This document shows, in pieces, positions 1-64,000 of a stretch of DNA of 64,000 bases. Source of the stretch: Aureimonas altamirensis (GTDB lineage Bacteria; Pseudomonadota; Alphaproteobacteria; Rhizobiales; Rhizobiaceae); the NCBI RefSeq assembly GCF_001463885.1, contig NZ_BBWQ01000008.1, positions 1 to 64,000 on the forward strand. The letters are read 5' to 3'. How positions within the stretch are numbered: position 1 is the first letter of the stretch; the number at the start of each line of letters is the position of its first letter. The translations under genes were made by a program, and so were the position numbers. The notes below the pieces were generated by a model. It worked only from the letters and a program-made list of their open reading frames with translations. It did no database searches and was not told the origin of the DNA.

Positions 1-1
1 G

Positions 2-1321
2 GCGGCCCGCCGCGGCGGTGAGGAAAAGCTGGCCGAGGCCGTTGGCCTTGCCGCTGCCATCGAACTCGACATCGTTGCCGCCGAACTGGTGCAGGTGGCC
101 AAGGCGCGGCCCGCGACGCTGATCGGCGCCGGCAAGGTCGACGAGCTGAAGGGGCTCGTTGCCGCCGAAGAGATCGGCCTCGTCATCGTCGATCATCCGC
201 TGACGCCCGTGCAGCAGCGCAATCTCGAAAAGGAACTGGACTGCAAGGTGCTCGACCGCACCGGGCTGATCCTGGAGATTTTCGGGCGGCGCGCCCGCAC
301 GCGCGAAGGGCGGTTGCAGGTCGAACTTGCGCATCTCAACTATCAGCGCGGCCGGCTCGTGAGGTCGTGGACGCACCTTGAGCGCCAGCGCGGCGGTGCC
401 GGCTTTCTCGGCGGCCCCGGCGAAACCCAGATCGAGGCCGACCGGCGGCAGCTCCAGGAAAAGATCAAGCGCCTCGAAAAGGAGCTGGACGCCGTCCGTC
501 GGACGCGCACGCTGCATCGGGCCAAGCGCAAGAAGGCGCCGCACCCCACCGTGGCGCTGGTCGGCTACACCAATGCCGGAAAGTCCACCCTGTTCAACAC
601 GGTCACCGGCGCGGACATCCTTGCCAAGGATCTCCTGTTCGCGACGCTCGACCCCACCTTGCGGCGCATCACCCTTCCGCATGGCACGCCGGTGATCTTT
701 TCCGACACGGTGGGCTTCATCTCGGACCTCCCCACCCATTTGGTGGCGGCTTTCCGCGCAACGCTGGAAGAGGTGATCGAGGCGGACCTCGTGCTTCATG
801 TCCGCGATATGGCGCATCCCGAAGCGGCCGCGCAGGCATCCGACGTGCGCAAGATCCTGTCCAGCCTGGAGGTGGACCCAGACGATACGGACCATGTGAT
901 CGAGGTGTGGAACAAGGCGGACCTGATGGATGAGGTGGCGCGCGAGCGTCTGTCCGCTGCCGCCGACTCTGCGCCCGGGCATGCGGCGCATCTGGTGTCG
1001 GCATTAACGGGCGAGGGCGTCGACGCGCTCATGGCCGCGATAGAGGAGCGCATCGCCGGCGCCGCCCAGCCGCTGCATCTGGAGTTGCCGTCATCCAGCC
1101 TGGCGCTGCTGCCATGGCTCTACGACAATGCCACCGTGACGGAGCGGGAAGACCGCGAAGACGGCAGCGTTGCGCTGACCCTTGCGATGACAGACCAGGC
1201 CCGGGCCGAGCTGCGCCGCCTTGCCGGCCGGCATCCCGGCATGGTGATCGAAACCACCGCCATGAAGGCGGCCGACCCCATCCCCGATGCGGCCGACGCG
1301 GCGGGTCGCCCGTGGTCATGA
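2..1321 (+). CDS. hflX: GTPase HflX (5' end outside window)
   Basis: Ribosome-associated GTPase of the HflX family, which splits or rescues stalled ribosomes. The frame is open to the left edge, so the true start lies upstream; 439 residues are visible. The N-terminal HflX domain has the family's RPATLIGAGKVDEL stretch. The G domain shows G1 GYTNAGKST (visible residues 188-196), G3 DTVGF (from 235) and G4 NKAD (from 304). In Rhizobiales hflX normally follows hfq and precedes mazG; here a racemase gene is inserted, its ATG overlapping the hflX stop by 4 bp. Assignment is secure. Confidence 0.96.
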   Translation, partial: AARRGGEEKLAEAVGLAAAIELDIVAAELVQVAKARPATLIGAGKVDELKGLVAAEEIGLVIVDHPLTPVQQRNLEKELDCKVLDRTGLILEIFGRRARTREGRLQVELAHLNYQRGRLVRSWTHLERQRGGAGFLGGPGETQIEADRRQLQEKIKRLEKELDAVRRTRTLHRAKRKKAPHPTVALVGYTNAGKSTLFNTVTGADILAKDLLFATLDPTLRRITLPHGTPVIFSDTVGFISDLPTHLVAAFRATLEEVIEADLVLHVRDMAHPEAAAQASDVRKILSSLEVDPDDTDHVIEVWNKADLMDEVARERLSAAADSAPGHAAHLVSALTGEGVDALMAAIEERIAGAAQPLHLELPSSSLALLPWLYDNATVTEREDREDGSVALTLAMTDQARAELRRLAGRHPGMVIETTAMKAADPIPDAADAAGRPWS

Positions 1322-2010
1322 TCGGCCTTATCGGCGGCATGAGCTGGGAAAGCTCGGCCGAATATTATCGCCTGCTCAATCGCGGCGTTCGCGCCGCGAG
1401 GGGGCCGACGGCGTCGGCAAGCTGCATCTTGTGGTCGTTCGACTTTGCGGAGATCGAGCGGCGGCAGCATGACGGCGACTGGGAAGGGCTTGCCGCGCTT
1501 ATGGTCGACGCCGCCGAGCGGCTCGACCGTGCCGGTGCGGACGTGATCGCCCTCTGCACCAACACCATGCACCGGCTTGCCCCCCAGATCGAGGCCGCCG
1601 TGCCGGGCAAGCTCATCCACATTGCGGACCCCACAGGGCAACGCATTGCAGATGCCGGCTCCAGGAAGGTCGGTCTGCTGGGCACCGCCTTCACCATGGA
1701 GCAGCACTTCTACAAGGGGCGGCTGGCGGACAGGTTCGGGCTAGATGTCATCGTCCCCGAGGCGGAAGACCGGGCAACCGTGCATCGCATCATCTACCAG
1801 GAGCTGGTTGCCGGTATCGTCGACGACGGATCGCGCGCGGCCTATCGTGCGGTGATTGCGCGCCTTGTGGAGGCCGGCGCCGAGGCGATCATACTGGGCT
1901 GCACCGAAATCATGCTGCTGGTGGGGCCTGACGACAGTTCCGTCCCGGTGTTCGACACCACCGCCATCCATGTGGACGCCCTGGTGGAGGCCGCGTTGGC
2001 GTCTACCTAA
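1318..2010 (+). CDS. Aspartate/glutamate racemase family protein
   Basis: Cofactor-independent amino acid racemase of the Asp/Glu family (YgeA/RacD-like), 230 aa, the usual length. Two cysteines act as the acid/base pair in this family: Cys80 in ALCTNTMH and Cys195 in LGCTEI are both present. The N-terminus IGLIGGMSWESSAEYY is typical. ATG at 1318 overlaps the hflX stop (ATGA), so translation is probably coupled; an upstream in-frame extension would run through hflX and is unlikely. The 3' end overlaps convergent mazG by 4 bp. Substrate (aspartate, glutamate or another amino acid) cannot be fixed from sequence. Confidence 0.9.
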   Translation: MIGLIGGMSWESSAEYYRLLNRGVRAARGPTASASCILWSFDFAEIERRQHDGDWEGLAALMVDAAERLDRAGADVIALCTNTMHRLAPQIEAAVPGKLIHIADPTGQRIADAGSRKVGLLGTAFTMEQHFYKGRLADRFGLDVIVPEAEDRATVHRIIYQELVAGIVDDGSRAAYRAVIARLVEAGAEAIILGCTEIMLLVGPDDSSVPVFDTTAIHVDALVEAALAST

Positions 2011-2864
2011 GGCGCCCTGGTCTTCGCCTCCTGCCAGAGAGCCTCCATCTGCTCCAGCGTGGCTGCTTTTCCTTCATCGGAGGAAAATCCGCCAACACCC
2101 TTTTCTACATAAGAAAAACGCTTCCGGAACTTGGCCGTCGTGCGGCGCAGGGCGGCATCTGGATCGATCTGCGTGGCGCGCGCCAGATTGACGACACTGA
2201 ACAGGATATCGCCCAGTTCGTCCTCCTGTGCCGTCGGATCGGCATTGTCTTGGGCTTCCTCGAATTCGGCGATCTCTTCCCGGATCTTGGCGATGATCGG
2301 CTCCGGCTTCTCCCAGTCAAAACCAACGGTTGCAGCTTTTTGTTGGACCTTCAACGCAAGAGCAAGGGCAGGGAGTGCGCCCGGTACGGTGTCGAGGAGG
2401 CCGGCCTTCTCCGGCGTGGGTCTGGGCGCCCACTCGCCGTCTGCGGATGTATTGGCGCGGGCGGCCCGGCGCTCTGCGCGCAACGCCTTCTCCTGCGCCT
2501 TGATACGGTTCCATTGGCCCTTGGCGCTTCCGGCCGACCGCGCCTCTGCGTCGCCGAAAACATGCGGGTGGCGGCGGATCATCTTGGCGGTGATGCCCTC
2601 GACCACGTCGCCAAAGGCGAACAGGCCCTCTTCCTCTGCCAGTTGGCAGTAGTAGACCACTTGCAGCAGCAGATCGCCCAGTTCTTCGCACAGGTCTTCG
2701 GCGTCGCGCCGCTCGATGGCGTCGACAACTTCGTAGGTCTCTTCCACCGTGTATGGCACGATGGAATCGAAGCTCTGTTCCAGATCCCATGGGCAGCCGG
2801 TACGGGGCGTGCGCAGGGCACGCATGATGTCCACCAGCCTGCCGATATCGCGTGAAGCCTGCAT
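2007..2864 (-). CDS. mazG: Nucleoside triphosphate pyrophosphohydrolase MazG
   Basis: House-cleaning enzyme that hydrolyses (d)NTPs to NMP and pyrophosphate in the cytoplasm. The 285 aa contain two MazG modules. The first has the metal-binding EETYEVVDAI and EELGDLLLQVV helices. The second has EEIAEFEEA and EDELGDILFSVV. This is the two-domain E. coli-like form. The gene converges on the racemase gene and their last 4 bp overlap. Proximity to hflX is the conserved Rhizobiales arrangement. Confidence 0.95.
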   Translation of the reverse strand: MQASRDIGRLVDIMRALRTPRTGCPWDLEQSFDSIVPYTVEETYEVVDAIERRDAEDLCEELGDLLLQVVYYCQLAEEEGLFAFGDVVEGITAKMIRRHPHVFGDAEARSAGSAKGQWNRIKAQEKALRAERRAARANTSADGEWAPRPTPEKAGLLDTVPGALPALALALKVQQKAATVGFDWEKPEPIIAKIREEIAEFEEAQDNADPTAQEDELGDILFSVVNLARATQIDPDAALRRTTAKFRKRFSYVEKGVGGFSSDEGKAATLEQMEALWQEAKTRAP

Positions 2865-2892
2865 GAAAAGTGCCGATCCTGGAAAAAGGCGG

Positions 2893-3597
2893 TCAGACGG
2901 CGCGGGTGATGCCGCCGTCGACGCGGATGTTCTGCCCCGTTATATAGCCGCCGCCCTCCGATACGAGGAACGATATGGTTGCGGCAACCTCTTCGGCCCG
3001 GCCATAGCGGCCCATGGGAATGCGCTCGCGGAACTCGGCCTTTTCGGCCAGGCTGTCGATGAAGCCGGGGAGGACGTTGTTCATCCGCACATTGTCCGCG
3101 GCATACCGGTCTGCGAAGAGCTTGGCGTAGGATGCAAGGCCGGCACGGAAAACGCCGGATGTCGGAAACACCGGATCAGGTTCGAAGGCCGCGAAGGTGG
3201 AGATGTTGACGATCGCTCCGCCCTTTTGATGCACCATGACCGGGGCGACAAGCCGGACCGAGCGCACGACATTCATGAAGTAGACGTCGAGGCCGCGGTG
3301 CCAGTCTTCGTCGGTCAGGTCCAGGATCGGTGCGCGCGGTCCGTGTCCGGCACTGTTGACCAGCGCGTCGATGCGCCCCCATCGCTCCATCGTACCGTCA
3401 ACGAGGCGCTTCAGATCGTCGTTGGACTGGTTGTTGCCGGTGACGCCGAAACCGCCCAGCTCTTCGGCCAATGCCGCGCCGCGTCCCGATGACGACAGGA
3501 TGGCAAGCTTGAAACCGTCCTCGGCAAGGCGGCGGGCGGCCGCTTCTCCCATGCCGCTGCCGGCTGCGGTGACGATGGCGACGCGATGCTGGGTCAT
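2893..3597 (-). CDS. SDR-family protein lacking the catalytic Tyr/Lys
   Basis: Short-chain dehydrogenase/reductase fold, 234 aa. The nucleotide-binding TAAGSGMG (residues 10-17), NSAG (81-84), Asn109 and the C-terminal ITGQNIRVDGG are all present. Ungapped alignment to E. coli FabG over the active-site stretch puts Thr134 at the catalytic Ser, Ser147 at the Tyr and Arg151 at the Lys, so YxxxK reads SxxxR. It may bind NAD(P) without normal SDR chemistry, or use other residues. ATG at 3597 follows an AGAGGG ribosome site; a longer reading to 3633 adds 12 unlikely residues. Substrate unknown. Confidence 0.82.
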   Translation of the reverse strand: MTQHRVAIVTAAGSGMGEAAARRLAEDGFKLAILSSSGRGAALAEELGGFGVTGNNQSNDDLKRLVDGTMERWGRIDALVNSAGHGPRAPILDLTDEDWHRGLDVYFMNVVRSVRLVAPVMVHQKGGAIVNISTFAAFEPDPVFPTSGVFRAGLASYAKLFADRYAADNVRMNNVLPGFIDSLAEKAEFRERIPMGRYGRAEEVAATISFLVSEGGGYITGQNIRVDGGITRAV

Positions 3598-3684
3598 GCG
3601 GACGGGCCCTCTCGAAAACTGTTTGAGCTTCATTAGGTTTGTGTGCTCTTCGGCTCAAGCGCAAATAATCATGGCAGGATGGGC

Positions 3685-3716
3685 TTGACCTTCCAACCAT
3701 GGGAAGCCCCATCTGA
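3685..3716 (+). promoter_or_regulatory. MerR/CueR-type promoter dyad
   Basis: A TTGACC -35 box (3685-3690) runs into CTTCC-N7-GGAAG (3690-3694 and 3702-3706). The space to a weak -10-like ATCTGA (3711-3716) is about 20 bp. A CCTTCC/GGAAGG dyad in a 19-20 bp spacer is the hallmark of promoters activated by MerR-family metal sensors such as CueR. It lies 54 bp before the glutaredoxin-MauE gene. The matching regulator is not in this window. The -10 is poor, so this is a strong resemblance rather than proof. Confidence 0.6.
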
Positions 3717-3769
3717 CGGGTGGAAGATCGGGGCCGTTCCGCCCCGTGAAGGAATCTGGAGTTGCAGAC

Positions 3770-4534
3770 ATGACGACGTCGACAAACGCAGGAAAGGCGG
3801 TTCTGTATCGCATGGTCACGCCCGACCATGTCTGTCCGTTCGGCCTCAAGGCGCTGGACCTTCTGCAGCGCAAGGGTTTCGACGTCGAGGATCACAAGCT
3901 GGCCAACCGGGCCGAAACGGATGCCTTCAAAGAGCGTCACGACGTGAAGACCACACCGCAGACCTTCATCGGCGGCCGGCGCGTGGGCGGTTACGATGAC
4001 CTTCGCAGGCATTTCGGCCTTGCCGTGGCGGACAAGAAGGCCGTTACCTACAAGCCGGTCATCGCCATTTTCGCCATGGCGGCGCTGATGGCCCTGGCGA
4101 CGAGTTGGGCAGCCTTCGGTACGCTCGCCACCATCGCCGCCGGGGAATGGTTCATCGCCATTTCCATGTGTCTTCTGGCCGTGCAGAAGCTGCGGGATGT
4201 CGAGAGCTTTTCCAACATGTTCCTCGGCTACGACCTTCTGGCGCGGCGGTACGTTCCCTATGCCTATGTCTATCCCTTTGCCGAGGGCCTGGCCGGCGTC
4301 CTGATGATCGCCGGGGCGCTGATGTGGCTGGCCATCCCCGTATCCCTGTTCATCGGCACGATCGGCGCGGTATCCGTCTACAAGGCGGTCTATATCGACA
4401 AGCGCTCGTTGAAATGCGCCTGCGTCGGCGGCGACAGCAACGTGCCGCTCGGCTTCGTATCGCTGACCGAGAATGTCATGATGGTGGCCATGGCGCTGTG
4501 GATGCTGTTCAAGCCGTGGCTCCTCGCGCACTGA
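3770..4534 (+). CDS. Glutaredoxin-MauE membrane fusion protein
   Basis: The 254-aa protein has an N-terminal glutaredoxin domain and a C-terminal MauE/DoxX-like membrane domain with about four hydrophobic segments from residue 90 on. The glutaredoxin part has a monothiol-type active site CPFG (Cys22) and the cis-proline loop TTPQTFIGG (Pro63). The membrane part ends with a cysteine pair in LKCACVGG. Families of this kind pass thiol electrons at the cytoplasmic membrane; the partner is unknown here. ATG at 3770 is chosen over an upstream ATG at 3746. The MerR-type dyad upstream suggests induction by metal or thiol stress. Confidence 0.85.
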   Translation: MTTSTNAGKAVLYRMVTPDHVCPFGLKALDLLQRKGFDVEDHKLANRAETDAFKERHDVKTTPQTFIGGRRVGGYDDLRRHFGLAVADKKAVTYKPVIAIFAMAALMALATSWAAFGTLATIAAGEWFIAISMCLLAVQKLRDVESFSNMFLGYDLLARRYVPYAYVYPFAEGLAGVLMIAGALMWLAIPVSLFIGTIGAVSVYKAVYIDKRSLKCACVGGDSNVPLGFVSLTENVMMVAMALWMLFKPWLLAH

Positions 4535-4625
4535 ATGTCGTTGCGCAGGAGACTGCACCTTTCGGTTGAGCGCGGATCGTGCGAGTAGTTCCCTGCAGAT
4601 CCATGCCGCGACATAGGGCAACCGC

Positions 4626-6323
4626 TTGAGCGAGACAGATTTTCCACCCCGCGACGGGGCGATCGAACCGGACTCCGATCTGGTGCTGATTGAGGCGCTG
4701 GCGCAGGCGCGGGCGCGGTACCGCGCCTTGTTCGAAGCCATCGACGACGGTTTCTGCATCATCGAGTTCGTCGACGGGCCTTACGGTCAACTCAGCGACT
4801 ATATCCATGTCGAGGCCAATTCCGGCTATGGCCGGCATACCGGTATTCCGGACATTGTGGGAAAGTCGGTCTACGACATCGCTCCGGATGAGGGCGCCGA
4901 GTGGGTAGCCCTGTATGGCGCGGTGCTGCGCACGGGCCAGCCCATTCGCTTCGAGCGCCGCTTTGCGGAGGTTGGGCGCCACATCGAGGTTTCGGCCTCA
5001 CGCGTGGAGCCCGCGACCCTTAAGCAGGTATCCGTGCTTTTCCGCGATATCACCGACCGCAAGCAGGCCGAGGCGGCCCTCCAGGCCAGCGAGGAAGTGG
5101 CGCGCGATCTGGCCGAGACGCTGGAGCAGCGCGTTGCGGAGCAGACCGCACACCTGATCACGACCGAAGAGGCATTGCGCCAGTCGCAGAAGATGGAGGC
5201 GGTGGGGCAGCTCACCGGCGGCATCGCGCATGATTTCAACAATCTGCTGGCGGCGATCTCCGGTTCGCTCGACATGATGCAGGCGCGCATAAGGCAGGGC
5301 CGCCTCGACGACATCGACCGCTACATGTCGGGCGCCCAGTCCGCGGCGCGGCGCGCTGCGGCGCTGACCCATCGGCTGCTGGCCTTTTCGCGCCGCCAGA
5401 CACTGGACCCGCAGCCGACGGATGTGAACCGGCTCGTCTGCGAGATGCAGGATCTGATCCAGCGGACCGTTGGCCCGGCGATTTACCTGGACGTGCGCCA
5501 GGATGAGGCGCTTTGGCCGACGCTGGTAGACGCCAACCAGCTCGAGAACGCCTTGTTGAACCTGTGCATCAACGCGCGGGACGCCATGCCCGATGGCGGG
5601 CAGATCACCATCGAAACGCGCAACCAGAGCGTGGACGAAGCAACGGCGCGGGAGCTGTCCCTGCCGGTGGGCGACTTCGTCACGATGTGCGTTACCGATA
5701 CCGGCGCAGGCATGACGCCGGACGTGATCGCCAAGGCATTCGAGCCGTTTTTCACCACCAAGCCGATCGGCGTCGGCACCGGCCTCGGCCTGTCGATGAT
5801 CTACGGCTTCGCACGCCAGTCGGGCGGGCAGGTGCGCATTACATCAGAACCGGGCGAGGGAACGACCGTCTGCCTGCATCTGCCGCGCAGCAGCGATGCG
5901 CCCGCCGCCGAGGCGGCCACCGCGCAGGGAGAGGTCGCCCCCGTTTCGGGCGCGGAGCGCACCGTCCTTGTGGTGGACGACGAGACTCTTGTGCGGATGC
6001 TTCTGGTGGATGCCGTTACCGAGGTCGGGTTTGCCGGGCTGGAAGCCGGCGACGGCGCGGAAGCGCTGGACATCCTGTCATCCGATGCGACCATCGATCT
6101 TCTGGTGACGGATGTCGGGCTGCCGGGCGGCATGAACGGGCGGCAACTGGCCGATGAGGCCCGGGCCTTGCGGCCCGGGTTGAAGGTGCTGTTTGTCACG
6201 GGATATGCCGAGACCGCCGTGCAGGGGGACACCGACCGCCTGCCGCCGGACATGCAGATCATCACCAAGCCGTTCGACATAGCGGCGCTTTCCATACGCA
6301 TCCGCGACATGATCGAAGGCTGA
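4626..6323 (+). CDS. PAS-containing hybrid histidine kinase with receiver domain
   Basis: The 565-aa sensor kinase has, in order, a PAS domain (about 30-145), a short coiled linker, HisKA with phospho-acceptor His202 in GGIAHDFNNLL, an HATPase domain with its N-box, GAGMT and TGLGL loops, and a C-terminal receiver whose phospho-acceptor is Asp496 in LVTDVGLPGG. No transmembrane segment is visible, so it is cytoplasmic. The start is TTG at 4626, 8 bp after AGGG. No separate response regulator is adjacent, so it may signal to a remote partner or be a signalling sink. Ligand unknown. Confidence 0.88.
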   Translation: MSETDFPPRDGAIEPDSDLVLIEALAQARARYRALFEAIDDGFCIIEFVDGPYGQLSDYIHVEANSGYGRHTGIPDIVGKSVYDIAPDEGAEWVALYGAVLRTGQPIRFERRFAEVGRHIEVSASRVEPATLKQVSVLFRDITDRKQAEAALQASEEVARDLAETLEQRVAEQTAHLITTEEALRQSQKMEAVGQLTGGIAHDFNNLLAAISGSLDMMQARIRQGRLDDIDRYMSGAQSAARRAAALTHRLLAFSRRQTLDPQPTDVNRLVCEMQDLIQRTVGPAIYLDVRQDEALWPTLVDANQLENALLNLCINARDAMPDGGQITIETRNQSVDEATARELSLPVGDFVTMCVTDTGAGMTPDVIAKAFEPFFTTKPIGVGTGLGLSMIYGFARQSGGQVRITSEPGEGTTVCLHLPRSSDAPAAEAATAQGEVAPVSGAERTVLVVDDETLVRMLLVDAVTEVGFAGLEAGDGAEALDILSSDATIDLLVTDVGLPGGMNGRQLADEARALRPGLKVLFVTGYAETAVQGDTDRLPPDMQIITKPFDIAALSIRIRDMIEG

Positions 6324-6358
6324 GCCCCGGCGACAGGCAAGGCCATGTCCGCCGGGGC
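6324..6358. terminator. Bidirectional terminator hairpin
   Basis: Arms GCCCCGGC (6324-6331) and GCCGGGGC (6351-6358) pair perfectly and are extended inward by GACA/TGTC with a bulge. The hairpin fills the gap between the convergent kinase and aldehyde dehydrogenase genes. There is no clear U-tract. Confidence 0.55.
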
Positions 6359-6366
6359 CGGCCCGG

Positions 6367-7905
6367 TCAGCCCGTATAGCCGAAGGCGACGGGCGGGTTC
6401 GCAGCCGTTTCCACCCACACGCTCTTGACCTGCGTGTAGGCGTGCAGGGCTTCCAGCCCGCTGGAGCGGCCATAGCCGCTGCGGCCGAAACCGCCGAAGG
6501 GCGACATGACGTTGATGGTCTTGTAGCCGTTTATCCAGAAGGTGCCCGCACGCACGCCGGCCGCGACACGATGCGCGCGCCCGACATCGCCGGTCCAGAC
6601 TGCGCCGGCCAGGCCGTAAGGCGTCGCATTGGCCAGCGCGATGGCTTCCTCTTCCGTATCGAAGGGCATGACGGCGACGACCGGGCCGAACACCTCTTCG
6701 CGGGCGATCTCCATCTCCGGCTTCACATGATCCAGGATCGTCGGCGCAAAGAAATAGCCGCCCGTTTCCGCCAATGCACCGCCTGCCGGCCCGCCGGTGG
6801 CCAGCCTTGCCCCATCCGCGACGCCCCGTGCGACCATCTCGCCGATCTTGTCGAACTGACGGCCATTGTTGATCGGTCCGATCTGCGTATCCGCAGAGGC
6901 CGGATGCCCGAACGGGATCTTTTCCGCCGCCCTGGCATAGCGCTCCACGAAAGCCGAGTGGATGGAGCGATGCACCAGAAGGCGGGAGCCGGCGACGCAG
7001 CTTTGCCCCGCGCCTCCGAAGATGGCGGATTGCGCCCCCAGGATCGCCCTGTCGATGTCGGCATCGGGAAAGACGATGTTGCCGGATTTGCCACCCAGTT
7101 CGAGGATGCAGGGCACCGTTTTGCGCGCCGCAGCCGTTGCGACGGCGACACCGCCCGCCGCCGAGCCGACGAAGACCACAAGCCCCGTCGCGTCATGCGC
7201 CACGGCTGCCGCGCCGGTGGTTGCGCCCGCTCCGGCCAGGACGTTGACCAGGCCCCGCGGCGCGCCGGCCTTTTCGCACAGACGGCCGAGCACGATGGTG
7301 GACAGCGGAGTCAGTTCCGACGGCTTGATGACGACGCCATTGCCGGCCGCCAGCGCCGGAGCGATCTGCCATCCGCCGGTAAACAGCGGTGCGTTCCAGG
7401 GCGTGATCTGCGTGACGACGCCGATGGGCTCGCGCCGCGTGTAATTGAGGTGGCTGCTGGGCACCGGGATGACCTCGCCATGCAGCTTGTCGCACCAGCC
7501 GGCGTAATATTCGAACATTTCGGCGACGCGGACGGCTTCGCCGCGCATGTCGCGGATCGGCCGGCCGGCGGAGCGGCATTCCATCTCGGCGATGGCCTCG
7601 GCATTGGCACGCACGAGGCGTCCCACCTCGTACAGGATGCGGCCCCGGGCCGAACCTGTGAGGGCGGCCCACTCTTTCTGGGCACGCGTGGCGGCGTCCA
7701 TCGCGGCGTCGACCACCGTTTGCCCCGCATCGCGGAAGCTGGCGAAGACGCGGCCGTTGGCGGGGTCGGTCAGATGGAGCGTTTCGCCGGTGCCGGCCAC
7801 GATCGCGCCATCGACCAGGCTGCCGATACGCCCACCGGGGATCAGGCCGGCGACAAGCTCTTCGATGCGGTCGGTCTGGTCGGGTGCGTTGTGCGCGTCA
7901 TCCAT
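6367..7905 (-). CDS. Aldehyde dehydrogenase family protein
   Basis: NAD(P)-dependent aldehyde dehydrogenase, 512 aa, normal family length. Asn171 (PWN), Lys194 (IKPSE), Glu269 (LELGG) and nucleophile Cys303 (GQSCVAG) match the catalytic set. It oxidises an aldehyde to the acid in the cytoplasm; the substrate is not predictable. The ATG at 7905 lies inside the 3' end of the upstream HIBADH-type gene (8-bp overlap), so both are co-translated. It is the last gene of a minus-strand run starting near 12353. Confidence 0.93.
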   Translation of the reverse strand: MDDAHNAPDQTDRIEELVAGLIPGGRIGSLVDGAIVAGTGETLHLTDPANGRVFASFRDAGQTVVDAAMDAATRAQKEWAALTGSARGRILYEVGRLVRANAEAIAEMECRSAGRPIRDMRGEAVRVAEMFEYYAGWCDKLHGEVIPVPSSHLNYTRREPIGVVTQITPWNAPLFTGGWQIAPALAAGNGVVIKPSELTPLSTIVLGRLCEKAGAPRGLVNVLAGAGATTGAAAVAHDATGLVVFVGSAAGGVAVATAAARKTVPCILELGGKSGNIVFPDADIDRAILGAQSAIFGGAGQSCVAGSRLLVHRSIHSAFVERYARAAEKIPFGHPASADTQIGPINNGRQFDKIGEMVARGVADGARLATGGPAGGALAETGGYFFAPTILDHVKPEMEIAREEVFGPVVAVMPFDTEEEAIALANATPYGLAGAVWTGDVGRAHRVAAGVRAGTFWINGYKTINVMSPFGGFGRSGYGRSSGLEALHAYTQVKSVWVETAANPPVAFGYTG

Positions 7906-8800
7906 TGCCTTTGGCCCTTTCGTTGTTGCCTGCGTAGTCGCCCATGCGTGTGAAGTCCTGCCCGTCGGCAAGGCGCTCGGCGCTTGCCGCCCAGATGTCG
8001 CGCACATGGCCGCAGAGCGGCAGATCGACGCCGAACTCGTCGGCCATGGCGCCGGCCAGGCGCACATCCTTGCGCATCAGCCCCATCGAAAAGCCGCTGT
8101 CGAAGCGACCGGACATGACCCAGTTGGGAAAGTGGATTTCGCTGATGGCGCTGCGGCCGGTGGCGGCGTTCAGCACGCGCAGCACGGACTCGGGCTCGAC
8201 GCCGGCGCCGACCGCCAGCTTCAACGCCTCCTGGGTCGTCAGCATATGCGCTGCAACCAGCAGGTTGTTGACCAGCTTGGCGACGTTGCCGGCGCCGCTG
8301 GGGCCGACATGCAGGATCTTCGCAGCCAGCGCCTCGACCACGGTGCGCGCCTCTGCCAGGTTCGCTTCGTCGCCGCCGATCATCATGGTCAGCTTGCCGG
8401 ACGCCGCGCCGGCCGGGCCACCGCTGACCGGCGCATCGAGGAAGCCGTGCCCCGCATCCGCCAGGCGCCGCGCCAAGGCGCGGCTGACATCCGGCTCGGA
8501 GGTAGAGGTATCGATCAGGATCACCCGGCCTTCCGCCTGCGTACCGACCGCTGCGGCGTGCGCTTCCAGCATCGCCGCCACGTCCTGCGCGGTGGGGAGG
8601 GAAAAGACGATCCGCTCACTGGAAGAGAACAGCTCGCCCGGCTCGGTGACGAAGCCGAAACCCGCCTCCGCCGCCGCCTCGGCCTTACCGGCGCTCAGGT
8701 CGTAGCCCGTGACCGCAAAGCCGGCTTTGGCCAGCGTGGCCGCCATTCCGAACCCCATTGCCCCGAGGCCGACGACGCCGACGCGCGTTTTCCTGTCCAT
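7898..8800 (-). CDS. NAD(P)-dependent 3-hydroxyisobutyrate dehydrogenase-like oxidoreductase
   Basis: Beta-hydroxyacid dehydrogenase family, 300 aa. Rossmann motif GLGAMGFGMA (11-20), substrate-binding DAPVSGGPAGA (122-132) and catalytic Lys175 in GNVAKLVNN are intact. Members oxidise 3-hydroxyisobutyrate, threonate, tartronate semialdehyde and similar acids. Next to an aldehyde dehydrogenase it probably feeds an aldehyde-acid step of one pathway. The 111 bp upstream (8801-8911) carry an inverted repeat. Substrate not assigned. Confidence 0.9.
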   Translation of the reverse strand: MDRKTRVGVVGLGAMGFGMAATLAKAGFAVTGYDLSAGKAEAAAEAGFGFVTEPGELFSSSERIVFSLPTAQDVAAMLEAHAAAVGTQAEGRVILIDTSTSEPDVSRALARRLADAGHGFLDAPVSGGPAGAASGKLTMMIGGDEANLAEARTVVEALAAKILHVGPSGAGNVAKLVNNLLVAAHMLTTQEALKLAVGAGVEPESVLRVLNAATGRSAISEIHFPNWVMSGRFDSGFSMGLMRKDVRLAGAMADEFGVDLPLCGHVRDIWAASAERLADGQDFTRMGDYAGNNERAKGNG

Positions 8801-8879
8801 CGATCATCCCCTGATGTTGCGATCTATCGATGCAAGGGTGGGGCTGGTCGGCGACAGGCGATAGGCACCAACCCCGGAA

Positions 8880-8896
8880 CAAAGCGTTGCGCTTTG
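8880..8896. promoter_or_regulatory. Inverted repeat between lysR and dehydrogenase
   Basis: CAAAGCG-TTG-CGCTTTG is a perfect 7-bp-arm dyad lying after the LysR gene and 80 bp before the dehydrogenase start on the minus strand. It shares the 9-mer GCGTTGCGC with the dyad at 12456-12472 at the head of the operon. It could be a LysR site or a weak terminator. Confidence 0.4.
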
Positions 8897-8911
8897 CGCA
8901 ATGAGCGAACC

Positions 8912-9817
8912 TCAGAGCCGAAAGGCGGCCATGTTCTGCGACAGATGGCTGGCAAGATTGTCTACCGAGGTGGGCAGGCGGCGATGCGCCCGCACGATCA
9001 GATGCGCACTGGCCTGCAGGGCCAAGGGGTGGTCCAGCTCGCACGCGCCCAGCAGCCCCGCCGCAATCTCGTTTGCCACCGCGAAATGCGGCAGGAAGGT
9101 TACGCCCCCCGCCATCGCGAAACGGCGCAGAGCATCGATCGACTGGGTTTCCAGTACCGGGGCGATGGCAAGGCCCGCATCCGCCGCCATCCGGGCCACG
9201 AGTTGCCGTGTGCCGTGCCCCTCTGTCAGCAAAGCCAGCGGCCGGTGCAGGCCGGCGGCAAGATCGGCCCGGCCCGCATCCAGCAAGGCATCGTCCTTCC
9301 GTGTGACCATGCACAGCGGTTGCCGCTTGATGGCGATGGACCGGATCCGCGTCTCGACCGGGGGATTGTACACAAGGCCGATATCCGCCTCGCCATTGGC
9401 GATGGCTTCCACGATGGCGTCGGTGCCGGCCAGTTGCAGCGCATGCCGGACGTGCGGATAAATGGTAAAGAACGGCGCCAGGCCATTGTCGATCAGGTCG
9501 CCGACGAAGCCCTCGCCGCACACGATGGCCACGCGGCGCTGCTCGCCGCCCTTCAGCCGGTCGAGTTCCTCTCGCAGCAGGCCGCCTTCCTCGGTCAGGC
9601 GACGCCCATGTTCCAGCAGAAGGGAACCGGCCGGCGTCAGCGTGGCGCCGCGCGCCGTACGTTCGAAAAGGGGAAGGCCGATCTCGTATTCGAGATCGGC
9701 GATCTGCCGGCTGACGGCCGAGGGCGCCACGTTGAGCTGCTCGGCGGCCGCACGAAACGAGCCGTGGCGCACGACGGTCAGGAAGTGGCGCAGGGCCTTG
9801 GCGTCGATGAAATCCAT
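8912..9817 (-). CDS. LysR-family transcriptional regulator
   Basis: 301-aa LysR-type regulator: winged HTH at residues 4-62 (ALRHFLTVVRHGSFRAAAEQL) followed by the type 2 periplasmic-binding-like effector domain. It sits 12 bp downstream of the amidohydrolase gene on the same strand, inside the operon rather than divergent from it, which is less usual for LysR. It probably controls the amidohydrolase/DUF3100 genes and the dehydrogenases. Effector unknown. Confidence 0.93.
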   Translation of the reverse strand: MDFIDAKALRHFLTVVRHGSFRAAAEQLNVAPSAVSRQIADLEYEIGLPLFERTARGATLTPAGSLLLEHGRRLTEEGGLLREELDRLKGGEQRRVAIVCGEGFVGDLIDNGLAPFFTIYPHVRHALQLAGTDAIVEAIANGEADIGLVYNPPVETRIRSIAIKRQPLCMVTRKDDALLDAGRADLAAGLHRPLALLTEGHGTRQLVARMAADAGLAIAPVLETQSIDALRRFAMAGGVTFLPHFAVANEIAAGLLGACELDHPLALQASAHLIVRAHRRLPTSVDNLASHLSQNMAAFRL

Positions 9818-9829
9818 GCGCCCATCATA

Positions 9830-10990
9830 TCACGCCCGGGCAAGGCGTGCGGCGGCGATGTCGCGCCACAGGCGGATGCCGTCTCCCAGGATGGCATCGT
9901 TGAAATCGAAGCGCGGCGAGTGCAGGCCGGGATTGTCTCCATCCCGGGCGGCGCCCAGCCAGATATAGGCGCCGGGCCGCTCTTCCAGCATGAAGGCGAA
10001 ATCCTCCGCCGCCATGCTGGGGGCGCTGTCCTCGACCGTCAGGCCGGTCGTGCCGCCGGCGATGGCGCGGATGTCGGCGGCTTTGGCCGGCGTGTTGATG
10101 GTTGCCGGGTAGAGGCGCTTGTAATCGACCGTCGCGCTGGCGCCCATGGCCGTCGCCACCATGGAGGCGACCGCGCCCAGGCGCGCCTCGATCACGTCGC
10201 CCACGGCCGGCGAAAACCAGCGCGTCGTGCCCCGGATGACGACCGATTCGGGAATGACGTTATAGGCATCGCCGCCGTGGATCTGGGTGGCGGACACCAC
10301 CGCCGCCTCCAGCGGAGACACGTTGCGCGCCGCGATGGATTGCAGCGCGGTCACGATCTGGCTTGCAGCCAGGATTGGATCGGCTCCCTCGTGCGGCATC
10401 GCGCCATGCGAACCGCGGCCCGTGACGGAAATCTCGAATGTCGCGAAGGCCGCCATCATCGCCCCGTCGCGCGCCACCATCGCGCCCGGCTTCAGGCCCG
10501 GCCAGTTGTGGATGCCGTAGACCTCGTCCACCGGGAAATCGCGGAACAGCCCGTCGCGGATCATCTCCCGCGCGCCGCCCTCAACCTCTTCCGCCGGCTG
10601 GAAGATGAAATGCACCGTGCCGTCCAGATCGGGCAGGGCGGCGATCTCGCGCGCGGCGGCCAGCAGCATGGTCACATGCCCATCGTGCCCGCAGGCATGC
10701 ATGACGCCCGGAACAAGCGAGGCATGGGCGACGCCGCTTGCCTCCATGATGGGCAGGGCGTCCATGTCGGCACGCAGGCCGACGACACGGCTGGACGTTC
10801 CACGCGACAGGGTGGCCACCAGCCCGGTCGTTCCATAACCGCGCCGCACCGCCAGCCCGAAGCTTTCGAGGCGGGATGCGATGAAGTCGGCGGTTTCCGT
10901 TTCGTGGAACGCCAGCTCGGGCCGGCGATGCAGGGCATGGCGCCAGTTGACGGCTTCCGCGATCGTATCGCCGGGCAGGACTGCGGACAT
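9830..10990 (-). CDS. M20-family amidohydrolase (hippurate hydrolase-like)
   Basis: Metal-dependent amidohydrolase of the M20D/HipO-AbgB type, 386 aa. It has RADMDALP (Asp75), HACGHDGH (Cys100, His102) and AEEVEGGA (Glu134-Glu135), the metal-binding and catalytic residues of the family, plus the AEDFAFM motif near the C-terminus. Such enzymes release an amino acid from N-acyl or N-aroyl conjugates. The neighbouring DUF3100 pair may be the transporter for the conjugate. The exact substrate cannot be told. Confidence 0.92.
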   Translation of the reverse strand: MSAVLPGDTIAEAVNWRHALHRRPELAFHETETADFIASRLESFGLAVRRGYGTTGLVATLSRGTSSRVVGLRADMDALPIMEASGVAHASLVPGVMHACGHDGHVTMLLAAAREIAALPDLDGTVHFIFQPAEEVEGGAREMIRDGLFRDFPVDEVYGIHNWPGLKPGAMVARDGAMMAAFATFEISVTGRGSHGAMPHEGADPILAASQIVTALQSIAARNVSPLEAAVVSATQIHGGDAYNVIPESVVIRGTTRWFSPAVGDVIEARLGAVASMVATAMGASATVDYKRLYPATINTPAKAADIRAIAGGTTGLTVEDSAPSMAAEDFAFMLEERPGAYIWLGAARDGDNPGLHSPRFDFNDAILGDGIRLWRDIAAARLARA

Positions 10991-11017
10991 GGATAGCGCC
11001 TCTTCGTAAGTCGGATG

Positions 11018-11530
11018 TCAGCCGAAAAGCCGCAGCGTCAGGTCTGCGATGACCACCGAGCCGATGTAAGTGCCGAACATCACGCAGATGGCCACGATGA
11101 CGATCTTCCAGCCCGATGTGCGCGCAATGCGGAACTCGGTCTGCGTCAGCGCAAGGCCGCCATAGGCCAGCGCCGGCGTTGCCAGCGCCAGGAAGTTGAG
11201 GCGGCTGACGGCATCCAGCACCGTGGCCGAACCCGGCAGGCCCGGAATGGTGATCAGGATGGCGATCAGCGAAACCCAGGCCACGGCAGGCAGTTTCAGC
11301 GGTACCACCTGCGCGATGATGAGGCCGAGCGCGGATGCCGCCAGAAGGATCAGCATGCCGGGCAGCGCCTCCAAGGCGGTGGTGCCGGTTGCGGCCCAGT
11401 TGGCGGCCAGCCCGATGATGCCGGCCACCGCCAGCATCGCCATCTTTTCGCCCAGGGGCACGGCACGCTCGTCTTCTTCCACGATCACGTCCCGAAGGTC
11501 GGACACGCTCTTGTCTGTTGCGTTGCTCAT
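11018..11530 (-). CDS. Small membrane protein paired with DUF3100 gene
   Basis: 170-aa hydrophobic protein with four or five predicted membrane helices after an acidic 25-residue N-terminal tail. It begins 10 bp after the DUF3100 gene on the same strand, so the two are probably subunits or partners. I recognise it only as the usual companion of DUF3100 proteins near M20 amidohydrolases. Role as half of a transporter is inference. Confidence 0.7.
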   Translation of the reverse strand: MSNATDKSVSDLRDVIVEEDERAVPLGEKMAMLAVAGIIGLAANWAATGTTALEALPGMLILLAASALGLIIAQVVPLKLPAVAWVSLIAILITIPGLPGSATVLDAVSRLNFLALATPALAYGGLALTQTEFRIARTSGWKIVIVAICVMFGTYIGSVVIADLTLRLFG

Positions 11531-11540
11531 GTCGGTGTCC

Positions 11541-12353
11541 TCAGGCGGCGTTTGCGAATTCGTGCGGGCGCGACTTTCGGTACAGCCACTCCGTCAGCGG
11601 AAGCGCGACGAACAGGCCGACATACAGCCCCGTCGCATAGGTCAGGATGTTGCTGGCGGCGGCGAGCGCAAGGATGAGCTGCTCCTGATCCGGTACCACC
11701 GCAACCAGACCGCCCGTGCATGCTGCCAGCATCGAGCCGGAGCCGACGCCGCACGACATGGCCAGCGCACGGATGTCGAAGATGCCGAGCGCGTGGATCA
11801 GCGGCGGCATGATGGCGAAGACGAAGGTGCCGATGAGGGTGCCGGTTGCGTAGACGCCCATGGCTCCGGCGCCCTCCGGGCTGTTCAGGCCGTATTTCTC
11901 GGCGATCAGCGCAAGGTTTGGCTCGCGGTCGATGGAATAGCTGGCGCCGATGGCTTCGCGGCCCATGCGCAGCAGGAAGACGGCGACCGGGAATGCCACG
12001 ACGATGGTGCCGAGATTTCCCAGCTCCTGCAGGATCAGGGCCGGCCCCGCGTCGATGATGGCCTCGATCTGCGGTCCGACGGTCGTTCCGAAACGGGCGA
12101 TGAACGGCATGATCGCAATGGTGATCATACCCCCGGCGATCTTTGTGGAGCGCGGCGTGAGAATGCGCGACATCGGCCTGCAGATCGAGGGGTTGAGCGC
12201 GATGCCGATGGCGAAGGCGTACAGGATCGGCAGGAGGATGATGGTGGCGATGCCGATCGGCACCCGGATAACGCCGATCAGGTCGGCGATAATCACGATG
12301 GCCAGAACCGTAAGGTGCAGTGCCATCGCATCCCTCGAAAGGACGCGGCTCAT
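11541..12353 (-). CDS. DUF3100 family membrane protein
   Basis: 270-aa polytopic membrane protein with about nine hydrophobic segments and the well-conserved family stretches LLRMGREAIGASYSI and CGVGSGSMLAACTGG. DUF3100 proteins have no proven function; co-occurrence with M20 amidohydrolases suggests transport of an N-acylated or amide substrate. The ATG at 12353 follows GGGAGA by 4 bp; a GTG at 12377 is possible but less likely. It is the first gene of the minus-strand run ending at 6367. Confidence 0.75.
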   Translation of the reverse strand: MSRVLSRDAMALHLTVLAIVIIADLIGVIRVPIGIATIILLPILYAFAIGIALNPSICRPMSRILTPRSTKIAGGMITIAIMPFIARFGTTVGPQIEAIIDAGPALILQELGNLGTIVVAFPVAVFLLRMGREAIGASYSIDREPNLALIAEKYGLNSPEGAGAMGVYATGTLIGTFVFAIMPPLIHALGIFDIRALAMSCGVGSGSMLAACTGGLVAVVPDQEQLILALAAASNILTYATGLYVGLFVALPLTEWLYRKSRPHEFANAA

Positions 12354-12455
12354 GAAGTCTCCCGTGCTGCGTTGCACAAACCGTGGACACTTGCCGCAAC
12401 CGACAAGATTTTACGCAGCCTAGCGGCGTGTCGCGTGTCCGGTAGCGGCGGTTTA

Positions 12456-12472
12456 CGCAACGGAGCGTTGCG
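12456..12472. promoter_or_regulatory. Inverted repeat upstream of the DUF3100 operon
   Basis: CGCAACG-GAG-CGTTGCG is a perfect dyad about 103 bp before the first gene of the operon. Its right half forms GCGTTGCGC, also found in the dyad at 8880-8896. A binding site for the operon's LysR regulator is the simplest reading, but neither site is a clear T-N11-A box. Confidence 0.4.
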
Positions 12473-12503
12473 CGGCAAGCAATACGCTGCCGCCGGGCGG
12501 CCC

Positions 12504-13556
12504 TTATCCGTTCTGTGGCATCTCGATCTGCAGCTTCACGTCGGTCGGCCGACCTTCGGCGGCACGCTCGAACGCTTCCACCGACCTGTCGAAGGGCAGG
12601 GTCTCGGATATCAACGGCTTCAGATCCACCTTGCCCGACGCCATCATCTGAATCGCGCGCGGATATTGGTGCGCATAGCGGAAGACCGTCTCGAAGCGCA
12701 GCTCCTTGGTGGAGGCGGTGGCCCAGTCCATCGCCGTGGGGTGAACGGGAAGCCCGACCACCACAACGGCTCCGCCGGGCCTTGGCAGCGCCAGCAGGCT
12801 TTCCCACGCCTTCGGCGAGCCGCTGGCTTCGAAGACGACATCCGCGCCCCAACCGCCGGTCGCTTCGTCGACGGCGGCCTTCAGGTCCGCGCTGCGGATA
12901 TCCACCGGGACGATTCCCGGATACCGGCCGGCGATTTCAAGCTTTTCGGCCATCATGTCGGCAATGATCACGCTGGCGCAGCCGCCGGCCAGGGCGGCCA
13001 GCGCCACCATGATGCCGATGGGGCCCGCGCCGATGACGACGCCAACGTCGCCGGGGGCGATCTTCGCCTTCTGCGCGGCCTGCAAGCCGACGGCGAAAGG
13101 CTCCACCATGGCGCCTTCCGCGAAGCTGACGGTGTCGGGCAGCTTGAAGGTGAAATTGGCTGGATGGACGACTTCGGTTGTCAGAACGCCATGCACCGGC
13201 GGCGTTGCCCAGAAGGTGACCGCCGGATCGACATTGTACATGCCGAGGCGCGCCGCACGCGAATCCGGGTCGGGCACGCCCGGCTCCATGCAGACGCGGT
13301 CGCCGACGGCGAGATGGCGCACGTCCGGCCCGATCTCCACCACCGTTCCGGCTGCCTCGTGCCCCAGCACCATCGGCGCTTCGACGACGAAGCTGCCGAT
13401 GCGGCCATGCGTGTAGTAATGGACGTCGGAGCCGCAGATGCCCACCGTGTGCAGACGAATGCGCACATCCGTCGGCCCGACCGCCAATGGAAGATCGATG
13501 TCGCGTATTGCCAGCTTGTGCTGCTCTTCGAGGACAAGGGCCTTCTGCATTGCCAT
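12504..13556 (-). CDS. Zinc-dependent polyol dehydrogenase (xylitol dehydrogenase type)
   Basis: Medium-chain dehydrogenase, 350 aa, of the sorbitol/xylitol dehydrogenase branch: oxidises a polyol to a ketose with NAD. Catalytic zinc ligands Cys41, His66 and Glu67 (GHE) and the NAD motif GAGPIGIM are present. The structural-zinc cysteines are absent; the lobe reads [15 protein letters not shown], as in known one-zinc xylitol dehydrogenases. ATG at 13556 follows GGGAGG by 7 bp. It stands alone between the DUF3100 operon and a membrane gene. Xylitol is a guess within the subgroup. Confidence 0.87.
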
Positions 13557-13586
13557 GAATCAACCTCCCGTTGGTGCGGATGATTC

Positions 13587-14231
13587 TTATAGCGCCTTGT
13601 GCTGGCTTTCGGAGCCCATTTCGGTGTGGCGATGCAGCGCGATTGCATTGCGCAGGACATGCAGGCCGATGGATGCGAACAGGATGTAGGCGAAGATCTC
13701 GACCGTCTCCTCGATCAACATCGGCAGATAGTCGATTCCGGCCAGGGTCGGATGCCCGTCGAAAGCCTCGCCGATCAGAAGAAGCACGGCGACGCACACG
13801 AACGGCCACCCGCGAAGCTCTTTCAGATAGGCGATATGCTCGCCGATCAGGCGCCAGCGAAGCGCGATATAGGGCAACGCGACCGCGCAGATGACGACGG
13901 CCTCGTAAAGCCGGAAATGCGGGGCGTTGAACAGCATGGCGATCGGGCCGTTGCCGGCCAGTTCCAGCTCGCGCAGGAAGAAGACGACCGCCAGCACGCT
14001 GGCGCCGACGGCCGCCATGCGGCCGGCGCCGCGCTGGTAGGCAGCCGAGACGGCAAAGAACAGAGCCGCAGCCACAAGTGCCGCTTCCTGCCCGCGCTCC
14101 AGCGGGCCGCCCTCGATGACCGCATCGTGGATGCCAAGCCACGCCACCAGAAGGAGCGTGGCCACCACGACCGCGATGGCAATGAGAAGGCCTTGCAAGG
14201 CAAAGCCGCGTGGTAGGTGAAACGCCTGCAT
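13587..14231 (-). CDS. Hypothetical six-helix membrane protein
   Basis: 214-aa protein with about six hydrophobic segments; I do not recognise a named family. The C-terminal part has a conserved-looking PMLIEETVEIFAYILF segment and a His-rich end. The chosen ATG (14231) lies 5 nt after a perfect hairpin. An upstream ATG at 14249 sits in the hairpin loop and is an alternative start. It follows the aminotransferase gene on the same strand. Confidence 0.55.
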   Translation of the reverse strand: MQAFHLPRGFALQGLLIAIAVVVATLLLVAWLGIHDAVIEGGPLERGQEAALVAAALFFAVSAAYQRGAGRMAAVGASVLAVVFFLRELELAGNGPIAMLFNAPHFRLYEAVVICAVALPYIALRWRLIGEHIAYLKELRGWPFVCVAVLLLIGEAFDGHPTLAGIDYLPMLIEETVEIFAYILFASIGLHVLRNAIALHRHTEMGSESQHKAL

Positions 14232-14236
14232 GATGC

Positions 14237-14260
14237 GCCCCCGGGACATTTCCCGGGGGC
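14237..14260 (-). terminator. Perfect hairpin between aminotransferase and membrane gene
   Basis: Arms GCCCCCGGGA and TCCCGGGGGC pair over 10 bp around a 4-nt loop. It lies 29 bp after the aminotransferase stop and directly before the next start codon, so it may stop transcripts or hide the GGGGG ribosome-binding segment in its own arm. No U-tract follows on the minus strand. Confidence 0.5.
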
Positions 14261-14289
14261 TTATTGAATTATGAAGGTGGGCGCAATGC

Positions 14290-15627
14290 TCACCCGACGC
14301 GGCGGATGGCATCCCCCACCATGTCGGCCATGGTGGAAATCTCCTCTTCGGAGACGATCAGCGGCGGCGACAGGGCGATGATGTCGCCCGTCACACGGAT
14401 GAGCAGCCCTTTTTCGAAGCAGTCAACGAAGACATCGTAGGCCCGCTTGCCCGGCGCGCCGTCGAGCGACGCCAGCTCGATGCCCGCCACCAGCCCGATG
14501 GTGCGGATATCCACGACATTCTCCGTGCCCTTGAGGGCGTGCATGGCATTGGCAAAGTGGTCGCTGAGCTCCGACGCGCGCGTCAGGAGGCCCTCGTCAG
14601 CATAGATGTCCAGCGTGGCGATGCCGGCTGCGCAGGCAACCGGATGCCCGGAATAGGTGTAGCCATGGAAAAGCTCGATCTGCGCTTCCGGCCCATGCAT
14701 CAGCGCATCGTGGACCGTACGGCTGCTGAAGACGGCGCCCATGGGGATCGTGCCGTTGGTCAGGCCCTTTGCCGTGGTGACGATATCCGGCACGACGCCG
14801 AACCAGTCCGTTGCGAAGGGCGCTCCGAGGCGCCCGAACCCGGTGATGACCTCGTCGAAGATCAGCAGGATGCCGTGCTTGGTGCAGATGTCGCGAAGCC
14901 GCTGGAGGTAGCCCTGCGGCGGAACGAGCACGCCGGTGGAGCCGGCGACCGGTTCGACGATGCAGGCGGCGATGGTTTCCGCGCCGTGCAGCGCAACCAG
15001 CCTTTCCAGATCGTCGGCCAGCTCTGCGCCGTGCTGGGGCTGCCCCTTGACGAAGGCGTTGCGGGCAAGGTCGTGCGTATGCCGTAGATGGTCTGCCCCG
15101 GGCAGCAGCGGGAAGACACGGCGATTGTTGACGAGGCCGCCCACCGATATGCCGCCGAAGCCGACGCCGTGATAGCCGCGCTCACGCCCGATCACACGCG
15201 TGCGGGTGCCTTGGCCGATGGCGCGCTGGTAGGCGATGGCGATCTTGAGTGCCGTATCGACCGATTCCGACCCGGAGCCGGTAAAGAACACCCGGTCCAG
15301 GCGGTTGCCTTCGGGGCCCGGCGCGATGGCGGCAAGCCGTTCGGCGAACTCGAAGGCGATGGGGTGCCCCATCTGGAACGAAGGCGCGAAATCCAGCGTC
15401 GAAAGCTGGCGTTCCACCGCCGCCGCGATGCCGCGCCGGCCATGGCCGGCATTGACGCACCAGAGCCCGGCCGTGCCGTCCAGCACCTGACGCCCGTCAT
15501 CGCTGGTATAGTACATGCCGTCGGCCGCCGCGAGCATGCGGGGCGCGGCCTTGAACTGGCGATTGGCGGTAAACGGCATCCAATAGCTGTCGAGGAGGGG
15601 GGTGTTGGGGCGGTCGTGAACGTTCAT
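14290..15627 (-). CDS. Class III aminotransferase (omega-amino acid:pyruvate type)
   Basis: PLP-dependent fold-type I aminotransferase, 445 aa, closest in pattern to beta-alanine/omega-amino acid:pyruvate transaminases. Visible are the N-terminal DSYWMPFTANRQFK stretch, the cofactor motif IFDEVITGFGRLG and the PLP lysine in TTAKGLTNGTIPMG. It moves an amino group from an omega-amine or beta-alanine to pyruvate. It is divergent from a PuuR-like cupin regulator, which points to polyamine, putrescine or beta-alanine degradation. ATG at 15627 is preferred over the longer reading to 15705. Confidence 0.9.
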   Translation of the reverse strand: MNVHDRPNTPLLDSYWMPFTANRQFKAAPRMLAAADGMYYTSDDGRQVLDGTAGLWCVNAGHGRRGIAAAVERQLSTLDFAPSFQMGHPIAFEFAERLAAIAPGPEGNRLDRVFFTGSGSESVDTALKIAIAYQRAIGQGTRTRVIGRERGYHGVGFGGISVGGLVNNRRVFPLLPGADHLRHTHDLARNAFVKGQPQHGAELADDLERLVALHGAETIAACIVEPVAGSTGVLVPPQGYLQRLRDICTKHGILLIFDEVITGFGRLGAPFATDWFGVVPDIVTTAKGLTNGTIPMGAVFSSRTVHDALMHGPEAQIELFHGYTYSGHPVACAAGIATLDIYADEGLLTRASELSDHFANAMHALKGTENVVDIRTIGLVAGIELASLDGAPGKRAYDVFVDCFEKGLLIRVTGDIIALSPPLIVSEEEISTMADMVGDAIRRVG

Positions 15628-15739
15628 GGATCGGCTCCGGGGGCGTGAGCATCCATTGGAGCCTTGAACCGCTGTCGCAACAAGTCCTTTTCTGGGTTTC
15701 GCCAAGCCGTTGTTATATTACGGCGGTGGGTGCAAAATG

Positions 15740-15753
15740 TTCGATATATCGAA
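15740..15753. promoter_or_regulatory. Perfect palindrome at the regulator 5' end
   Basis: TTCGATATATCGAA is a perfect 14-bp palindrome 13 bp before the preferred GTG start of the regulator and in the divergent region to the aminotransferase. Its place suggests an operator for autoregulation and control of the aminotransferase. Confidence 0.5.
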
Positions 15754-15766
15754 CGGAGTGAACGGC

Positions 15767-16315
15767 GTGACGGTGGATATCGGGGGACGGCTGCGCAGCC
15801 TGAGGCTGAAGCACAAGCTTTCGCAGCGGCAACTGGCGTCGAAGGCCGGTGTCACGAATTCAACCATATCGCTGATCGAATCCAACGGCACGAACCCTTC
15901 GGTCGGGGCGTTGAAGCGCATTCTCGACGGCATCCCCATCGGGCTTGCCGAGTTCTTCGCCTTCGAGCCCGAGCAGCCGGCCCGCGCCTTCTACCGCGCG
16001 GATGAACTGAAGGAGATCGGCAAGGGCGGGATTTCCTACCGTCAGGTCGGCGACAACCTCTTCGGCCGCAGCCTGCAGATTCTGGAGGAATGCTATCAGC
16101 CCGGCTCCGATACCGGCAAAGTGCCGCTCGTGCATGATGGCGAAGAGGGCGGCATCGTGCTGAGCGGCCGGCTGGAGGTGACGGTGGACGGCGAAAGGCG
16201 AATCCTTGGCCCCGGCGACGCCTATTATTTCGAAAGTCGCAGGCCTCATCGCTTTCGATGCGTCGGCCCGAACCCATGTCGCGTCGTCAGCGCCTGTACG
16301 CCCCCGACATTCTAG
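15767..16315 (+). CDS. XRE-cupin transcriptional regulator, PuuR-like
   Basis: 182-aa cytoplasmic regulator: N-terminal Cro/C1-type HTH (IGGRLRSLRLKHKLSQRQLA onward, to about residue 65) and C-terminal cupin domain (about 110-178). This is the PuuR architecture, which represses polyamine or amino acid degradation genes and senses a small ligand in the cupin. GTG at 15767 is preferred because GGAG lies 8 bp before it; an ATG at 15737 would put the palindrome inside the gene. It is divergent from the aminotransferase, its likely target. Confidence 0.85.
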   Translation: MTVDIGGRLRSLRLKHKLSQRQLASKAGVTNSTISLIESNGTNPSVGALKRILDGIPIGLAEFFAFEPEQPARAFYRADELKEIGKGGISYRQVGDNLFGRSLQILEECYQPGSDTGKVPLVHDGEEGGIVLSGRLEVTVDGERRILGPGDAYYFESRRPHRFRCVGPNPCRVVSACTPPTF

Positions 16316-16355
16316 AACCGATTTCCACAAACAGACCAAAATATAAAAATGACAA

Positions 16356-16380
16356 ATGCAGGATACAGGCTATCCTGCAT
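16356..16380. repeat. AT-flanked hairpin between regulator and diguanylate cyclase
   Basis: ATGCAGGATA-CAGGC-TATCCTGCAT is a perfect 10-bp-arm inverted repeat 41 bp after the regulator stop and 84 bp before the next start, in a markedly A/T-rich stretch. It could end the regulator transcript or be an operator for the cyclase gene. Confidence 0.45.
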
Positions 16381-16463
16381 CATGAAGTTTCTGGTAGGAG
16401 GTCGGGCGCTTTCTTTTGCTTGTCGGGCGGAAGTGCGTCCTCCATCAGGGAAAGGGCCGCGGC

Positions 16464-18062
16464 ATGCACGACAGCACCATGAAGATCGTGAACAGCGGCG
16501 GTCCTGAAATTTCGACTGTCCAAGACCGCAACCTTGAATTATTCGGAGAGGGCAAGCGCGTCTCGGCAGGTGTAATCGGAATGCAGACTTCCCAGGGCCA
16601 TGTGTCCACTTCGAATAGCGCGATCGATGGCGATCCTGACTTCTTCGATCTGTCGCCATCGCCCATGTGGCTGGAGGATTACAGCGGCGTCAAAGCGCTC
16701 TTTACCGAGTGGCGGGACGCCGGCGTAACCGATCTTGCAGACTATCTTGCCGAGGATCCGGAGCGCGTCCGGCGCTGTTCCGCGCTCATACGCGTGCTGA
16801 AGGTCAACGAGCGTGTACTCCAGCTCTACAAGGTCGCAGACCTTGCCGAGTTGGAGGAAAAGCTTTCCGTCATATTCAGCGCCGACATGATGAAGACCCA
16901 CGCCCAGGAGCTTGTGGCCCTGTGGCGGGGCGAACACGCATTCTTCAGCCATACGGTCAACTACACGGCCACCGGCGACAGGCTGGACATCCAGCTATCC
17001 GGCAAGATCATGCCGGGGCACGAGGATGACTGGAGCCGCGTTCTCGTCGTCACCGAGGACATGACCGAGCGGGAGGGCGCGCGCGCCGCGCAGGCTGCCA
17101 GCGAACGGTTCGCACGGGGTCTGTTCGAGCATTCTCCCGTGTCGTTGTGGGTCGAGGATTTCTCCGAGATCAAGAAGTTGCTGGACGAGCTTCGCTTGCG
17201 CGGCATCCAGGATTTCCGGGTGTTCACCGATGTGCACCCGGAGTTCATCAACCGGTGCATGAGCGAAATCCGCGTCATCGACATCAACCACACCACGATC
17301 AAGCTGTTCGGCGCGCCGGACAAGCGCGTGCTGCTGCACAGCCTTGGGCGGATTTTCCGCGACAAGATGGTGCAGCCCTTCCGCGAACAGCTCATCGACC
17401 TCTGGAACGGCCAGCTCTTTCAGACGCGAGAGGTCGTCAATTATGCGCTGGACGGCCGCGAACTGCATCTGATGCTGCAGTTCTCGGTCCTGCCGGGCGC
17501 CGAGCACGACTGGTCGCTGGTGCAGGTGGCGCTGACGGACATTACCGCGCGCAAGGCGGCCGAAGCGTATCTGGAGTTCCTCGGGAAGCACGACGCACTG
17601 ACCAAGCTGTTCAACCGCTCGTTCTATATCGACGAGTTGAACCGTCTGCAGCGCAGCGGCACCGAGCCGATATCGATCATCATCATCGATCTCAACAACC
17701 TGAAAGAGGTCAATGATTCGCTGGGGCACGCCGCCGGAGACGATCTGCTTCGGCGGGCGGGCGAGGTGCTGGGCAAGCTGGTGGAAGCGCCGGGCCATGC
17801 GGCACGCATCGGCGGCGACGAATTCGCCCTGACACTACCGGGGCTGGACGAAGTGCATGCCGGCAAGATCCTCAAGGATCTGGACGGGCTCTGCGACCTG
17901 AACAACCAGTTCTATTCCACCGCATCGTCGCGGTTGAGCCTGTCGGCCGGGCTGGCCACCAGCCGGGACGGGGAAAGCCTCGAGGCAACCGCGCGCCGCG
18001 CCGACAACGCCATGTACATGGCCAAGCGCGAATATCACCGCAAATTGAGCGCCAGCCGTTAA
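16464..18062 (+). CDS. Diguanylate cyclase with two PAS-like sensor domains
   Basis: 532-aa protein that makes cyclic di-GMP. Two tandem PAS-like modules (about 60-205 and 215-365) share the pattern SPxxLWxEDxS. A C-terminal GGDEF domain has its active site GGDEF at residues 450-454. No EAL domain and no transmembrane segment are seen, so it is a cytoplasmic sensor. The stretch before GGDEF (VEAPGHAARI) lacks the RxxD product-inhibition site. ATG at 16464 is the first plausible start. Confidence 0.9.
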   Translation: MHDSTMKIVNSGGPEISTVQDRNLELFGEGKRVSAGVIGMQTSQGHVSTSNSAIDGDPDFFDLSPSPMWLEDYSGVKALFTEWRDAGVTDLADYLAEDPERVRRCSALIRVLKVNERVLQLYKVADLAELEEKLSVIFSADMMKTHAQELVALWRGEHAFFSHTVNYTATGDRLDIQLSGKIMPGHEDDWSRVLVVTEDMTEREGARAAQAASERFARGLFEHSPVSLWVEDFSEIKKLLDELRLRGIQDFRVFTDVHPEFINRCMSEIRVIDINHTTIKLFGAPDKRVLLHSLGRIFRDKMVQPFREQLIDLWNGQLFQTREVVNYALDGRELHLMLQFSVLPGAEHDWSLVQVALTDITARKAAEAYLEFLGKHDALTKLFNRSFYIDELNRLQRSGTEPISIIIIDLNNLKEVNDSLGHAAGDDLLRRAGEVLGKLVEAPGHAARIGGDEFALTLPGLDEVHAGKILKDLDGLCDLNNQFYSTASSRLSLSAGLATSRDGESLEATARRADNAMYMAKREYHRKLSASR

Positions 18063-18120
18063 GCCGCATTCCTCATCGACAGACCGGGGTTTGTCGCAGT
18101 GCAGCATTACGCCTGCATTG

Positions 18121-18157
18121 ACGTGGTAATACCACGTGCATTAAGTGGTCTTACCAC
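18121..18157. promoter_or_regulatory. Tandem FadR/GntR-type operators
   Basis: ACGTGGTAATACCACGT (18121-18137) and GTGGTCTTACCAC (18145-18157) both contain TGGT-N3-ACCA, the classic recognition pattern of FadR-subfamily GntR regulators. Centres are 22 bp apart, two helical turns, on the same face. They sit just before the gntR gene, so autoregulation and control of the whole locus are likely. Confidence 0.75.
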
Positions 18158-18167
18158 GGCAAGATCA

Positions 18168-18956
18168 ATGGACACCCACTTGATGTCGATCAGACGCGAA
18201 GCAATTGAGCATAAGAGCGGCTACGACAGGGTCGTCGCATTCCTGCGCGAAGAGCTTTTGTCCGGTGCGCTGAAGACGGGCGATTGCCTGTTGCCCGAGC
18301 GCGAGCTGGCCGCCCAGCTAGGCGTCGGCCGCCCCGTCCTGCGCGAGGCGCTGCGGGCGCTGGCGATGATCGGTGCGCTGGAGATACGGCATGGGGTGGG
18401 CACGATCGTAAAGAAGCCCGACGTGTCGACGCTCGGCGAGTTTTTCACCTTCGTTCTGGCGCAGCAGGCCGACGCGATCGACGACATCATGGAAGCGCGC
18501 GTGGCCATCGAGCACCACGCGATCCGGCTGGCGTGCCGCCGCGCCGCGCCCGCCGACATGGACCGACTTGCCGCCTGCCTTCGCCGCATCGTCGATACGA
18601 TCCACAGCGCGGAAGCGGGCGGCGTGGCGGATTTCCAGTTCCACGAAGCCATCGTGCGCGCCGCCGGTTCGCCGACGCTGACCAGCATCTACGGCTCGAT
18701 ATCCAGCCTGATGATGAAGTCCCATCTCGACCGCCGCGAACAGATCATCGCCGTCGACGGCATCGAGGAGTTCCTCATCGATCATCATCGGTTGATCTAC
18801 GAGGCGATCTCCGCGCGCGACGCCGCGGGCGCCGACGACCTTCTGACCCGCCATTTCGAAATCGGCGCAGAATTCCGCCGCAAGGCCACCGTCAACGCGT
18901 TGCGGCAGCAGCCGATGCGTGGTGGGGCCACCCAACCCGACTCGAGGAAAGACTGA
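18168..18956 (+). CDS. FadR-type GntR transcriptional regulator
   Basis: 262-aa regulator with an N-terminal winged HTH (LPERELAAQLGVGRPVLREA) and a C-terminal all-helical FCD ligand domain with the metal-binding His residues expected of the family. The start at 18168 leaves the two TGGTNNNACCA sites upstream; a start at 18099 would place them inside the gene. The stop overlaps the next ATG by 1 bp. It heads the cluster to 25046 and probably represses it until the pathway substrate binds. Confidence 0.88.
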   Translation: MDTHLMSIRREAIEHKSGYDRVVAFLREELLSGALKTGDCLLPERELAAQLGVGRPVLREALRALAMIGALEIRHGVGTIVKKPDVSTLGEFFTFVLAQQADAIDDIMEARVAIEHHAIRLACRRAAPADMDRLAACLRRIVDTIHSAEAGGVADFQFHEAIVRAAGSPTLTSIYGSISSLMMKSHLDRREQIIAVDGIEEFLIDHHRLIYEAISARDAAGADDLLTRHFEIGAEFRRKATVNALRQQPMRGGATQPDSRKD

Positions 18957-19405
18957 TGCGCATCATCATCGGCAGCGATCACGCCGGCTACAGCCTGAAG
19001 CAGGACCTGCTAGAGCCACTGCGGCAGGCCGGTCACGACCTTGTCGATGTCGGCAGCTTCGACCCCGATCCGGTCGATTTTCCCGATATCGCGCGCGCCG
19101 TCTGCGACAAGGTCCGCACCGAGGCGGGGGCGCGCGGCATCCTCGTCTGCGGCACCGGCGTCGGCGCGGTGATCGCGGCAAACAAGATACGCGGCATCCG
19201 GGCCGCCGTCTGCCACGACGTCCATTCGGCACACCAATCGGTAGAGCATGACGACGTCAACGTGATGTGCCTTGGCGCGCAGATCGTCGGTCCCTGGCTC
19301 GCCAAGGACCTGATCGCATCTTTCCTGTCGGCCGAGTTCGTGACCAGCGATCCGGATTTCGTCCGCCGCGTCGAGAAGCTCGCCCGCCTGGAAGAGGCGA
19401 ACTGA
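18956..19405 (+). CDS. RpiB/LacAB-family sugar-phosphate isomerase
   Basis: 149-aa aldose-ketose isomerase of the RpiB fold. MRIIIGSDHAGYSLKQ and the catalytic Cys65 in LVCGTGVG match RpiB; the family also includes galactose-6-P and erythrose-4-P isomerases. It overlaps the gntR stop and has GAGGAAAG before its ATG. It is distinct from the second RpiB homologue at 49229, and beside a ribokinase it probably isomerises a phosphorylated sugar of this locus. Confidence 0.88.
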   Translation: MRIIIGSDHAGYSLKQDLLEPLRQAGHDLVDVGSFDPDPVDFPDIARAVCDKVRTEAGARGILVCGTGVGAVIAANKIRGIRAAVCHDVHSAHQSVEHDDVNVMCLGAQIVGPWLAKDLIASFLSAEFVTSDPDFVRRVEKLARLEEAN

Positions 19406-19440
19406 CGGGAAGCAGATCATCCGGGGGGAGGAAACGGACG

Positions 19441-20367
19441 ATGACGGATAGCAAATCGAAGACAGGCCGTGTCGCCTTCGTCGGCATCGGTGTCATGGGG
19501 CGGGAGATGGCCCGCAATCTGGCGCAGGCGGGGCATGATGTCATCGCATACGACATCGTCCCCGGCGCGGTATCCGCCCTTGCCGAATACGGCGTCAGGG
19601 CGGCGGCCAGCATATCCGGCGCTGTGAGGCAAGCCGATATCGTCGTTTCCATGCTGCCGGACACGCCGCAGGTCGAGATGCTGGTGCATGGCCCGGACGG
19701 CCTCCTGGCCATGCCGCCGAAGGGCCGCCTGTTCGTCGATATGAGCACCATTGCGCCGGAAGCGACGCGTCGTATGGGCGAGGCGCTATTGGCTGCGGGC
19801 ATCGACATGGTGGATGCGCCCGTTTCCGGCGGGCCGGGCGGCGCGCGCGATGCACGCCTGTCCATCATGGCAGGCGGCAGCGTGCCGGCTTTCGAGGCGG
19901 CGCTGCCCTATCTGCGCGCCATGGGGACGACCATCAATCATGTCGGCGGCCCCGGAGCCGGGCAGGCGGTGAAGCTGTGCAACCAGCTTGTCTGCGCACT
20001 GAACATCCAGGCGATCTGCGAGGCGCTGTCCCTCGGGCGCAGCTTCGGCATCGACCTTGCGCAAATGCGCGAGGTGCTGAAGGGCGGTTCGGCCAATTCA
20101 TGGATGCTGGACAATCTCGGCGCGGCGATGATCGAGGGCGATACGTCCGCTGGGTTCCGGATCGACCTGATGATGAAGGATTTGCGCCTGGTGCTCGATG
20201 CCGCGCGCCAGGGGCCGGTGCCCCTGCCGGCGACGGCGCTGGTGGCGGCGCAATACATGGAAGCGCAGGCGCATGGCGAAGGCGCCAACGGCAACCAGGC
20301 CCTGTTCCGCGTCTATGATCGTCTCGCAGGCCTGGAGCGCGGGCAGCCGGCGGGCAGGGCCGCATGA
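19441..20367 (+). CDS. NAD(P)-dependent HIBADH-like oxidoreductase
   Basis: 308-aa beta-hydroxyacid dehydrogenase: Rossmann motif FVGIGVMGREMARN, DAPVSGGPGGA and the catalytic lysine in GQAVKLCNQLV. Family members oxidise 3-hydroxyisobutyrate, L-threonate, glycerate-type acids and sulfolactaldehyde-like compounds. It lies between the RpiB-like isomerase and an amino-acid-type ABC importer and overlaps the first permease gene by 4 bp. ATG at 19441 follows GGGGGGAGG-like sequence. The acid it oxidises may be the substrate of the pathway. Confidence 0.88.
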   Translation: MTDSKSKTGRVAFVGIGVMGREMARNLAQAGHDVIAYDIVPGAVSALAEYGVRAAASISGAVRQADIVVSMLPDTPQVEMLVHGPDGLLAMPPKGRLFVDMSTIAPEATRRMGEALLAAGIDMVDAPVSGGPGGARDARLSIMAGGSVPAFEAALPYLRAMGTTINHVGGPGAGQAVKLCNQLVCALNIQAICEALSLGRSFGIDLAQMREVLKGGSANSWMLDNLGAAMIEGDTSAGFRIDLMMKDLRLVLDAARQGPVPLPATALVAAQYMEAQAHGEGANGNQALFRVYDRLAGLERGQPAGRAA

Positions 20368-21041
20368 CACTCGATTTCGCCTCCATCCTGGCCCGCTGGC
20401 AGATGCTGGCGGACGGCGCGTGGCTGACGGTGCAACTGGCCAGCATCACGACGCTGACCGGTTTTCTGATCGGTACGCTGTGCGCCGTGGCGCGGCGGTC
20501 CGATGTGCGGTGGCTGTCTTCATTGGCGGGCTTCTATGTGGAGCTGATCCGCAACACGCCCTTCCTGGTGCAGATATTCATCGTCTATTTCGGCCTGTCG
20601 AGCCTTGGCTTTTCGTTCTCGGCCGTCACGGTGGCGATCATCGCGCTGACCATCAATGTGGCCGCCTACACGGCGGAAATCATGCGGGCCGGGTTCGATT
20701 CCATCCAGAAAGGCCAGTGGGAGGCAGCCGAGACACTCGGTTTGAACCGGCTGCAGCAATACTGGCATGTGGCCCTGCGCCCGGCGATGGAACGCGTCTA
20801 TCCCTCGCTGACCAGCCAGTTCATCCTGCTGATGCTGGCATCGTCGGTGACCTCGCAGATTTCGACCGAAGAGCTGACGGCGGCTGCCAACTACATCCAG
20901 TCCGAAACGTACCGGCCCTTCGAAACCTATATCGTCATCGCGATCATCTATGTCGCGCTGTCGCTGGCGATGCGGCTGGCATTCCACCTTGCCGCTCTGG
21001 CGCTGTTTCCGCGCCGCCGCCGCCTCGGCACCAACCTCTAG
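20364..21041 (+). CDS. Polar amino acid-type ABC transporter permease
   Basis: 225-aa inner-membrane permease of the HisMQ/GlnP family with about five helices. The EAA loop reads QWEAAETLGLNRLQQYWHVALRP. It pairs with the permease at 21053 to form the channel of a PAAT importer whose ATPase and binding protein follow. The start overlaps the preceding dehydrogenase gene (ATGA). Confidence 0.93.
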   Translation: MTLDFASILARWQMLADGAWLTVQLASITTLTGFLIGTLCAVARRSDVRWLSSLAGFYVELIRNTPFLVQIFIVYFGLSSLGFSFSAVTVAIIALTINVAAYTAEIMRAGFDSIQKGQWEAAETLGLNRLQQYWHVALRPAMERVYPSLTSQFILLMLASSVTSQISTEELTAAANYIQSETYRPFETYIVIAIIYVALSLAMRLAFHLAALALFPRRRRLGTNL

Positions 21042-21052
21042 GGGCGACGGCA

Positions 21053-21727
21053 ATGGAAACCGCACTCAACCCCGGCCATATCCGCTTCCTGCTGGAAGGC
21101 GCCGCCTGGACCATGGCCCTTTCGCTGATCGCCTTTGCGGGCGGCGGCGCTGCCGGCTTCCTCGTGGCGCTGGGGCGCATCGCGCCGCTGCGCGCCGTGC
21201 GCGCCATTACCACGCTGTATGTCCAGATCGTGCAGGGGACGCCGCTGCTCGTCATCCTGTTTCTCGTCTTCTTCGGCTTGCCGCAGCTCGGGTTTTCCAT
21301 CTCTCCGCTGATGGCGGCCAGCCTGTCGATGACGATCTATGTCAGCGCCTATCTCGGCGAAATCTGGCGCGGATGCATCCAGTCCGTACCGCAGGCGCAG
21401 TGGGAGGCAGCCGAGTGCCTGGCGATGAGCCGCACCCAGCGGATGCTGAAAGTCATCCTGCCGCAGGCGGTGCGGATAGCCACGCCGCCGACTGTCGGGT
21501 TCTCGGTGCAGATCATCAAGAACACCTCGCTGGCGTCGGTGGTCGGCTTCGTCGAGATCACCCGTGCCGGGCAGCTTATCAACAATTCCATCTTCGAGCC
21601 GTTCGTCATCTACATGATCGTCGCGGCACTGTATTTCTGCCTGTGCTTTCCCGTCTCCGTCTTCAGCCGTCGCCTCGAGCGCCGCGGTGCGTCCCGCCGC
21701 GCCCGGCTCGAGCTGACGCCGGCCTGA
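21053..21727 (+). CDS. Polar amino acid-type ABC transporter permease
   Basis: 224-aa second permease of the same importer, five hydrophobic segments, EAA loop QWEAAECLAMSRTQRMLKVILP. It starts 12 bp after the first permease at an ATG preceded by GGGGCGA. A heterodimeric pair of this sort is usual in PAAT importers. Confidence 0.93.
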   Translation: METALNPGHIRFLLEGAAWTMALSLIAFAGGGAAGFLVALGRIAPLRAVRAITTLYVQIVQGTPLLVILFLVFFGLPQLGFSISPLMAASLSMTIYVSAYLGEIWRGCIQSVPQAQWEAAECLAMSRTQRMLKVILPQAVRIATPPTVGFSVQIIKNTSLASVVGFVEITRAGQLINNSIFEPFVIYMIVAALYFCLCFPVSVFSRRLERRGASRRARLELTPA

Positions 21728-21764
21728 CGCCGCGGCACGCACCAGGTTCAGGGGAGGTCGTTTC

Positions 21765-22490
21765 ATGTCCATCGTCATTCTGGATGACGTCAAGAAAAGC
21801 TTCGGGGCGGTGCAGGTGCTGCACGGCGTATCCTTCAGCGTCGAGAAGGGGCAGGTCATGGCGCTCATCGGCGCCAGCGGCTCGGGCAAGAGCACCGCGC
21901 TGCGCTGCATCGACCTTCTCGAAACGATCAATTCCGGGCGGATCGAGGTGTGCGGACATCGCCTGGAAGACCCCAGGCTCGACAAGCGCGCGTTGCGGCT
22001 GGACGTCGGCATCGTCTTCCAGAGCTACAATCTGTTTCCCCATCTGACCATCGTCGAAAACATCATGCTGGCGCCGGTTTCGGTCAAGGGTGTCGGCCGG
22101 GCGCAGGCGCGGGACACCGCGGCGCGCGTGCTGGCAGAGGTAGGCCTGTCGGACAAGTCAGACTTCTATCCCGAGCAATTGTCGGGCGGCCAGCAGCAGC
22201 GCGCCGCCATTGCGCGGTCCCTGGCGATGGAGCCGAAGGTGATGCTGTTCGACGAGGTCACCTCGGCGCTCGATCCGAAGCTGACAGGCGAGGTTCTGCG
22301 CGTCATCGAGAAGCTGGCCGGCGGCGGCATGACGATGATCATGGTGACGCACGAGATGAACTTCGCGCGGCGCATCGCCGACAAGATCGTCTTCATGCAT
22401 CAGGGCCGCGTCCACGAGGAGGGCGACGCCTCCATCCTCAGTGCCCCGCGCACGCCGGAACTGGCGGACTTCGTATCCAACGAGCTTTGA
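21765..22490 (+). CDS. Polar amino acid-type ABC transporter ATPase
   Basis: 241-aa nucleotide-binding subunit of the GlnQ/HisP type. Walker A GASGSGKST, Q-loop FQSYNLFPHLT, signature LSGGQQQR, Walker B VMLFDEVTSAL and the H-loop VTHEMNF are intact. It energises the two permeases. ATG at 21765 follows GGGGAGG. Confidence 0.94.
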   Translation: MSIVILDDVKKSFGAVQVLHGVSFSVEKGQVMALIGASGSGKSTALRCIDLLETINSGRIEVCGHRLEDPRLDKRALRLDVGIVFQSYNLFPHLTIVENIMLAPVSVKGVGRAQARDTAARVLAEVGLSDKSDFYPEQLSGGQQQRAAIARSLAMEPKVMLFDEVTSALDPKLTGEVLRVIEKLAGGGMTMIMVTHEMNFARRIADKIVFMHQGRVHEEGDASILSAPRTPELADFVSNEL

Positions 22491-22532
22491 AAGAACGGGC
22501 GGTATCGCCGCCTGCAACGGGAGGAGAATGAC

Positions 22533-23318
22533 ATGAACATGTTGAAAATGGCGCTTGTGGCCGGTGTCGTGCTGTGCGGCGCCAACGCCGCCCTGGCCGA
22601 TGCGTATGACGACATCATCGCCGCCGGCAAGATCCGTGTATCGACGGACCTCGCCATTCCGCCGTCCGGCATGCTGGACGCCGAGTTGCAGCCGATCGGC
22701 TCCGACGTCGAGACCGCCAAGCTTCTGGCGGGCGATTGGGGCCTGGAGCTGGAATTCGTGCCCACCACCGGGGCGACGCGCATTCCCAATCTGCAGACCG
22801 GCAAGGCCGACGTGATCATCTCCACCCTGTCGGTTACGCCGCAGCGCGCCGAGGTGATCGATTTTACCGTACCCTACGCCGCACTCAACTCGGTCGTCGG
22901 AGCGCCGAAGGCGGCTGACATCTCCGATTGGGAAGGCTTGCGCGGCAAGGCCGTCACCGTAACCCGGGGCACCACGCAGGATACCGCGCTGACGCCCCTG
23001 GCCGGAGAGCGCGGCTACACCATCACACGCTACGACGACGACGCCACCATGGTGACTGCGGCGGTCAGCGGCCAGGCCGCCGCCGTGGCGACATCCGAGA
23101 CGCTGATCAACCAGATCGGCCAACGCAATCCGGAGCTTGGTTTCGAGCCCAAGTTCACCATCCAGGTCTTCGATCTCGCCATGGGCGTGCGCAAGGGCGA
23201 AACGCAGCTCAAGGAAAAGCTCGACGCCTGGATTACCGAGAACCTGAAGAACGGCAAGCTCAACGACATTTACCAGAAGTACCACGGCTCGCCGCTGCCG
23301 GCCGAAATGCTCAACTGA
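22533..23318 (+). CDS. Periplasmic binding protein, family 3 (amino acid ABC importer)
   Basis: 261-aa solute receptor. A signal peptide of about 22 residues ends in AALA before DAYDDI. The mature part has the family 3 pattern, with GKIRVSTDLAIPPSGMLD near the N-terminus. It captures the ligand of this importer in the periplasm. Although the fold class usually binds amino acids, the neighbours are sugar-phosphate enzymes, so the ligand may be a hydroxy or sugar acid. Confidence 0.92.
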   Translation: MNMLKMALVAGVVLCGANAALADAYDDIIAAGKIRVSTDLAIPPSGMLDAELQPIGSDVETAKLLAGDWGLELEFVPTTGATRIPNLQTGKADVIISTLSVTPQRAEVIDFTVPYAALNSVVGAPKAADISDWEGLRGKAVTVTRGTTQDTALTPLAGERGYTITRYDDDATMVTAAVSGQAAAVATSETLINQIGQRNPELGFEPKFTIQVFDLAMGVRKGETQLKEKLDAWITENLKNGKLNDIYQKYHGSPLPAEMLN

Positions 23319-23351
23319 GACTGTCCTACCGGACGACCCTCTGTTATCGAG

Positions 23352-23378
23352 ACCGCCGGGCGCGCTGCGCCCGGCGGT
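23352..23378 (+). terminator. GC-rich hairpin after the binding-protein gene
   Basis: ACCGCCGGGCGC-GCT-GCGCCCGGCGGT is a perfect 12-bp stem with a 3-nt loop, 33 bp after the stop of the binding protein and 27 bp before the kinase. With little U-tract, it more likely protects the upstream mRNA or attenuates than fully terminates. Confidence 0.65.
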
Positions 23379-23405
23379 TCTGGCATCAATCGGGCAGGCG
23401 ATATC

Positions 23406-24299
23406 ATGGGTAGCATTATCATATTCGGTTCCGTGAACGTCGATCTGGTGTCGCGCGTCACGCGTATCGCCCGGCCGGGCGAGACCGTTCTTTCGGCCTC
23501 CTACGACATCTATTTCGGCGGCAAGGGCGCAAACCAGGCGGTTGCCGCCGCCCGTGCGGCCCGTGCAGCCGGCGGCTTCGTGGCCATGGCCGGCGCCATC
23601 GGGCAGGATGCCTTCGGCAACGATTGCGCCGCCAATTTCACCGCCGCCGGAGTGGATGTCTCCGCCCTGCAGCGGACCACGGAGCGCACCGGTGTCGCCT
23701 TCATATCCGTCGACGACACCGCCGAAAACGCAATAACCGTCGCCAGCGGCGCCAACCTGCGCATTTCCGCCGAAGCGGTGCCCGAGGCGCTCGTTCTGTC
23801 GGCCTCGACGGCCATCTTCCAGATGGAAGTGCCGCTGGTCGAGACGCTGGCTTTCGCACAGCGCCTGCCCGACGACGCCACGGTCGTCTTCAATTTCGCC
23901 CCGGCGGATGAAAGCGCCGACCCGGCCGTGCTGACTGCCATGCTGGACCGCACGGACATCTTCGTCGTCAACGAGCACGAGGCCGAGGTGGCCGGACGCC
24001 TGGCGGGCGGGGCGGATGGGCTGGCCGAACTTGCCCGGCGGTTCGGCGTCCAGCTCGTCGTCACCCTTGGAGCCGCCGGCGTCGACCTTTATTCGCCCGA
24101 CGGCGCAAGGCAGCATTTCGAGGCGCCCAAGGTTGCCGTCGTGGATACGACGGGCGCCGGTGACCTGTTCACCGGAACGCTTGCCACCAGGGTCGACGAG
24201 GGCATGAGCCTTTCAGAGGCGGTCGCGGCGGCGGCGCATGCCGCATCCATCGCCTGTACGCGGCCGGGGGCGCAGGTCGACGTCTTCGCCGAGGCTTGA
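23406..24299 (+). CDS. PfkB-family carbohydrate kinase (ribokinase-like)
   Basis: 297-aa sugar kinase. It shows the N-terminal GSVNVDLVSR motif, GGKGANQAVAAAR (PfkB signature 1) and DTTGAGDLFTGTLA with the catalytic Asp (signature 2). It phosphorylates a pentose or related sugar with ATP in the cytoplasm. With the RpiB-like isomerase and HAD phosphatase of the same cluster it forms a sugar-phosphate set. Ribose is possible, but no ribose-type transporter is present. Confidence 0.9.
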   Translation: MGSIIIFGSVNVDLVSRVTRIARPGETVLSASYDIYFGGKGANQAVAAARAARAAGGFVAMAGAIGQDAFGNDCAANFTAAGVDVSALQRTTERTGVAFISVDDTAENAITVASGANLRISAEAVPEALVLSASTAIFQMEVPLVETLAFAQRLPDDATVVFNFAPADESADPAVLTAMLDRTDIFVVNEHEAEVAGRLAGGADGLAELARRFGVQLVVTLGAAGVDLYSPDGARQHFEAPKVAVVDTTGAGDLFTGTLATRVDEGMSLSEAVAAAAHAASIACTRPGAQVDVFAEA

Positions 24300-24371
24300 T
24301 GCCCCTCGCCATCCGCCGGGTTTGCGCCAGTTTCCGCTGTACCGGTGCCAGGTAAAGCGAGAGGCCGCGAC

Positions 24372-25046
24372 ATGCGCATGGAAACCGCCTTCCTGTTCGA
24401 TCTCGACGGAACGCTCGTCGACAGTGTCTATCAGCATGTGCTGGCGTGGAAGCACGCGCTGGACGAAGAGGGCATCGCCCTGTCCGTCTGGCGCATCCAC
24501 CGGCGCATCGGCATGAGCGGGGGCCTTTTCACCAACCAGCTCCTGCGGGAAACCGGGCAGGACCTGACGGTCGAGCGCATGGAGCGGCTGCGCCACCTTC
24601 ATGCCGAAGCGTATCAGGCGCAGAAAGCCAGCGTCCAGCCGCTGCCCGGCGCGCGCGCGCTGCTGCAATGGCTAGGCGAAGCCGGCATACCATGGGCCAT
24701 CGCCACCAGCGGCCGCATGGAAACCGCGCGCGTCAACCTTGAGGCGCTCGGCGTCGACCCGGACCGCTCCGTTGTCGTCACACGAGATCAGGTGCGTTAC
24801 GCCAAACCCGACCCGGACCTGTTCCTGGCCGCCGCCGACAGGCTCGGATTTCCGATCGGCAATTGCATGGTGGTGGGCGACGCGATCTGGGACATGCTGG
24901 CCGCAACGCGTGCGCGCGCACTGGGTATCGGCCTTCTCAGCGGCGGCTACGGGCGGGAAGAGCTGCAACAGGCCGGAGCCATCCGCGTCTATGACGATCC
25001 GGCCGATCTTCTTCAACATATCGATGAGGTTGGCGGACGCCGCTAA
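24372..25046 (+). CDS. HAD-superfamily phosphatase (beta-phosphoglucomutase/GPH-like)
   Basis: 224-aa HAD hydrolase: motif I FLFDLDGTLVDS (nucleophile and acid Asp), motif II in AIATSGR, motif III Lys in YAKPDPDLF and motif IV VVGDAIWDM, with a helical cap in residues 17-80. It likely dephosphorylates a small sugar phosphate, possibly as overflow control for the cluster. ATG at 24372 is preferred to 24345. Its last 4 bp overlap the convergent phosphoribosyltransferase gene. Confidence 0.9.
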   Translation: MRMETAFLFDLDGTLVDSVYQHVLAWKHALDEEGIALSVWRIHRRIGMSGGLFTNQLLRETGQDLTVERMERLRHLHAEAYQAQKASVQPLPGARALLQWLGEAGIPWAIATSGRMETARVNLEALGVDPDRSVVVTRDQVRYAKPDPDLFLAAADRLGFPIGNCMVVGDAIWDMLAATRARALGIGLLSGGYGREELQQAGAIRVYDDPADLLQHIDEVGGRR

Positions 25047-25681
25047 TCCAGATCGTGAAGAAAAGTTTCCGGCATCGGAACCCAGTTGCCGCCGTCGTTA
25101 CGGAACTGGGGTATATGCGCTAGGCTGTGGATCAGCCCTGCATCATCCCCCAGGGTCTCGAGCCAGTCGCGCGCTTCGGTCAGGATGACGCCAAGGCCGA
25201 CGACGTCGCCGCCGGCCCGCCTGACGAGGTCGGCCGCACCCTTCAGGCTGGAGCCTGACGCCACGACATCGTCCACCACGACCACGCGCTTGCCGGCGAT
25301 CAGCGGCACGGCCTGGCGGTCCAGCAGCAATTGCTGCTCGCGGGTCGAGGTGATGGAGGAAATCGTCTGCACCAGCGCATCGCCGAGATGGATCTTGGGA
25401 GATTTCTGCAGCACGACATACCGGTCGAGGTTCAGTGCCCGCGTCGTCTCGATGGCTACAGGAATGCCGAGTGTGGCCGGCCCGACGATGATGTCCGGGC
25501 GCAGCGGCGCCAGTTTGTGCGCAAGCGCCGCGCCCGCATGGGCGCCGAACCGGACGCCGAGATCGATGACCATCATCAGCGAGATGGCGAAGTCCGGTTT
25601 GATGGCGACGATCGGAAGTTCGATGGCAAGGCCGGCGACATCGACCGTCCAGTGCTGGCCGGTCATGGGGGACTGCGTCAT
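25043..25681 (-). CDS. Type I phosphoribosyltransferase (nucleobase salvage type)
   Basis: 212-aa PRTase with the PRPP-binding loop VVVVDDVVASGSS and an apt-like core. It would attach PRPP to a purine or pyrimidine base taken up from outside. Its ATG overlaps the EcfT stop, so it is translationally coupled to an ECF transporter and is best read as the enzyme that traps the imported compound. Adenine PRTase is the closest pattern, but the base is not certain. Confidence 0.85.
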   Translation of the reverse strand: MTQSPMTGQHWTVDVAGLAIELPIVAIKPDFAISLMMVIDLGVRFGAHAGAALAHKLAPLRPDIIVGPATLGIPVAIETTRALNLDRYVVLQKSPKIHLGDALVQTISSITSTREQQLLLDRQAVPLIAGKRVVVVDDVVASGSSLKGAADLVRRAGGDVVGLGVILTEARDWLETLGDDAGLIHSLAHIPQFRNDGGNWVPMPETFLHDLD

Positions 25682-26352
25682 ACGGTGCCGCTCCTTGGGG
25701 GCAAGGTGGGCTCTACCAGCAGGCCGACATGACGCCAGGTGGTGCGCTTGCGACGCATGTCGAAGCCGTTGATGGCGAGTGACAGGGAAATGGCATGCGC
25801 CATGCGCACGGCCTGAACCAGTAGCGGCACGCCGCGTGCAAGCGAGTAGCGCAGCCGCGTATAGAAGGGCACGTCGTCTATCTCCATGCCCCGGGCCCGC
25901 TGCGCATCGGCAATGCGCTGGAAATCCTCGCGCAGCATCGGAATGATGCCGAAGGTCAGCGACAGCACCAGCGTTACCACGGGCGGCAGGCGCGCTGCGC
26001 TGCATGCGGCCAGGATGGAACCGGGGGTGGATGTCTCCATGACGAAATAGAAGGCGGCCGTCGTGGTAACGAGCCGCGCCGCCATGCCCGCCGCCACCGG
26101 GATCGCCTCCTGCCACGGCATGCCCTGTATCGCCAGGTTGACGATCCAGCTTGCCATGACCAGCAGAACCAAAAGGCTGGCGCCCTTCAGATAGGCCGAC
26201 AGGCCCGGGACGCCGGCTGCCGCCAGAAACAGGACGGTGAGTGCCGCGATCGGCACGCCCCACCACCAGCCGGGCACCGCCCATGCCACCACCATCAGTG
26301 CGAAGGCGAGCCCCAGCTTGACGAAGAAATTGATGTCGTGGAAGCGCGTCAT
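25678..26352 (-). CDS. ECF transporter T component (EcfT)
   Basis: 224-aa energy-coupling membrane scaffold, about five to six helices, with the cytoplasmic coupling helix motifs RARGMEIDD and INGFDMRRK (the second usually reads ARGF). It links the ATPase to the substrate-binding S component. It overlaps the neighbouring genes by 4 bp on both sides. Confidence 0.9.
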   Translation of the reverse strand: MTRFHDINFFVKLGLAFALMVVAWAVPGWWWGVPIAALTVLFLAAAGVPGLSAYLKGASLLVLLVMASWIVNLAIQGMPWQEAIPVAAGMAARLVTTTAAFYFVMETSTPGSILAACSAARLPPVVTLVLSLTFGIIPMLREDFQRIADAQRARGMEIDDVPFYTRLRYSLARGVPLLVQAVRMAHAISLSLAINGFDMRRKRTTWRHVGLLVEPTLPPRSGTV

Positions 26353-27866
26353 GCCGCTGCCCCGATGGCGGCATGACGGGGCGCGCGCCAGCCGAGGGCG
26401 GCAAAGGCCGGCGCGGACCAGGCCCGCCGCGTTTCGCCGTCGTAGCTTATGGCGCCGCTATCCAGGACAAGAAGCCGTTCGGTCACGTCGTCCACCATAT
26501 CCAGATCGTGAGAGATGATCAGCACCGCGCCGCCGCGCCGCGTCTGCGCCTTAAGGAAGGTGTCCAGCATCTGCCGGCCATGCAGGTCGCGGCCGAAGAG
26601 CGGCTCGTCCAGAATAGCCACGGCGGCCTGCGCGGCGTCGGCGCAGGCAAGGCCAAGCAGCGCCTGCTGGCGGGCGGAGAGGGCGAAGGGATTGGCCTCC
26701 GCAAGGGCGGTGAGCCCATAGGTGGCCAGCGCCGCCGAAGCCCGATTTTGGGCATCGTCGTCGGCCGGCCCGCCGGCCGTTACGGCAAACACCACTTCCT
26801 CCCGCACCGTCATGTTGAACAGGACGCGCCGCATATTCTGCGGCAGATAGGCGAGCGAACGCGCGCGGCGCGCGACAGTCCAGCCCGACGCGTCCGCGCC
26901 GTCGATCACGATGCGGCCGGCGATAACCGGCGCAAGCCCCAGCAACACCTGGAACAGCGTGGTCTTTCCTGCTCCGTTGCGGCCGATCAGCCCCACGACT
27001 TCGCCCGCCCGCAGGCGGAAACCGGCATTGGACAAGACGGGCTGCCCGTCGCACCGCCGCAACCGGGTGCGAACCCCTTCCACGACAAGCCGTTCCGGGC
27101 CTGGTGCCACCGTATCCAGCCGTCCGCGGCGGCTTGCCGGGGCGATGAGCCCGCATGCGGCCCATGCAGCGTCGTCGGAAAGGCATTCGGCGGTCGGCTG
27201 ACGCCCGGTCAGCCGGCCGTTTCGCAGCAGGTGGACGGCGTCGGCCAGTTTCTCGAAGGGAACGGCGTTCTCTTCCGTTATGAGGATACCCATCCTGTCG
27301 GTGGAGGCGCGCTCCAGCAGCGCAACCAGCCGCACTGTGGCGGCAGGGTCGAGCCCGGTCGTTGGCTCGTCCAGCACCAGATAGCGGGGATTGCCCGCCT
27401 GCGCCGCCGCCAGCGCGACCATGCGCCGCTCTCCGCCGGACAGCGTCAGCACCCGCCGCCCACGCAAGGCGTTCAGCCCGAAATCATGGATCAGCGCGTT
27501 GACGCGCTCGCGTATAGCGGGTTTCGCCATCCCGTGGTTTTCCAGCGGGAAGGCGATCAGGTCTTCCACGCCGAGATCCCACAACTGGTCCTCGACGTTC
27601 TGGCCGACAGAGCCGACCGCGCCGAACAGGGAGCCGCGGTCCAGCCGCCCGGCATCTTCCCCGCCGACGCGGTGGATGCCGGAATAGACGGTGGGTGTCA
27701 CCAACCGTGGAACGATCCCTGCGGCGACAGAGGCAAGGGTGGATTTGCCGGCACCGGCGCTGCCGCAGACGAGCAGCCTTTCGCCGGGTTCCAGCGTAAG
27801 GGAGCAACCGTCGAGCACGGGTGCAGCGTCGCCATGCGCGACGACAATGTCTTTGAGTTCGAGCAC
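26349..27866 (-). CDS. ECF transporter ATPase with two fused nucleotide-binding domains
   Basis: 505-aa fusion of EcfA-like domains. NBD1 has Walker A GSAGAGKST, signature LSGGERR and Walker B YLVLDEPTTGL. NBD2 has Walker A GRNGAGKTT, but its signature reads LSARQQA instead of LSGGQ, and Walker B is VAILDEPLFG. Fused NBDs are also seen in YkoD-type dedicated ECF systems. It lies 7 bp after the S-component gene. The odd second signature suggests unequal ATP sites. Confidence 0.92.
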   Translation of the reverse strand: MLELKDIVVAHGDAAPVLDGCSLTLEPGERLLVCGSAGAGKSTLASVAAGIVPRLVTPTVYSGIHRVGGEDAGRLDRGSLFGAVGSVGQNVEDQLWDLGVEDLIAFPLENHGMAKPAIRERVNALIHDFGLNALRGRRVLTLSGGERRMVALAAAQAGNPRYLVLDEPTTGLDPAATVRLVALLERASTDRMGILITEENAVPFEKLADAVHLLRNGRLTGRQPTAECLSDDAAWAACGLIAPASRRGRLDTVAPGPERLVVEGVRTRLRRCDGQPVLSNAGFRLRAGEVVGLIGRNGAGKTTLFQVLLGLAPVIAGRIVIDGADASGWTVARRARSLAYLPQNMRRVLFNMTVREEVVFAVTAGGPADDDAQNRASAALATYGLTALAEANPFALSARQQALLGLACADAAQAAVAILDEPLFGRDLHGRQMLDTFLKAQTRRGGAVLIISHDLDMVDDVTERLLVLDSGAISYDGETRRAWSAPAFAALGWRAPRHAAIGAAA

Positions 27867-27873
27867 GATGGGA

Positions 27874-28443
27874 TCAGAAGCGCGTGAAACCGGTAGGGTG
27901 AGCCGATTTTAGCAGCTTGATCGCCGGTCGCACAAGCAGCGGCGTTCCGATCAGCATGGGCACGATGTCCGAAAGGCCCAGATACATGACCGCCCACCAG
28001 AAGGGGAATATGCCAAGCCAGGCCAGGCTGGCGGATACCGCAACCACCATGACCAGCCCAACGATCAGGCAGGTTGCCGCAAGTTTGACCAGCGCCGGCA
28101 TGTCGAACTTGGTGCGGGCCGGGTCGAACAGCATGCCGGGAACGAGCCCCGTCAGGCCCACCATGACGCCATCGACGATCAGCGAGTGCGCGGGGATGAA
28201 CGTCCCGGCAAGAAGAGACCAGACGATCGTTCCGAGATAGCCGCAGATGAATCCGCTTTTCCAACCCAGCAGAATGCCGACCAGCGGCGGCAGGAAGGCG
28301 AAGATGCGCCACTGGATGACACCCGGCACCAGTTGGATCGGGTTGGCGTAGGCCCAAAGCACGCCCGTTGCGGCGGCCGCCACGATAGAGAGGACCAGGG
28401 GGAAGAGCGTATTGCCCTCGTGGGGCGCGGCGGTGGTGGACAT
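27874..28443 (-). CDS. ECF transporter S component (substrate-binding membrane subunit)
   Basis: 189-aa membrane protein with about six helices, including GILLGWKSGFICGYLG and IVDGVMVGLTGLVPG, the style of ECF S components. It is the only substrate-determining subunit of this dedicated transporter. The downstream phosphoribosyltransferase suggests a nucleobase; YkoE-like hydroxymethylpyrimidine uptake is the main alternative. ATG at 28443 fits the sigma-54 promoter 33 bp upstream; a start at 28485 would overlap it. Confidence 0.82.
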   Translation of the reverse strand: MSTTAAPHEGNTLFPLVLSIVAAAATGVLWAYANPIQLVPGVIQWRIFAFLPPLVGILLGWKSGFICGYLGTIVWSLLAGTFIPAHSLIVDGVMVGLTGLVPGMLFDPARTKFDMPALVKLAATCLIVGLVMVVAVSASLAWLGIFPFWWAVMYLGLSDIVPMLIGTPLLVRPAIKLLKSAHPTGFTRF

Positions 28444-28475
28444 GAAAGAAACCTTTTGTGTTGCCCATTCGAGGA

Positions 28476-28491
28476 TGCAATCCACGTGCCA
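28476..28491 (-). promoter_or_regulatory. Sigma-54 (RpoN) promoter for the ECF transporter operon
   Basis: On the minus strand TGGCACGTGGATTGCA matches the -24/-12 consensus TGGCACG-N4-TTGCW, missing only the weak R position. The predicted transcription start is near 28465, giving a leader of about 22 nt to the S-component ATG. I found no clear NtrC-type enhancer site by eye in the divergent region. Confidence 0.75.
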
Positions 28492-28585
28492 GATTTTTGC
28501 GGCATGGCGGCAACTAACGGTCGTGCTCCCGCGCGAAGCCGTGCCATAGTTGCTCCATACGGTTCATGTGCGAGTGGGGTCAGGC

Positions 28586-30391
28586 ATGGCGGAAGCGGGT
28601 TTGTCGGGGACGGTCGGGCCGGCTGTCGTTCTTCTTGCATCGGCAGTGGTTGCCGTACCGCTGTTTCGGCGTCTGGGGCTGGGCTCGGTGCTCGGTTACT
28701 TTGCCGGTGGCCTGCTGGTGGGGCCTTCGATCCTCGGAATATTCACCGACCCGGCCACGATCCTGCACATCTCCGAACTCGGCGTCGTGATGTTCCTGTT
28801 CCTGATCGGGGTGGAGATGCGGCCGCAGAAGCTGTGGGCCATGCGTACGCAGATCTTCGGGCTGGGGCTCGCGCAGGTCGTCTTGTGTATCGCGCTTCTG
28901 ACGGCGGCCGCGATGATGCTGGGCTTCTCGCTGCCGGTCGCCTTCGTTGCGGGCGCAGGTTTCGTGCTGTCGTCCACGGCCGTCATCATGTCGGTGTTGC
29001 AGGAGCGCGGCGAAATCGCATCGGAAAGCGGTCAGCAGTCCGTTTCCATCCTGTTGCTGGAAGATCTGATGATCGTGCCGCTTCTGGCGGTCGTGGCCTT
29101 TCTCGGCGCAACCGGTGTCGGTGAAGGCGATGGGCTGACGCTCATGTCCTTCGTCGCGCCCGTTGCGGCGGTTGCTTTCGTCGTAGCGGCCGGGCGCTGG
29201 CTGCTGGACCCGTTCTTTGCGCTGCTGGCCCGGTCGCGCACCACCGAAGTCCTCACCGCCGGTGCGCTTCTGGTGGTTCTTGGGTCGGCCCTGCTGATGG
29301 AATTCGTCGGCCTGTCGATGGCGATGGGCGCGTTCCTGGCCGGCGTCATGCTGTCCGGCTCCAGCTACCGCCACCAGATCGAAACCGATGTGGAGCCCTT
29401 CAAGGGCTTGCTGATGGGCCTGTTCTTCCTTGCGGTCGGCATGTCGCTGGACCTGTCGGTCGTGGCCGCCCAATGGCCGATGATCCTGGCCCTTCTGGCG
29501 CTGTTCGTCGTGGTCAAGTCCATCGGCATCTATGCCGTTGCCCGCGCCTTCGGCTCGCCCAACCTGGCAGCCCTGCACCGGGTTTCCATCTTCGCGCAGG
29601 GCGGCGAGTTTGCCTTCGTGCTGTATTCGGCGGCGGTGGGCGGCGGCGTCATCACCGGGCCGGAAAACGCCATCTTCGCAACGGTGATCATCCTGTCGAT
29701 GGCTCTGACACCGCTGATCACCATCTTCGCCGACAGGCTGTTGCAGGACGATCAGGTTTCGCTGGACGGCGTAGAGGAGCCCGACGGCCTCAAGGGACGC
29801 GTTTTGATGATCGGTTTCGGCCGCTTCGGCCAGATCGCATCGCAGCTTCTTCTGGCGCAGGCCGTCGACGTATCGCTGATCGACAACGATCCCGACCGTG
29901 TCCGCGAGGCCGGCAGGTTCGGCTTCAAGGTCTTCTACGGCGACGGAACGCGGCTGGATATCCTGCGCCAGTCGGGCGCGGGGACGGCCGACATCATCAT
30001 GCTGTGCGTGGACAAGCCGGCAGAGGCCGACCGCATGGTCGAACTGATCCGCGAGAATTTTCCCAATGCGCGCATACTGGCGCGCTCCTTCGACCGCGGC
30101 CACTCGATCCGCCTGCGGCAGGCCGGGGTGGACTTCGAGCTGCGCGAAACGCTGGAATCGGCCATCGTCTTCGGTGGCGCGGGCCTGAAGATGCTGGGCA
30201 TGACGAGCATGGACGTCGAGGAAGTGACCGCCGACATACGCCAGCGCGACGAAGACAGGCTGCTGGCGCAGGCCCAGGGCGGCATCATGGTCGGCAACGA
30301 TACGATGCTGGTGGAGCCACGGCCCGAACCTCTGGTCCAGCCGCGCAAGCGCAAGCAGCGGGAGACGGAAAACGAGCCTGCCGCCGCCTGA
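28586..30391 (+). CDS. KefB/KefC-type monovalent cation:proton antiporter
   Basis: 601-aa CPA2 antiporter: about 12 membrane helices (residues 5-385), then a cytoplasmic TrkA-N/RCK domain opening with LMIGFGRFGQIASQLL and an acidic/basic tail. It exchanges K+ (or Na+) for H+ and is gated by nucleotide or glutathione conjugates in studied members. ATG at 28586 is preferred to an upstream in-frame start at 28550. It is divergent from the ECF operon and converges on the UgpC-like gene with a 3-bp gap. Confidence 0.93.
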   Translation: MAEAGLSGTVGPAVVLLASAVVAVPLFRRLGLGSVLGYFAGGLLVGPSILGIFTDPATILHISELGVVMFLFLIGVEMRPQKLWAMRTQIFGLGLAQVVLCIALLTAAAMMLGFSLPVAFVAGAGFVLSSTAVIMSVLQERGEIASESGQQSVSILLLEDLMIVPLLAVVAFLGATGVGEGDGLTLMSFVAPVAAVAFVVAAGRWLLDPFFALLARSRTTEVLTAGALLVVLGSALLMEFVGLSMAMGAFLAGVMLSGSSYRHQIETDVEPFKGLLMGLFFLAVGMSLDLSVVAAQWPMILALLALFVVVKSIGIYAVARAFGSPNLAALHRVSIFAQGGEFAFVLYSAAVGGGVITGPENAIFATVIILSMALTPLITIFADRLLQDDQVSLDGVEEPDGLKGRVLMIGFGRFGQIASQLLLAQAVDVSLIDNDPDRVREAGRFGFKVFYGDGTRLDILRQSGAGTADIIMLCVDKPAEADRMVELIRENFPNARILARSFDRGHSIRLRQAGVDFELRETLESAIVFGGAGLKMLGMTSMDVEEVTADIRQRDEDRLLAQAQGGIMVGNDTMLVEPRPEPLVQPRKRKQRETENEPAAA

Positions 30392-30394
30392 TGC

Positions 30395-31474
30395 TCAGGA
30401 CAGGCGCTGCCCGCTTTGCGGATCGAAAAGATGGACATGCGCAGGATCTCCGGCAACGGATACACGGTCGCCTGTGGCAACGGTGGAGCCGCGCGGAAAC
30501 TGCACGGTGATCATGCCGATTTCGGTATCGAGATAGCCGAATGTCTGGCTGCCCAGCCGTTCGACCATCGAGATTTCTCCGCTGAACCAGCCGGTGGCGT
30601 CAGCGCCATCGACGACAAGCAGATCTTCCGGGCGGATGCCGAAGACGACCTCGCTGCCGGAAAGCCGACGCGACACGGGCAGTGTCAGCGAGGTGCCGGG
30701 AAGGGCGATGCTTATGCCATCGCCGGCGGCGGGCTGGGCCTTGAGTGTCGGCGTATTCATGGTCGGGCTGCCGATGAAGCGTGCGACGAACAGCGTCTCC
30801 GGCCTGAGATACAGGTCCATCGGTGCGCCGACCTGTTCCATATGGCCCTTGTTCATCACCACGATGCGGTCGGCCAACGTCATGGCTTCCACCTGGTCGT
30901 GCGTCACGTAGAGGGTCGTGGCGCGCATCCGGCGGTGCAGACGCGCGATTTCCAGCCGCATTTCCACTCGCAGCGCGGCGTCGAGGTTGGATAGCGGCTC
31001 GTCGAACAGGAACGCGTCCGGATGGCGGACGATGGCGCGGCCCATGGCCACGCGCTGCCGCTGCCCGCCCGAAAGCTGTGCGGGCTTGCGCTCCAGCAGC
31101 TCGTCCAGCTTGAGGATATCGGCTGCCTGGCCGACCTGATTGTCGATCTCGGCCGCGGCGGTGTCCCGCATCTTCAGGCCGAAGCCCATGTTCTCCTTCA
31201 CGCTCATATGCGGGTAGAGCGCATAATCCTGGAACACCATCGCGATGTTGCGCTCGGCCGGTGGCAGATGCCCGACCGGCTTGCCGGCAATGAACAGCTC
31301 CCCGCCGGAGATCTCCTCCAGCCCCGCAACCATGCGAAGGAGGGTGCTTTTCCCGCAGCCCGAAGGGCCGACCAGCACGATGAACTCGCCGCTCTCGATT
31401 TCCAGCGATGCCGAATGGATCACCTCCACCGAGCCGTAGGTCTTACGGATGTTCTGCAGTGCGATGGCGGACAT
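30395..31474 (-). CDS. Carbohydrate ABC transporter ATPase (UgpC/MalK type)
   Basis: 359-aa ATPase of the MalK family: Walker A GPSGCGKST, signature LSGGQRQR, Walker B FLFDEPLSNLD and a C-terminal TOBE regulatory domain (about 250-350). It is divergent from the GntR gene and the rest of the transporter at 33247-36196, and is the only ATPase candidate for it. The 93-bp shared region holds dyad sequences, so both sides are probably co-regulated. Confidence 0.94.
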   Translation of the reverse strand: MSAIALQNIRKTYGSVEVIHSASLEIESGEFIVLVGPSGCGKSTLLRMVAGLEEISGGELFIAGKPVGHLPPAERNIAMVFQDYALYPHMSVKENMGFGLKMRDTAAAEIDNQVGQAADILKLDELLERKPAQLSGGQRQRVAMGRAIVRHPDAFLFDEPLSNLDAALRVEMRLEIARLHRRMRATTLYVTHDQVEAMTLADRIVVMNKGHMEQVGAPMDLYLRPETLFVARFIGSPTMNTPTLKAQPAAGDGISIALPGTSLTLPVSRRLSGSEVVFGIRPEDLLVVDGADATGWFSGEISMVERLGSQTFGYLDTEIGMITVQFPRGSTVATGDRVSVAGDPAHVHLFDPQSGQRLS

Positions 31475-31514
31475 GTTCCGAACCCTCCCGAGATATCGGC
31501 CTTGATCTTGATTA

Positions 31515-31538
31515 TCATTATCGATAACGATATCGATC
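31515..31538. promoter_or_regulatory. ATCGAT-rich operator between divergent transporter genes
   Basis: The segment holds the palindromes TTATCGATAA (31518-31527) and CGATATCG (31528-31535), with TATCGAT repeated at 31519 and 31531, 12 bp apart. It lies between the ATPase gene and the gntR gene. A GntR operator governing both directions is likely, though the protein-site match is inferred only from position. Confidence 0.5.
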
Positions 31539-31567
31539 TACAAGGGCAAGAAAGGCGGTGCGTGGCG

Positions 31568-32251
31568 ATGAACATCGCTCTCGAAACAAGGGCGCGGCGT
31601 GCCACGGCGATGAAGTCCTATGCGGTGCTGAGCGCGCTCAAGCGCGACATCATGCTGGGGGATCTCGGGCCGGGCCAGACGCTGACGGAGCTGGAGCTGG
31701 CGGGGCGGTTCGCCTGTAGCCAGGGCACCATCCGCGAGGCGCTGCTTCAATTGCAGGATGAGGGGCTCGTCGTACGGCAGGGCCATCGCGGCACCGTCGT
31801 CTCTGCCTGCACGGAGGTCGAAGCGGTGGAACTGTTTCGCATTCGCCGGTCCATCGAGGGGCGGGGCATCCGCCGCGCGGTCGCGGGCAGAAGCCGGACG
31901 CTTGTCGCGGACCTGCGCATGCTGGCCGAGGCCATGGAGACGGCGGCTGAAGCCGGCGACGAACTCGAGCTGGCCTCGCTCGACAGGGATTTTCACCGGC
32001 GTCTCTTTGCAGATGCGGAACTGCCGGCGCTGGATACGATCCTGCATCGCTGCCTGGTGCACAATCACCGCTTCAAGATTTCTCGCAGCACCACCGCCGA
32101 GCGCGATCTCAGGCAGACGGCCCGGCGACATGCGCCCATCGTTGCCGCCGTCGAGGCGGGCGACGCAGAGGCGGCGGCGCGCGCGCTGGATCATCACATC
32201 GTCACCATCGTCGATTTCGGCCCGGCCGTCTTCCCGGAGATGGGCGCATGA
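31568..32251 (+). CDS. GntR-family transcriptional regulator (FCD domain)
   Basis: 227-aa regulator: HTH with ELELAGRFACSQGTIREALLQL in the N-terminal 75 residues and an FCD-type helical effector domain after it. ATG at 31568 is the first start after the operator-like sequence. It overlaps the esterase gene by 4 bp and presumably controls the sugar transporter operon. Effector unknown. Confidence 0.88.
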   Translation: MNIALETRARRATAMKSYAVLSALKRDIMLGDLGPGQTLTELELAGRFACSQGTIREALLQLQDEGLVVRQGHRGTVVSACTEVEAVELFRIRRSIEGRGIRRAVAGRSRTLVADLRMLAEAMETAAEAGDELELASLDRDFHRRLFADAELPALDTILHRCLVHNHRFKISRSTTAERDLRQTARRHAPIVAAVEAGDAEAAARALDHHIVTIVDFGPAVFPEMGA

Positions 32252-33204
32252 CGTCCTCGATGGACCGGACGTTGTCTTCCGGCATGGCCAAGGTTTTCGC
32301 TGTACTGGCAGCGGAGGGCCCCGCACCGGACGTCACCCTGATGGAGCCTTCGGCGGGCCGGGCTGAAGCAGAGCGGGCCAATGCGCGCTGGAACGTCGAC
32401 CTGCCGGAGATGGCGGGGGTCTCGGATCTCATCGTTCCATCCGACGGGCCGCTTGGCGCCGTGGACGTGCCGTTGCGGCTGCTGGTGCCGCATGGCGCGC
32501 GACCGGGCCTTGTCCTTTACGTGCACGGCGGTGGCTTCGCGTACTGCAGCCCGGCCACGCACGAGCGGTGCGCGCGCATGCTGGCCGTGGCGTCCGGCAT
32601 GGCGGTCGCCTTGCCGGCGTACCGGCTGGCACCGGAGCATCCGTTTCCGGCCGGGCTGAAAGATGTCGTGTCCTGTATGCGGCGGGGCATGGAGGTCGTG
32701 GCCGGCCATGGCGTCGTGCCGGGGCCGCTCTTCCTGGCCGGTGATTCCGCCGGTGCCAACCTGGCGGTGGCGGCCATGCTGCATGACGGGGCGGACGCAA
32801 TTGCCGGTGCGCTGCTGTTCTACGGCGTCTACGACGCCGATTTCGACAGCGAAAGCTACCGGTTCTTTGCCGAAGGCCCTGGGCTGACGCGCGGCAAGAT
32901 GCAGCGTTACTGGAACTGGTACGTGGCGGACACAGCGTTGCGCGACGACCCTCTGGTCGCCCCGCTCAAGGCCGATGACCGGGCCTTGAAGGCGCTGCCG
33001 CCGCTGCATCTGGTGGCTGCCGGCATCGATCCGCTGCTGTCCGACAGCATCGCCTTTGCAAACCGTCTGGCCGGCCTCGGGCGCGGGGAGCGCCTGCACA
33101 TCGTTCCAGGCGTGGTGCACGGATTTTTGCAGATGTCGCTGCTTTTGCCGGAGGCCCGCGCGGTGCTGGCGGATGCGGGGGCTTTCATACGCGCGCACGC
33201 CTGA
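32248..33204 (+). CDS. Alpha/beta hydrolase (HSL-type esterase)
   Basis: 318-aa hydrolase of the fold-3/hormone-sensitive lipase family. HGGGFAYC forms the oxyanion hole and GDSAGAN carries the nucleophilic Ser; Asp in GIDPLLSD and His in VVHGF complete the triad. No signal peptide, so it is cytoplasmic. As second gene of a carbohydrate uptake operon it may remove an acyl group or open a lactone of the imported sugar. Confidence 0.9.
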   Translation: MTSSMDRTLSSGMAKVFAVLAAEGPAPDVTLMEPSAGRAEAERANARWNVDLPEMAGVSDLIVPSDGPLGAVDVPLRLLVPHGARPGLVLYVHGGGFAYCSPATHERCARMLAVASGMAVALPAYRLAPEHPFPAGLKDVVSCMRRGMEVVAGHGVVPGPLFLAGDSAGANLAVAAMLHDGADAIAGALLFYGVYDADFDSESYRFFAEGPGLTRGKMQRYWNWYVADTALRDDPLVAPLKADDRALKALPPLHLVAAGIDPLLSDSIAFANRLAGLGRGERLHIVPGVVHGFLQMSLLLPEARAVLADAGAFIRAHA

Positions 33205-33246
33205 AGGCGCGCCAAACCTTTGGACTGATCTGGGAGGATACAAGTC

Positions 33247-34443
33247 ATGCTACGCAAACTGATGCTGTCGGCCATCGCAACGGGGGCGGTGCTTGCTGCC
33301 GTCCTGCCGGCCAATGCGGCTGAGACCGTACGGTTCTGGTACCATTTCGATAATCCGGAAAACCCGATGAGCGAGCTGATCGCGAAATTCGAGGCGGCCA
33401 ACTCCGATATCACCATCGAGGCCGAGAACATTCCGTGGAACAGCTATTACGACAATCTGTACACTGCCCTGATCGGCGGTAATGCGCCGGATGCGGCGAT
33501 GGTCAAGCTGTTCGCGCAGCCGCGCCTGCTGGAAATGGGGATGCTGGAGCCGATCGGCGCGCAGATCGATGCGTGGCCCGGCAAGGCCGACCTGCTGGAA
33601 GGGGTGCTGGATCTCAACAAGGGTCCGGATGGCGAGGCCTATTACCTGCCGATCCAGTATGTGACCCTGTACCTCTATTATCGTGCCGACCTGCTGGAAG
33701 CGGCCGGCATCCAGCCCCCCAAGACGTGCGACGAGTTTCGCGCGGCGGCCAAGGCCCTGTCGAGCGGCGACACCTATGGTTTCGGCTTCCGTGGCGGCAA
33801 GGGCGGCTGGGACCAGTGGGGCACCTTCGTGATGTCGCGCGGGGCGAAGCTGGAGCCGGGCGGGCTCGATACGCCGGAAGCAATCGCCGCAAACCAATGG
33901 CTGGTCGACATGTTCCGGGAGGACAAGTCCATCCCGCCATCGGCGCCCAATGACGGGTTCCAGGAAATCATCGGTGCGTTCAAGGCCGGGCGTACGGCCA
34001 TGACGATCCACCATATCGGCTCGTCGAACGACCTTGTCGCGGCGCTCGGCGACAAGGTCTCCGCCGTGCCCGTGCCGGCATGCGACGGCACGGCCTGGAC
34101 GTCCTATGGCGATGAATCGCTTGCCATCTTCGCCAATTCCGGCGTCAAGGATGCGGCCTGGAAATGGATTTCCTTCTTGGCGGAAGGGCAGAACAACGTC
34201 GATTTCGTCAAGGCGACCAACCAGATGACGGTGACGCGCAGCGGTTCGGAAAACTGGACCAATCACGAAAAGCGCTTCGTCGACGCCACGGTGCAGTCGC
34301 TGCCCTTCGCGCATGTCCTGCCGCAGACATCGGCCACCGCCGACTTCGTCAATACCGAGTGGCAAACGGCCATGCAGCAGGCGCTGACGGGGCAGATCAC
34401 CTCCGAAGAGATGATGCAGCGGCTTCAGGGCCTGTTCCAGTAA
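33247..34443 (+). CDS. Extracellular solute-binding protein, family 1 (carbohydrate)
   Basis: 398-aa periplasmic receptor for the ABC importer. A 23-residue signal peptide ends in PANAA. The mature part starts ETVRFWYHFD and has the family 1 pattern. GGGAGGA precedes the ATG. Permease genes follow with a 1-bp stop/start overlap. Ligand unknown; neighbours suggest a sugar or sugar derivative processed by an epimerase and a Gfo/Idh oxidoreductase. Confidence 0.92.
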   Translation: MLRKLMLSAIATGAVLAAVLPANAAETVRFWYHFDNPENPMSELIAKFEAANSDITIEAENIPWNSYYDNLYTALIGGNAPDAAMVKLFAQPRLLEMGMLEPIGAQIDAWPGKADLLEGVLDLNKGPDGEAYYLPIQYVTLYLYYRADLLEAAGIQPPKTCDEFRAAAKALSSGDTYGFGFRGGKGGWDQWGTFVMSRGAKLEPGGLDTPEAIAANQWLVDMFREDKSIPPSAPNDGFQEIIGAFKAGRTAMTIHHIGSSNDLVAALGDKVSAVPVPACDGTAWTSYGDESLAIFANSGVKDAAWKWISFLAEGQNNVDFVKATNQMTVTRSGSENWTNHEKRFVDATVQSLPFAHVLPQTSATADFVNTEWQTAMQQALTGQITSEEMMQRLQGLFQ

Positions 34444-35366
34444 TGACGGCGCTGTCGGAACTCGATGCGATGGAGCGGCGTCCGCGCCGCTCCATTCGCC
34501 ACCGTATCATGCCCTATGCGCTCCTGGCGCCGGCGCTGATCGTAACCTTCGTCGTCGTCTTCATGCCGATGCTGGAAGCGGTGGTGACGAGCCTTTATGA
34601 GCTGGTCCTGTTCCGTCCGAATGCCAGCCGCTTCGTAGGCCTTGGAAACTATGTCGCCCTGTTCGGCGATCCTGTCTTCTGGACCGCCCTCTGGCAGACC
34701 TGCATCTGGATCGGCCTGACGGTGCCCCTGCAGATGGGGCTTGGCCTCATTGCGGCGCTGCTTCTGAACAAGGAGTTTGCCTGGCGCGGCATCGCCCGTG
34801 CACTGGTGATCATACCCTGGGCGCTGCCAAGCGTCGTCATAGCGCTGATGTGGCGGTGGATCTACGATCCCACCACCGGCGTGCTCAACGATCTTCTTAT
34901 CTACCTGTCCATTCTGCAGACGGCCGTTCCCTGGCTGGCCGATCCGGACAAGGCCCTGTACGCCGTCATCGCAACGCTGGTCTGGCAGGGCTTTCCCTTT
35001 TTCACGGTCATGATCCTCGCCGGCCTGCAAGGCATTCCGCGCAGCCAGTACGAGGCGGCGTCGATCGACGGCGCCAGCGCGTGGCGGCAGTTCCGCCACA
35101 TCACGCTGCCGGGCATTGCGCCCATCCTTGCCACGGCGGGCCTGCTGCGCATCATCTGGGTGGCCAATTCGATGGACGTGATCTTCGTCATGACGGGCGG
35201 CGGACCCGGCTACGCCACCTATACGCTGCCGCTCTACGCCTTCATCAAGGCACGGCAGAACCTGGATTTCGGCTACGGAACCTCCATCGCGGTCACCTTC
35301 ACGATCCTGCTTGGCGTCGTGGTTGCACTCTACATCGCGCGGTCCATGCGGGAGGTCGAAAAATGA
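34443..35366 (+). CDS. Carbohydrate ABC transporter permease (UgpA/MalF type)
   Basis: 307-aa permease with six helices and the EAA coupling loop YEAASIDGASAWRQFRHITLPG. It forms the channel with the next gene. The ATG shares bases with the TAA of the binding-protein gene, and its own stop overlaps the next ATG. Confidence 0.93.
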   Translation: MTALSELDAMERRPRRSIRHRIMPYALLAPALIVTFVVVFMPMLEAVVTSLYELVLFRPNASRFVGLGNYVALFGDPVFWTALWQTCIWIGLTVPLQMGLGLIAALLLNKEFAWRGIARALVIIPWALPSVVIALMWRWIYDPTTGVLNDLLIYLSILQTAVPWLADPDKALYAVIATLVWQGFPFFTVMILAGLQGIPRSQYEAASIDGASAWRQFRHITLPGIAPILATAGLLRIIWVANSMDVIFVMTGGGPGYATYTLPLYAFIKARQNLDFGYGTSIAVTFTILLGVVVALYIARSMREVEK

Positions 35367-36196
35367 ACCGTGCAAGCTTTCTGTCCCGGCTGCTGACCGT
35401 GCACCTGCCTGTCCTGGCGATCGTGCTGATCGCCCTTGGCCCCTTCCTGTGGTTGATCCTGACGTCGTTGACGCCGTCTGCCGATATCGCCGCGCGCGGC
35501 GTGGCGCTGACGCCGCAGGGGTGGAGCATCGACAATTACACGCGGCTGATCGAGCAGACGTCGTTTCTCGGCAATATGGGCCATAGCCTGATCGTGGCGC
35601 TGGGGACCGTCGTCGTCGGGCTGGTGGTGTCGGTTACGGCTGCCTACGCGTTCTCGCGGTTCCGCTTCTTCGGCCGGCGGGCGCTGATGCTGCAGTTCCT
35701 GCTCGTCAACATGTTCCCCGTCGTGCTGCTGATCCTGCCGCTGTTCATCATCATGCGGAAGATCGGCATTCTCGATACGCATGTGGGGCTGATCCTCGCC
35801 AACGCCACGACGGCGATACCCTTTGCGGTGTGGATGTTGACGAGTTACGTCAACGCCATCCCCAAGAGCCTCGACGAAGCGGCGATGATCGACGGATGCT
35901 CGCGGCTGAAGGCGTTGCGGCGGGTGATCCTGCCCTTGGCCGTGCCGGGCATCATCTCCACCGGGATCTACATCTTCATCACCGCGTGGAACGAGTATCT
36001 CTACGCCCTTACGCTTGGCGGCCGCAACGTGCGTACCGTCACGGTGGCCATCCAGACGCTGATCGGCGAATACCAGATCGAGTGGGGGTTGCTTGCCGCC
36101 GGCGGCGTCGTCGGCGCGTTGCCCGCGACACTTCTGTTCCTGCTGGTGCAGCGCCGTCTGGTCGGCGGGCTGACGCAGGGCGCGGTGAAGGGTTGA
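35363..36196 (+). CDS. Carbohydrate ABC transporter permease (UgpE/MalG type)
   Basis: 277-aa second permease, six helices, EAA loop [25 protein letters not shown] at 35363 overlaps the previous stop by 4 bp; upstream in-frame sequence belongs to another frame of the first permease gene. Confidence 0.93.
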
Positions 36197-36242
36197 GCCC
36201 ATGCCGCACCACATCAATCCAGGCTTGAAGGAAATCGAGACC

Positions 36243-37124
36243 ATGAACCCGATCGGGTTGATCTCCATGCAATATGCACGTCCGTTCACAGCGGAGCATT
36301 TTCCGCTCTTCGACAAGATGAAGTCGCTCGGATACGATTTCGTCGAGCTGCTGGTACCCGAACCGGGAGAGCTCGACCCCGCCGAGACGGCCCGGGCGTT
36401 GAAGGATGCCGGCCTTGGCGTGGTGCTGGCCGCACGTGTGAACCTGCAACGCAACCTTTGCTCCGACGATGCGTCGGCACGGGCGGCCGGTGTCGATTAT
36501 CTGCGCTATGCCACGGATGTCGCGGCGGCGATGGGCTCGACGATCGTCGGTGGACCCTTGACCGGCAATCCGCTGGTGTTTGCGGGGCGGCCGCCCCAAC
36601 CCGTTTCCGACGACCAGCGCAAAGCGCGCAAGGACCATGCCGTAAAAGGGTTGCGGGCAGCGGGCGAGCATGCGGCAAAGGCCGGCGTGATGCTGGCGGT
36701 AGAGCCGTTGAACCGCTTCGAAAGCGATGTGCTCTGCACCACGCATCAGGCGATGGAACTGTTGGATGCGGTGGACCATCCCGCCGTCGCGCTGATGCTG
36801 GATACGTTCCATATGCATATGGAAGAGGCCTCGATCGCAGAGGCCATCCTTTTGGCCGGCCCGCGGATCTGCCATTTCCAGGCAAACGAGAACCATCGTG
36901 GCTTTCCCGGCACGGGCGCCACCGACTGGGTTTCCGTCTGCCGCGCACTGCGCGAGGTCGGCTATGCCGGCCCGGTGTCGCTGGAGCCGTTCCGGCGCGA
37001 CGATGACAGGTTTGGCGTACCCTTTGCCCAGTGGCGGGCGCCGCATGAAGACGAAAGCGATCGGCTGGCGGCCAGCGTCGATTTCATCCGTTCGCACCTC
37101 CAGCTTGCAGGCTACAGACGATGA
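36243..37124 (+). CDS. Sugar phosphate isomerase/epimerase (TIM barrel)
   Basis: 293-aa xylose-isomerase-like TIM barrel of the ketose 3-epimerase type. The metal-binding set is visible in order: Glu in AVEPLNRFE, Asp in MLDTFHMHMEE, His in CHFQANEN and Glu in SLEPF. It interconverts ketoses, or keto forms of sugar acids or inositols. ATG at 36243 is chosen; GTG/ATG at 36201 would add a poorly conserved tail. It overlaps the oxidoreductase gene by 4 bp. Confidence 0.88.
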   Translation: MNPIGLISMQYARPFTAEHFPLFDKMKSLGYDFVELLVPEPGELDPAETARALKDAGLGVVLAARVNLQRNLCSDDASARAAGVDYLRYATDVAAAMGSTIVGGPLTGNPLVFAGRPPQPVSDDQRKARKDHAVKGLRAAGEHAAKAGVMLAVEPLNRFESDVLCTTHQAMELLDAVDHPAVALMLDTFHMHMEEASIAEAILLAGPRICHFQANENHRGFPGTGATDWVSVCRALREVGYAGPVSLEPFRRDDDRFGVPFAQWRAPHEDESDRLAASVDFIRSHLQLAGYRR

Positions 37125-38116
37125 CGTTGAAAATCGGGTGGATCGGTTGTGGCGTTCACGCCACCCAGATGTTGCTGCCGCAATTCGTGCGGCATGACGT
37201 GGAAATCGTCGCCCTGTGCGACGTGGATGGAGCGCGGCTGGCCGCCGCCGGACGCCAGTTCGGCGTGCGCACGCTGCATTCGGATGCCATGGACCTCATT
37301 GCCACGCCGGGTATCGATGCCGTCGGCATGGCGGTCGGGCCGGACCAGCATCTGGCATTCGGCCTCGCTGCGCTGGAAAGGGGTCTGCCCGTCTTCATGG
37401 AAAAGCCGCCAAGCGGAAGCGCCGCCGGAGCGGAGCAGTTGGCGCGCGCCTCCGACAAGGCGGGCAAGCCGCTGCTGGTCGGCTTCATGAAGCGCTATTC
37501 GGTCGGCAATCGCATCGCCGCCAATATCCTGCGCTCGGGGCGTTTCGGCGACGTGCTCGGCCTGACGGGCTATTACATGACGGCACCCGGCTATTTCGCC
37601 GGTAACGTCGATTATACGGGCTTCCTGCTACATCACTGCGTGCACTACATGGACCTTGTCTCGTTCCTCGTTTCGCCGGTACGGCGTATCGAGGCGCGGA
37701 AGGTGGAAAAGACACCCGGCCGCATCCTGTTTCACACGCAGTTCGACTTCGAGTGCGGCGCCATCGGAACCATCGCCATGGGGACGATCCAGTCGCGCAG
37801 CACACCGGTCGAGCGCATCGAGATCATGGGCGATCACCAACGCATAGAGGTCGAGGACGTGGTGGAGATCCGCTGGCATCGCAACCCACCCTTCAAGGTG
37901 GACGATCTTGGCGCAACGCTTGCGGACGATAGCGACAGCCTGACGTGGAAGCCCAATTTCACGGCTGCGGCGAACGAGGACTACAAGGGCTATCACGCCT
38001 TGCTGGCGGATGTTCTGCCGGCTCTTGCCGGCGCCGATACCCCGGCGCCGGACATTCATGACGGCCTTGTCGCTATGCGGCGCCTGGAAGACATGCGCGC
38101 GAAACTGGACATCTGA
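37121..38116 (+). CDS. Gfo/Idh/MocA-family oxidoreductase
   Basis: 331-aa NAD(P)-dependent dehydrogenase: N-terminal Rossmann fold WIGCGVHATQ, conserved EKPPSG with the catalytic Lys at the domain junction, and a C-terminal alpha/beta substrate domain with HHCVHYMDL. It oxidises a hydroxyl of a sugar, sugar acid or inositol. It is the last gene of the plus-strand sugar operon and ends before a strong bidirectional hairpin. Confidence 0.91.
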   Translation: MTLKIGWIGCGVHATQMLLPQFVRHDVEIVALCDVDGARLAAAGRQFGVRTLHSDAMDLIATPGIDAVGMAVGPDQHLAFGLAALERGLPVFMEKPPSGSAAGAEQLARASDKAGKPLLVGFMKRYSVGNRIAANILRSGRFGDVLGLTGYYMTAPGYFAGNVDYTGFLLHHCVHYMDLVSFLVSPVRRIEARKVEKTPGRILFHTQFDFECGAIGTIAMGTIQSRSTPVERIEIMGDHQRIEVEDVVEIRWHRNPPFKVDDLGATLADDSDSLTWKPNFTAAANEDYKGYHALLADVLPALAGADTPAPDIHDGLVAMRRLEDMRAKLDI

Positions 38117-38123
38117 CGGACGG

Positions 38124-38154
38124 CGGCATCGCCGCGCGCACCGCGGCGATGCCG
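38124..38154. terminator. Bidirectional terminator hairpin
   Basis: CGGCATCGCCGCG (38124-38136) and CGCGGCGATGCCG (38142-38154) pair perfectly over 13 bp around CGCAC. It sits between the convergent oxidoreductase and FAH-family genes and can serve both. Confidence 0.75.
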
Positions 38155-38165
38155 ATAGACAGGCG

Positions 38166-38864
38166 TCAGCCGATGCTTATGCGCAGCTCGCCTAGCCCGT
38201 CGATCGTGCCGACGAGTTCGTCACCGGTGACCACCGGGCCGACGCCGTCGGGTGTGCCGGTCATGATGACGTCGCCTGGTTCCAGCGAGAAATAGCGCGA
38301 CAGCGTGGAGATGATTTCCGGCGTCTTCCAGATCATCAGAGACAAGTCCGAATCCTGCTGCACCCTGCCGTTGACGGCAAGGCGGATGCTGCCGGAAGAG
38401 GGATGCCCCACCTCCGATACGGGATAGACGGGCCCGCAGGGCGCGGAATGGTCGAAGGATTTCTTCATTTCCCAGGGCAGGCGGGGGGCGTCCGGCTGCC
38501 CCGTCACGCGCCGCCGCGTCATGTCGAGGCAGATGCCATAGCCGAAGACATGGTCCAGCGCCTCGGACTCGGGGATGTCGTAGCCGCCGGACTTCATGAC
38601 CGCCATCAACTCCAGCTCGTAATGGAAATCGTCGGTACCCGGCGGATAAGGCACCGTCTCGCCCGACTGCACCACCGCGTCGCGCGGCTTCTGGAAGACC
38701 AGCGGAAAGTCGCGCGTTTCGTCGCCCCCCATCTCGCGGACATGCGCGACATAGTTGCGCCCGACGCAGTAGATGCGCCGCACGGGATAGCGATCATGGC
38801 TTCCGATGACGGGCAGTGTTGGTTGTGCAGGGGCGGGGACGACCATCTTGGGTGCGTTCAGCAT
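38166..38864 (-). CDS. Fumarylacetoacetate hydrolase family protein
   Basis: 232-aa FAH-fold enzyme. It has IYCVGRNYVAH, FQKPRDAVV, metal ligands in YELELMAVM (Glu-x-Glu) and ICLDMT (Asp), and the TGTPDGVGPV motif. Family members cleave C-C bonds of acylpyruvates or isomerise or decarboxylate oxo-acids. ATG at 38864 is preferred to 38918. It is divergent from a NitT/TauT-type importer across a region with TCGAT palindromes, so a shared pathway is likely. Confidence 0.9.
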   Translation of the reverse strand: MLNAPKMVVPAPAQPTLPVIGSHDRYPVRRIYCVGRNYVAHVREMGGDETRDFPLVFQKPRDAVVQSGETVPYPPGTDDFHYELELMAVMKSGGYDIPESEALDHVFGYGICLDMTRRRVTGQPDAPRLPWEMKKSFDHSAPCGPVYPVSEVGHPSSGSIRLAVNGRVQQDSDLSLMIWKTPEIISTLSRYFSLEPGDVIMTGTPDGVGPVVTGDELVGTIDGLGELRISIG

Positions 38865-38926
38865 GGCATGATCCGGATTTCGTTCACGATGGCCGAACGC
38901 TAGCTGGCCGCATCCCACCTGTCGAC

Positions 38927-38969
38927 AAAAATCGATAAAAATACGCCCGAGATAATAAAATCGATTTTA
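38927..38969. promoter_or_regulatory. Paired AAAATCGAT operator-like sites
   Basis: TAAAATCGATTTTA (38956-38969) is a perfect 14-bp palindrome; AAAATCGATAAAA (38927-38939) is a near copy 29 bp away centre to centre. They lie in the divergent region between the FAH-family gene and the ABC importer. A TTGACA -35-like box follows at 38973-38978. The GntR regulator at 41703 is the likely binder. Confidence 0.55.
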
Positions 38970-39043
38970 CGTTGACAGCCGGTTGCCTTTGATGCGTTGC
39001 TAGGGCCGTTCACCGACACATCGCATCATAGGGGACTGGCATT

Positions 39044-40057
39044 ATGATTTCCCGCAGATGTCTTCTCGCCACCGGTACGTTACTGGCCGCGCTGGCGTTT
39101 CCCGTGGCCGGACAGGCCGAAACGACCCGGCTGACCGTCGTTTTTCCGAGCCCGGGCGGGCTCGGCTACTACGCCTTCTACAACGCCATCCAGGAAGGAT
39201 ATTTTGCGCAGGAGGGGATCGAGGTGCAGGCGCAGAGCGTCAACGGCTCCGCTCAGGTGATCCAGGCGCTGCTGGCGGGCCAGGCTCAGATCGGCCACCC
39301 CGGCGTTGCGCCGGTGCTCAATGCGCGTGAAGGCGGCGAAGACATCGTCTACGTCTACAACACCTTCACCAGCAGCCAGTTCAACATCGTCGTCGAGGGC
39401 GACGCGCCCTACGCCTCCGTCCAGGAGTTGCGCGGCAAGGTGATCGGCGTCGGAACCGCCGATGGCGCGGAAGTCGCCTTTGCGCGGTCCATCTTCGATG
39501 CGAAGGGCATGAAGGAAGGCGAGGATTTCCGCTTTCTCACCGTGGGCGAGGGCGGCATGGCCGTTGCCGCCTTCATGCAGGACTCGATCGACGCCTATGT
39601 CTCGGATACGGCGGGCGTTGCGACGTTGCGGTTGCGCGGCGTGGACCTGAAGATGCTGACGCCGCCCGAGTTCAAGGCCTATTTCGGCAACGGCTACGCG
39701 GTGACGCGGGCGTTCCTGGAAAGCAACCCGGAGACGATCGAAGGCTTCGGGCGCGCCTTGGTGAAGGGCAGCCGCTTCGGTTTTGCACCGGAGAACCGCG
39801 AGAAGACCCTGGAGAACGCCCTGGTCGGCAATCCGCAGCAACTGGATGATCCGGATTTCGCCGCGGCGCTGATGGACACCTATCTCGACCTGACGGCTCC
39901 GCAGGACAAGGCCCAGGGCTTCGGCTACCAGCGGCCCGAAGCCTGGGTGCGCTGGCACGATACGCTGGTTGCGTCGGGCGACCTCGACAAGCCCGTCGAC
40001 AATCTGGAAGCAGCCTATACGAATGCCTTCGTGCCGGCCTGGAATGCTGCCCAATGA
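39044..40057 (+). CDS. NitT/TauT-type ABC transporter substrate-binding protein
   Basis: 337-aa periplasmic receptor. The signal peptide (about 25 residues, twin arginine at positions 4-5) ends near AGQAE. The mature part has the TauA/SsuA pattern, with KVIGVGTADGAE and LLAGQAQIGHPG. Family ligands are small anions such as sulfonates, pyrimidine precursors and aromatic acids. Its stop overlaps the ATPase start by 4 bp. Confidence 0.9.
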   Translation: MISRRCLLATGTLLAALAFPVAGQAETTRLTVVFPSPGGLGYYAFYNAIQEGYFAQEGIEVQAQSVNGSAQVIQALLAGQAQIGHPGVAPVLNAREGGEDIVYVYNTFTSSQFNIVVEGDAPYASVQELRGKVIGVGTADGAEVAFARSIFDAKGMKEGEDFRFLTVGEGGMAVAAFMQDSIDAYVSDTAGVATLRLRGVDLKMLTPPEFKAYFGNGYAVTRAFLESNPETIEGFGRALVKGSRFGFAPENREKTLENALVGNPQQLDDPDFAAALMDTYLDLTAPQDKAQGFGYQRPEAWVRWHDTLVASGDLDKPVDNLEAAYTNAFVPAWNAAQ

Positions 40058-40836
40058 TGGCCGCGGAGGCGCGCCCGGTCTATCGCCTGCACGGTGTCAA
40101 CCGGACCTTCGGCGACGGGCGCGTCGTCGCCCTTCAGGGTGTGGACCTGACCCTTGCGCGGGGTGAGTTCCACTCGGTCATCGGCTCCAGCGGATGCGGC
40201 AAGACGACCCTTCTGAAAATCATGGCGGGCCTTCTCCCGCCATCGGCCGGAAAGGTCATGCTGGCCGACAGGCCGGTACTGGGACCACGTCCCGATATCG
40301 GCATGATGTTCCAGCAGGCGACTTTGTTTCCCTGGCGCACCACCATCGAAAACATCCTGCTGCCGATCGAGGTGCGCGACGGCAAGCGCGCCGCCGCCAC
40401 CGCGCGGCCCAGGGCAGAGGCGCTCTTGGAGTTGGTGGGCCTGAAGGGATTCGGCGCTGCCTATCCATCCGAGCTTTCGGGCGGGATGGCGCAGCGGGCC
40501 GCCATGTGCCGCATGCTCGTCTGCGAGCCGGAAGTGCTGCTGCTGGACGAGCCGTTCAGCGCGCTCGATGAGATCACCCGCGACTTCATGAACCTGGAGC
40601 TGCAGCGGGTCTGCATGAAGCGGCGGGCAACCGCCTTTCTTGTTACCCATTCCATCTCGGAGGCGGTGCTTCTGTCCGACAAGGTCCATGTCATGTCGGC
40701 CCGGCCCGGCAGGGTCGTCCGCACGATCGACATAGACCTGCCGCGTCCGCGAACGCTGGAGATGTCGTCGCAACCGGCCTTCGGCTCCTATGTCTCGACC
40801 ATCAGAGATCTACTCGACAAGGGAGCATTCCTTTGA
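40054..40836 (+). CDS. NitT/TauT-type ABC transporter ATPase
   Basis: 260-aa ATPase of the SsuB/TauB group: Walker A GSSGCGKTT, signature LSGGMAQR, Walker B VLLLDEPFSALD, H-loop VTHSISEAV. ATG at 40054 or 40057 are both possible. It overlaps the permease gene by 4 bp. Confidence 0.93.
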   Translation: MMAAEARPVYRLHGVNRTFGDGRVVALQGVDLTLARGEFHSVIGSSGCGKTTLLKIMAGLLPPSAGKVMLADRPVLGPRPDIGMMFQQATLFPWRTTIENILLPIEVRDGKRAAATARPRAEALLELVGLKGFGAAYPSELSGGMAQRAAMCRMLVCEPEVLLLDEPFSALDEITRDFMNLELQRVCMKRRATAFLVTHSISEAVLLSDKVHVMSARPGRVVRTIDIDLPRPRTLEMSSQPAFGSYVSTIRDLLDKGAFL

Positions 40837-41696
40837 GCGTTCTTCCTCAGGATACGGCCGCCGAGCCGGCCCACACCGTCTGGCGGCAGGATGTGTCATG
40901 GTCGGCCACAACGCCGCGCTCGTTGCTGCTGATCGGGGTGCTGGCGGCCTTTCTGGGGGCCTGGCACCTGTTTTCCACGTCGGGCATCGTCTCGCCGCTC
41001 ATCCTTCCGTCCCCCTTCGCCGTGATCGCCGACCTGTGGGTCGTCGGCAAGGGCCTCGCCTCAGGCAACTACATGTTGCCGGCGCTCTGGATCACCGTTC
41101 AGGAGGTGATCTGGGGCTTTGTCCTTGCGGTGGCGATCGGAGTGTTCCTGGGGGTCGTCGTGGGCGAGACGACGTTCGGCGAGCGGGCGATCATGCCTTA
41201 CATCGTGGCCATCGATACGATGCCGAAGATCGCCTTCGCGCCGCTTTTCGTGGCATGGCTGGGCTTTGGTATCTCATCCAAGCTGGCGCTTGCGGCCTTT
41301 ATCTCGGTGTTTCCCATCGTCGTGGGCACGGCGGCCGGACTGCATGCCGCCGATGCCAATTCGCGCATGCTGTTCCAGAGCATCGGGGCAACGCGCTGGC
41401 AGACGCTGGTGAAACTGAAGATACCGACGGGGCTTCCGCAGTTCTTTACCGGGCTCAAGATCGCGTCCATCAGCGTCGTTTCCGGCGCCATCGCCGGCGA
41501 GTTCCTCGGCGGCGGGCAGGGCTTCGGCGAACTGATCCGGGTGGCGGCTTCGCAGCTCGATACCCCGCGCGTCTTTTCCCTGATCCTCTATCTCAGCCTG
41601 ATCGGGCTGGCCATGTTCGGCCTTGTGAGCTGGATGCAGAACAGGTTCGTCTTCTGGCACCGATCCACTAATTCCATGCCCAAAAGAGGCGTCTGA
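40833..41696 (+). CDS. NitT/TauT-type ABC transporter permease
   Basis: 287-aa permease of the SsuC/TauC family with six helices and the coupling loop SRMLFQSIGATRWQTLVKLKIP. It completes the importer. The GntR gene begins 6 bp after its stop. Confidence 0.92.
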   Translation: MSVLPQDTAAEPAHTVWRQDVSWSATTPRSLLLIGVLAAFLGAWHLFSTSGIVSPLILPSPFAVIADLWVVGKGLASGNYMLPALWITVQEVIWGFVLAVAIGVFLGVVVGETTFGERAIMPYIVAIDTMPKIAFAPLFVAWLGFGISSKLALAAFISVFPIVVGTAAGLHAADANSRMLFQSIGATRWQTLVKLKIPTGLPQFFTGLKIASISVVSGAIAGEFLGGGQGFGELIRVAASQLDTPRVFSLILYLSLIGLAMFGLVSWMQNRFVFWHRSTNSMPKRGV

Positions 41697-41702
41697 CGCG
41701 CT

Positions 41703-42476
41703 ATGAACAGACGCATGGATGAGGACGGCTACAAGCGGGCGGGTCTGGTACGAATGGCAAAGAAAGAACCGGCGGGAGAGAAGCTCACCCTGGCGACATC
41801 GATCTACAATTCCCTGAGGGCAGACATACTCGGGGCCCATCTGCGGCCGGGAGAGCGGCTGCGCATCGACGCGCTGGCCGAGCGTTTCGACGTATCGGGC
41901 AGCGCGGTGCGCGAGGCCTTGTCCAGGCTGTCGACGGAAAGGCTGGTCGACCGATACGAGCAGCGTGGATTTCGCGTTCCCGCCGTCGCGCTGGAGGAAT
42001 GGCGTGCTTTGGTGCGCACGCGGTGCTGGGTTGAAACGCGTGCCCTCGAGGAATCGATGAAGCGGCGCAACGACGCCTGGGAGGATAGCGTCGTGCTTGC
42101 ATTCCACCGCCTGTCACGCCTTGCCTGGTCGGCCGATCCGGAAGCACATGCGCAGTGGCAACGGGCGCATCGCGTGTTTCATCAGACATTGATCGGCAAT
42201 TGCGACTCCCCCTGGCTTGTCGAGTTCTGCGACACGCTGGCCGACCACGCGCAGCGCTACATCTCGGTTTCCAATACCGTCCGGCGCGAGCCCCGGGACG
42301 GCGAAGCAGAGCATGAAAGGCTGATGAAGACCGCCCTTTCCGGCGATATCGAAGCCGCATGCGCCGCGCTGACGGCGCATTACACCACCACACTGAAGGC
42401 CATCGAAAACGCCCTGGAGGCTTCCGATGGCGTGCCCGAGACACTGACGATCGGACAGGATGAAAATGCAGCTTGA
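41703..42476 (+). CDS. GntR-family transcriptional regulator (FCD domain)
   Basis: 257-aa regulator with HTH (IDALAERFDVSGSAVREALSRL, about residues 55-80) and an FCD-like effector domain. Several ATGs are available (41703, 41715, 41754); the first is given. The 3' end overlaps the gamma-glutamyltransferase-like gene by 17 bp. It probably controls the importer through the AAAATCGAT sites. Confidence 0.86.
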   Translation: MNRRMDEDGYKRAGLVRMAKKEPAGEKLTLATSIYNSLRADILGAHLRPGERLRIDALAERFDVSGSAVREALSRLSTERLVDRYEQRGFRVPAVALEEWRALVRTRCWVETRALEESMKRRNDAWEDSVVLAFHRLSRLAWSADPEAHAQWQRAHRVFHQTLIGNCDSPWLVEFCDTLADHAQRYISVSNTVRREPRDGEAEHERLMKTALSGDIEAACAALTAHYTTTLKAIENALEASDGVPETLTIGQDENAA

Positions 42477-44058
42477 AATCGGCAATCCATATGCGTCGCG
42501 CCGCTCGCCCGTCATGGCGCGGCAGATGGTTTCCACCTCGCAACCCCTTGCCACCGCTGCCGGGCTGGAGATGCTGCGGCGTGGCGGCAATGCAATCGAT
42601 GCCGCGCTTGCGGCGGCCATCACGCTGCCGGTCGTGGAGCCGACCGGCAATGGGCTGGGTTCGGACGCATTCTGCATTCTGTGGGATGGGGCATCGCTGC
42701 ATGGCTTGAACGCCTCTGGCCGCTCGCCGGCAAGCTGGGCGCCCGAGCGATTTGCCGGGCTGGACGTGATGCCGCGTCGCGGCTTCGACAGCGTGACCGT
42801 GCCGGGGGCCGTCTCCGCCTGGGTCGACCTGTCGTCACGCTTCGGCCGTTTGCCCTTCGAAGAGTTGTTCGAGCCGGCAGTCCGCTATGCGGAAGAAGGA
42901 TATCCGGTATCGCCCATCATCGCCGAGCAATGGCGCCGGGGCGCCGAAGAGCTGCACAGCCAGCCGGGATATGCGCAGACGTTCATGCCCGATGGCCGCG
43001 CGCCGCGCGCCGGCGAAATCTTCCGCAGCGCGGAGATGGCGCGCACGCTTCGGCTGATCGCCGAAAGCCGCGGCGAGGCCTTCTATCGCGGTGAGCTCGC
43101 CGAGCGCATCGAGGCATTCGCCACGGAACACGACGCGGCCATCACCGCCGCGGACATGGCGGCACACGCCAACGATTGGTGCGGCACGATCGAGCAAAGC
43201 TTCGGCGATGCCGCGCTGCATGAAATCCCGCCCAACGGGCAGGGCATCGCGGCCCTGATGGCGCTGGGCATGCTGAAGGGCAGCGGTATAGAGGATCTGG
43301 CCCCCGACAGTGCGGAGGCGCTGCACTTGCAGATCGAGGCGATGAAGCTTGCCTTCATGGATATCTATGCCTTCGTGGCCGACCAGCTTTCGATGGATGA
43401 GGTCACTGCTTCGCACCTGCTAGACCCGGCCTATCTGGCGTCGCGCACCAGGCTGATAGACCGGACACGCGCGCTGGACCATCCCGTCGGCGCCCCGCGC
43501 GACGGCGGCACGGTATGCCTTGCCGCCGCCGATGCGGATGGCATGATGGTGTCCTTCATCCAGTCCAATTACGCAGGCTTCGGATCGGGCGTCGTGGTGC
43601 CGGGCACCGGCATCAGCCTGCAGAACCGCGCCTTCGGCTTCTCTACCCGGGCCGGGCATCCCAATCAGGTCGGCCCCGGCAAGCGGCCCTTCCATACGAT
43701 CATCCCGGGTTTCGTCATGGGCGCCGACGGACCCTCCATGGCCTTCGGCCTGATGGGCGGCCCGATGCAGGCGCAAGGGCATTTGCAGATGATGCTGCGC
43801 ACCCATGTCTGGGGGCAGGACCCGCAGATGGCGGCCGATGCGCCGCGCTGGCGGGTCATCGCCGGGCTGGACGTCGCCATAGAGGCGACGATGCAGCCGC
43901 AGACCGTATCGAAGCTTGCCGATATGGGCCACCGCGTGACGATGGAGCCGGACACGGCAGGCTTCGGTTTCGGCGGGGCGCAACTGATCCGGAAGATCGG
44001 AGACGTCTATATTGCCGGGTCCGATCCCCGTAAGGACGGGATGGCGGTCGGGTTCTGA
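42460..44058 (+). CDS. Gamma-glutamyltransferase family protein
   Basis: 532-aa Ntn-hydrolase proenzyme. Self-cleavage should occur before Thr351 in GGTVCLAA, giving a large and a small subunit. The region QSNYAGFGSG and the glycine-rich GLMGGPMQAQGH near the C-terminus match the family. There is no signal peptide, unlike periplasmic Ggt, so it acts in the cytoplasm, probably on a gamma-glutamyl or related amide compound brought in by the importer. The overlap with gntR suggests coupled translation. Confidence 0.88.
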   Translation: MKMQLEIGNPYASRRSPVMARQMVSTSQPLATAAGLEMLRRGGNAIDAALAAAITLPVVEPTGNGLGSDAFCILWDGASLHGLNASGRSPASWAPERFAGLDVMPRRGFDSVTVPGAVSAWVDLSSRFGRLPFEELFEPAVRYAEEGYPVSPIIAEQWRRGAEELHSQPGYAQTFMPDGRAPRAGEIFRSAEMARTLRLIAESRGEAFYRGELAERIEAFATEHDAAITAADMAAHANDWCGTIEQSFGDAALHEIPPNGQGIAALMALGMLKGSGIEDLAPDSAEALHLQIEAMKLAFMDIYAFVADQLSMDEVTASHLLDPAYLASRTRLIDRTRALDHPVGAPRDGGTVCLAAADADGMMVSFIQSNYAGFGSGVVVPGTGISLQNRAFGFSTRAGHPNQVGPGKRPFHTIIPGFVMGADGPSMAFGLMGGPMQAQGHLQMMLRTHVWGQDPQMAADAPRWRVIAGLDVAIEATMQPQTVSKLADMGHRVTMEPDTAGFGFGGAQLIRKIGDVYIAGSDPRKDGMAVGF

Positions 44059-44079
44059 TACACGTCCTGCCTTGTCAAA

Positions 44080-44106
44080 TGGCATCTAATGTATATATTG
44101 ATGCCA
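44080..44106. promoter_or_regulatory. Dyad operator of the toxin-antitoxin operon
   Basis: TGGCATC (44080-44086) and GATGCCA (44100-44106) are perfect inverted arms around a 13-bp A/T-rich core containing GTATATATTG, which may include the -10 region. It ends 21 bp before the antitoxin ATG. Autorepression by the antitoxin is the expected role. Confidence 0.65.
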
Positions 44107-44127
44107 GATGACATTTAAGGACCATCC

Positions 44128-44541
44128 ATGATCAGGCTGACTCCTGTCGATGTGGCAGTTTTGGCGCCGGCTTCGCCGCTGATCACCGATGATGAAGCGG
44201 CGGCCAGCTTCCGGGCGGCGGTGCGGCTGTTTTCGCGGTGGGGCCTGACGGACGAACAGGCCGCGCTGCTTCTGGACATCGGCTTGCGCAGCTATCGCCG
44301 GTGGAAGATGGAAGGTCCCGGCCGCCTTGGCCGCGATGGCAAGGCGCGCCTTTCCAATCTGATGGGCATACACAAGGGCCTGCGCCTGATCTTCGGCGAC
44401 TCTCCGCGCGTCTACGCGTGGATCAAGGCGCCCAATGCCGCCTTCGGCGGCCAGTCCGCGCTGGACGTGATGCTGCAGGGGGAGTTGACCGACCTCATCC
44501 GCGTCCGCCGTTATATCGACGCGGAGCGCGGTGGCTGGTGA
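44128..44541 (+). CDS. Xre/MbcA/ParS-type antitoxin
   Basis: 137-aa protein with an HTH-like N-terminal half (SRWGLTDEQAALLLDIGLRS) and the C-terminal toxin-binding DUF2384 segment, including RLIFGDSPRVYAWIKAPNAAFGGQSALDVM. This is the standard antitoxin of RES toxins; it binds both the toxin and its own promoter. The stop overlaps the toxin GTG by 4 bp. Confidence 0.9.
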   Translation: MIRLTPVDVAVLAPASPLITDDEAAASFRAAVRLFSRWGLTDEQAALLLDIGLRSYRRWKMEGPGRLGRDGKARLSNLMGIHKGLRLIFGDSPRVYAWIKAPNAAFGGQSALDVMLQGELTDLIRVRRYIDAERGGW

Positions 44542-45230
44542 AAATTGCCAGAACGCGGTGGACGAAGGCGGTCCGCATCATCCGCAGCATCTTTCCGCCG
44601 ATCGACCTGTTCGAGGATATCGCCGATCCCGCTGATTGGGCGGCGATCATGGCCGCCGAGCAGAAGACCAATCCCCGGCTTGCCGAGCGCCTCGGCGAAG
44701 TCGAGCGTGTGCCGCCCGGCAGGCGCGTGGGCGGCACGGGCGCCTCTTACCTGATGGCGCCGTTCACGCATGTATCGGCCGACCGGCAGAGCCGCTTTTC
44801 AGATGGCAGTTTCGGCGTTCTCTACGTGGCGGACAGTTTCGAGGTGGCGCTGGCCGAGACGATCCATCATCACGAGCGTTTCATGGCCGCCACGGCCGAA
44901 CCCGAAAGCTGGACCAACCAGTTTCGGGAAATCGTCCTCGATGTCGATGCGGATCTGCACGTGGTGGACCCGCAGGCCGATGCCGCCCTGCTGCACCCGG
45001 ACGACTATACGAAGGCACAGGAGGCCGCGGCCGGGCTGCGCGCTGCAGGCTCCGACGGTTTGCGCTATCCCAGCGTCCGGCAGCCGGGCGGCGCGTGCGT
45101 TGCGCTGTTCTATCCAGATTGCGCCTCCGCGCCCGTACAGGGGCGGCATCTGGCCTATCACTGGAACGGAGAATGCGTGGACCTCGTTCGCGATTACACC
45201 CATAACGGCGTTTTCCGCGTCGAGCGGTAG
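44538..45230 (+). CDS. RES-domain toxin (NAD-degrading family)
   Basis: 230-aa toxin. The RES core is visible: Arg in [16 protein letters not shown], Glu in [10 protein letters not shown] and Ser in [10 protein letters not shown]. Studied RES toxins deplete NAD+. Start is GTG at 44538 within the antitoxin stop, an arrangement that ties toxin to antitoxin synthesis. At 230 aa it is at the long end of the family. Confidence 0.89.
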
Positions 45231-45253
45231 GCCATGAGACTGCAAGAGTGACG

Positions 45254-45715
45254 ATGAGCGATATCTACAACGACCTGAAGCAACTGGGACAGCCGACCGC
45301 CTTGCCGGCCAGCCCCGAAGAAGCCGTTCTGGAGCGTGTGGCAAACCCGCAGGCCGGCATAAGCTATTGCGTACGCTTCACCGCGCCGGAGTTCACCTCT
45401 TTGTGCCCGATGACGGGCCAGCCGGACTTCGCCCATCTGGTGATCGATTACGTGCCGTCGGGATGGCTGGTGGAAAGCAAGTCGCTGAAGCTCTATCTCG
45501 GCGCCTTCCGCAACCATGGCGCATTCCACGAAGATTGCACAATCTCCATCGCCCGTCGGCTGGTGGATCTTCTGGAACCCCAATGGCTGCGCATCGGCGG
45601 CTACTGGTACCCGCGCGGCGGCATCCCCATCGATGTCTTCTGGCAGACGGGCGCCGTGCCCGCCAAGGTCTGGATTCCGGATCAGGGTGTGCCGCCCTAC
45701 CGGGGGCGTGGCTGA
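45254..45715 (+). CDS. queF: NADPH-dependent 7-cyano-7-deazaguanine reductase
   Basis: Cytoplasmic enzyme of queuosine synthesis that reduces preQ0 to preQ1. The 153 aa are the short unimodular form. Catalytic Cys51 and Asp58 lie in [11 protein letters not shown], substrate-binding Glu74 in ESKSLKLY and His-Glu in FHEDC. ATG at 45254 is preferred to GTG at 45248. No other queuosine genes are nearby. Confidence 0.95.
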
Positions 45716-45722
45716 CGCCGCG

Positions 45723-46475
45723 TCAGGCGAGGGCGTCGTAGACGATGTGCAGCGCCAACACGGTCATGGTGATCTTGAAGGCGCGGCGGAAGATCGGCTC
45801 CGGCAATTTGTCCAGCGCGACCGTACCCACCCAGGAACCGAATGCGCCCATGGCGATCATCGCGGCCAGCAGCGGGGCCCATTGCGCATAGGAAAAGCCG
45901 ATCAGGCCGAAGGCAATGATCTTCAGCCCGTGCTGCACCACCATGCAGGTGGCGTGGGTGGCCACGAGCGGCTGTTTCACAAGGCCGCGCGCCGACAGAA
46001 GCCCTGCGACGAGCGCGCCGGTTGCGCCGACGATCATTGTGGCCACCGAGGTGATCGCGCCGCCAATGACGAAGGTGGCGCGGCCCATGCGTTCTGGCTT
46101 CGGGCGGGTGCCGAAGATGGACCACAGGATGAACAGGGCAAGAGCCAGTTTCGCGGCCGTTTCGGGGATGGCTGCCGCGATCGGCGTGCCTACCGCAACG
46201 CCAACCACGCTGCCGAGAAAGAACCACAGCACCAGTGGCCAGGCGATGAACCGGCGCTGGATGACGACGCGGCTGGCGTTCGATCCGAGCTGCACGATGC
46301 CATGAACCGCAAGCAGGCTGGATGACGGCAGGCCGAGCCCCAGGATCGCCAGCATGGCGAGCCCGCCGCCGAGCCCAAGTGCCGCCGTCAGCGCCGATGT
46401 CAGGAAGCTGGCCAGAACGATGGCCAGCCCGAAGACCGGGGAAACTTCCGGCGGCAGGAGTGACGTGACGTCCAT
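45723..46475 (-). CDS. Sulfite exporter TauE/SafE family protein
   Basis: 250-aa membrane protein with about eight helices of the TauE/SafE/YfcA family, which exports or imports sulfur or carbon oxoanions. It lies 3 bp after the aldolase gene on the same strand and converges on queF with a 7-bp gap. Substrate unknown; linkage to aldolase may be only co-transcription. Confidence 0.88.
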   Translation of the reverse strand: MDVTSLLPPEVSPVFGLAIVLASFLTSALTAALGLGGGLAMLAILGLGLPSSSLLAVHGIVQLGSNASRVVIQRRFIAWPLVLWFFLGSVVGVAVGTPIAAAIPETAAKLALALFILWSIFGTRPKPERMGRATFVIGGAITSVATMIVGATGALVAGLLSARGLVKQPLVATHATCMVVQHGLKIIAFGLIGFSYAQWAPLLAAMIAMGAFGSWVGTVALDKLPEPIFRRAFKITMTVLALHIVYDALA

Positions 46476-46478
46476 GCC

Positions 46479-47516
46479 TCAGGCGTAGTGGCGCGCCATC
46501 GCCGACAAAGCGCGCGGCCGGATCGCGTCGGCCTGGCCCGCAGTGCCGAATGCCTCGAAGCGGGCAACGCATACCTTGCGCATGCCGTCCATTGCCGGCT
46601 TCATGTATTTGCGCGGATCGAACTCGGCAGGGTCGTTCCACAGGATGCTGCGTACCGCCGCCGTCACCGCAAGGCGCAGATCGGTATCGATGTTGATCTT
46701 GCGGACGCCGTGGCGGATGCCACGCTGGATCTCTTCCACAGGCACGCCCCATGTGGGCTTCAACGCACCGCCATGCGCATTGATGACATCCTGCAGGTCC
46801 ACCGGCACCGAGGAAGAGCCGTGCATGACCAGATGCGTGTTCGGCAGGCGCTTGTGGATTTCCTCGATCACGCCCATGGCCAGCACGTCGCCATCCGGCT
46901 GGCGGCTGAACTTGTAGGCGCCGTGGCTCGTGCCCATCGCGACGGCCAGCGCATCGACGCCGGTTTCCGCCACGAAACGTTCCGCCTCTTCCGGATCGGT
47001 CAGGAGCTGGTCGTGCGACAGCGTGCCCGTTGCGCCATGGCCGTCTTCCTGGTCGCCCATGCCCGTTTCCAGAGAGCCGAGGACGCCTAGCTCCCCTTCC
47101 ACCGATACGCCGGAGGAATGGGCAATTTCCACCACCTTGCGTGTGATGTCCCGGTTGTAGGTGTAGTCGGCCGGCGTGGTGCCGTCCGCCTTCAGCGAGC
47201 CGTCCATCATGACCGAGGTGAAACCGTTCTGGATGGCCGTCACGCAGGTTGCGACCGAGTTGCCGTGGTCGAGATGCATGCAGACCGGAATGTGCGGATA
47301 CAGCTCGACCAGGCCGTCGATCAGCCGGGCCAGCACGATGTCGTTTGCATAGGCGCGCGCGCCGCGGCTGGCCTGCAGGATAACGGGCGAGCTCGTTTCG
47401 TCCGCGGCGGCCATGATGGCCAGCCCCTGTTCCATGTTGCTGATGTTGAAGGCCGGCACGCCATAGGCGTTTTCGGCAGCGTGGTCGAGCAGCTGTCTGA
47501 GTGTTATGCGCGCCAA
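46479..47516 (-). CDS. Class II fructose-bisphosphate aldolase
   Basis: 345-aa zinc aldolase joining or splitting ketose bisphosphates (fructose- or sedoheptulose-1,7-bisphosphate). [16 protein letters not shown], the HLDHGNS zinc loop, EGELGVLG, the zinc His in [10 protein letters not shown], and MHGSSSVP are typical of the Calvin-cycle-type subgroup. The start is TTG at 47516, 8 bp after GGAG; no ATG or GTG fits. The gene is divergent from eryR, so its expression may respond to erythritol, giving a way to use erythrose-4-P and triose-P. Confidence 0.92.
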
Positions 47517-47607
47517 AAGATGGTCTCCTCGTCGATCGGCGGAATGGCGATGCCGGCATGGCATATCGGGATTAAGGGCCCTGCGGAGATATAACAAGCA
47601 AATCCTC

Positions 47608-47653
47608 AAAATAACAAAAATGATGTTGAATTTGACAAGGTCGGTGTTATTTT
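47608..47653. promoter_or_regulatory. DeoR-type operator between fba and eryR
   Basis: AAAATAACA (47608-47616) and TGTTATTTT (47645-47653) are exact 9-bp inverted copies separated by 28 bp in an A/T-rich stretch. DeoR-family repressors often use spaced TGTTA-type half sites. The position suggests control of the divergent aldolase gene and of eryR-eryH-eryI. Confidence 0.6.
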
Positions 47654-47678
47654 CGGGCTTCAGGGAGGAAGGCCGCCG

Positions 47679-48446
47679 ATGAGGCCGGAACAGCGCCGTC
47701 ACGAGATTATCGAGCTTCTGATCCGCGAAGGCGCCGCCTCGCTGGAATCGATGGCGCGCGCTTTCGAAGTGTCCACGATGACCATCCATCGCGATCTGGA
47801 CGATCTCGAATCCGCCGGGCTGCTGCGCAAAATTCGCGGTGGCGCCACCATCGAGGCGGGCGGCCAGTTCGAATCGGATTTCCGCTATCGGGCGCGCGTC
47901 GCCGCCAAGGAAAAGCAGATGATCGCGCGGCGTGCCGCCGGCTTCATCGAAAAGCGCATGATCGTCATGGTGGACGATGGCTCGACGTCGCAGATGATAA
48001 CGCCGCATCTTATCGAGTGCCGTCCGCTGACGGTCATCACCAACAATCTTGCGGTCATCGTCGAACTGTCGGGGCAGGCCGGCATCGAGCTGATCGCCCT
48101 TGGCGGCAGCTTTTCCAAGAAGTTCAACGGCTTCTTCGGCGTTTTGACGGAGAAGGCCATCGCCGAGCTGCGGGCCGACATCGCTTTCCTGTCGTCGTCG
48201 GCCATCGACGGGCGGACGGCCTTCCATCAGGACCAGGAGGTGCTGGAGGTCAAGCGCGGCATGATAGCCTCGTCGGCGTCGCGCTATCTGATGGTGGATC
48301 ATCGCAAGTTCGGGCGTACGGCCTTGCACCGTCTGGCCGATCTCGACGTCTTCGACGGTGTCGTCACATCCGCTGCCCTGCCACAGGAAAGGGCGGACGC
48401 CCTCAGGCAGGACGGCATCAAGCTCTATTTCGCGGAAGAAGGTTGA
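47679..48446 (+). CDS. eryR: DeoR-family regulator EryR of the erythritol locus
   Basis: 255-aa repressor: N-terminal HTH (residues 1-55, with [13 protein letters not shown]) and a DeoR C-terminal sugar-phosphate sensor with [13 protein letters not shown]. It starts an operon with tpiA2 and rpiB homologues (3-bp gap to the next gene), as in the erythritol region of Brucella and Rhizobium. Likely inducer is a phosphorylated tetrose or tetrulose. The symbol rests on context. Confidence 0.85.
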
Positions 48447-48449
48447 AGC

Positions 48450-49214
48450 ATGGTCGATAAGAAGCATGTCTGGATCGGCACCAGCTGGAAAATGAACAAG
48501 ACGCTTGCCGAGGCGCGCAGCTTTGCCGAACGCCTTGCGGTCGAGCCGGGCGACGCGCGCATCCAGCGCTTCGTGATCCCGCCCTTCACGGCCGTGCGGG
48601 AGGTGAAGTCCATCCTTTTGGCAAGCGACGTGAAGGTGGGTGCACAGAACATGCATTGGGCCGATGCCGGCGCCTGGACGGGCGAGATTTCGCCGCTCAT
48701 GCTCACGGATTGCGGGCTCGACATCGTCGAGCTTGGCCATTCGGAGCGCCGCGAACATTTCGGCGAAACGGACGAAACCGTCGGGCTGAAGACGGAAGCC
48801 GCCCTTCGCCATGGGCTGACGCCGCTTATCTGTATCGGCGAGACGGAAAGCGAAAAGGAGGCCGGACAGGCCGACGCCGTGCTGGCCCGTCAGGTGGAAG
48901 GTGCGCTCGGCCGGCTGAACGACGCCCAGAAGGCTATGCCCATCCTGTTCGCCTATGAGCCGGTCTGGGCCATCGGAGAGGGCGGCAAGCCGGCAAGCGC
49001 CGGCTACGCCGATGCCCGGCAGGCGCGGATCATCGAGCTGGCGCGCGCCATCACGGGCCGGACGGTGCCGTGCCTGTACGGCGGCAGCGTCAATCCGGGC
49101 AATTGCGAGGAACTGATCGCCTGCCCACATGTCGACGGACTTTTCATCGGGCGTTCGGCCTGGCATGTCGAGGGTTATCTCGACATCCTCGCAAAATGCG
49201 CCAAGGCACTTTAA
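48450..49214 (+). CDS. eryH: TpiA2-type isomerase (D-3-tetrulose-4-phosphate isomerase)
   Basis: 254-aa triosephosphate isomerase homologue. The active-site Lys (TSWKMNK), His (ELGHSERR) and Glu ([12 protein letters not shown]) plus phosphate loop YGGSVNPGN are intact. In Brucella the tpiA2 homologue next to eryI was shown to act on D-3-tetrulose 4-phosphate rather than as housekeeping TpiA. The operon with eryR and an RpiB homologue points to that role, though triosephosphate isomerase activity is possible. Confidence 0.88.
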
Positions 49215-49228
49215 CGAAAGGAAAAATC

Positions 49229-49693
49229 ATGAAAATCGCAATCGCCGGAGACAGTGCGGGCGCACCCCTTGCCAAGGTTCTGGCCGAGCATCTGAAGGGC
49301 AAGCCCGGCCTCGAGGTTTCCGAGGTCTCGACGCCGCCGGCCGGCAATGACGAGTATTATGCCAATCTTTCCGAGCGCGTGGCCAAGGGCGTTCTGGACG
49401 GCACCTACGACCGTGCCATCCTGTGCTGCGGCACGGGCATCGGTGTGGCCCTGTCGGCCAACAAGGTGCCGGGCATCCGGGCGGCGCAGACGCACGATAC
49501 CTACTCGGCCGAGCGGGCTGCGCTGTCCAACAACGCGCAGATCATCACCATGGGCGCGCGCGTCATCGGTGCGGAACTGGCAAAATCCATTGCCGAAGCG
49601 TACCTGGCCAACGAGTTCGACCCGGCCGGCAAGTCGGTGGGCAATGTCGAGGCGATCAACGCGCTGGATTCCAAATATCATCCGGCTGGCTGA
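49229..49693 (+). CDS. eryI: RpiB-type isomerase (D-erythrose-4-phosphate isomerase)
   Basis: 154-aa RpiB family isomerase with [16 protein letters not shown] and a Cys66-Cys67 pair in LCCGTGIG. It follows eryH by 14 bp with GAAAGGA before its ATG. In the Brucella pathway this enzyme makes D-erythrose 4-phosphate, linking erythritol to the pentose phosphate pathway. It differs from the RpiB homologue at 18956 (no Cys pair, another context). Confidence 0.9.
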
Positions 49694-49716
49694 ACGCGCC
49701 GTTCACACACGCAAGA

Positions 49717-49744
49717 CTTGCCCCGGCGCATGAACCGGGGCAAG
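49717..49744 (+). terminator. Terminator of the eryR-eryH-eryI operon
   Basis: CTTGCCCCGG (49717-49726) and CCGGGGCAAG (49735-49744) pair perfectly over 10 bp with an 8-nt loop, 24 bp after the eryI stop. It separates the operon from the riboswitch; U-tract is absent. Confidence 0.65.
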
Positions 49745-49767
49745 AAACAACCGAAGTCACACGACTT

Positions 49768-49899
49768 CAAGGTTCTCGGGGCGGGGTGAAACTCCCCACC
49801 GGCGGTATAGCCCGCGAGCGCCTGCCGGCAACGGCAGGGTCAGCAGAGTCCGGTGAGATTCCGGCGCCGACGGTTACAGTCCGGATAAGAGAGAACGGC
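49768..49899 (+). ncRNA. FMN riboswitch (RFN element)
   Basis: The leader has the RFN consensus segments in order: GGGGCGGGGTGAAACTCCCC, ACCGGCGGTATAGCCCGCGAG, CAGAGTCCGGTGAGATTCCG and GCCGACGGTTACAGTCCGGA, closed by a basal stem GTTCTC (49772-49777) with GAGAAC (49891-49896). It binds FMN and turns down ribH2 when flavin is ample. Confidence 0.95.
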
Positions 49900-49905
49900 C
49901 AGTAC

Positions 49906-49932
49906 CCCGTGCAAACGTCAGGTTTGCGCGGG
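49906..49932 (+). promoter_or_regulatory. Riboswitch expression-platform hairpin
   Basis: CCCGTGCAAAC and GTTTGCGCGGG pair over 11 bp (one G-U) around GTCAG, directly after the RFN element and 54 bp before the ribH2 ATG. With no U-tract, control is more likely at translation or through Rho than by intrinsic termination. Confidence 0.55.
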
Positions 49933-49985
49933 TGCCTGCCAGTTTGCGGCCCGAATCCTGTTCAACACCTGTTCTGGATGCCGCA

Positions 49986-50423
49986 ATGACAAACAACCTC
50001 AGGATAGCTTTCATCAAGGCCCGCTGGCATGCCGACATCGTCGATCGGGCCCATGCGGGGTTTGCCGAAGCGATGTCGCAAAGCGGCCGGCCGCACACGT
50101 TGGACAGCTTCGATGTGCCCGGCGCTTTCGAGATGCCGCTACTTGCCCAGAAGCTCGGGCACAGCGGGCGATACGACGCCATCGTCGCCGCCGCGCTGGT
50201 GGTGGATGGTGGCATCTACCGCCACGACTTCGTTGCGGCCGCCGTGGTGAACGGCCTTATGGACGCCCAGATGAAGACGGGCGTGCCAACCTTCTCGGTG
50301 TCGCTGACCCCGCATCACTTTCAGCCCTCGGCCGAGCATGTGGCCTTTTTCACCGAGCATTTCGTCAAGAAGGGCAAGGAGGCCGCCGCGGCTGTGCTGG
50401 CCATTGCCGATCTCGGCATCTAG
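49986..50423 (+). CDS. ribH2: 6,7-dimethyl-8-ribityllumazine synthase, RibH2 type
   Basis: 145-aa lumazine synthase, the penultimate riboflavin step, joining the ribityl-uracil and a four-carbon phosphate. DSFDVPGAFEMPLLAQ and the ALVVDGGIYRHDFVA stretch (with the catalytic His) fit the family. The stand-alone copy behind an FMN riboswitch is the RibH2 pattern of Brucella and Mesorhizobium, where a second copy (RibH1) lies with other rib genes. ATG at 49986. It ends overlapping the convergent GlpD-like gene by 4 bp. Confidence 0.92.
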   Translation: MTNNLRIAFIKARWHADIVDRAHAGFAEAMSQSGRPHTLDSFDVPGAFEMPLLAQKLGHSGRYDAIVAAALVVDGGIYRHDFVAAAVVNGLMDAQMKTGVPTFSVSLTPHHFQPSAEHVAFFTEHFVKKGKEAAAAVLAIADLGI

Positions 50424-52108
50424 CCGGCGGCAGACAACCGCATATGGTTGTCGCGCGTCAGGCGGGCGGAAAGGTCGGCGACCTCGCTTGCCCGCGTGGC
50501 GTCGCTCCAGCCAAGGGCTGCGGCGGCTATGTCGGCGATGGCTTCGAGATCCCGCATCGTCAGCGTGCCGCAGACGGCAAGCGTGGTGCGGCGCATGACG
50601 ATGTCGGCCAGATGCCGCACATGCTCGTGCCGCACGATATGCCCGATTTCGGCAAGGCTGTAATCCGCGCTGTCCGGCAACCGCGCATCGCCTTGCTGCG
50701 CCTCTGTCACTGCAAACACGGCCGCCGTGGTGCCATAGCGCGACAGCAGCGCCCCGACGCGCTCGGGCGCAAGGCCGGTCTTGCGGGCGATGCCATCGAC
50801 CCAGTCCTGCCGCGCGCCGTCGGACGCCGGGAAATCGCGCCCGCCGCCGATGGGAAGCGATTGCGTTGATACCTGCCTGTCCCGCCCGAGCCGCCCCAGA
50901 ACCATATCGGCGACCTCTTCGGCAAAGCCCCGGAAGGTCGTCCACTTGCCGCCGACCAGCGACACGATAGGAAAGCCGCGCCCACCGGCCGCCTCGTCCA
51001 CCGGTGCGGAGTGATCGCGGCTGATGAGCCCGGGATTGGTGGCGTCGGAGGCGGGCAGGGGCCGGATGCCGCTATAGGCGTAGACGATCTGCGCGCGCGA
51101 AAAGGAAAGTTTCGGCAAAAGGGCCGAGAGACTTGCGAGGAGGTAGTCGATCTCCTCGTCGTCGCAGCGGACGGTGTCCGGGTTGGCTGCGGGAATATCG
51201 GTAGAACCGACGAGGGCGCGGCCGAGATAGTCGTAGACCAGGCAGATGCGGCCGTCATCGGCCTCGAAATAGATCATCCGGCCATCCAGCATGCGCACCA
51301 GCTCGTCGTGATCCAGCAGGATGTGCGAGCCCTTGGTGCCGCCGATCAGGCGGGACGGTGCGCCCAGGGCTGCATTGACGGTATCGATCCACGGACCGGC
51401 GGCGTTGACGACGATGCGTGGCCGCACGGCATGCGTGGCGCCGTCGAAGCCCTGGATGTGCAGGACATCGCCATCGACAGCCTTCAGCGTCGTATCGTTC
51501 AGCGCCATCGAGCGGGGCATTGCCGCAAGCCCATCGGCGACGAGCTCAAAGACCAGGCGTTCCGGGCGGGCGATCCAGGCGTCGTAGTAGCGCCCTGCCG
51601 CAACGATACGCGGCGTCAGCGCCGGCATTTCCTGCAGGGCCCGGCCTTTGCCGTAGAAGGTGTGCCGTGGCATCACGCGGTGCCGGGCTCCGTACATGTC
51701 GTACATGGCCATGCCGATCTTGACGATCGCGGCGCCGCGGCTGCGCGGCGCGGTGGTGGAGCCGAACAGAGTGCGCAGGGCCGCCCACGCGCCCTTGGTC
51801 CATGAGAAGATCGGGATGATCGTCGGCAGCGGATGCACCGCATGCGGCGCATTGCGCAGCAGCAGGTTGCGTTCCAGGGTGGATTGGCGCACCAGCCCGA
51901 ACTCACCCGTCTCGAGATATTTTATGCCGCCATGGATCAGGCGCGAGGGTGCGGCGCTGGTGCCCGACCCATAGTCGCCCTTGTCGACGATCAGGCAGCG
52001 CACGCCCTGCTCGCATAGATCGCGGAACAGGCCCGCGCCGTTGATCCCGGCCCCCAGGATGACGACATCGAAATCTTCGGGCGTACCGCTGGTGGGTGCT
52101 TGGCTCAT
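50420..52108 (-). CDS. GlpD-like FAD-dependent polyol-phosphate dehydrogenase
   Basis: 562-aa FAD dehydrogenase of the aerobic glycerol-3-phosphate dehydrogenase family. FAD motif VVILGAGINGAGLFRD at residues 15-30 and SRLIHGGIKYLETGEF are conserved, and a C-terminal helical domain is present. It would oxidise a polyol phosphate at the membrane and feed electrons to quinone. Operon with a pentulose-type kinase and DeoR gene (4-bp overlaps) and the nearby ery genes suggest a second polyol rather than plain glycerol, but glycerol-3-phosphate is possible. Confidence 0.88.
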   Translation of the reverse strand: MSQAPTSGTPEDFDVVILGAGINGAGLFRDLCEQGVRCLIVDKGDYGSGTSAAPSRLIHGGIKYLETGEFGLVRQSTLERNLLLRNAPHAVHPLPTIIPIFSWTKGAWAALRTLFGSTTAPRSRGAAIVKIGMAMYDMYGARHRVMPRHTFYGKGRALQEMPALTPRIVAAGRYYDAWIARPERLVFELVADGLAAMPRSMALNDTTLKAVDGDVLHIQGFDGATHAVRPRIVVNAAGPWIDTVNAALGAPSRLIGGTKGSHILLDHDELVRMLDGRMIYFEADDGRICLVYDYLGRALVGSTDIPAANPDTVRCDDEEIDYLLASLSALLPKLSFSRAQIVYAYSGIRPLPASDATNPGLISRDHSAPVDEAAGGRGFPIVSLVGGKWTTFRGFAEEVADMVLGRLGRDRQVSTQSLPIGGGRDFPASDGARQDWVDGIARKTGLAPERVGALLSRYGTTAAVFAVTEAQQGDARLPDSADYSLAEIGHIVRHEHVRHLADIVMRRTTLAVCGTLTMRDLEAIADIAAAALGWSDATRASEVADLSARLTRDNHMRLSAAG

Positions 52109-52887
52109 GATCCGCTTTTCCTGGAAGAGGCAGTTTCTATCCGGATACCCGCTTCGCGAAGTCCGGACACCGTTTGCGCCGATACAGCGGCATCGACGAT
52201 CACCGTATCGAACGTGTCCAGCGGCGCGAACTCGTGCAGCGCCACGCGACCGAACTTGGAACCGTCCACCAGCAGGATCCGCTTGCGAGCCGAGGCCAGC
52301 ATGGCCTGCTTGATCCGCACGATCTCCGAATCCTGGATAAAGGCGGTGGCGCCGTCGACGGCCGAGGCGGAACAGATGGCCACGTCGGCCCGCAGCCGCC
52401 CGAGCGCGGTTTCACACAGGTGGCCGATATAGGCGTCGTAGGTGCGGTGGTATTGTCCGCCGGGACACAACAGGTCGACGCCGTCGACGCCGCGCAGCAC
52501 ATCGGCAGAGGCGAGGCTGTTGGTGACGACGCTGATCGGCGTCTTGGCGGCCAGAAGGGGCGCCAGCGCCGTCACCGTGGTCGAATCATCCAGCATCACG
52601 ACCTGTCCCGGCTCGATATGACGAAGCGCGGCCTGCGCGAGCTGCGCCTTCTCCTGCACGGCCATGCCGCTGCGATAGCGAAACAGGCTTTCATAGATGC
52701 CGGAGGGCTGCGCGCTGACCGCGCCGTGAAGCTTGTGCAGCATGCCGCGCTGCGCCAACTGGTCGACGTGGCGGTGGATGGTCATGCGGGAAACGCCAAA
52801 GCGCTCCACCAGCTCTTCCACGCGCACATGGCCGCGCTCGGCGACAAAGGCGGCGATCTCGTCGCGCCGGTCCGGTCCCCGCGTCAT
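52105..52887 (-). CDS. DeoR-family transcriptional regulator
   Basis: 260-aa DeoR regulator: HTH (VEELVERFGVSRMTIHRHVDQL) and the C-terminal phosphate-sensing domain with MLDDSTTVTALAPLL. It sits between the FGGY kinase and GlpD-like genes with 4-bp overlaps on both sides, so it is autocontrolled in the operon. ATG at 52887 is preferred to 52926. Confidence 0.9.
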   Translation of the reverse strand: MTRGPDRRDEIAAFVAERGHVRVEELVERFGVSRMTIHRHVDQLAQRGMLHKLHGAVSAQPSGIYESLFRYRSGMAVQEKAQLAQAALRHIEPGQVVMLDDSTTVTALAPLLAAKTPISVVTNSLASADVLRGVDGVDLLCPGGQYHRTYDAYIGHLCETALGRLRADVAICSASAVDGATAFIQDSEIVRIKQAMLASARKRILLVDGSKFGRVALHEFAPLDTFDTVIVDAAVSAQTVSGLREAGIRIETASSRKSGS

Positions 52888-54410
52888 TGCTGGCTGCCTT
52901 CGCTCAAGGATTCCAGTTGCGGCCACAGGGGCGCCATCGCATCCGCAAGATTGCGATACACCGCATAGCGTGCCGACAAGGCGTCATGGCGCGCCGCGTC
53001 CGGCCGATAGGTTGGCCCGTCGACGGCCGCGCCGCGCGGATCGGCCATGGGGCTGTCATACAGGCCGACTGCCGCGCCGGCACAGAGCACGGCGCCGAAG
53101 GCGGCGGTTTCCTCTGTGGTGGACAGGGTGACCGGGCGGCCGATGACATCGGCGAACAACTGGGCAAAGGAGGGGTTGCGTGAAATACCCCCCGTCAGGC
53201 GTGCCGCATCGAAGCGGAAACCGTCGGCGAGGGCGTCGATATGGTAGCGGTGGTTGAAGGCGATCCCTTCCAGTACCGCGCGCAGCATGTCGCCCCGATT
53301 GTGCCAGCCATGCAGGCCGAAGAAGCCGGCACTGGCCGGGCCGGCTTGTGGCGAGCCGAACAGATACGGATGGAAGAGGATGCCCGAGGGCCGCGCCAGC
53401 GCCGCGTCGAGCTCTGCCCCGGCAAGGGCGTGAATGGGCTGCCCACCGGCTTGCGACGCCTCGAGCTCTGTCCTGAAAACCGTATCGAGAAACCAGTCGT
53501 AATTGGCGGCCGACGCCGGCGAGATCGACATGGCATTCCACTGGCCGGGCGCGATGCCGTTGCGGCAGAACCAGCGTGCATCGACGCGGGGCGTGTCGGT
53601 GACCACCTCGTTGATGGAATAGGTGCCCGCCACGATGTCGACGACGCCGTGCCGGTGCCCGCCCGCACCCAGCGCCGAGGCGGTCACGTCGTGAAGGCCG
53701 CAGGCAACGGGCGTTCCTTCGACAAGGCCGGTGGCTGCCGCGGCCTGCGCGGTGACGTGGCCGACGATCTCGGCCGAGCCGGCCATGGGGGCGAGGGCGT
53801 CGAAGATGGCTGACAGGCCGAACAGCTCCACCGCCTGCCTGGAATAGGCCTGCGTCGTCACGTCGGTAAAGGATGTGCTGGCCTCTGTCCGGTCCGTACC
53901 GATCGTATCGGTCAGGCAGTAGCGCAGCCAGTCCTTGCAGCCCAGCACGTGGCCGATGCGCGCATACCGCTCGGGCTCGTTGTCGCGGATCCACGCCAGC
54001 AGCGCAGATGGGGCGGATACGTGGGGTGCCTGTCCGGTCAGCTCCAGTGCGGCATCGAAAAGGCCGGCGCCCGACCAGCGCTTTACGATGTCCAGTGCGC
54101 GGCTGTCGAGCGAAAGGATGCCCGGCCCAAGCGGCCGCCGTTCCCGGTCCAGCAGATATAACCCGTCGCCATGCGCCGTGGCGGCGATGGCCACGATATC
54201 GCCGGCGGGCCGGCCGGACGCGGCGAGGGCATCGCGGATCGCTTCCGCCGTCGCGCGCCACAGGCCGGCCATGTCGCGCTCGACGTGGCGCGGATGGGGA
54301 ATGTCCTGCGGCACCCGGCGCCGCGCCACTGCAAGCTGCCGCCCATCCACGTCGAAGATGACGGCCTTGGTGACGGTGAGCCCGTTATCGATACCCAGAA
54401 TTGATGGCAC
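52884..54410 (-). CDS. FGGY-family kinase (LyxK/L-xylulose kinase-like)
   Basis: 508-aa carbohydrate kinase. ATP/sugar-binding IDNGLTVTKAVIFD opens the N-terminal domain; HVERDMAGLWRAT, GHDGLYLLD-like and GPGILSLDSRALDIVKRW stretches resemble E. coli LyxK more than glycerol kinase or EryA. Its partner GlpD-like dehydrogenase would then act on a phosphorylated polyol or tetrulose/pentulose. Start is GTG at 54410, 9 bp after GGGAGG. Substrate not certain. Confidence 0.87.
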   Translation of the reverse strand: MPSILGIDNGLTVTKAVIFDVDGRQLAVARRRVPQDIPHPRHVERDMAGLWRATAEAIRDALAASGRPAGDIVAIAATAHGDGLYLLDRERRPLGPGILSLDSRALDIVKRWSGAGLFDAALELTGQAPHVSAPSALLAWIRDNEPERYARIGHVLGCKDWLRYCLTDTIGTDRTEASTSFTDVTTQAYSRQAVELFGLSAIFDALAPMAGSAEIVGHVTAQAAAATGLVEGTPVACGLHDVTASALGAGGHRHGVVDIVAGTYSINEVVTDTPRVDARWFCRNGIAPGQWNAMSISPASAANYDWFLDTVFRTELEASQAGGQPIHALAGAELDAALARPSGILFHPYLFGSPQAGPASAGFFGLHGWHNRGDMLRAVLEGIAFNHRYHIDALADGFRFDAARLTGGISRNPSFAQLFADVIGRPVTLSTTEETAAFGAVLCAGAAVGLYDSPMADPRGAAVDGPTYRPDAARHDALSARYAVYRNLADAMAPLWPQLESLSEGSQQ

Positions 54411-54444
54411 GACCGTAAACCTCCCGCGCGATTCCGTGCGAAGG

Positions 54445-54482
54445 TGTTACAACAGTCCAAATATAACGGCAATATATGTTAC
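54445..54482. promoter_or_regulatory. TGTTAC operator-like repeats before the kinase operon
   Basis: TGTTAC occurs at 54445-54450 and 54477-54482, 32 bp apart, with an inverted TATAAC at 54462-54467, in the 83 bp between the DeoR gene at 54494 and the kinase. These resemble DeoR half sites and the TGTTAT of the eryR region. Confidence 0.5.
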
Positions 54483-54493
54483 GACGCGCAGGC

Positions 54494-55345
54494 CTAGCGT
54501 TGACGTACCGGTGCGACCACGACGTGGATTCCCTTGTCCCGCAGGCGCGAGACATGCTCCCCGGGCGTATGGTCGTCGACGATCACGGTGTCGAACTCGG
54601 ACAGAGCGGCAAAGCCGTGCAAAGCGCGCCTTTCGAATTTCGTGTGATCGATCAGCAGGATGCGCCTTGCCGAAGCATTGAACATGGCGCGCTTGGTCTC
54701 GATCATCTCGGGCGACTGGTGGAAGACGATGTCGTCGGTGACAGCGGCCATGGAAATGAACAGCGTGTCCGCCCGCAGGCGCGAGATTTCGCTGGTCGTC
54801 ATGCGGCCCATGAACGCGTTGCACCAGTTGAAGTATTGTCCGCCGAGGCCCAGCAAGGTCAGGTCGCGGACGCCCTTCAGCTCGTTCATCAGGGTCAGGG
54901 AATTGGTGATGCAGGTCAGCGGCACCTTCATCGGCAAATGCCGGGCCATCTGCTGCACGGTGGTGGAATCGTCGAAGAACAGGGCTTGTCCCGGCTCTAC
55001 GAATTGCATGGCGGCTTCGGCGATGGCCTCCTTTTCGGCGGCCTGCCGGTTGGCGCGATAGACGTCGCTGGATTCGATCAGGCTGGTCGGCGCGGCCGAA
55101 ACGACGCCGCGCGCCTTGCGCAGCAGCCCACGGCTGACGAGCTCGTCGAGATCGCGGTGCGCCGTCATGAGGCTGACGCCGAAGCGCGCGGTCAGATCTT
55201 CGATCCGCATGGACCCCTCGGCCATGACGGTCTGGGCAATGGACTGGCGGCGGGCAAGCTGACGGGCCTGCCGCGAGTCGCTGAGGAGATCGTCGGCGGC
55301 GACGGCCACCGCCGGATCGTTATCGTCGGGCTTTCCTGCCGCCAT
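54494..55345 (-). CDS. DeoR-family transcriptional regulator
   Basis: 283-aa DeoR regulator with a longer N-terminus than usual (HTH at about 50-90, VSLMTAHRDLDELVSRGLL) and a sensor domain with FFDDSTTVQQMARHL. It lies between the eryG terminator and the kinase operon. It is related in layout to the DeoR at 52105, so two DeoR proteins flank the same kinase. ATG at 55345 is preferred to 55438. Confidence 0.89.
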   Translation of the reverse strand: MAAGKPDDNDPAVAVAADDLLSDSRQARQLARRQSIAQTVMAEGSMRIEDLTARFGVSLMTAHRDLDELVSRGLLRKARGVVSAAPTSLIESSDVYRANRQAAEKEAIAEAAMQFVEPGQALFFDDSTTVQQMARHLPMKVPLTCITNSLTLMNELKGVRDLTLLGLGGQYFNWCNAFMGRMTTSEISRLRADTLFISMAAVTDDIVFHQSPEMIETKRAMFNASARRILLIDHTKFERRALHGFAALSEFDTVIVDDHTPGEHVSRLRDKGIHVVVAPVRQR

Positions 55346-55363
55346 CTGTCTCCCCCTCAAATG

Positions 55364-55390
55364 GAAAGGGGCGGCCGGGCCGCCCCTTTC
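55364..55390 (-). terminator. Terminator after eryG
   Basis: GAAAGGGGCGGC (55364-55375) and GCCGCCCCTTTC (55379-55390) form a perfect 12-bp stem with a 3-nt loop just after the eryG stop, reading on the minus strand. It ends the eryEFG transcript before the deoR gene. Confidence 0.75.
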
Positions 55391-55397
55391 TTCGACA

Positions 55398-56348
55398 TTA
55401 CTGCTCAAGCACGAAGGGCGAGGTGTACTTGTCGACATTGTCCTTGGTGATCAGGACGCAGTCGAAAAGCTGCTTCTCGGCGGGGGCGCCGGTTTCGCCG
55501 TTCTTGATGAAGTTGTCGGCCTGGCGCACGGCTTCTTCCGCAAACACGGCAACCGGCTGCAGCACCGTGTAGGCAAGTTCGCCGGCCTTGATGGCGGCGA
55601 CCGCATCGGGCGAGCCGTCGAAGCCGCCAACCGTGACGTCGCCGAGCTTGCCGGCCTGCTTGAGGGCGGCGATGGCGCCGAGCGCCATTTCGTCGTTGCC
55701 GCTGATCACGCCGTTGATGTTGGGGTTGGCCTGCAGCAGGCTCTGCATGCGGTTGAAGCCCTGGGTACGGTCCCAGTTGGCAACTTCCTGGCCCACCTTC
55801 TCGAGGTCGGGATACTGGCTGAGAACGGTGGTGTAGCCGTTGGAGCGGGTCGCCGCATTGTTATCGGACGGAGCGCCGAGAAGCTCGACATAGGTGGCCT
55901 TGTCGCCAAGGATCTCCACCCACTGCTGCGCGCCCAGCGCCGCGCCCTGCGCATTGTTGGACACGAGCTGCGACTTGGCGAGGCCTTCCTGGTTGATCTC
56001 GGCATTGACCAGGAAAACCGGGATGCCGGCGTTGACGGCCTTGCGCACCGCACCCACCGAACCGTCGGCATTGGCCGGGTCGAGGATGATGGCGACCGAC
56101 CGGTTGGTGATCGCGGTGTCGATCAGGTTGCTTTCGGTGTTGGTGTCGCCGCGATGCGCCCCGACGGTGGCATCGTAGCCCAGTTCCTTGGCCGTCTTGG
56201 AGGCGACTTCGCCTTCGGTGAACCAGTACGGGTTCGACGGATCGTTGACGATGATCGTCACCAGGCCTTCGGCCGACGCCGTGGCGGCGAAGGACGGTGC
56301 GATGGATACCATGCCTGCCAACAGCAGGGCCTTGATTGTCTTACGCAT
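55398..56348 (-). CDS. eryG: Erythritol ABC transporter periplasmic binding protein
   Basis: 316-aa ribose-type (family 2) receptor. Signal peptide of about 26 residues ends in ATASA before EGLVTIIV. The mature part has NDPSNPYWFTEGE and the hinge DPANADGSV pattern. With the ATPase and permease it forms the polyol importer. Symbols follow the R. leguminosarum usage eryEFG (ATPase, permease, binding protein) and rest on synteny with eryD-eryA-eryB. Confidence 0.88.
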   Translation of the reverse strand: MRKTIKALLLAGMVSIAPSFAATASAEGLVTIIVNDPSNPYWFTEGEVASKTAKELGYDATVGAHRGDTNTESNLIDTAITNRSVAIILDPANADGSVGAVRKAVNAGIPVFLVNAEINQEGLAKSQLVSNNAQGAALGAQQWVEILGDKATYVELLGAPSDNNAATRSNGYTTVLSQYPDLEKVGQEVANWDRTQGFNRMQSLLQANPNINGVISGNDEMALGAIAALKQAGKLGDVTVGGFDGSPDAVAAIKAGELAYTVLQPVAVFAEEAVRQADNFIKNGETGAPAEKQLFDCVLITKDNVDKYTSPFVLEQ

Positions 56349-56420
56349 GCTCACTTTTCTCCCGTGCTTTGCACTCAAGTGGAGCCGGTTGCCCGGCGAT
56401 CTTCCGCCGTAGACCGGCCC

Positions 56421-57539
56421 TCAGGCCTTGGAACCCTGCTGCGGAGAAGGGGTTTCGGCTGCCGTTGCGGTGCGCTTGGGCCGGCGGCCGTACTGGATGC
56501 TGTTCAGAAGGACGGCAAGCACGATCACCGCACCGGTGAAGACCGTCTGCCAGTAGGACGAGACGCCGATGATGACGAGGCCGTCGCCCAGGAAGCCGAT
56601 GACGAAGGCGCCCAGCAGCGTGCCGCGGATCGTGCCCCGGCCGCCGGTCAGCGCCGCGCCGCCCACCACGACGGCGGCGATGGCCGTCAGCTCGTAGGTG
56701 GTGCCGGCGGTGGGGCCGGCCGACGTCAGCTGCGAAGACAGGACCAGCCCGGCGATGGCCGCGCACATGCCGGACAGGATGTACACCATCAGCGTGGTGA
56801 AGCGCACCGGAACGCCCGAAAGCTCGGCCGCGCGGGCATTGCCGCCGGTGGAGTAGATCCACCGCCCGAAGGCCGTGCGATTGAGCATGATGCTGGCGAT
56901 GACGGCCACGACCACCAGTATGATGACGCCGATGGGTACGCTGAACAGGCGGTTGAAGCCCAACCAGTCGAAGCCGGTGTTGCCGAGCTCGGCCCGGCCG
57001 GCAAGGTTGTTGTAGGTGAGGCCGTTGGTCATCAGCAGCGCAACGCCGCGCGCCACATAAAGAACGCCCAGCGTCGCCACGAAAGCCGGCACCTTGAAGA
57101 AGGCGATGAGCACGCCGTTGATGGCGCCGACGAAGGCCCCGAGCGCCAATGTCAGCACCACCACCGCCCAGACCGGCGGATAGGCGACGATGCCGAAGGC
57201 GTCCATCGTCACGCCCTGCATCAGGAAGCCGGCGACGACGCCGGAGAGCCCCAGCGTGGAGCCGACCGAAAGGTCGATGCCGCCTGTCAGGATCACCAGC
57301 AGCATGCCGATCGCCAGAAGTCCGAAGATCGCCACATGCGACGACATGACGAGGAAATTGTTGACCGTGAAATAGACCGGCGACAGCACCGAAAAGACGA
57401 TGATGATCGCGATCAGCGCGAAGAAGGCGCGCCCTTCCAGCAGCAGCCGGGCCAGGTCGAATCCGCCCGACCGGGAAGCCTGCTTCGAGGGTGAAGTGAT
57501 GTCGGCCATGTTCGCGGCTCCGCTCTTGTCTCTGGTCAT
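56421..57539 (-). CDS. eryF: Erythritol ABC transporter permease
   Basis: 372-aa ribose-type permease (RbsC family) with eight to ten helices, including GIDLSVGSTLGLSGVVAGF and GRGTIRGTLLGAFVIGFL. It forms the channel as a homodimer. GTG/ATG choices: ATG at 57539 overlaps the ATPase stop by 4 bp; ATG at 57509 is the alternative. Confidence 0.9.
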   Translation of the reverse strand: MTRDKSGAANMADITSPSKQASRSGGFDLARLLLEGRAFFALIAIIIVFSVLSPVYFTVNNFLVMSSHVAIFGLLAIGMLLVILTGGIDLSVGSTLGLSGVVAGFLMQGVTMDAFGIVAYPPVWAVVVLTLALGAFVGAINGVLIAFFKVPAFVATLGVLYVARGVALLMTNGLTYNNLAGRAELGNTGFDWLGFNRLFSVPIGVIILVVVAVIASIMLNRTAFGRWIYSTGGNARAAELSGVPVRFTTLMVYILSGMCAAIAGLVLSSQLTSAGPTAGTTYELTAIAAVVVGGAALTGGRGTIRGTLLGAFVIGFLGDGLVIIGVSSYWQTVFTGAVIVLAVLLNSIQYGRRPKRTATAAETPSPQQGSKA

Positions 57540-59071
57540 GCGACGACGGCCTCGCCCGACGCGGCCATGATCTGTTCCTTGCTCACGTCGGAGCCGAACT
57601 CGGCCGCGATGCGGCCCCGGCTCATGACGATGATGCGATGGGCGATGGAAAGGCACTCTCCGACTTCGGAGGTGGAATACACGACGGCCAGGCCGTCGGT
57701 GGCGCGGCCTGCCAGAAGCTTGAACACTTCGGCCTTGGCGCCGATGTCGATGCCTCGGCTCGGCTCGTCCAGCAGGACGACGCGCGGCCCGGTGGCCAGC
57801 ATCTTGCCGATGACGACCTTCTGCTGGTTGCCGCCCGAAAGCGAGCCGATGGGGGCCTCGGGGCCACCCGTCTTGATGTGGACGCGGCCGATGGATTCCT
57901 TCACCAGGTCCCGCTCCTTGCGGCCCGAGGTAAAGAGCCCGCGCGTGAAGGCCTTGATGCTGGCGAGCGACAGGTTTTCACCGACGCTCATGGTCTGCAC
58001 CAGACCGTCGCGCTGCCGGTCCTCGGGAATCAGCACCAGCCCGCGCTGGATGCGCTCGGCGATGGACAGGCGCGATACGTCCTGCCCCTCCAGCACGACC
58101 TGTCCGCCGGTCAGCGAGACACGTCCGGCCACGGCTTCGAGAAGCTCGGTGCGGCCTGCGCCCATGAGGCCGTAGATGCAGACGATCTCGCCGGCGCGCA
58201 CGTCGAGGCTGAGCCTGTCGACGACATCGACCCCGCTGGAGGATTCGGTCACGCTGACATTGCGGACCGACAGGGCCACCGGCCCGAAATCGTAGCCCGA
58301 GGGCGGCGAGCCGAGGTCGAAATTCTCGCCCACCATATTGCGGACGATCCACTCCAGGTCGATATCGCGGCGTTCGGCCTTGGCCGTCATGCTGCCGTCG
58401 CGCAGGACGACGGCGTGATCGGTGATCTGCAGCGCCTCTTCCAGGTGATGCGAGATATAGACGATGGCGACGCCGCGAGCCTTCAGGTCGCGGATGACCT
58501 TGAACAGCACCTCCACCTCGGATGCGCTGAGCGCCGAAGTGGGTTCGTCCATGATGAGGATGCGGGCGTTGATGGACAGCGCACGGGCAATCTCTACGAT
58601 CTGCTGCTGGCCCAGCCGCAGTTCCTCGACGGGGGTGAGGGGATCGATGTCCTCTTCCAGTTCCTCCATCAGGGCGCGGGCCTGCCGCTCTTCCTCGGCG
58701 AAGTCGACACCCATCGGTCCGCGGATCTCGCGCCCCATGAAGATGTTGTCGCGCACGCTGAGATTGGGCGCCAGGCTGAGCTCCTGGTGGATGATGGAAA
58801 TGCCGCGATCGCGTGCGTCCACCGAAGAGGCGAAGGTGACGGACTGTCCGTCGAGGATCACCTCGCCCGATGTCGGCGGCGTGACGCCCGACAGGATACG
58901 CATGAGGGTGGACTTGCCGGCGCCGTTTTCGCCGAACAGGGTTGTCACCTCGCCGCGCCGGACGTCGAAGTTGACCCCCTTCAAGGCGTGGATGTTGCCG
59001 TATGATTTGGCGACGTTCCGCGCGGAAAGAACCGTCTCGCCGATGCCGCCGGCCTGCCGGGGCGCACTCAT
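57536..59071 (-). CDS. eryE: Erythritol ABC transporter ATPase (two domains)
   Basis: 511-aa fused ATPase of the ribose/galactose type. NBD1 has GENGAGKST, LRLGQQQIV and LIMDEPTSAL. NBD2 has a degenerate Walker A (GLMGAGRTEL), signature LSGGNQQK and VVLLDEPSRGID, as usual for the family. It energises the importer and overlaps both neighbours by 4 bp. Confidence 0.92.
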   Translation of the reverse strand: MSAPRQAGGIGETVLSARNVAKSYGNIHALKGVNFDVRRGEVTTLFGENGAGKSTLMRILSGVTPPTSGEVILDGQSVTFASSVDARDRGISIIHQELSLAPNLSVRDNIFMGREIRGPMGVDFAEEERQARALMEELEEDIDPLTPVEELRLGQQQIVEIARALSINARILIMDEPTSALSASEVEVLFKVIRDLKARGVAIVYISHHLEEALQITDHAVVLRDGSMTAKAERRDIDLEWIVRNMVGENFDLGSPPSGYDFGPVALSVRNVSVTESSSGVDVVDRLSLDVRAGEIVCIYGLMGAGRTELLEAVAGRVSLTGGQVVLEGQDVSRLSIAERIQRGLVLIPEDRQRDGLVQTMSVGENLSLASIKAFTRGLFTSGRKERDLVKESIGRVHIKTGGPEAPIGSLSGGNQQKVVIGKMLATGPRVVLLDEPSRGIDIGAKAEVFKLLAGRATDGLAVVYSTSEVGECLSIAHRIIVMSRGRIAAEFGSDVSKEQIMAASGEAVVA

Positions 59072-59718
59072 TCGACCGACATCCGCACCGGCGTCACGAG
59101 CCAGCTTTTGGGGTTGATGAGGCGGAAGGCGCCGGTGACCGTGATCGTCTTGCCGTTCAGGTTGGCGGTGTCGACGCCGGCCAGTACCTGCTTCTTCATC
59201 TCATCGTTCAGCGCCGCGCCGGCGTTCTGATACTCGATCTGGTTGGTGAACTGGCCGAACTCGATGGTGCCGGGCGCATCCCGCAATTCGGTGCCGTTGA
59301 TGGCCGGCCCGGTCTGCACGCGGATGACGAGATCGTCGGGCGCGCCGTCCACCGTAACGGGGTAGATGCCGGAGCGCGGCTCGCCGGCGACACCGGTGAA
59401 AGTGACGGACATGACGGGCGCGATGCCCGACGGCGTACCGTGCTGCGCGACGGCTTCATCCTTGTTGGCGGCGATGGCGGCGGCAAGCGCCGGCGCATCG
59501 GTCGCCTTACCCTCGATGGCCGACTGGACGGTCGGAAATTGCTCGGTGCCATATGTCTCGGGCGAGAAGCCCTGGGCACGCGCACCCGCGGCCGATTCGA
59601 CGCTGACATAGGTCGTGTCGAGCGCGATGGCCGCAAGGAGCGCCACCGCCGCGGCGGCAAGAACCATCTGGCTCGGGCGAAAGCGCGCGCGGCGCGCAGC
59701 GACGGCCTCTGTACTCAT
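59068..59718 (-). CDS. DUF2291 family protein of the erythritol transporter operon
   Basis: 216-aa protein with one N-terminal membrane anchor (about residues 15-38) and a periplasmic domain. DUF2291 genes are regular companions of polyol/sugar ABC operons in Rhizobiales, with no known function; an accessory role in transport is inference. GGAGG precedes the ATG at 59718 by 11 bp. It is the first gene of the minus-strand ery operon. Confidence 0.8.
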   Translation of the reverse strand: MSTEAVAARRARFRPSQMVLAAAAVALLAAIALDTTYVSVESAAGARAQGFSPETYGTEQFPTVQSAIEGKATDAPALAAAIAANKDEAVAQHGTPSGIAPVMSVTFTGVAGEPRSGIYPVTVDGAPDDLVIRVQTGPAINGTELRDAPGTIEFGQFTNQIEYQNAGAALNDEMKKQVLAGVDTANLNGKTITVTGAFRLINPKSWLVTPVRMSVE

Positions 59719-59959
59719 GGGCGGATCAACCTCCGGTTCGGCTGAAGTGTCTGGAAGAATCGAAATGCCTTGCGATGGCCCAACAGGTCGCCGCATCGCG
59801 ATGATGCGACGACCGGCAGCACGGCCGTAGCGGCTGAACCTGACATTGAGCCTTCCTCCCGATGACGCATTTCCCGCCGTGTTCCTCCCGGCGGGGGCGT
59901 CGCATTGCAAAGCATGGTCTTAACGCGGACATGATATGTCTGTGTTAAGTTTCAGGTCG

Positions 59960-59989
59960 ATAATGTTATATTCCACTTCACTCTGTCAA
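59960..59989 (-). promoter_or_regulatory. Sigma-70 promoter of the ery transporter operon
   Basis: On the minus strand TTGACA (59989-59984) and CATTAT (59965-59960) are 18 bp apart. The -10 overlaps ATAATGTTAT, a dyad sharing TGTTAT with the eryR operator arms, so EryR may compete with polymerase here. Confidence 0.6.
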
Positions 59990-60095
59990 TCCTCACCGAT
60001 AGCCGTAACCACGCATCCCCGCATTTCTCGCGGTGCAGCATGGTTTCGTGCGGCATTTGGCGCCCTGCCGGCCGAATTGACTTGTGAGAAGGAAA

Positions 60096-60111
60096 GTGAA
60101 AGAACTTTCGC
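60096..60111. promoter_or_regulatory. Dyad upstream of eryD (putative EryD site)
   Basis: GTGAAAGAACTTTCGC is a near-palindrome (arms GTGAAAG and CTTTCGC, one mismatch) 42 bp before the eryD ATG. An autoregulatory site for EryD is the natural guess. Confidence 0.45.
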
Positions 60112-60152
60112 CAACGTAAAATAATTTCACCTGTATCAGGGTGTGGAGGGTC

Positions 60153-61118
60153 ATGTCCCGCATATCGCGCCGCCTGGCAGACGACAGCCTCGCCATCCGC
60201 GCGGCATGGCTGCATTTCGGCGCCGGCCTGACGCAGGCCGAAGTTGCCGAGCGGCTGGGCGTATCGAGCGTCAAGGCGCATCGTCTGGTTGCGCGCGCCA
60301 GTCAGACCGGCGCGGTCAAGGTGGTGATCGAGGGGGATGTCACCGAGTGCCTCCAACTGGAGGACCGGTTGTCGGAGCGTTTCGGCCTGACGCGCTGCGA
60401 GGTGGTGCCCGATCTCTTCGAAAGCGGATTGCCGCTGCGCGCGCTGGGCATGGCCGGCGCCGCTTTCATGCGGCGCGAGATCGAAACCATGCAGGGTGGC
60501 GGCGTGATCGGGCTGGGCCACGGACGCACGCTGGCTGCCGCCATCTCTTCCATGCCGAAGGTGGATGGCGGGCAGGTGCGCTTCGTGTCGCTGCTCGGCG
60601 GGCTCACCCGCAACTTCCTGGCCAACCCGCATGACGTGATGCACCGCCTGGCCGAGAATACCGGCGCGGCGGCCTATGTGCTGCCGGTTCCGTTCTTTGC
60701 CAATTCGGTTGCGGATCGCGATGTGCTGCTGGCGCAGCGCGGCGTCAACGACGTTTTCCAGATGGCGTTGAACGCCGACCTGATGTTCGTCGGCATCGGC
60801 ATCGCGCAGCCGGAGGCCCAGCTTGTCGCCTCGCGCATGATCGATATCGAGGAAATCCGAGAAGTGCAGGCCGGCGGCGGCGTCGGAGAGATGTTGGGCC
60901 ACTTCTTCGACAGGGATGGCCTGCCCATCGAGACGTCATTGTCGGCCCGCACCGTTTCGCCCGGGATCGAGCTGCTCAAGGACAGGCGGATCGTGGCGCT
61001 GGCCGGCGGCGAGGGCAAGGTTCGCGGCATACGCTCGGTGTTGAAGAGCGGGCTTCTGGCCGGGCTGATCACCGACGAGAAGACAGCATCGGCCCTGCTT
61101 GAGACGGATTCGTTCTGA
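60153..61118 (+). CDS. eryD: SorC/DeoR-type erythritol regulator EryD
   Basis: 321-aa regulator: N-terminal HTH (GLTQAEVAERLGVSSVKAHRLV) and a SorC sugar-binding domain (about 60-315) with VSLLGGLTRNFLANPHDV. It matches EryD of Brucella and Rhizobium, which represses the ery operon and is relieved by erythritol. GGAGGG stands 5 bp before ATG 60153. Here it precedes eryA, whereas eryD follows eryC in Brucella. Confidence 0.92.
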   Translation: MSRISRRLADDSLAIRAAWLHFGAGLTQAEVAERLGVSSVKAHRLVARASQTGAVKVVIEGDVTECLQLEDRLSERFGLTRCEVVPDLFESGLPLRALGMAGAAFMRREIETMQGGGVIGLGHGRTLAAAISSMPKVDGGQVRFVSLLGGLTRNFLANPHDVMHRLAENTGAAAYVLPVPFFANSVADRDVLLAQRGVNDVFQMALNADLMFVGIGIAQPEAQLVASRMIDIEEIREVQAGGGVGEMLGHFFDRDGLPIETSLSARTVSPGIELLKDRRIVALAGGEGKVRGIRSVLKSGLLAGLITDEKTASALLETDSF

Positions 61119-61141
61119 GGCCGGGCGTGGGAGGAAAGACA

Positions 61142-62797
61142 ATGCAAGCTCCGTCGACGGGCAAGGATGTCGTGATCGGCATCGATGCCGGCACATCCGT
61201 CATCAAGGCCGTCGCCTTCGATCTTTCCGGGCGGCAGCTCGCGGTTGCCTCGGTTCTCAACCGCTATTCGCATGGGCCGGATGGCGCCGCGACCCAATCG
61301 CTGGAGCAGACATGGGCCGATTGCGTGGAGGCCCTGCGCGAGCTGGTGGCCGGCACGCCGGGCCTTGCCGCGCGCGTCGCTGCCCTGTCCGTGACCGGGC
61401 AGGGCGACGGGACATGGCTTGTCGGCGCGGGAAACCGCCCGGTTGGCGATGCCTGGCTGTGGCTGGATGCACGGGCCGCGCCGACCGTGCGCCGGCTGCG
61501 CGACGCCGCGCACGAGCGGGCGCGCTTTGAGGCAACCGGCACCGGGCTCAATACCTGCCAGCAGGGCGCGCAGATGGCGCATATGGCCAGCGCCGCGCCG
61601 GAGCTGTTGCAGCAGGCTGAGACTGCTCTTCATTGCAAGGATTGGCTGTATCTCAACCTGACGGGCGTGCGTGCCACCGACCCGTCGGAAGCCAGCTTCA
61701 CCTTTGGCGATTTTCGCCGCCGCGCCTATGACGATGCCGTCATCGACGCGCTGGGGCTGACGCGCCAGCGTCGTCTTCTGCCGGACATCATCGACGGCAC
61801 GCGGGTGACGCACAAATTGACGCAGGCCGCTGCCGACGTAACCGGCCTTCTTGCCGGAACGCCGGTCTCTCTCGGCTTCGTCGACATGGTGATGACGGCG
61901 CTCGGTGCGGGCGTCCATACCGGGCATCGCAATGCCGCCTGCTCCACCGTGGGGTCCACCGGCGTGCACATGCGCGCCGTCGCGGCCGACGAGGTGGTGC
62001 TGAACGACGAGGGGACGGGCTACGTCATCCTGCTTCCGGTGCCCGGAATGGTCACCCAGGTGCAGACCAACATGGCTGCGACGCTGAACATCGACTGGCT
62101 GCTGCGCGTGGCCGGCGATCTTCTGGCAGAGGCCGGCCAGCCGATCGCGCACGCGGACCTCGTCCGCCGGATCGATGGCTGGATGGATCGCAGTCGCCCC
62201 GGCTCGATCCTCTACCATCCCTATATTTCCGATACCGGTGAACGCGGACCCTTCATCGACGCCAATGCGCGCGCCAGCTTCATCGGGCTCGCCGCAACCC
62301 ATCGCTTTGCCGACCTTGTCCGGGCGGTCGTCGAGGGGCTCGGCATGGCCACGCGCGATTGCTACGCCGCAATGGGCGACATGCCGGCCGAGCTGCGGCT
62401 GACGGGTGGTGCGGCGCGCTCGCGCGCCTTGCGTCAGGTGCTGTCGGCAGCCATCGGCGCGCCTGTCCGCGTGTCTGCCCGTGAAGAGGCCGGGGCCGCC
62501 GGTGCGGCCATGATGGCCGCCGTCGCCATCGGCGCCTACCCGGATATGGATAGCTGCATCGCAGAATGGGTAACGCCGCTTCTGGGCGCCGCCGAACACC
62601 CGGACGCCGACCTTAAGACGATCTACGACCGCGATTTCGCCGCCTATGGGCAGGCGCGCCGCGCCCTGGAAGGGGTGTGGCAGACGATGGCGGACAACCG
62701 TGGGGCCGGCATCGGCAGGGCCGACGCCGACGAACCCGCGCGCGAGCATACGGAACAGACCATGGACGCCGCCGAGGCGACCGAAGGGAGTGCATGA
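61142..62797 (+). CDS. eryA: Erythritol kinase EryA
   Basis: 551-aa FGGY kinase that makes L-erythritol 4-phosphate. IGIDAGTSVIKAVAFDLSGR and AVTGQGDGTWLVG-type motifs and LNTCQQGAQMAHM are typical of EryA rather than glycerol kinase. The C-terminal 30 residues are a charged tail beyond the usual end. ATG at 61142 follows GGAGGAAAG. The stop overlaps the eryB ATG by 1 bp. Confidence 0.94.
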   Translation: MQAPSTGKDVVIGIDAGTSVIKAVAFDLSGRQLAVASVLNRYSHGPDGAATQSLEQTWADCVEALRELVAGTPGLAARVAALSVTGQGDGTWLVGAGNRPVGDAWLWLDARAAPTVRRLRDAAHERARFEATGTGLNTCQQGAQMAHMASAAPELLQQAETALHCKDWLYLNLTGVRATDPSEASFTFGDFRRRAYDDAVIDALGLTRQRRLLPDIIDGTRVTHKLTQAAADVTGLLAGTPVSLGFVDMVMTALGAGVHTGHRNAACSTVGSTGVHMRAVAADEVVLNDEGTGYVILLPVPGMVTQVQTNMAATLNIDWLLRVAGDLLAEAGQPIAHADLVRRIDGWMDRSRPGSILYHPYISDTGERGPFIDANARASFIGLAATHRFADLVRAVVEGLGMATRDCYAAMGDMPAELRLTGGAARSRALRQVLSAAIGAPVRVSAREEAGAAGAAMMAAVAIGAYPDMDSCIAEWVTPLLGAAEHPDADLKTIYDRDFAAYGQARRALEGVWQTMADNRGAGIGRADADEPAREHTEQTMDAAEATEGSA

Positions 62798-64000
62798 TGA
62801 GCGATACCCAAATGATCGATCTGCTGGTCGTCGGCGGCGGCATCAATGGCGCGGGCATCGCGCGGGATGCGGCGGGGCGGGGCCTTTCCGTCGTCCTGTG
62901 CGAAAAGGACGATCTGGCGCAGGGCACCTCGTCGCGGTCCGGCAAGCTGGTGCATGGCGGCCTGCGCTACCTGGAATATTACGAGTTCCGGCTGGTGCGC
63001 GAGGCGTTGATCGAGCGCGAGGTGCTGCTGAACGCGGCGCCGCATATCATCTGGCCGATGCGCTTCGTGCTGCCGCACAGCCCCAACGACAGGCCGGCAT
63101 GGCTGGTGCGGCTGGGCCTGTTCCTTTACGACCATCTCGGCGGACGCCGGAAGCTGCCGGGTACACGCTCGCTGGATCTGCGGCGCGACCCGGAGGGTGC
63201 GCCCATCAAGGATAGCTACACGCGCGGCTTCGAATATTCGGATTGCTGGGTGGACGATGCCCGGCTGGTGGTGCTGAACGCCGTCGGCGCGGCTGAAAAG
63301 GGCGCCGAGGTTCTGACGCGCACCGCCTGCACCAGTGTCCGGCGCAGCGACGGCGCCTGGACGGCCGAGCTGACCAACCGCGAAACCGGCGAAAAGCGCA
63401 CGCTGAGGGCCAAGGTCGTGGTGAATGCCGGCGGCCCATGGGTGAAGGATATCGCGGGCCGGGTCGCCGGCAGCAACAGCCCACGCAATGTGCGCCTGGT
63501 GAAGGGCAGCCACATCATCGTTCCGAAGTTCTGGGAAGGCTCGCAGGCCTATCTGGTGCAGAACGACGACAAGCGCGTCATCTTCATCAACCCGTACGAG
63601 GGCGACAAGGCGCTGATCGGCACGACCGACATTCCCTATGAAGGCCGGCCCGAGGACGTGACCGCCGACGAAAGCGAGATCGGCTACCTGCTGGACGTGG
63701 TGAACCGCTACTTCAAGGAGCAGTTGCGGCGCGAGGACATCCTCCATGCCTTCTCCGGCGTGCGTCCTTTGTTCGATGACGGCAAGGGCAACCCTTCGGC
63801 CGTGACGCGCGACTACACCTTCGACCTCGACGAAACCGATGGCGTGCCGCTGCTGAACGTCTTTGGCGGCAAGATCACCACCTTCCGCAAGCTGGCCGAG
63901 CATGCGGTGGAGAAGATCGAGAATTATTTCCCGGGCATGGCGGGTTCGTGGACCAGCGGCGCGCCGCTGCCGGGCGGCGAAATCCCGAACGCGGATTTCG
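62797..64000 (+). CDS. eryB: Erythritol-phosphate dehydrogenase EryB (3' end outside window)
   Basis: GlpD-family FAD dehydrogenase, 401 residues visible; the frame is open at the right edge. FAD motif LLVVGGGINGAGIARDAAGRG, SSRSGKLVHGGLRYLEYYEF and RVIFINPYEGDKALIGTTD are present. It oxidises L-erythritol 4-phosphate to L-3-tetrulose 4-phosphate. It follows eryA at once, the classic ery order, and is clearly distinct from the GlpD-like protein at 50420. ATG at 62797 is preferred over 62794 (other frame). Confidence 0.94.
   Translation, partial: MSDTQMIDLLVVGGGINGAGIARDAAGRGLSVVLCEKDDLAQGTSSRSGKLVHGGLRYLEYYEFRLVREALIEREVLLNAAPHIIWPMRFVLPHSPNDRPAWLVRLGLFLYDHLGGRRKLPGTRSLDLRRDPEGAPIKDSYTRGFEYSDCWVDDARLVVLNAVGAAEKGAEVLTRTACTSVRRSDGAWTAELTNRETGEKRTLRAKVVVNAGGPWVKDIAGRVAGSNSPRNVRLVKGSHIIVPKFWEGSQAYLVQNDDKRVIFINPYEGDKALIGTTDIPYEGRPEDVTADESEIGYLLDVVNRYFKEQLRREDILHAFSGVRPLFDDGKGNPSAVTRDYTFDLDETDGVPLLNVFGGKITTFRKLAEHAVEKIENYFPGMAGSWTSGAPLPGGEIPNADF

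Follow-up and report, generated by a model that had tools for sequence, protein, structure and literature searches.

A conserved group I ECF transporter operon with its own phosphoribosyltransferase, a predicted sigma-54 promoter and a probable purine base as substrate

A four-gene ECF operon on the minus strand

The 64-kb stretch of Aureimonas altamirensis DNA analyzed here (the window) carries a minus-strand operon, spanning 28443–25043, in which the genes for an S component, a fused double ATPase, EcfT and a phosphoribosyltransferase (PRTase) follow one another in that order (Table 1). All parts of the four-gene unit claimed in a preliminary description of this DNA were found in place. The unit had also been called tightly overlapped, which is true of the ATPase/EcfT and EcfT/PRTase junctions, both ATGA overlaps, but not of the S-ATPase junction, where the genes are separated by a 7-nt gap. 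An alternative in-frame start of the S gene, GTG 28485, lies upstream of the predicted transcription start, and homologues align to the ATG at 28443. On one side, a HAD hydrolase gene is convergent with the operon, with overlapping stops, and on the other a KefC-like antiporter gene is divergent from it; neither is part of the four-gene unit.

Table 1. Position of the ECF operon, its predicted promoter and leader, and the riboswitch region elsewhere in the window
Feature	Coordinates	Strand	Description
Sigma-54 (RpoN) promoter, predicted	28476..28491	-	-24/-12 elements TGGCACG-N4-TTGCA, perfect consensus; position recurs in related loci
Predicted 22-nt leader	28444..28465	-	Weak purine-rich Shine-Dalgarno-like stretch (AAAGG)
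ECF S component (substrate-binding)	27874..28443	-	189 aa, six predicted helices; ATG 28443, stop 27874-27876
Fused double ECF ATPase	26349..27866	-	505 aa, GTG 27866; two ABC domains with conserved asymmetry
EcfT transmembrane coupling component	25678..26352	-	224 aa, ATG 26352; two ARG tripeptides, residues 153 and 172
Type I phosphoribosyltransferase (PRTase)	25043..25681	-	212 aa, ATG 25681; PRPP motif VVVVDDVVASGSS
FMN riboswitch	49768..49900	+	100.5 bits; only Rfam element in the window
ORF downstream of the FMN riboswitch	49932..50423		163 aa, looks like lumazine synthase (RibH)

The S, ATPase and EcfT proteins form a group I ECF transporter

The S component has no match to Pfam or NCBIfam at 0.001 and no curated family is over its cut-off; PF12822 gives an E-value of 0.0038 and 17.7 bits, below the cut-off of 30.7, and the sequence profile has no match in the PDB. 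The AlphaFold2 model (pLDDT 82) identifies it by its predicted fold as an S component: the best 15 Foldseek matches are all S components, with Z scores of 16.8 for 4hzu_S (the best), 14.8 for ThiT and 14.4 for FolT. EcfT is over the cut-off for PF02361 CbiQ (E 9e-18) and matches the EcfT chains of solved ECF complexes at E ~4e-5. The ATPase has two PF00005 domains, and its nearest families, TIGR04521 and TIGR04520, both score below cut-off. Among 64 aligned homologues, NBD1 keeps LSGGE and has its H-loop His replaced by Q/E, while NBD2 keeps the His and has the signature LS[A/S]R[Q/E]. One composite ATP site thus looks complete and the other degenerate, an asymmetry that, to our knowledge, is unusual for ECF ATPases. 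The three genes are contiguous in the window and in related loci, all components being dedicated and encoded together. With the S fold, EcfT, two ATPase domains and co-encoding all present, these proteins constitute a group I ECF transporter.

A sigma-54 site is conserved upstream of the S gene

We defined a sigma-54 element as TGGCAY-N5-TTGCW with GG-N10-GC spacing at a conserved position, and TGGCACGTGGATTGCA, upstream of the S gene, agrees with this definition throughout. Searching the 64-kb window with TGGCAYRNNNNTTGCW, one mismatch allowed, returned TGGCACGTGGATTGCA as the sole match. Chance alone predicts 1.88 such matches in the window, so the lone match is non-significant by itself, and its conservation across loci was therefore examined. 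A scan for the S gene over 84 980 species genomes yielded 67 loci. In 35 of them a sigma-54 site precedes the S gene by 48-67 nt, where background predicts 0.04 per locus (binomial 9e-30, with loci counted as independent and relatedness ignored). GG and TTGC are invariant in all 37 aligned sites (37/37) while the flanking columns vary, and the DNA around the recurring sites is otherwise unalignable. Because the site recurs at the same place so far above expectation, the comparative evidence says that it is functional.

By the established rule that +1 falls 12 nt after the C of the -12 element, transcription is predicted to start at 28465, giving a 22-nt leader before the S ATG. The preliminary description had proposed an almost perfect RpoN promoter with a leader of this length, and had inferred RpoN control from its position. 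The site proves to be a perfect consensus with correct spacing, the leader length agrees, and RpoN control now stands on the recurrence of the site in related loci. The genome also has rpoN. An Rfam search found no element at the promoter or leader, and riboswitch control of the ECF operon was rejected, as Rfam finds only the FMN riboswitch (Table 1).

Distribution and two exclusive regulatory forms

S proteins are 59-97% identical across the 67 loci, the closest homologue (97%) being from Aureimonas altamirensis; even the cyanobacterial S components are 59-61% identical and retain many invariant residues. A PRTase gene lies downstream of EcfT in 66 of the 67 loci, in Rhizobiales, Rhodobacterales, Rhodospirillales and cyanobacteria. 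The preliminary description had called for counting how often S homologues occur with a PRTase and with RpoN sites, and the counts, 66 and 35 of 67, bear out both associations. The transporter and its near-constant PRTase partner are a conserved and previously uncharacterised group I ECF system. In a genome titled Mycobacterium sp. KBS0706 (L074), which is probably mislabelled, the S gene is nearly the same as in Inquilinus limosus.

The predicted regulation of the operon, described here for the first time, is of two kinds that exclude each other. In the sigma-54 form (35 loci), there is a single PRTase and the site stands before the S gene. In the LysR form (25 loci), the S gene is preceded by a divergent LysR gene and by the gene of a second PRTase (PRT2), with no sigma-54 site there. 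None of the 67 loci has a sigma-54 site together with LysR and PRT2 (Fisher p = 3.4e-13, with loci treated as independent and relatedness ignored). Six loci have neither form: three from cyanobacteria, one on a short contig (L067), L075, and L085, which has a sigma-54 site at -142. In one further locus (L086), a LysR gene is present and a gene of SLOG fold replaces PRT2; its product, a SLOG cluster4 protein (6361-6993 of that locus), is encoded between LysR and the S gene, the place of PRT2 in other LysR loci. The S tree requires at least three switches between the forms, with its deep branches in the sigma-54 state. The PRTase downstream of EcfT (PRT1) makes up a single clade within the alphaproteobacteria, and PRT2 falls outside that clade.

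The distribution of the system is patchy. It was found in nine of 151 genomes of a family-level sample and in six of 397 at order level, own genome counted; the operon PRTase occurs in three of 21 genomes looked at within the genus (own counted), and an S profile search over a phylum-wide sample of 398 genomes found none beyond the window's own genome. Since the S tree mixes genera, these patterns suggest horizontal transfer.

Other sigma-54 sites and the nitrogen link

Sigma-54 promoters of this type usually signal nitrogen shortage, and the operon had been described at the outset as nitrogen-scavenging. The 4.19-Mb genome has seven perfect sigma-54 sites, against four for a reversed-pattern control. 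In six cases a start codon follows 20-75 nt downstream, and the seventh site is inside a gene. Besides the ECF operon, the six precede the genes for UrtA (urea uptake); a BMP ABC transporter operon that also encodes a CN hydrolase, a biuret amidohydrolase and an allophanate hydrolase, the latter two scoring over curated cut-offs (own genome C9:44000-62000, L098, 6700-16100); a nitrate/taurine-type ABC system, upstream of which a cytosine-deaminase-like gene lies on the opposite strand; a nitrate-type ABC operon adjoined by a divergent PAS/AAA+ sigma-54 activator gene (C5:136000-150000, L100, 5497-10767); and a flavin monooxygenase. These other perfect sites, before urea, biuret and nitrate/taurine-type systems, are the strongest support for nitrogen-scavenging control of the ECF operon, which is supported but unproven.

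The shared sites of the urea and biuret operons thus favor the original claim, and the results for the activator count against it. No NtrC-type GCAC-N-GTGC site is conserved in the 250-300 nt upstream, and a search of the DNA preceding the sigma-54 sites for NtrC-like or de novo palindromic activator sites brought up nothing above the shuffled background; activator and nitrogen signal are therefore both putative. The lack of a shared activator site of any kind within 250-300 nt would also suit an operon that depends on sigma-54 but answers a specific non-nitrogen signal through another activator, and the perfect site at L100 does adjoin a dedicated activator gene of its own. We consider this somewhat unlikely, given that the fellow perfect sites before urea and biuret operons point to a nitrogen regulon.

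The phosphoribosyltransferase and its substrate

The operon PRTase is over the cut-off for PF00156. By sequence and by model, its nearest solved relatives are Thermus thermophilus APRT2 and adenine phosphopsicosyltransferase, followed by Bacillus subtilis XPRT, which assigns it to the adenine/xanthine (purine) branch of the type I PRTases, with APRT2, AgmE and XPRT, as judged from homology. It scores 31.9 bits against canonical APRT (TIGR01090, cut-off 185.85) and 99.5 against NF004689 (PRK06031, cut-off 175), both below cut-off. NF004689 is a sister subfamily, to which the PRTases of the cyanobacterial ECF loci belong. In an Aureimonas relative without an ECF-linked PRTase, a member of this sister subfamily is encoded with an M20-type amidohydrolase, a nucleoside hydrolase and a TRZ/ATZ-family (deaminase-like) hydrolase (L121, 5318-9615), possibly a separate nucleoside salvage cluster.

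The substrate of the system is probably a purine base. The branch of the PRTase speaks for this, as do the PRTase set of this genome (below), the nucleoside hydrolase and TRZ/ATZ-type amidohydrolase beside the sister PRTase in that congener, and the use of that sister subfamily by the cyanobacterial ECF loci. Adenine is the leading candidate, although we put it forward with slightly less than even confidence. It is suggested by the absence of any canonical APRT over cut-off from a genome that encodes HGPRT, XGPRT, Upp and PyrE as separate genes. This absence is weak evidence, since 12 of the 14 carriers tested have a canonical APRT alongside the system and one congener (G079) has neither APRT nor the system; as proof of function it was rejected for these reasons. 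All six genomes tested also have adenine deaminase, which gives adenine a second route. A single ligand would fit the S proteins, whose identity remains at 59-61%, with many invariant residues, even in cyanobacteria.

A non-standard purine-like base, such as a cytokinin or other N6-substituted adenine, a deazapurine or a queuosine precursor, which the PRTase would convert to its nucleotide, is an unlikely substrate but one with several points in its favor. Many carriers are plant- or soil-associated, ordinary purine PRTases, APRT among them, are already present in most, and one LysR locus has the SLOG-fold gene in place of PRT2. In addition, queuosine precursors have ECF families of their own (PMC11130926), and TthAPRT, possibly a protein other than the 6fsp/5zgo chain, weakly accepts some N6-substituted adenine analogues (PMC6317416). 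Against it, no queuosine or cytokinin gene was recognised among the neighbours scanned beside the operon, and the sister PRTase adjoins nucleoside hydrolase and deaminase-like genes.

A pyrimidine substrate (uracil, cytosine or hydroxymethylpyrimidine), a class allowed for in the preliminary description, is quite improbable, given a PRTase of adenine/xanthine type and separate upp and pyrE genes in the genome. The best fold match of the S model, 4hzu_S, is labelled an HMP S component (PMC5037267), and YkoEDC shares the make-up of S component, fused ATPase and T component; S-component fold likeness, however, tracks ligand poorly, Rfam finds no TPP riboswitch in the window and no thiamine gene was seen beside the operon. 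Finally, two PRTases in 25 loci, the reuse of type I PRTase folds as regulators and the presence of PurR among the fold matches could be taken to mean that the PRTase serves as a regulator sensing PRPP or a base, like PurR or PyrR, instead of as a salvage enzyme, but this is very improbable for a protein that has no DNA-binding domain and whose PRPP motif, with two invariant Asp, is kept in both PRT1 and PRT2.

Proposed mechanism

Taken together, we lean toward a dedicated group I ECF system that imports a purine nucleobase, with adenine the likeliest, and works with its own PRTase in a sigma-54 nitrogen-scavenging regulon. The S component would bind the base outside the cell, and the asymmetric double ATPase and EcfT would drive its release inside, where the PRTase would combine it with PRPP to give a nucleotide unable to leave the cell. 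In the lineage of the window, RNA polymerase with sigma-54 and a putative activator would transcribe the operon as part of that regulon; the sigma-54 promoter would give way, in other lineages, to a LysR regulator with a second PRTase.

Comparison with known systems

The preliminary description knew of no characterised ECF system with this make-up, and our literature searches for PRTase- or NtrC-associated ECF systems likewise found nothing relevant. YkoEDC, a group I ECF transporter for thiamine/HMP (PMC5037267), also has a dedicated S component, a fused double ATPase and a T component in one operon, but it is Gram-positive, controlled by a TPP riboswitch and without a PRTase; the S proteins are set side by side here by description only. 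QueT/QrtT, ECF S components for queuosine precursors (PMC11130926), share the uptake of a purine-derived base, and are set apart, again by description, in that no PRTase or sigma-54 link is reported in that paper.

The nearest solved relatives of the PRTase, T. thermophilus APRT2 (5zgo, 6fsp) and adenine phosphopsicosyltransferase (7f06), are 29-32% identical to it; the operon PRTase has a longer C-terminal part, and for these relatives we know of no transporter link. In Bacillus subtilis, xpt-pbuX places a xanthine PRTase and a xanthine permease in one operon. The uptake-and-trap logic of a PRTase co-operonic with a transporter is the same, whereas xpt-pbuX combines a secondary permease with a purine riboswitch and the system described here combines an ECF importer with sigma-54.

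Known ECF transporters take up vitamins and metal ions. We see an even chance that the present system is the first ECF family to serve an ordinary purine nucleobase, almost always accompanied by a PRTase of its own, and that its sigma-54/nitrogen-starvation control has repeatedly been exchanged for LysR and a second PRTase with the S component almost unchanged. If so, the ECF class would extend to nucleobase salvage and be linked to the nitrogen economy of plant- and soil-associated bacteria. The either/or regulation makes both substrate and signal testable, as the LysR effector, the PRTase substrate and the S ligand would be expected to be the same molecule or close relatives.
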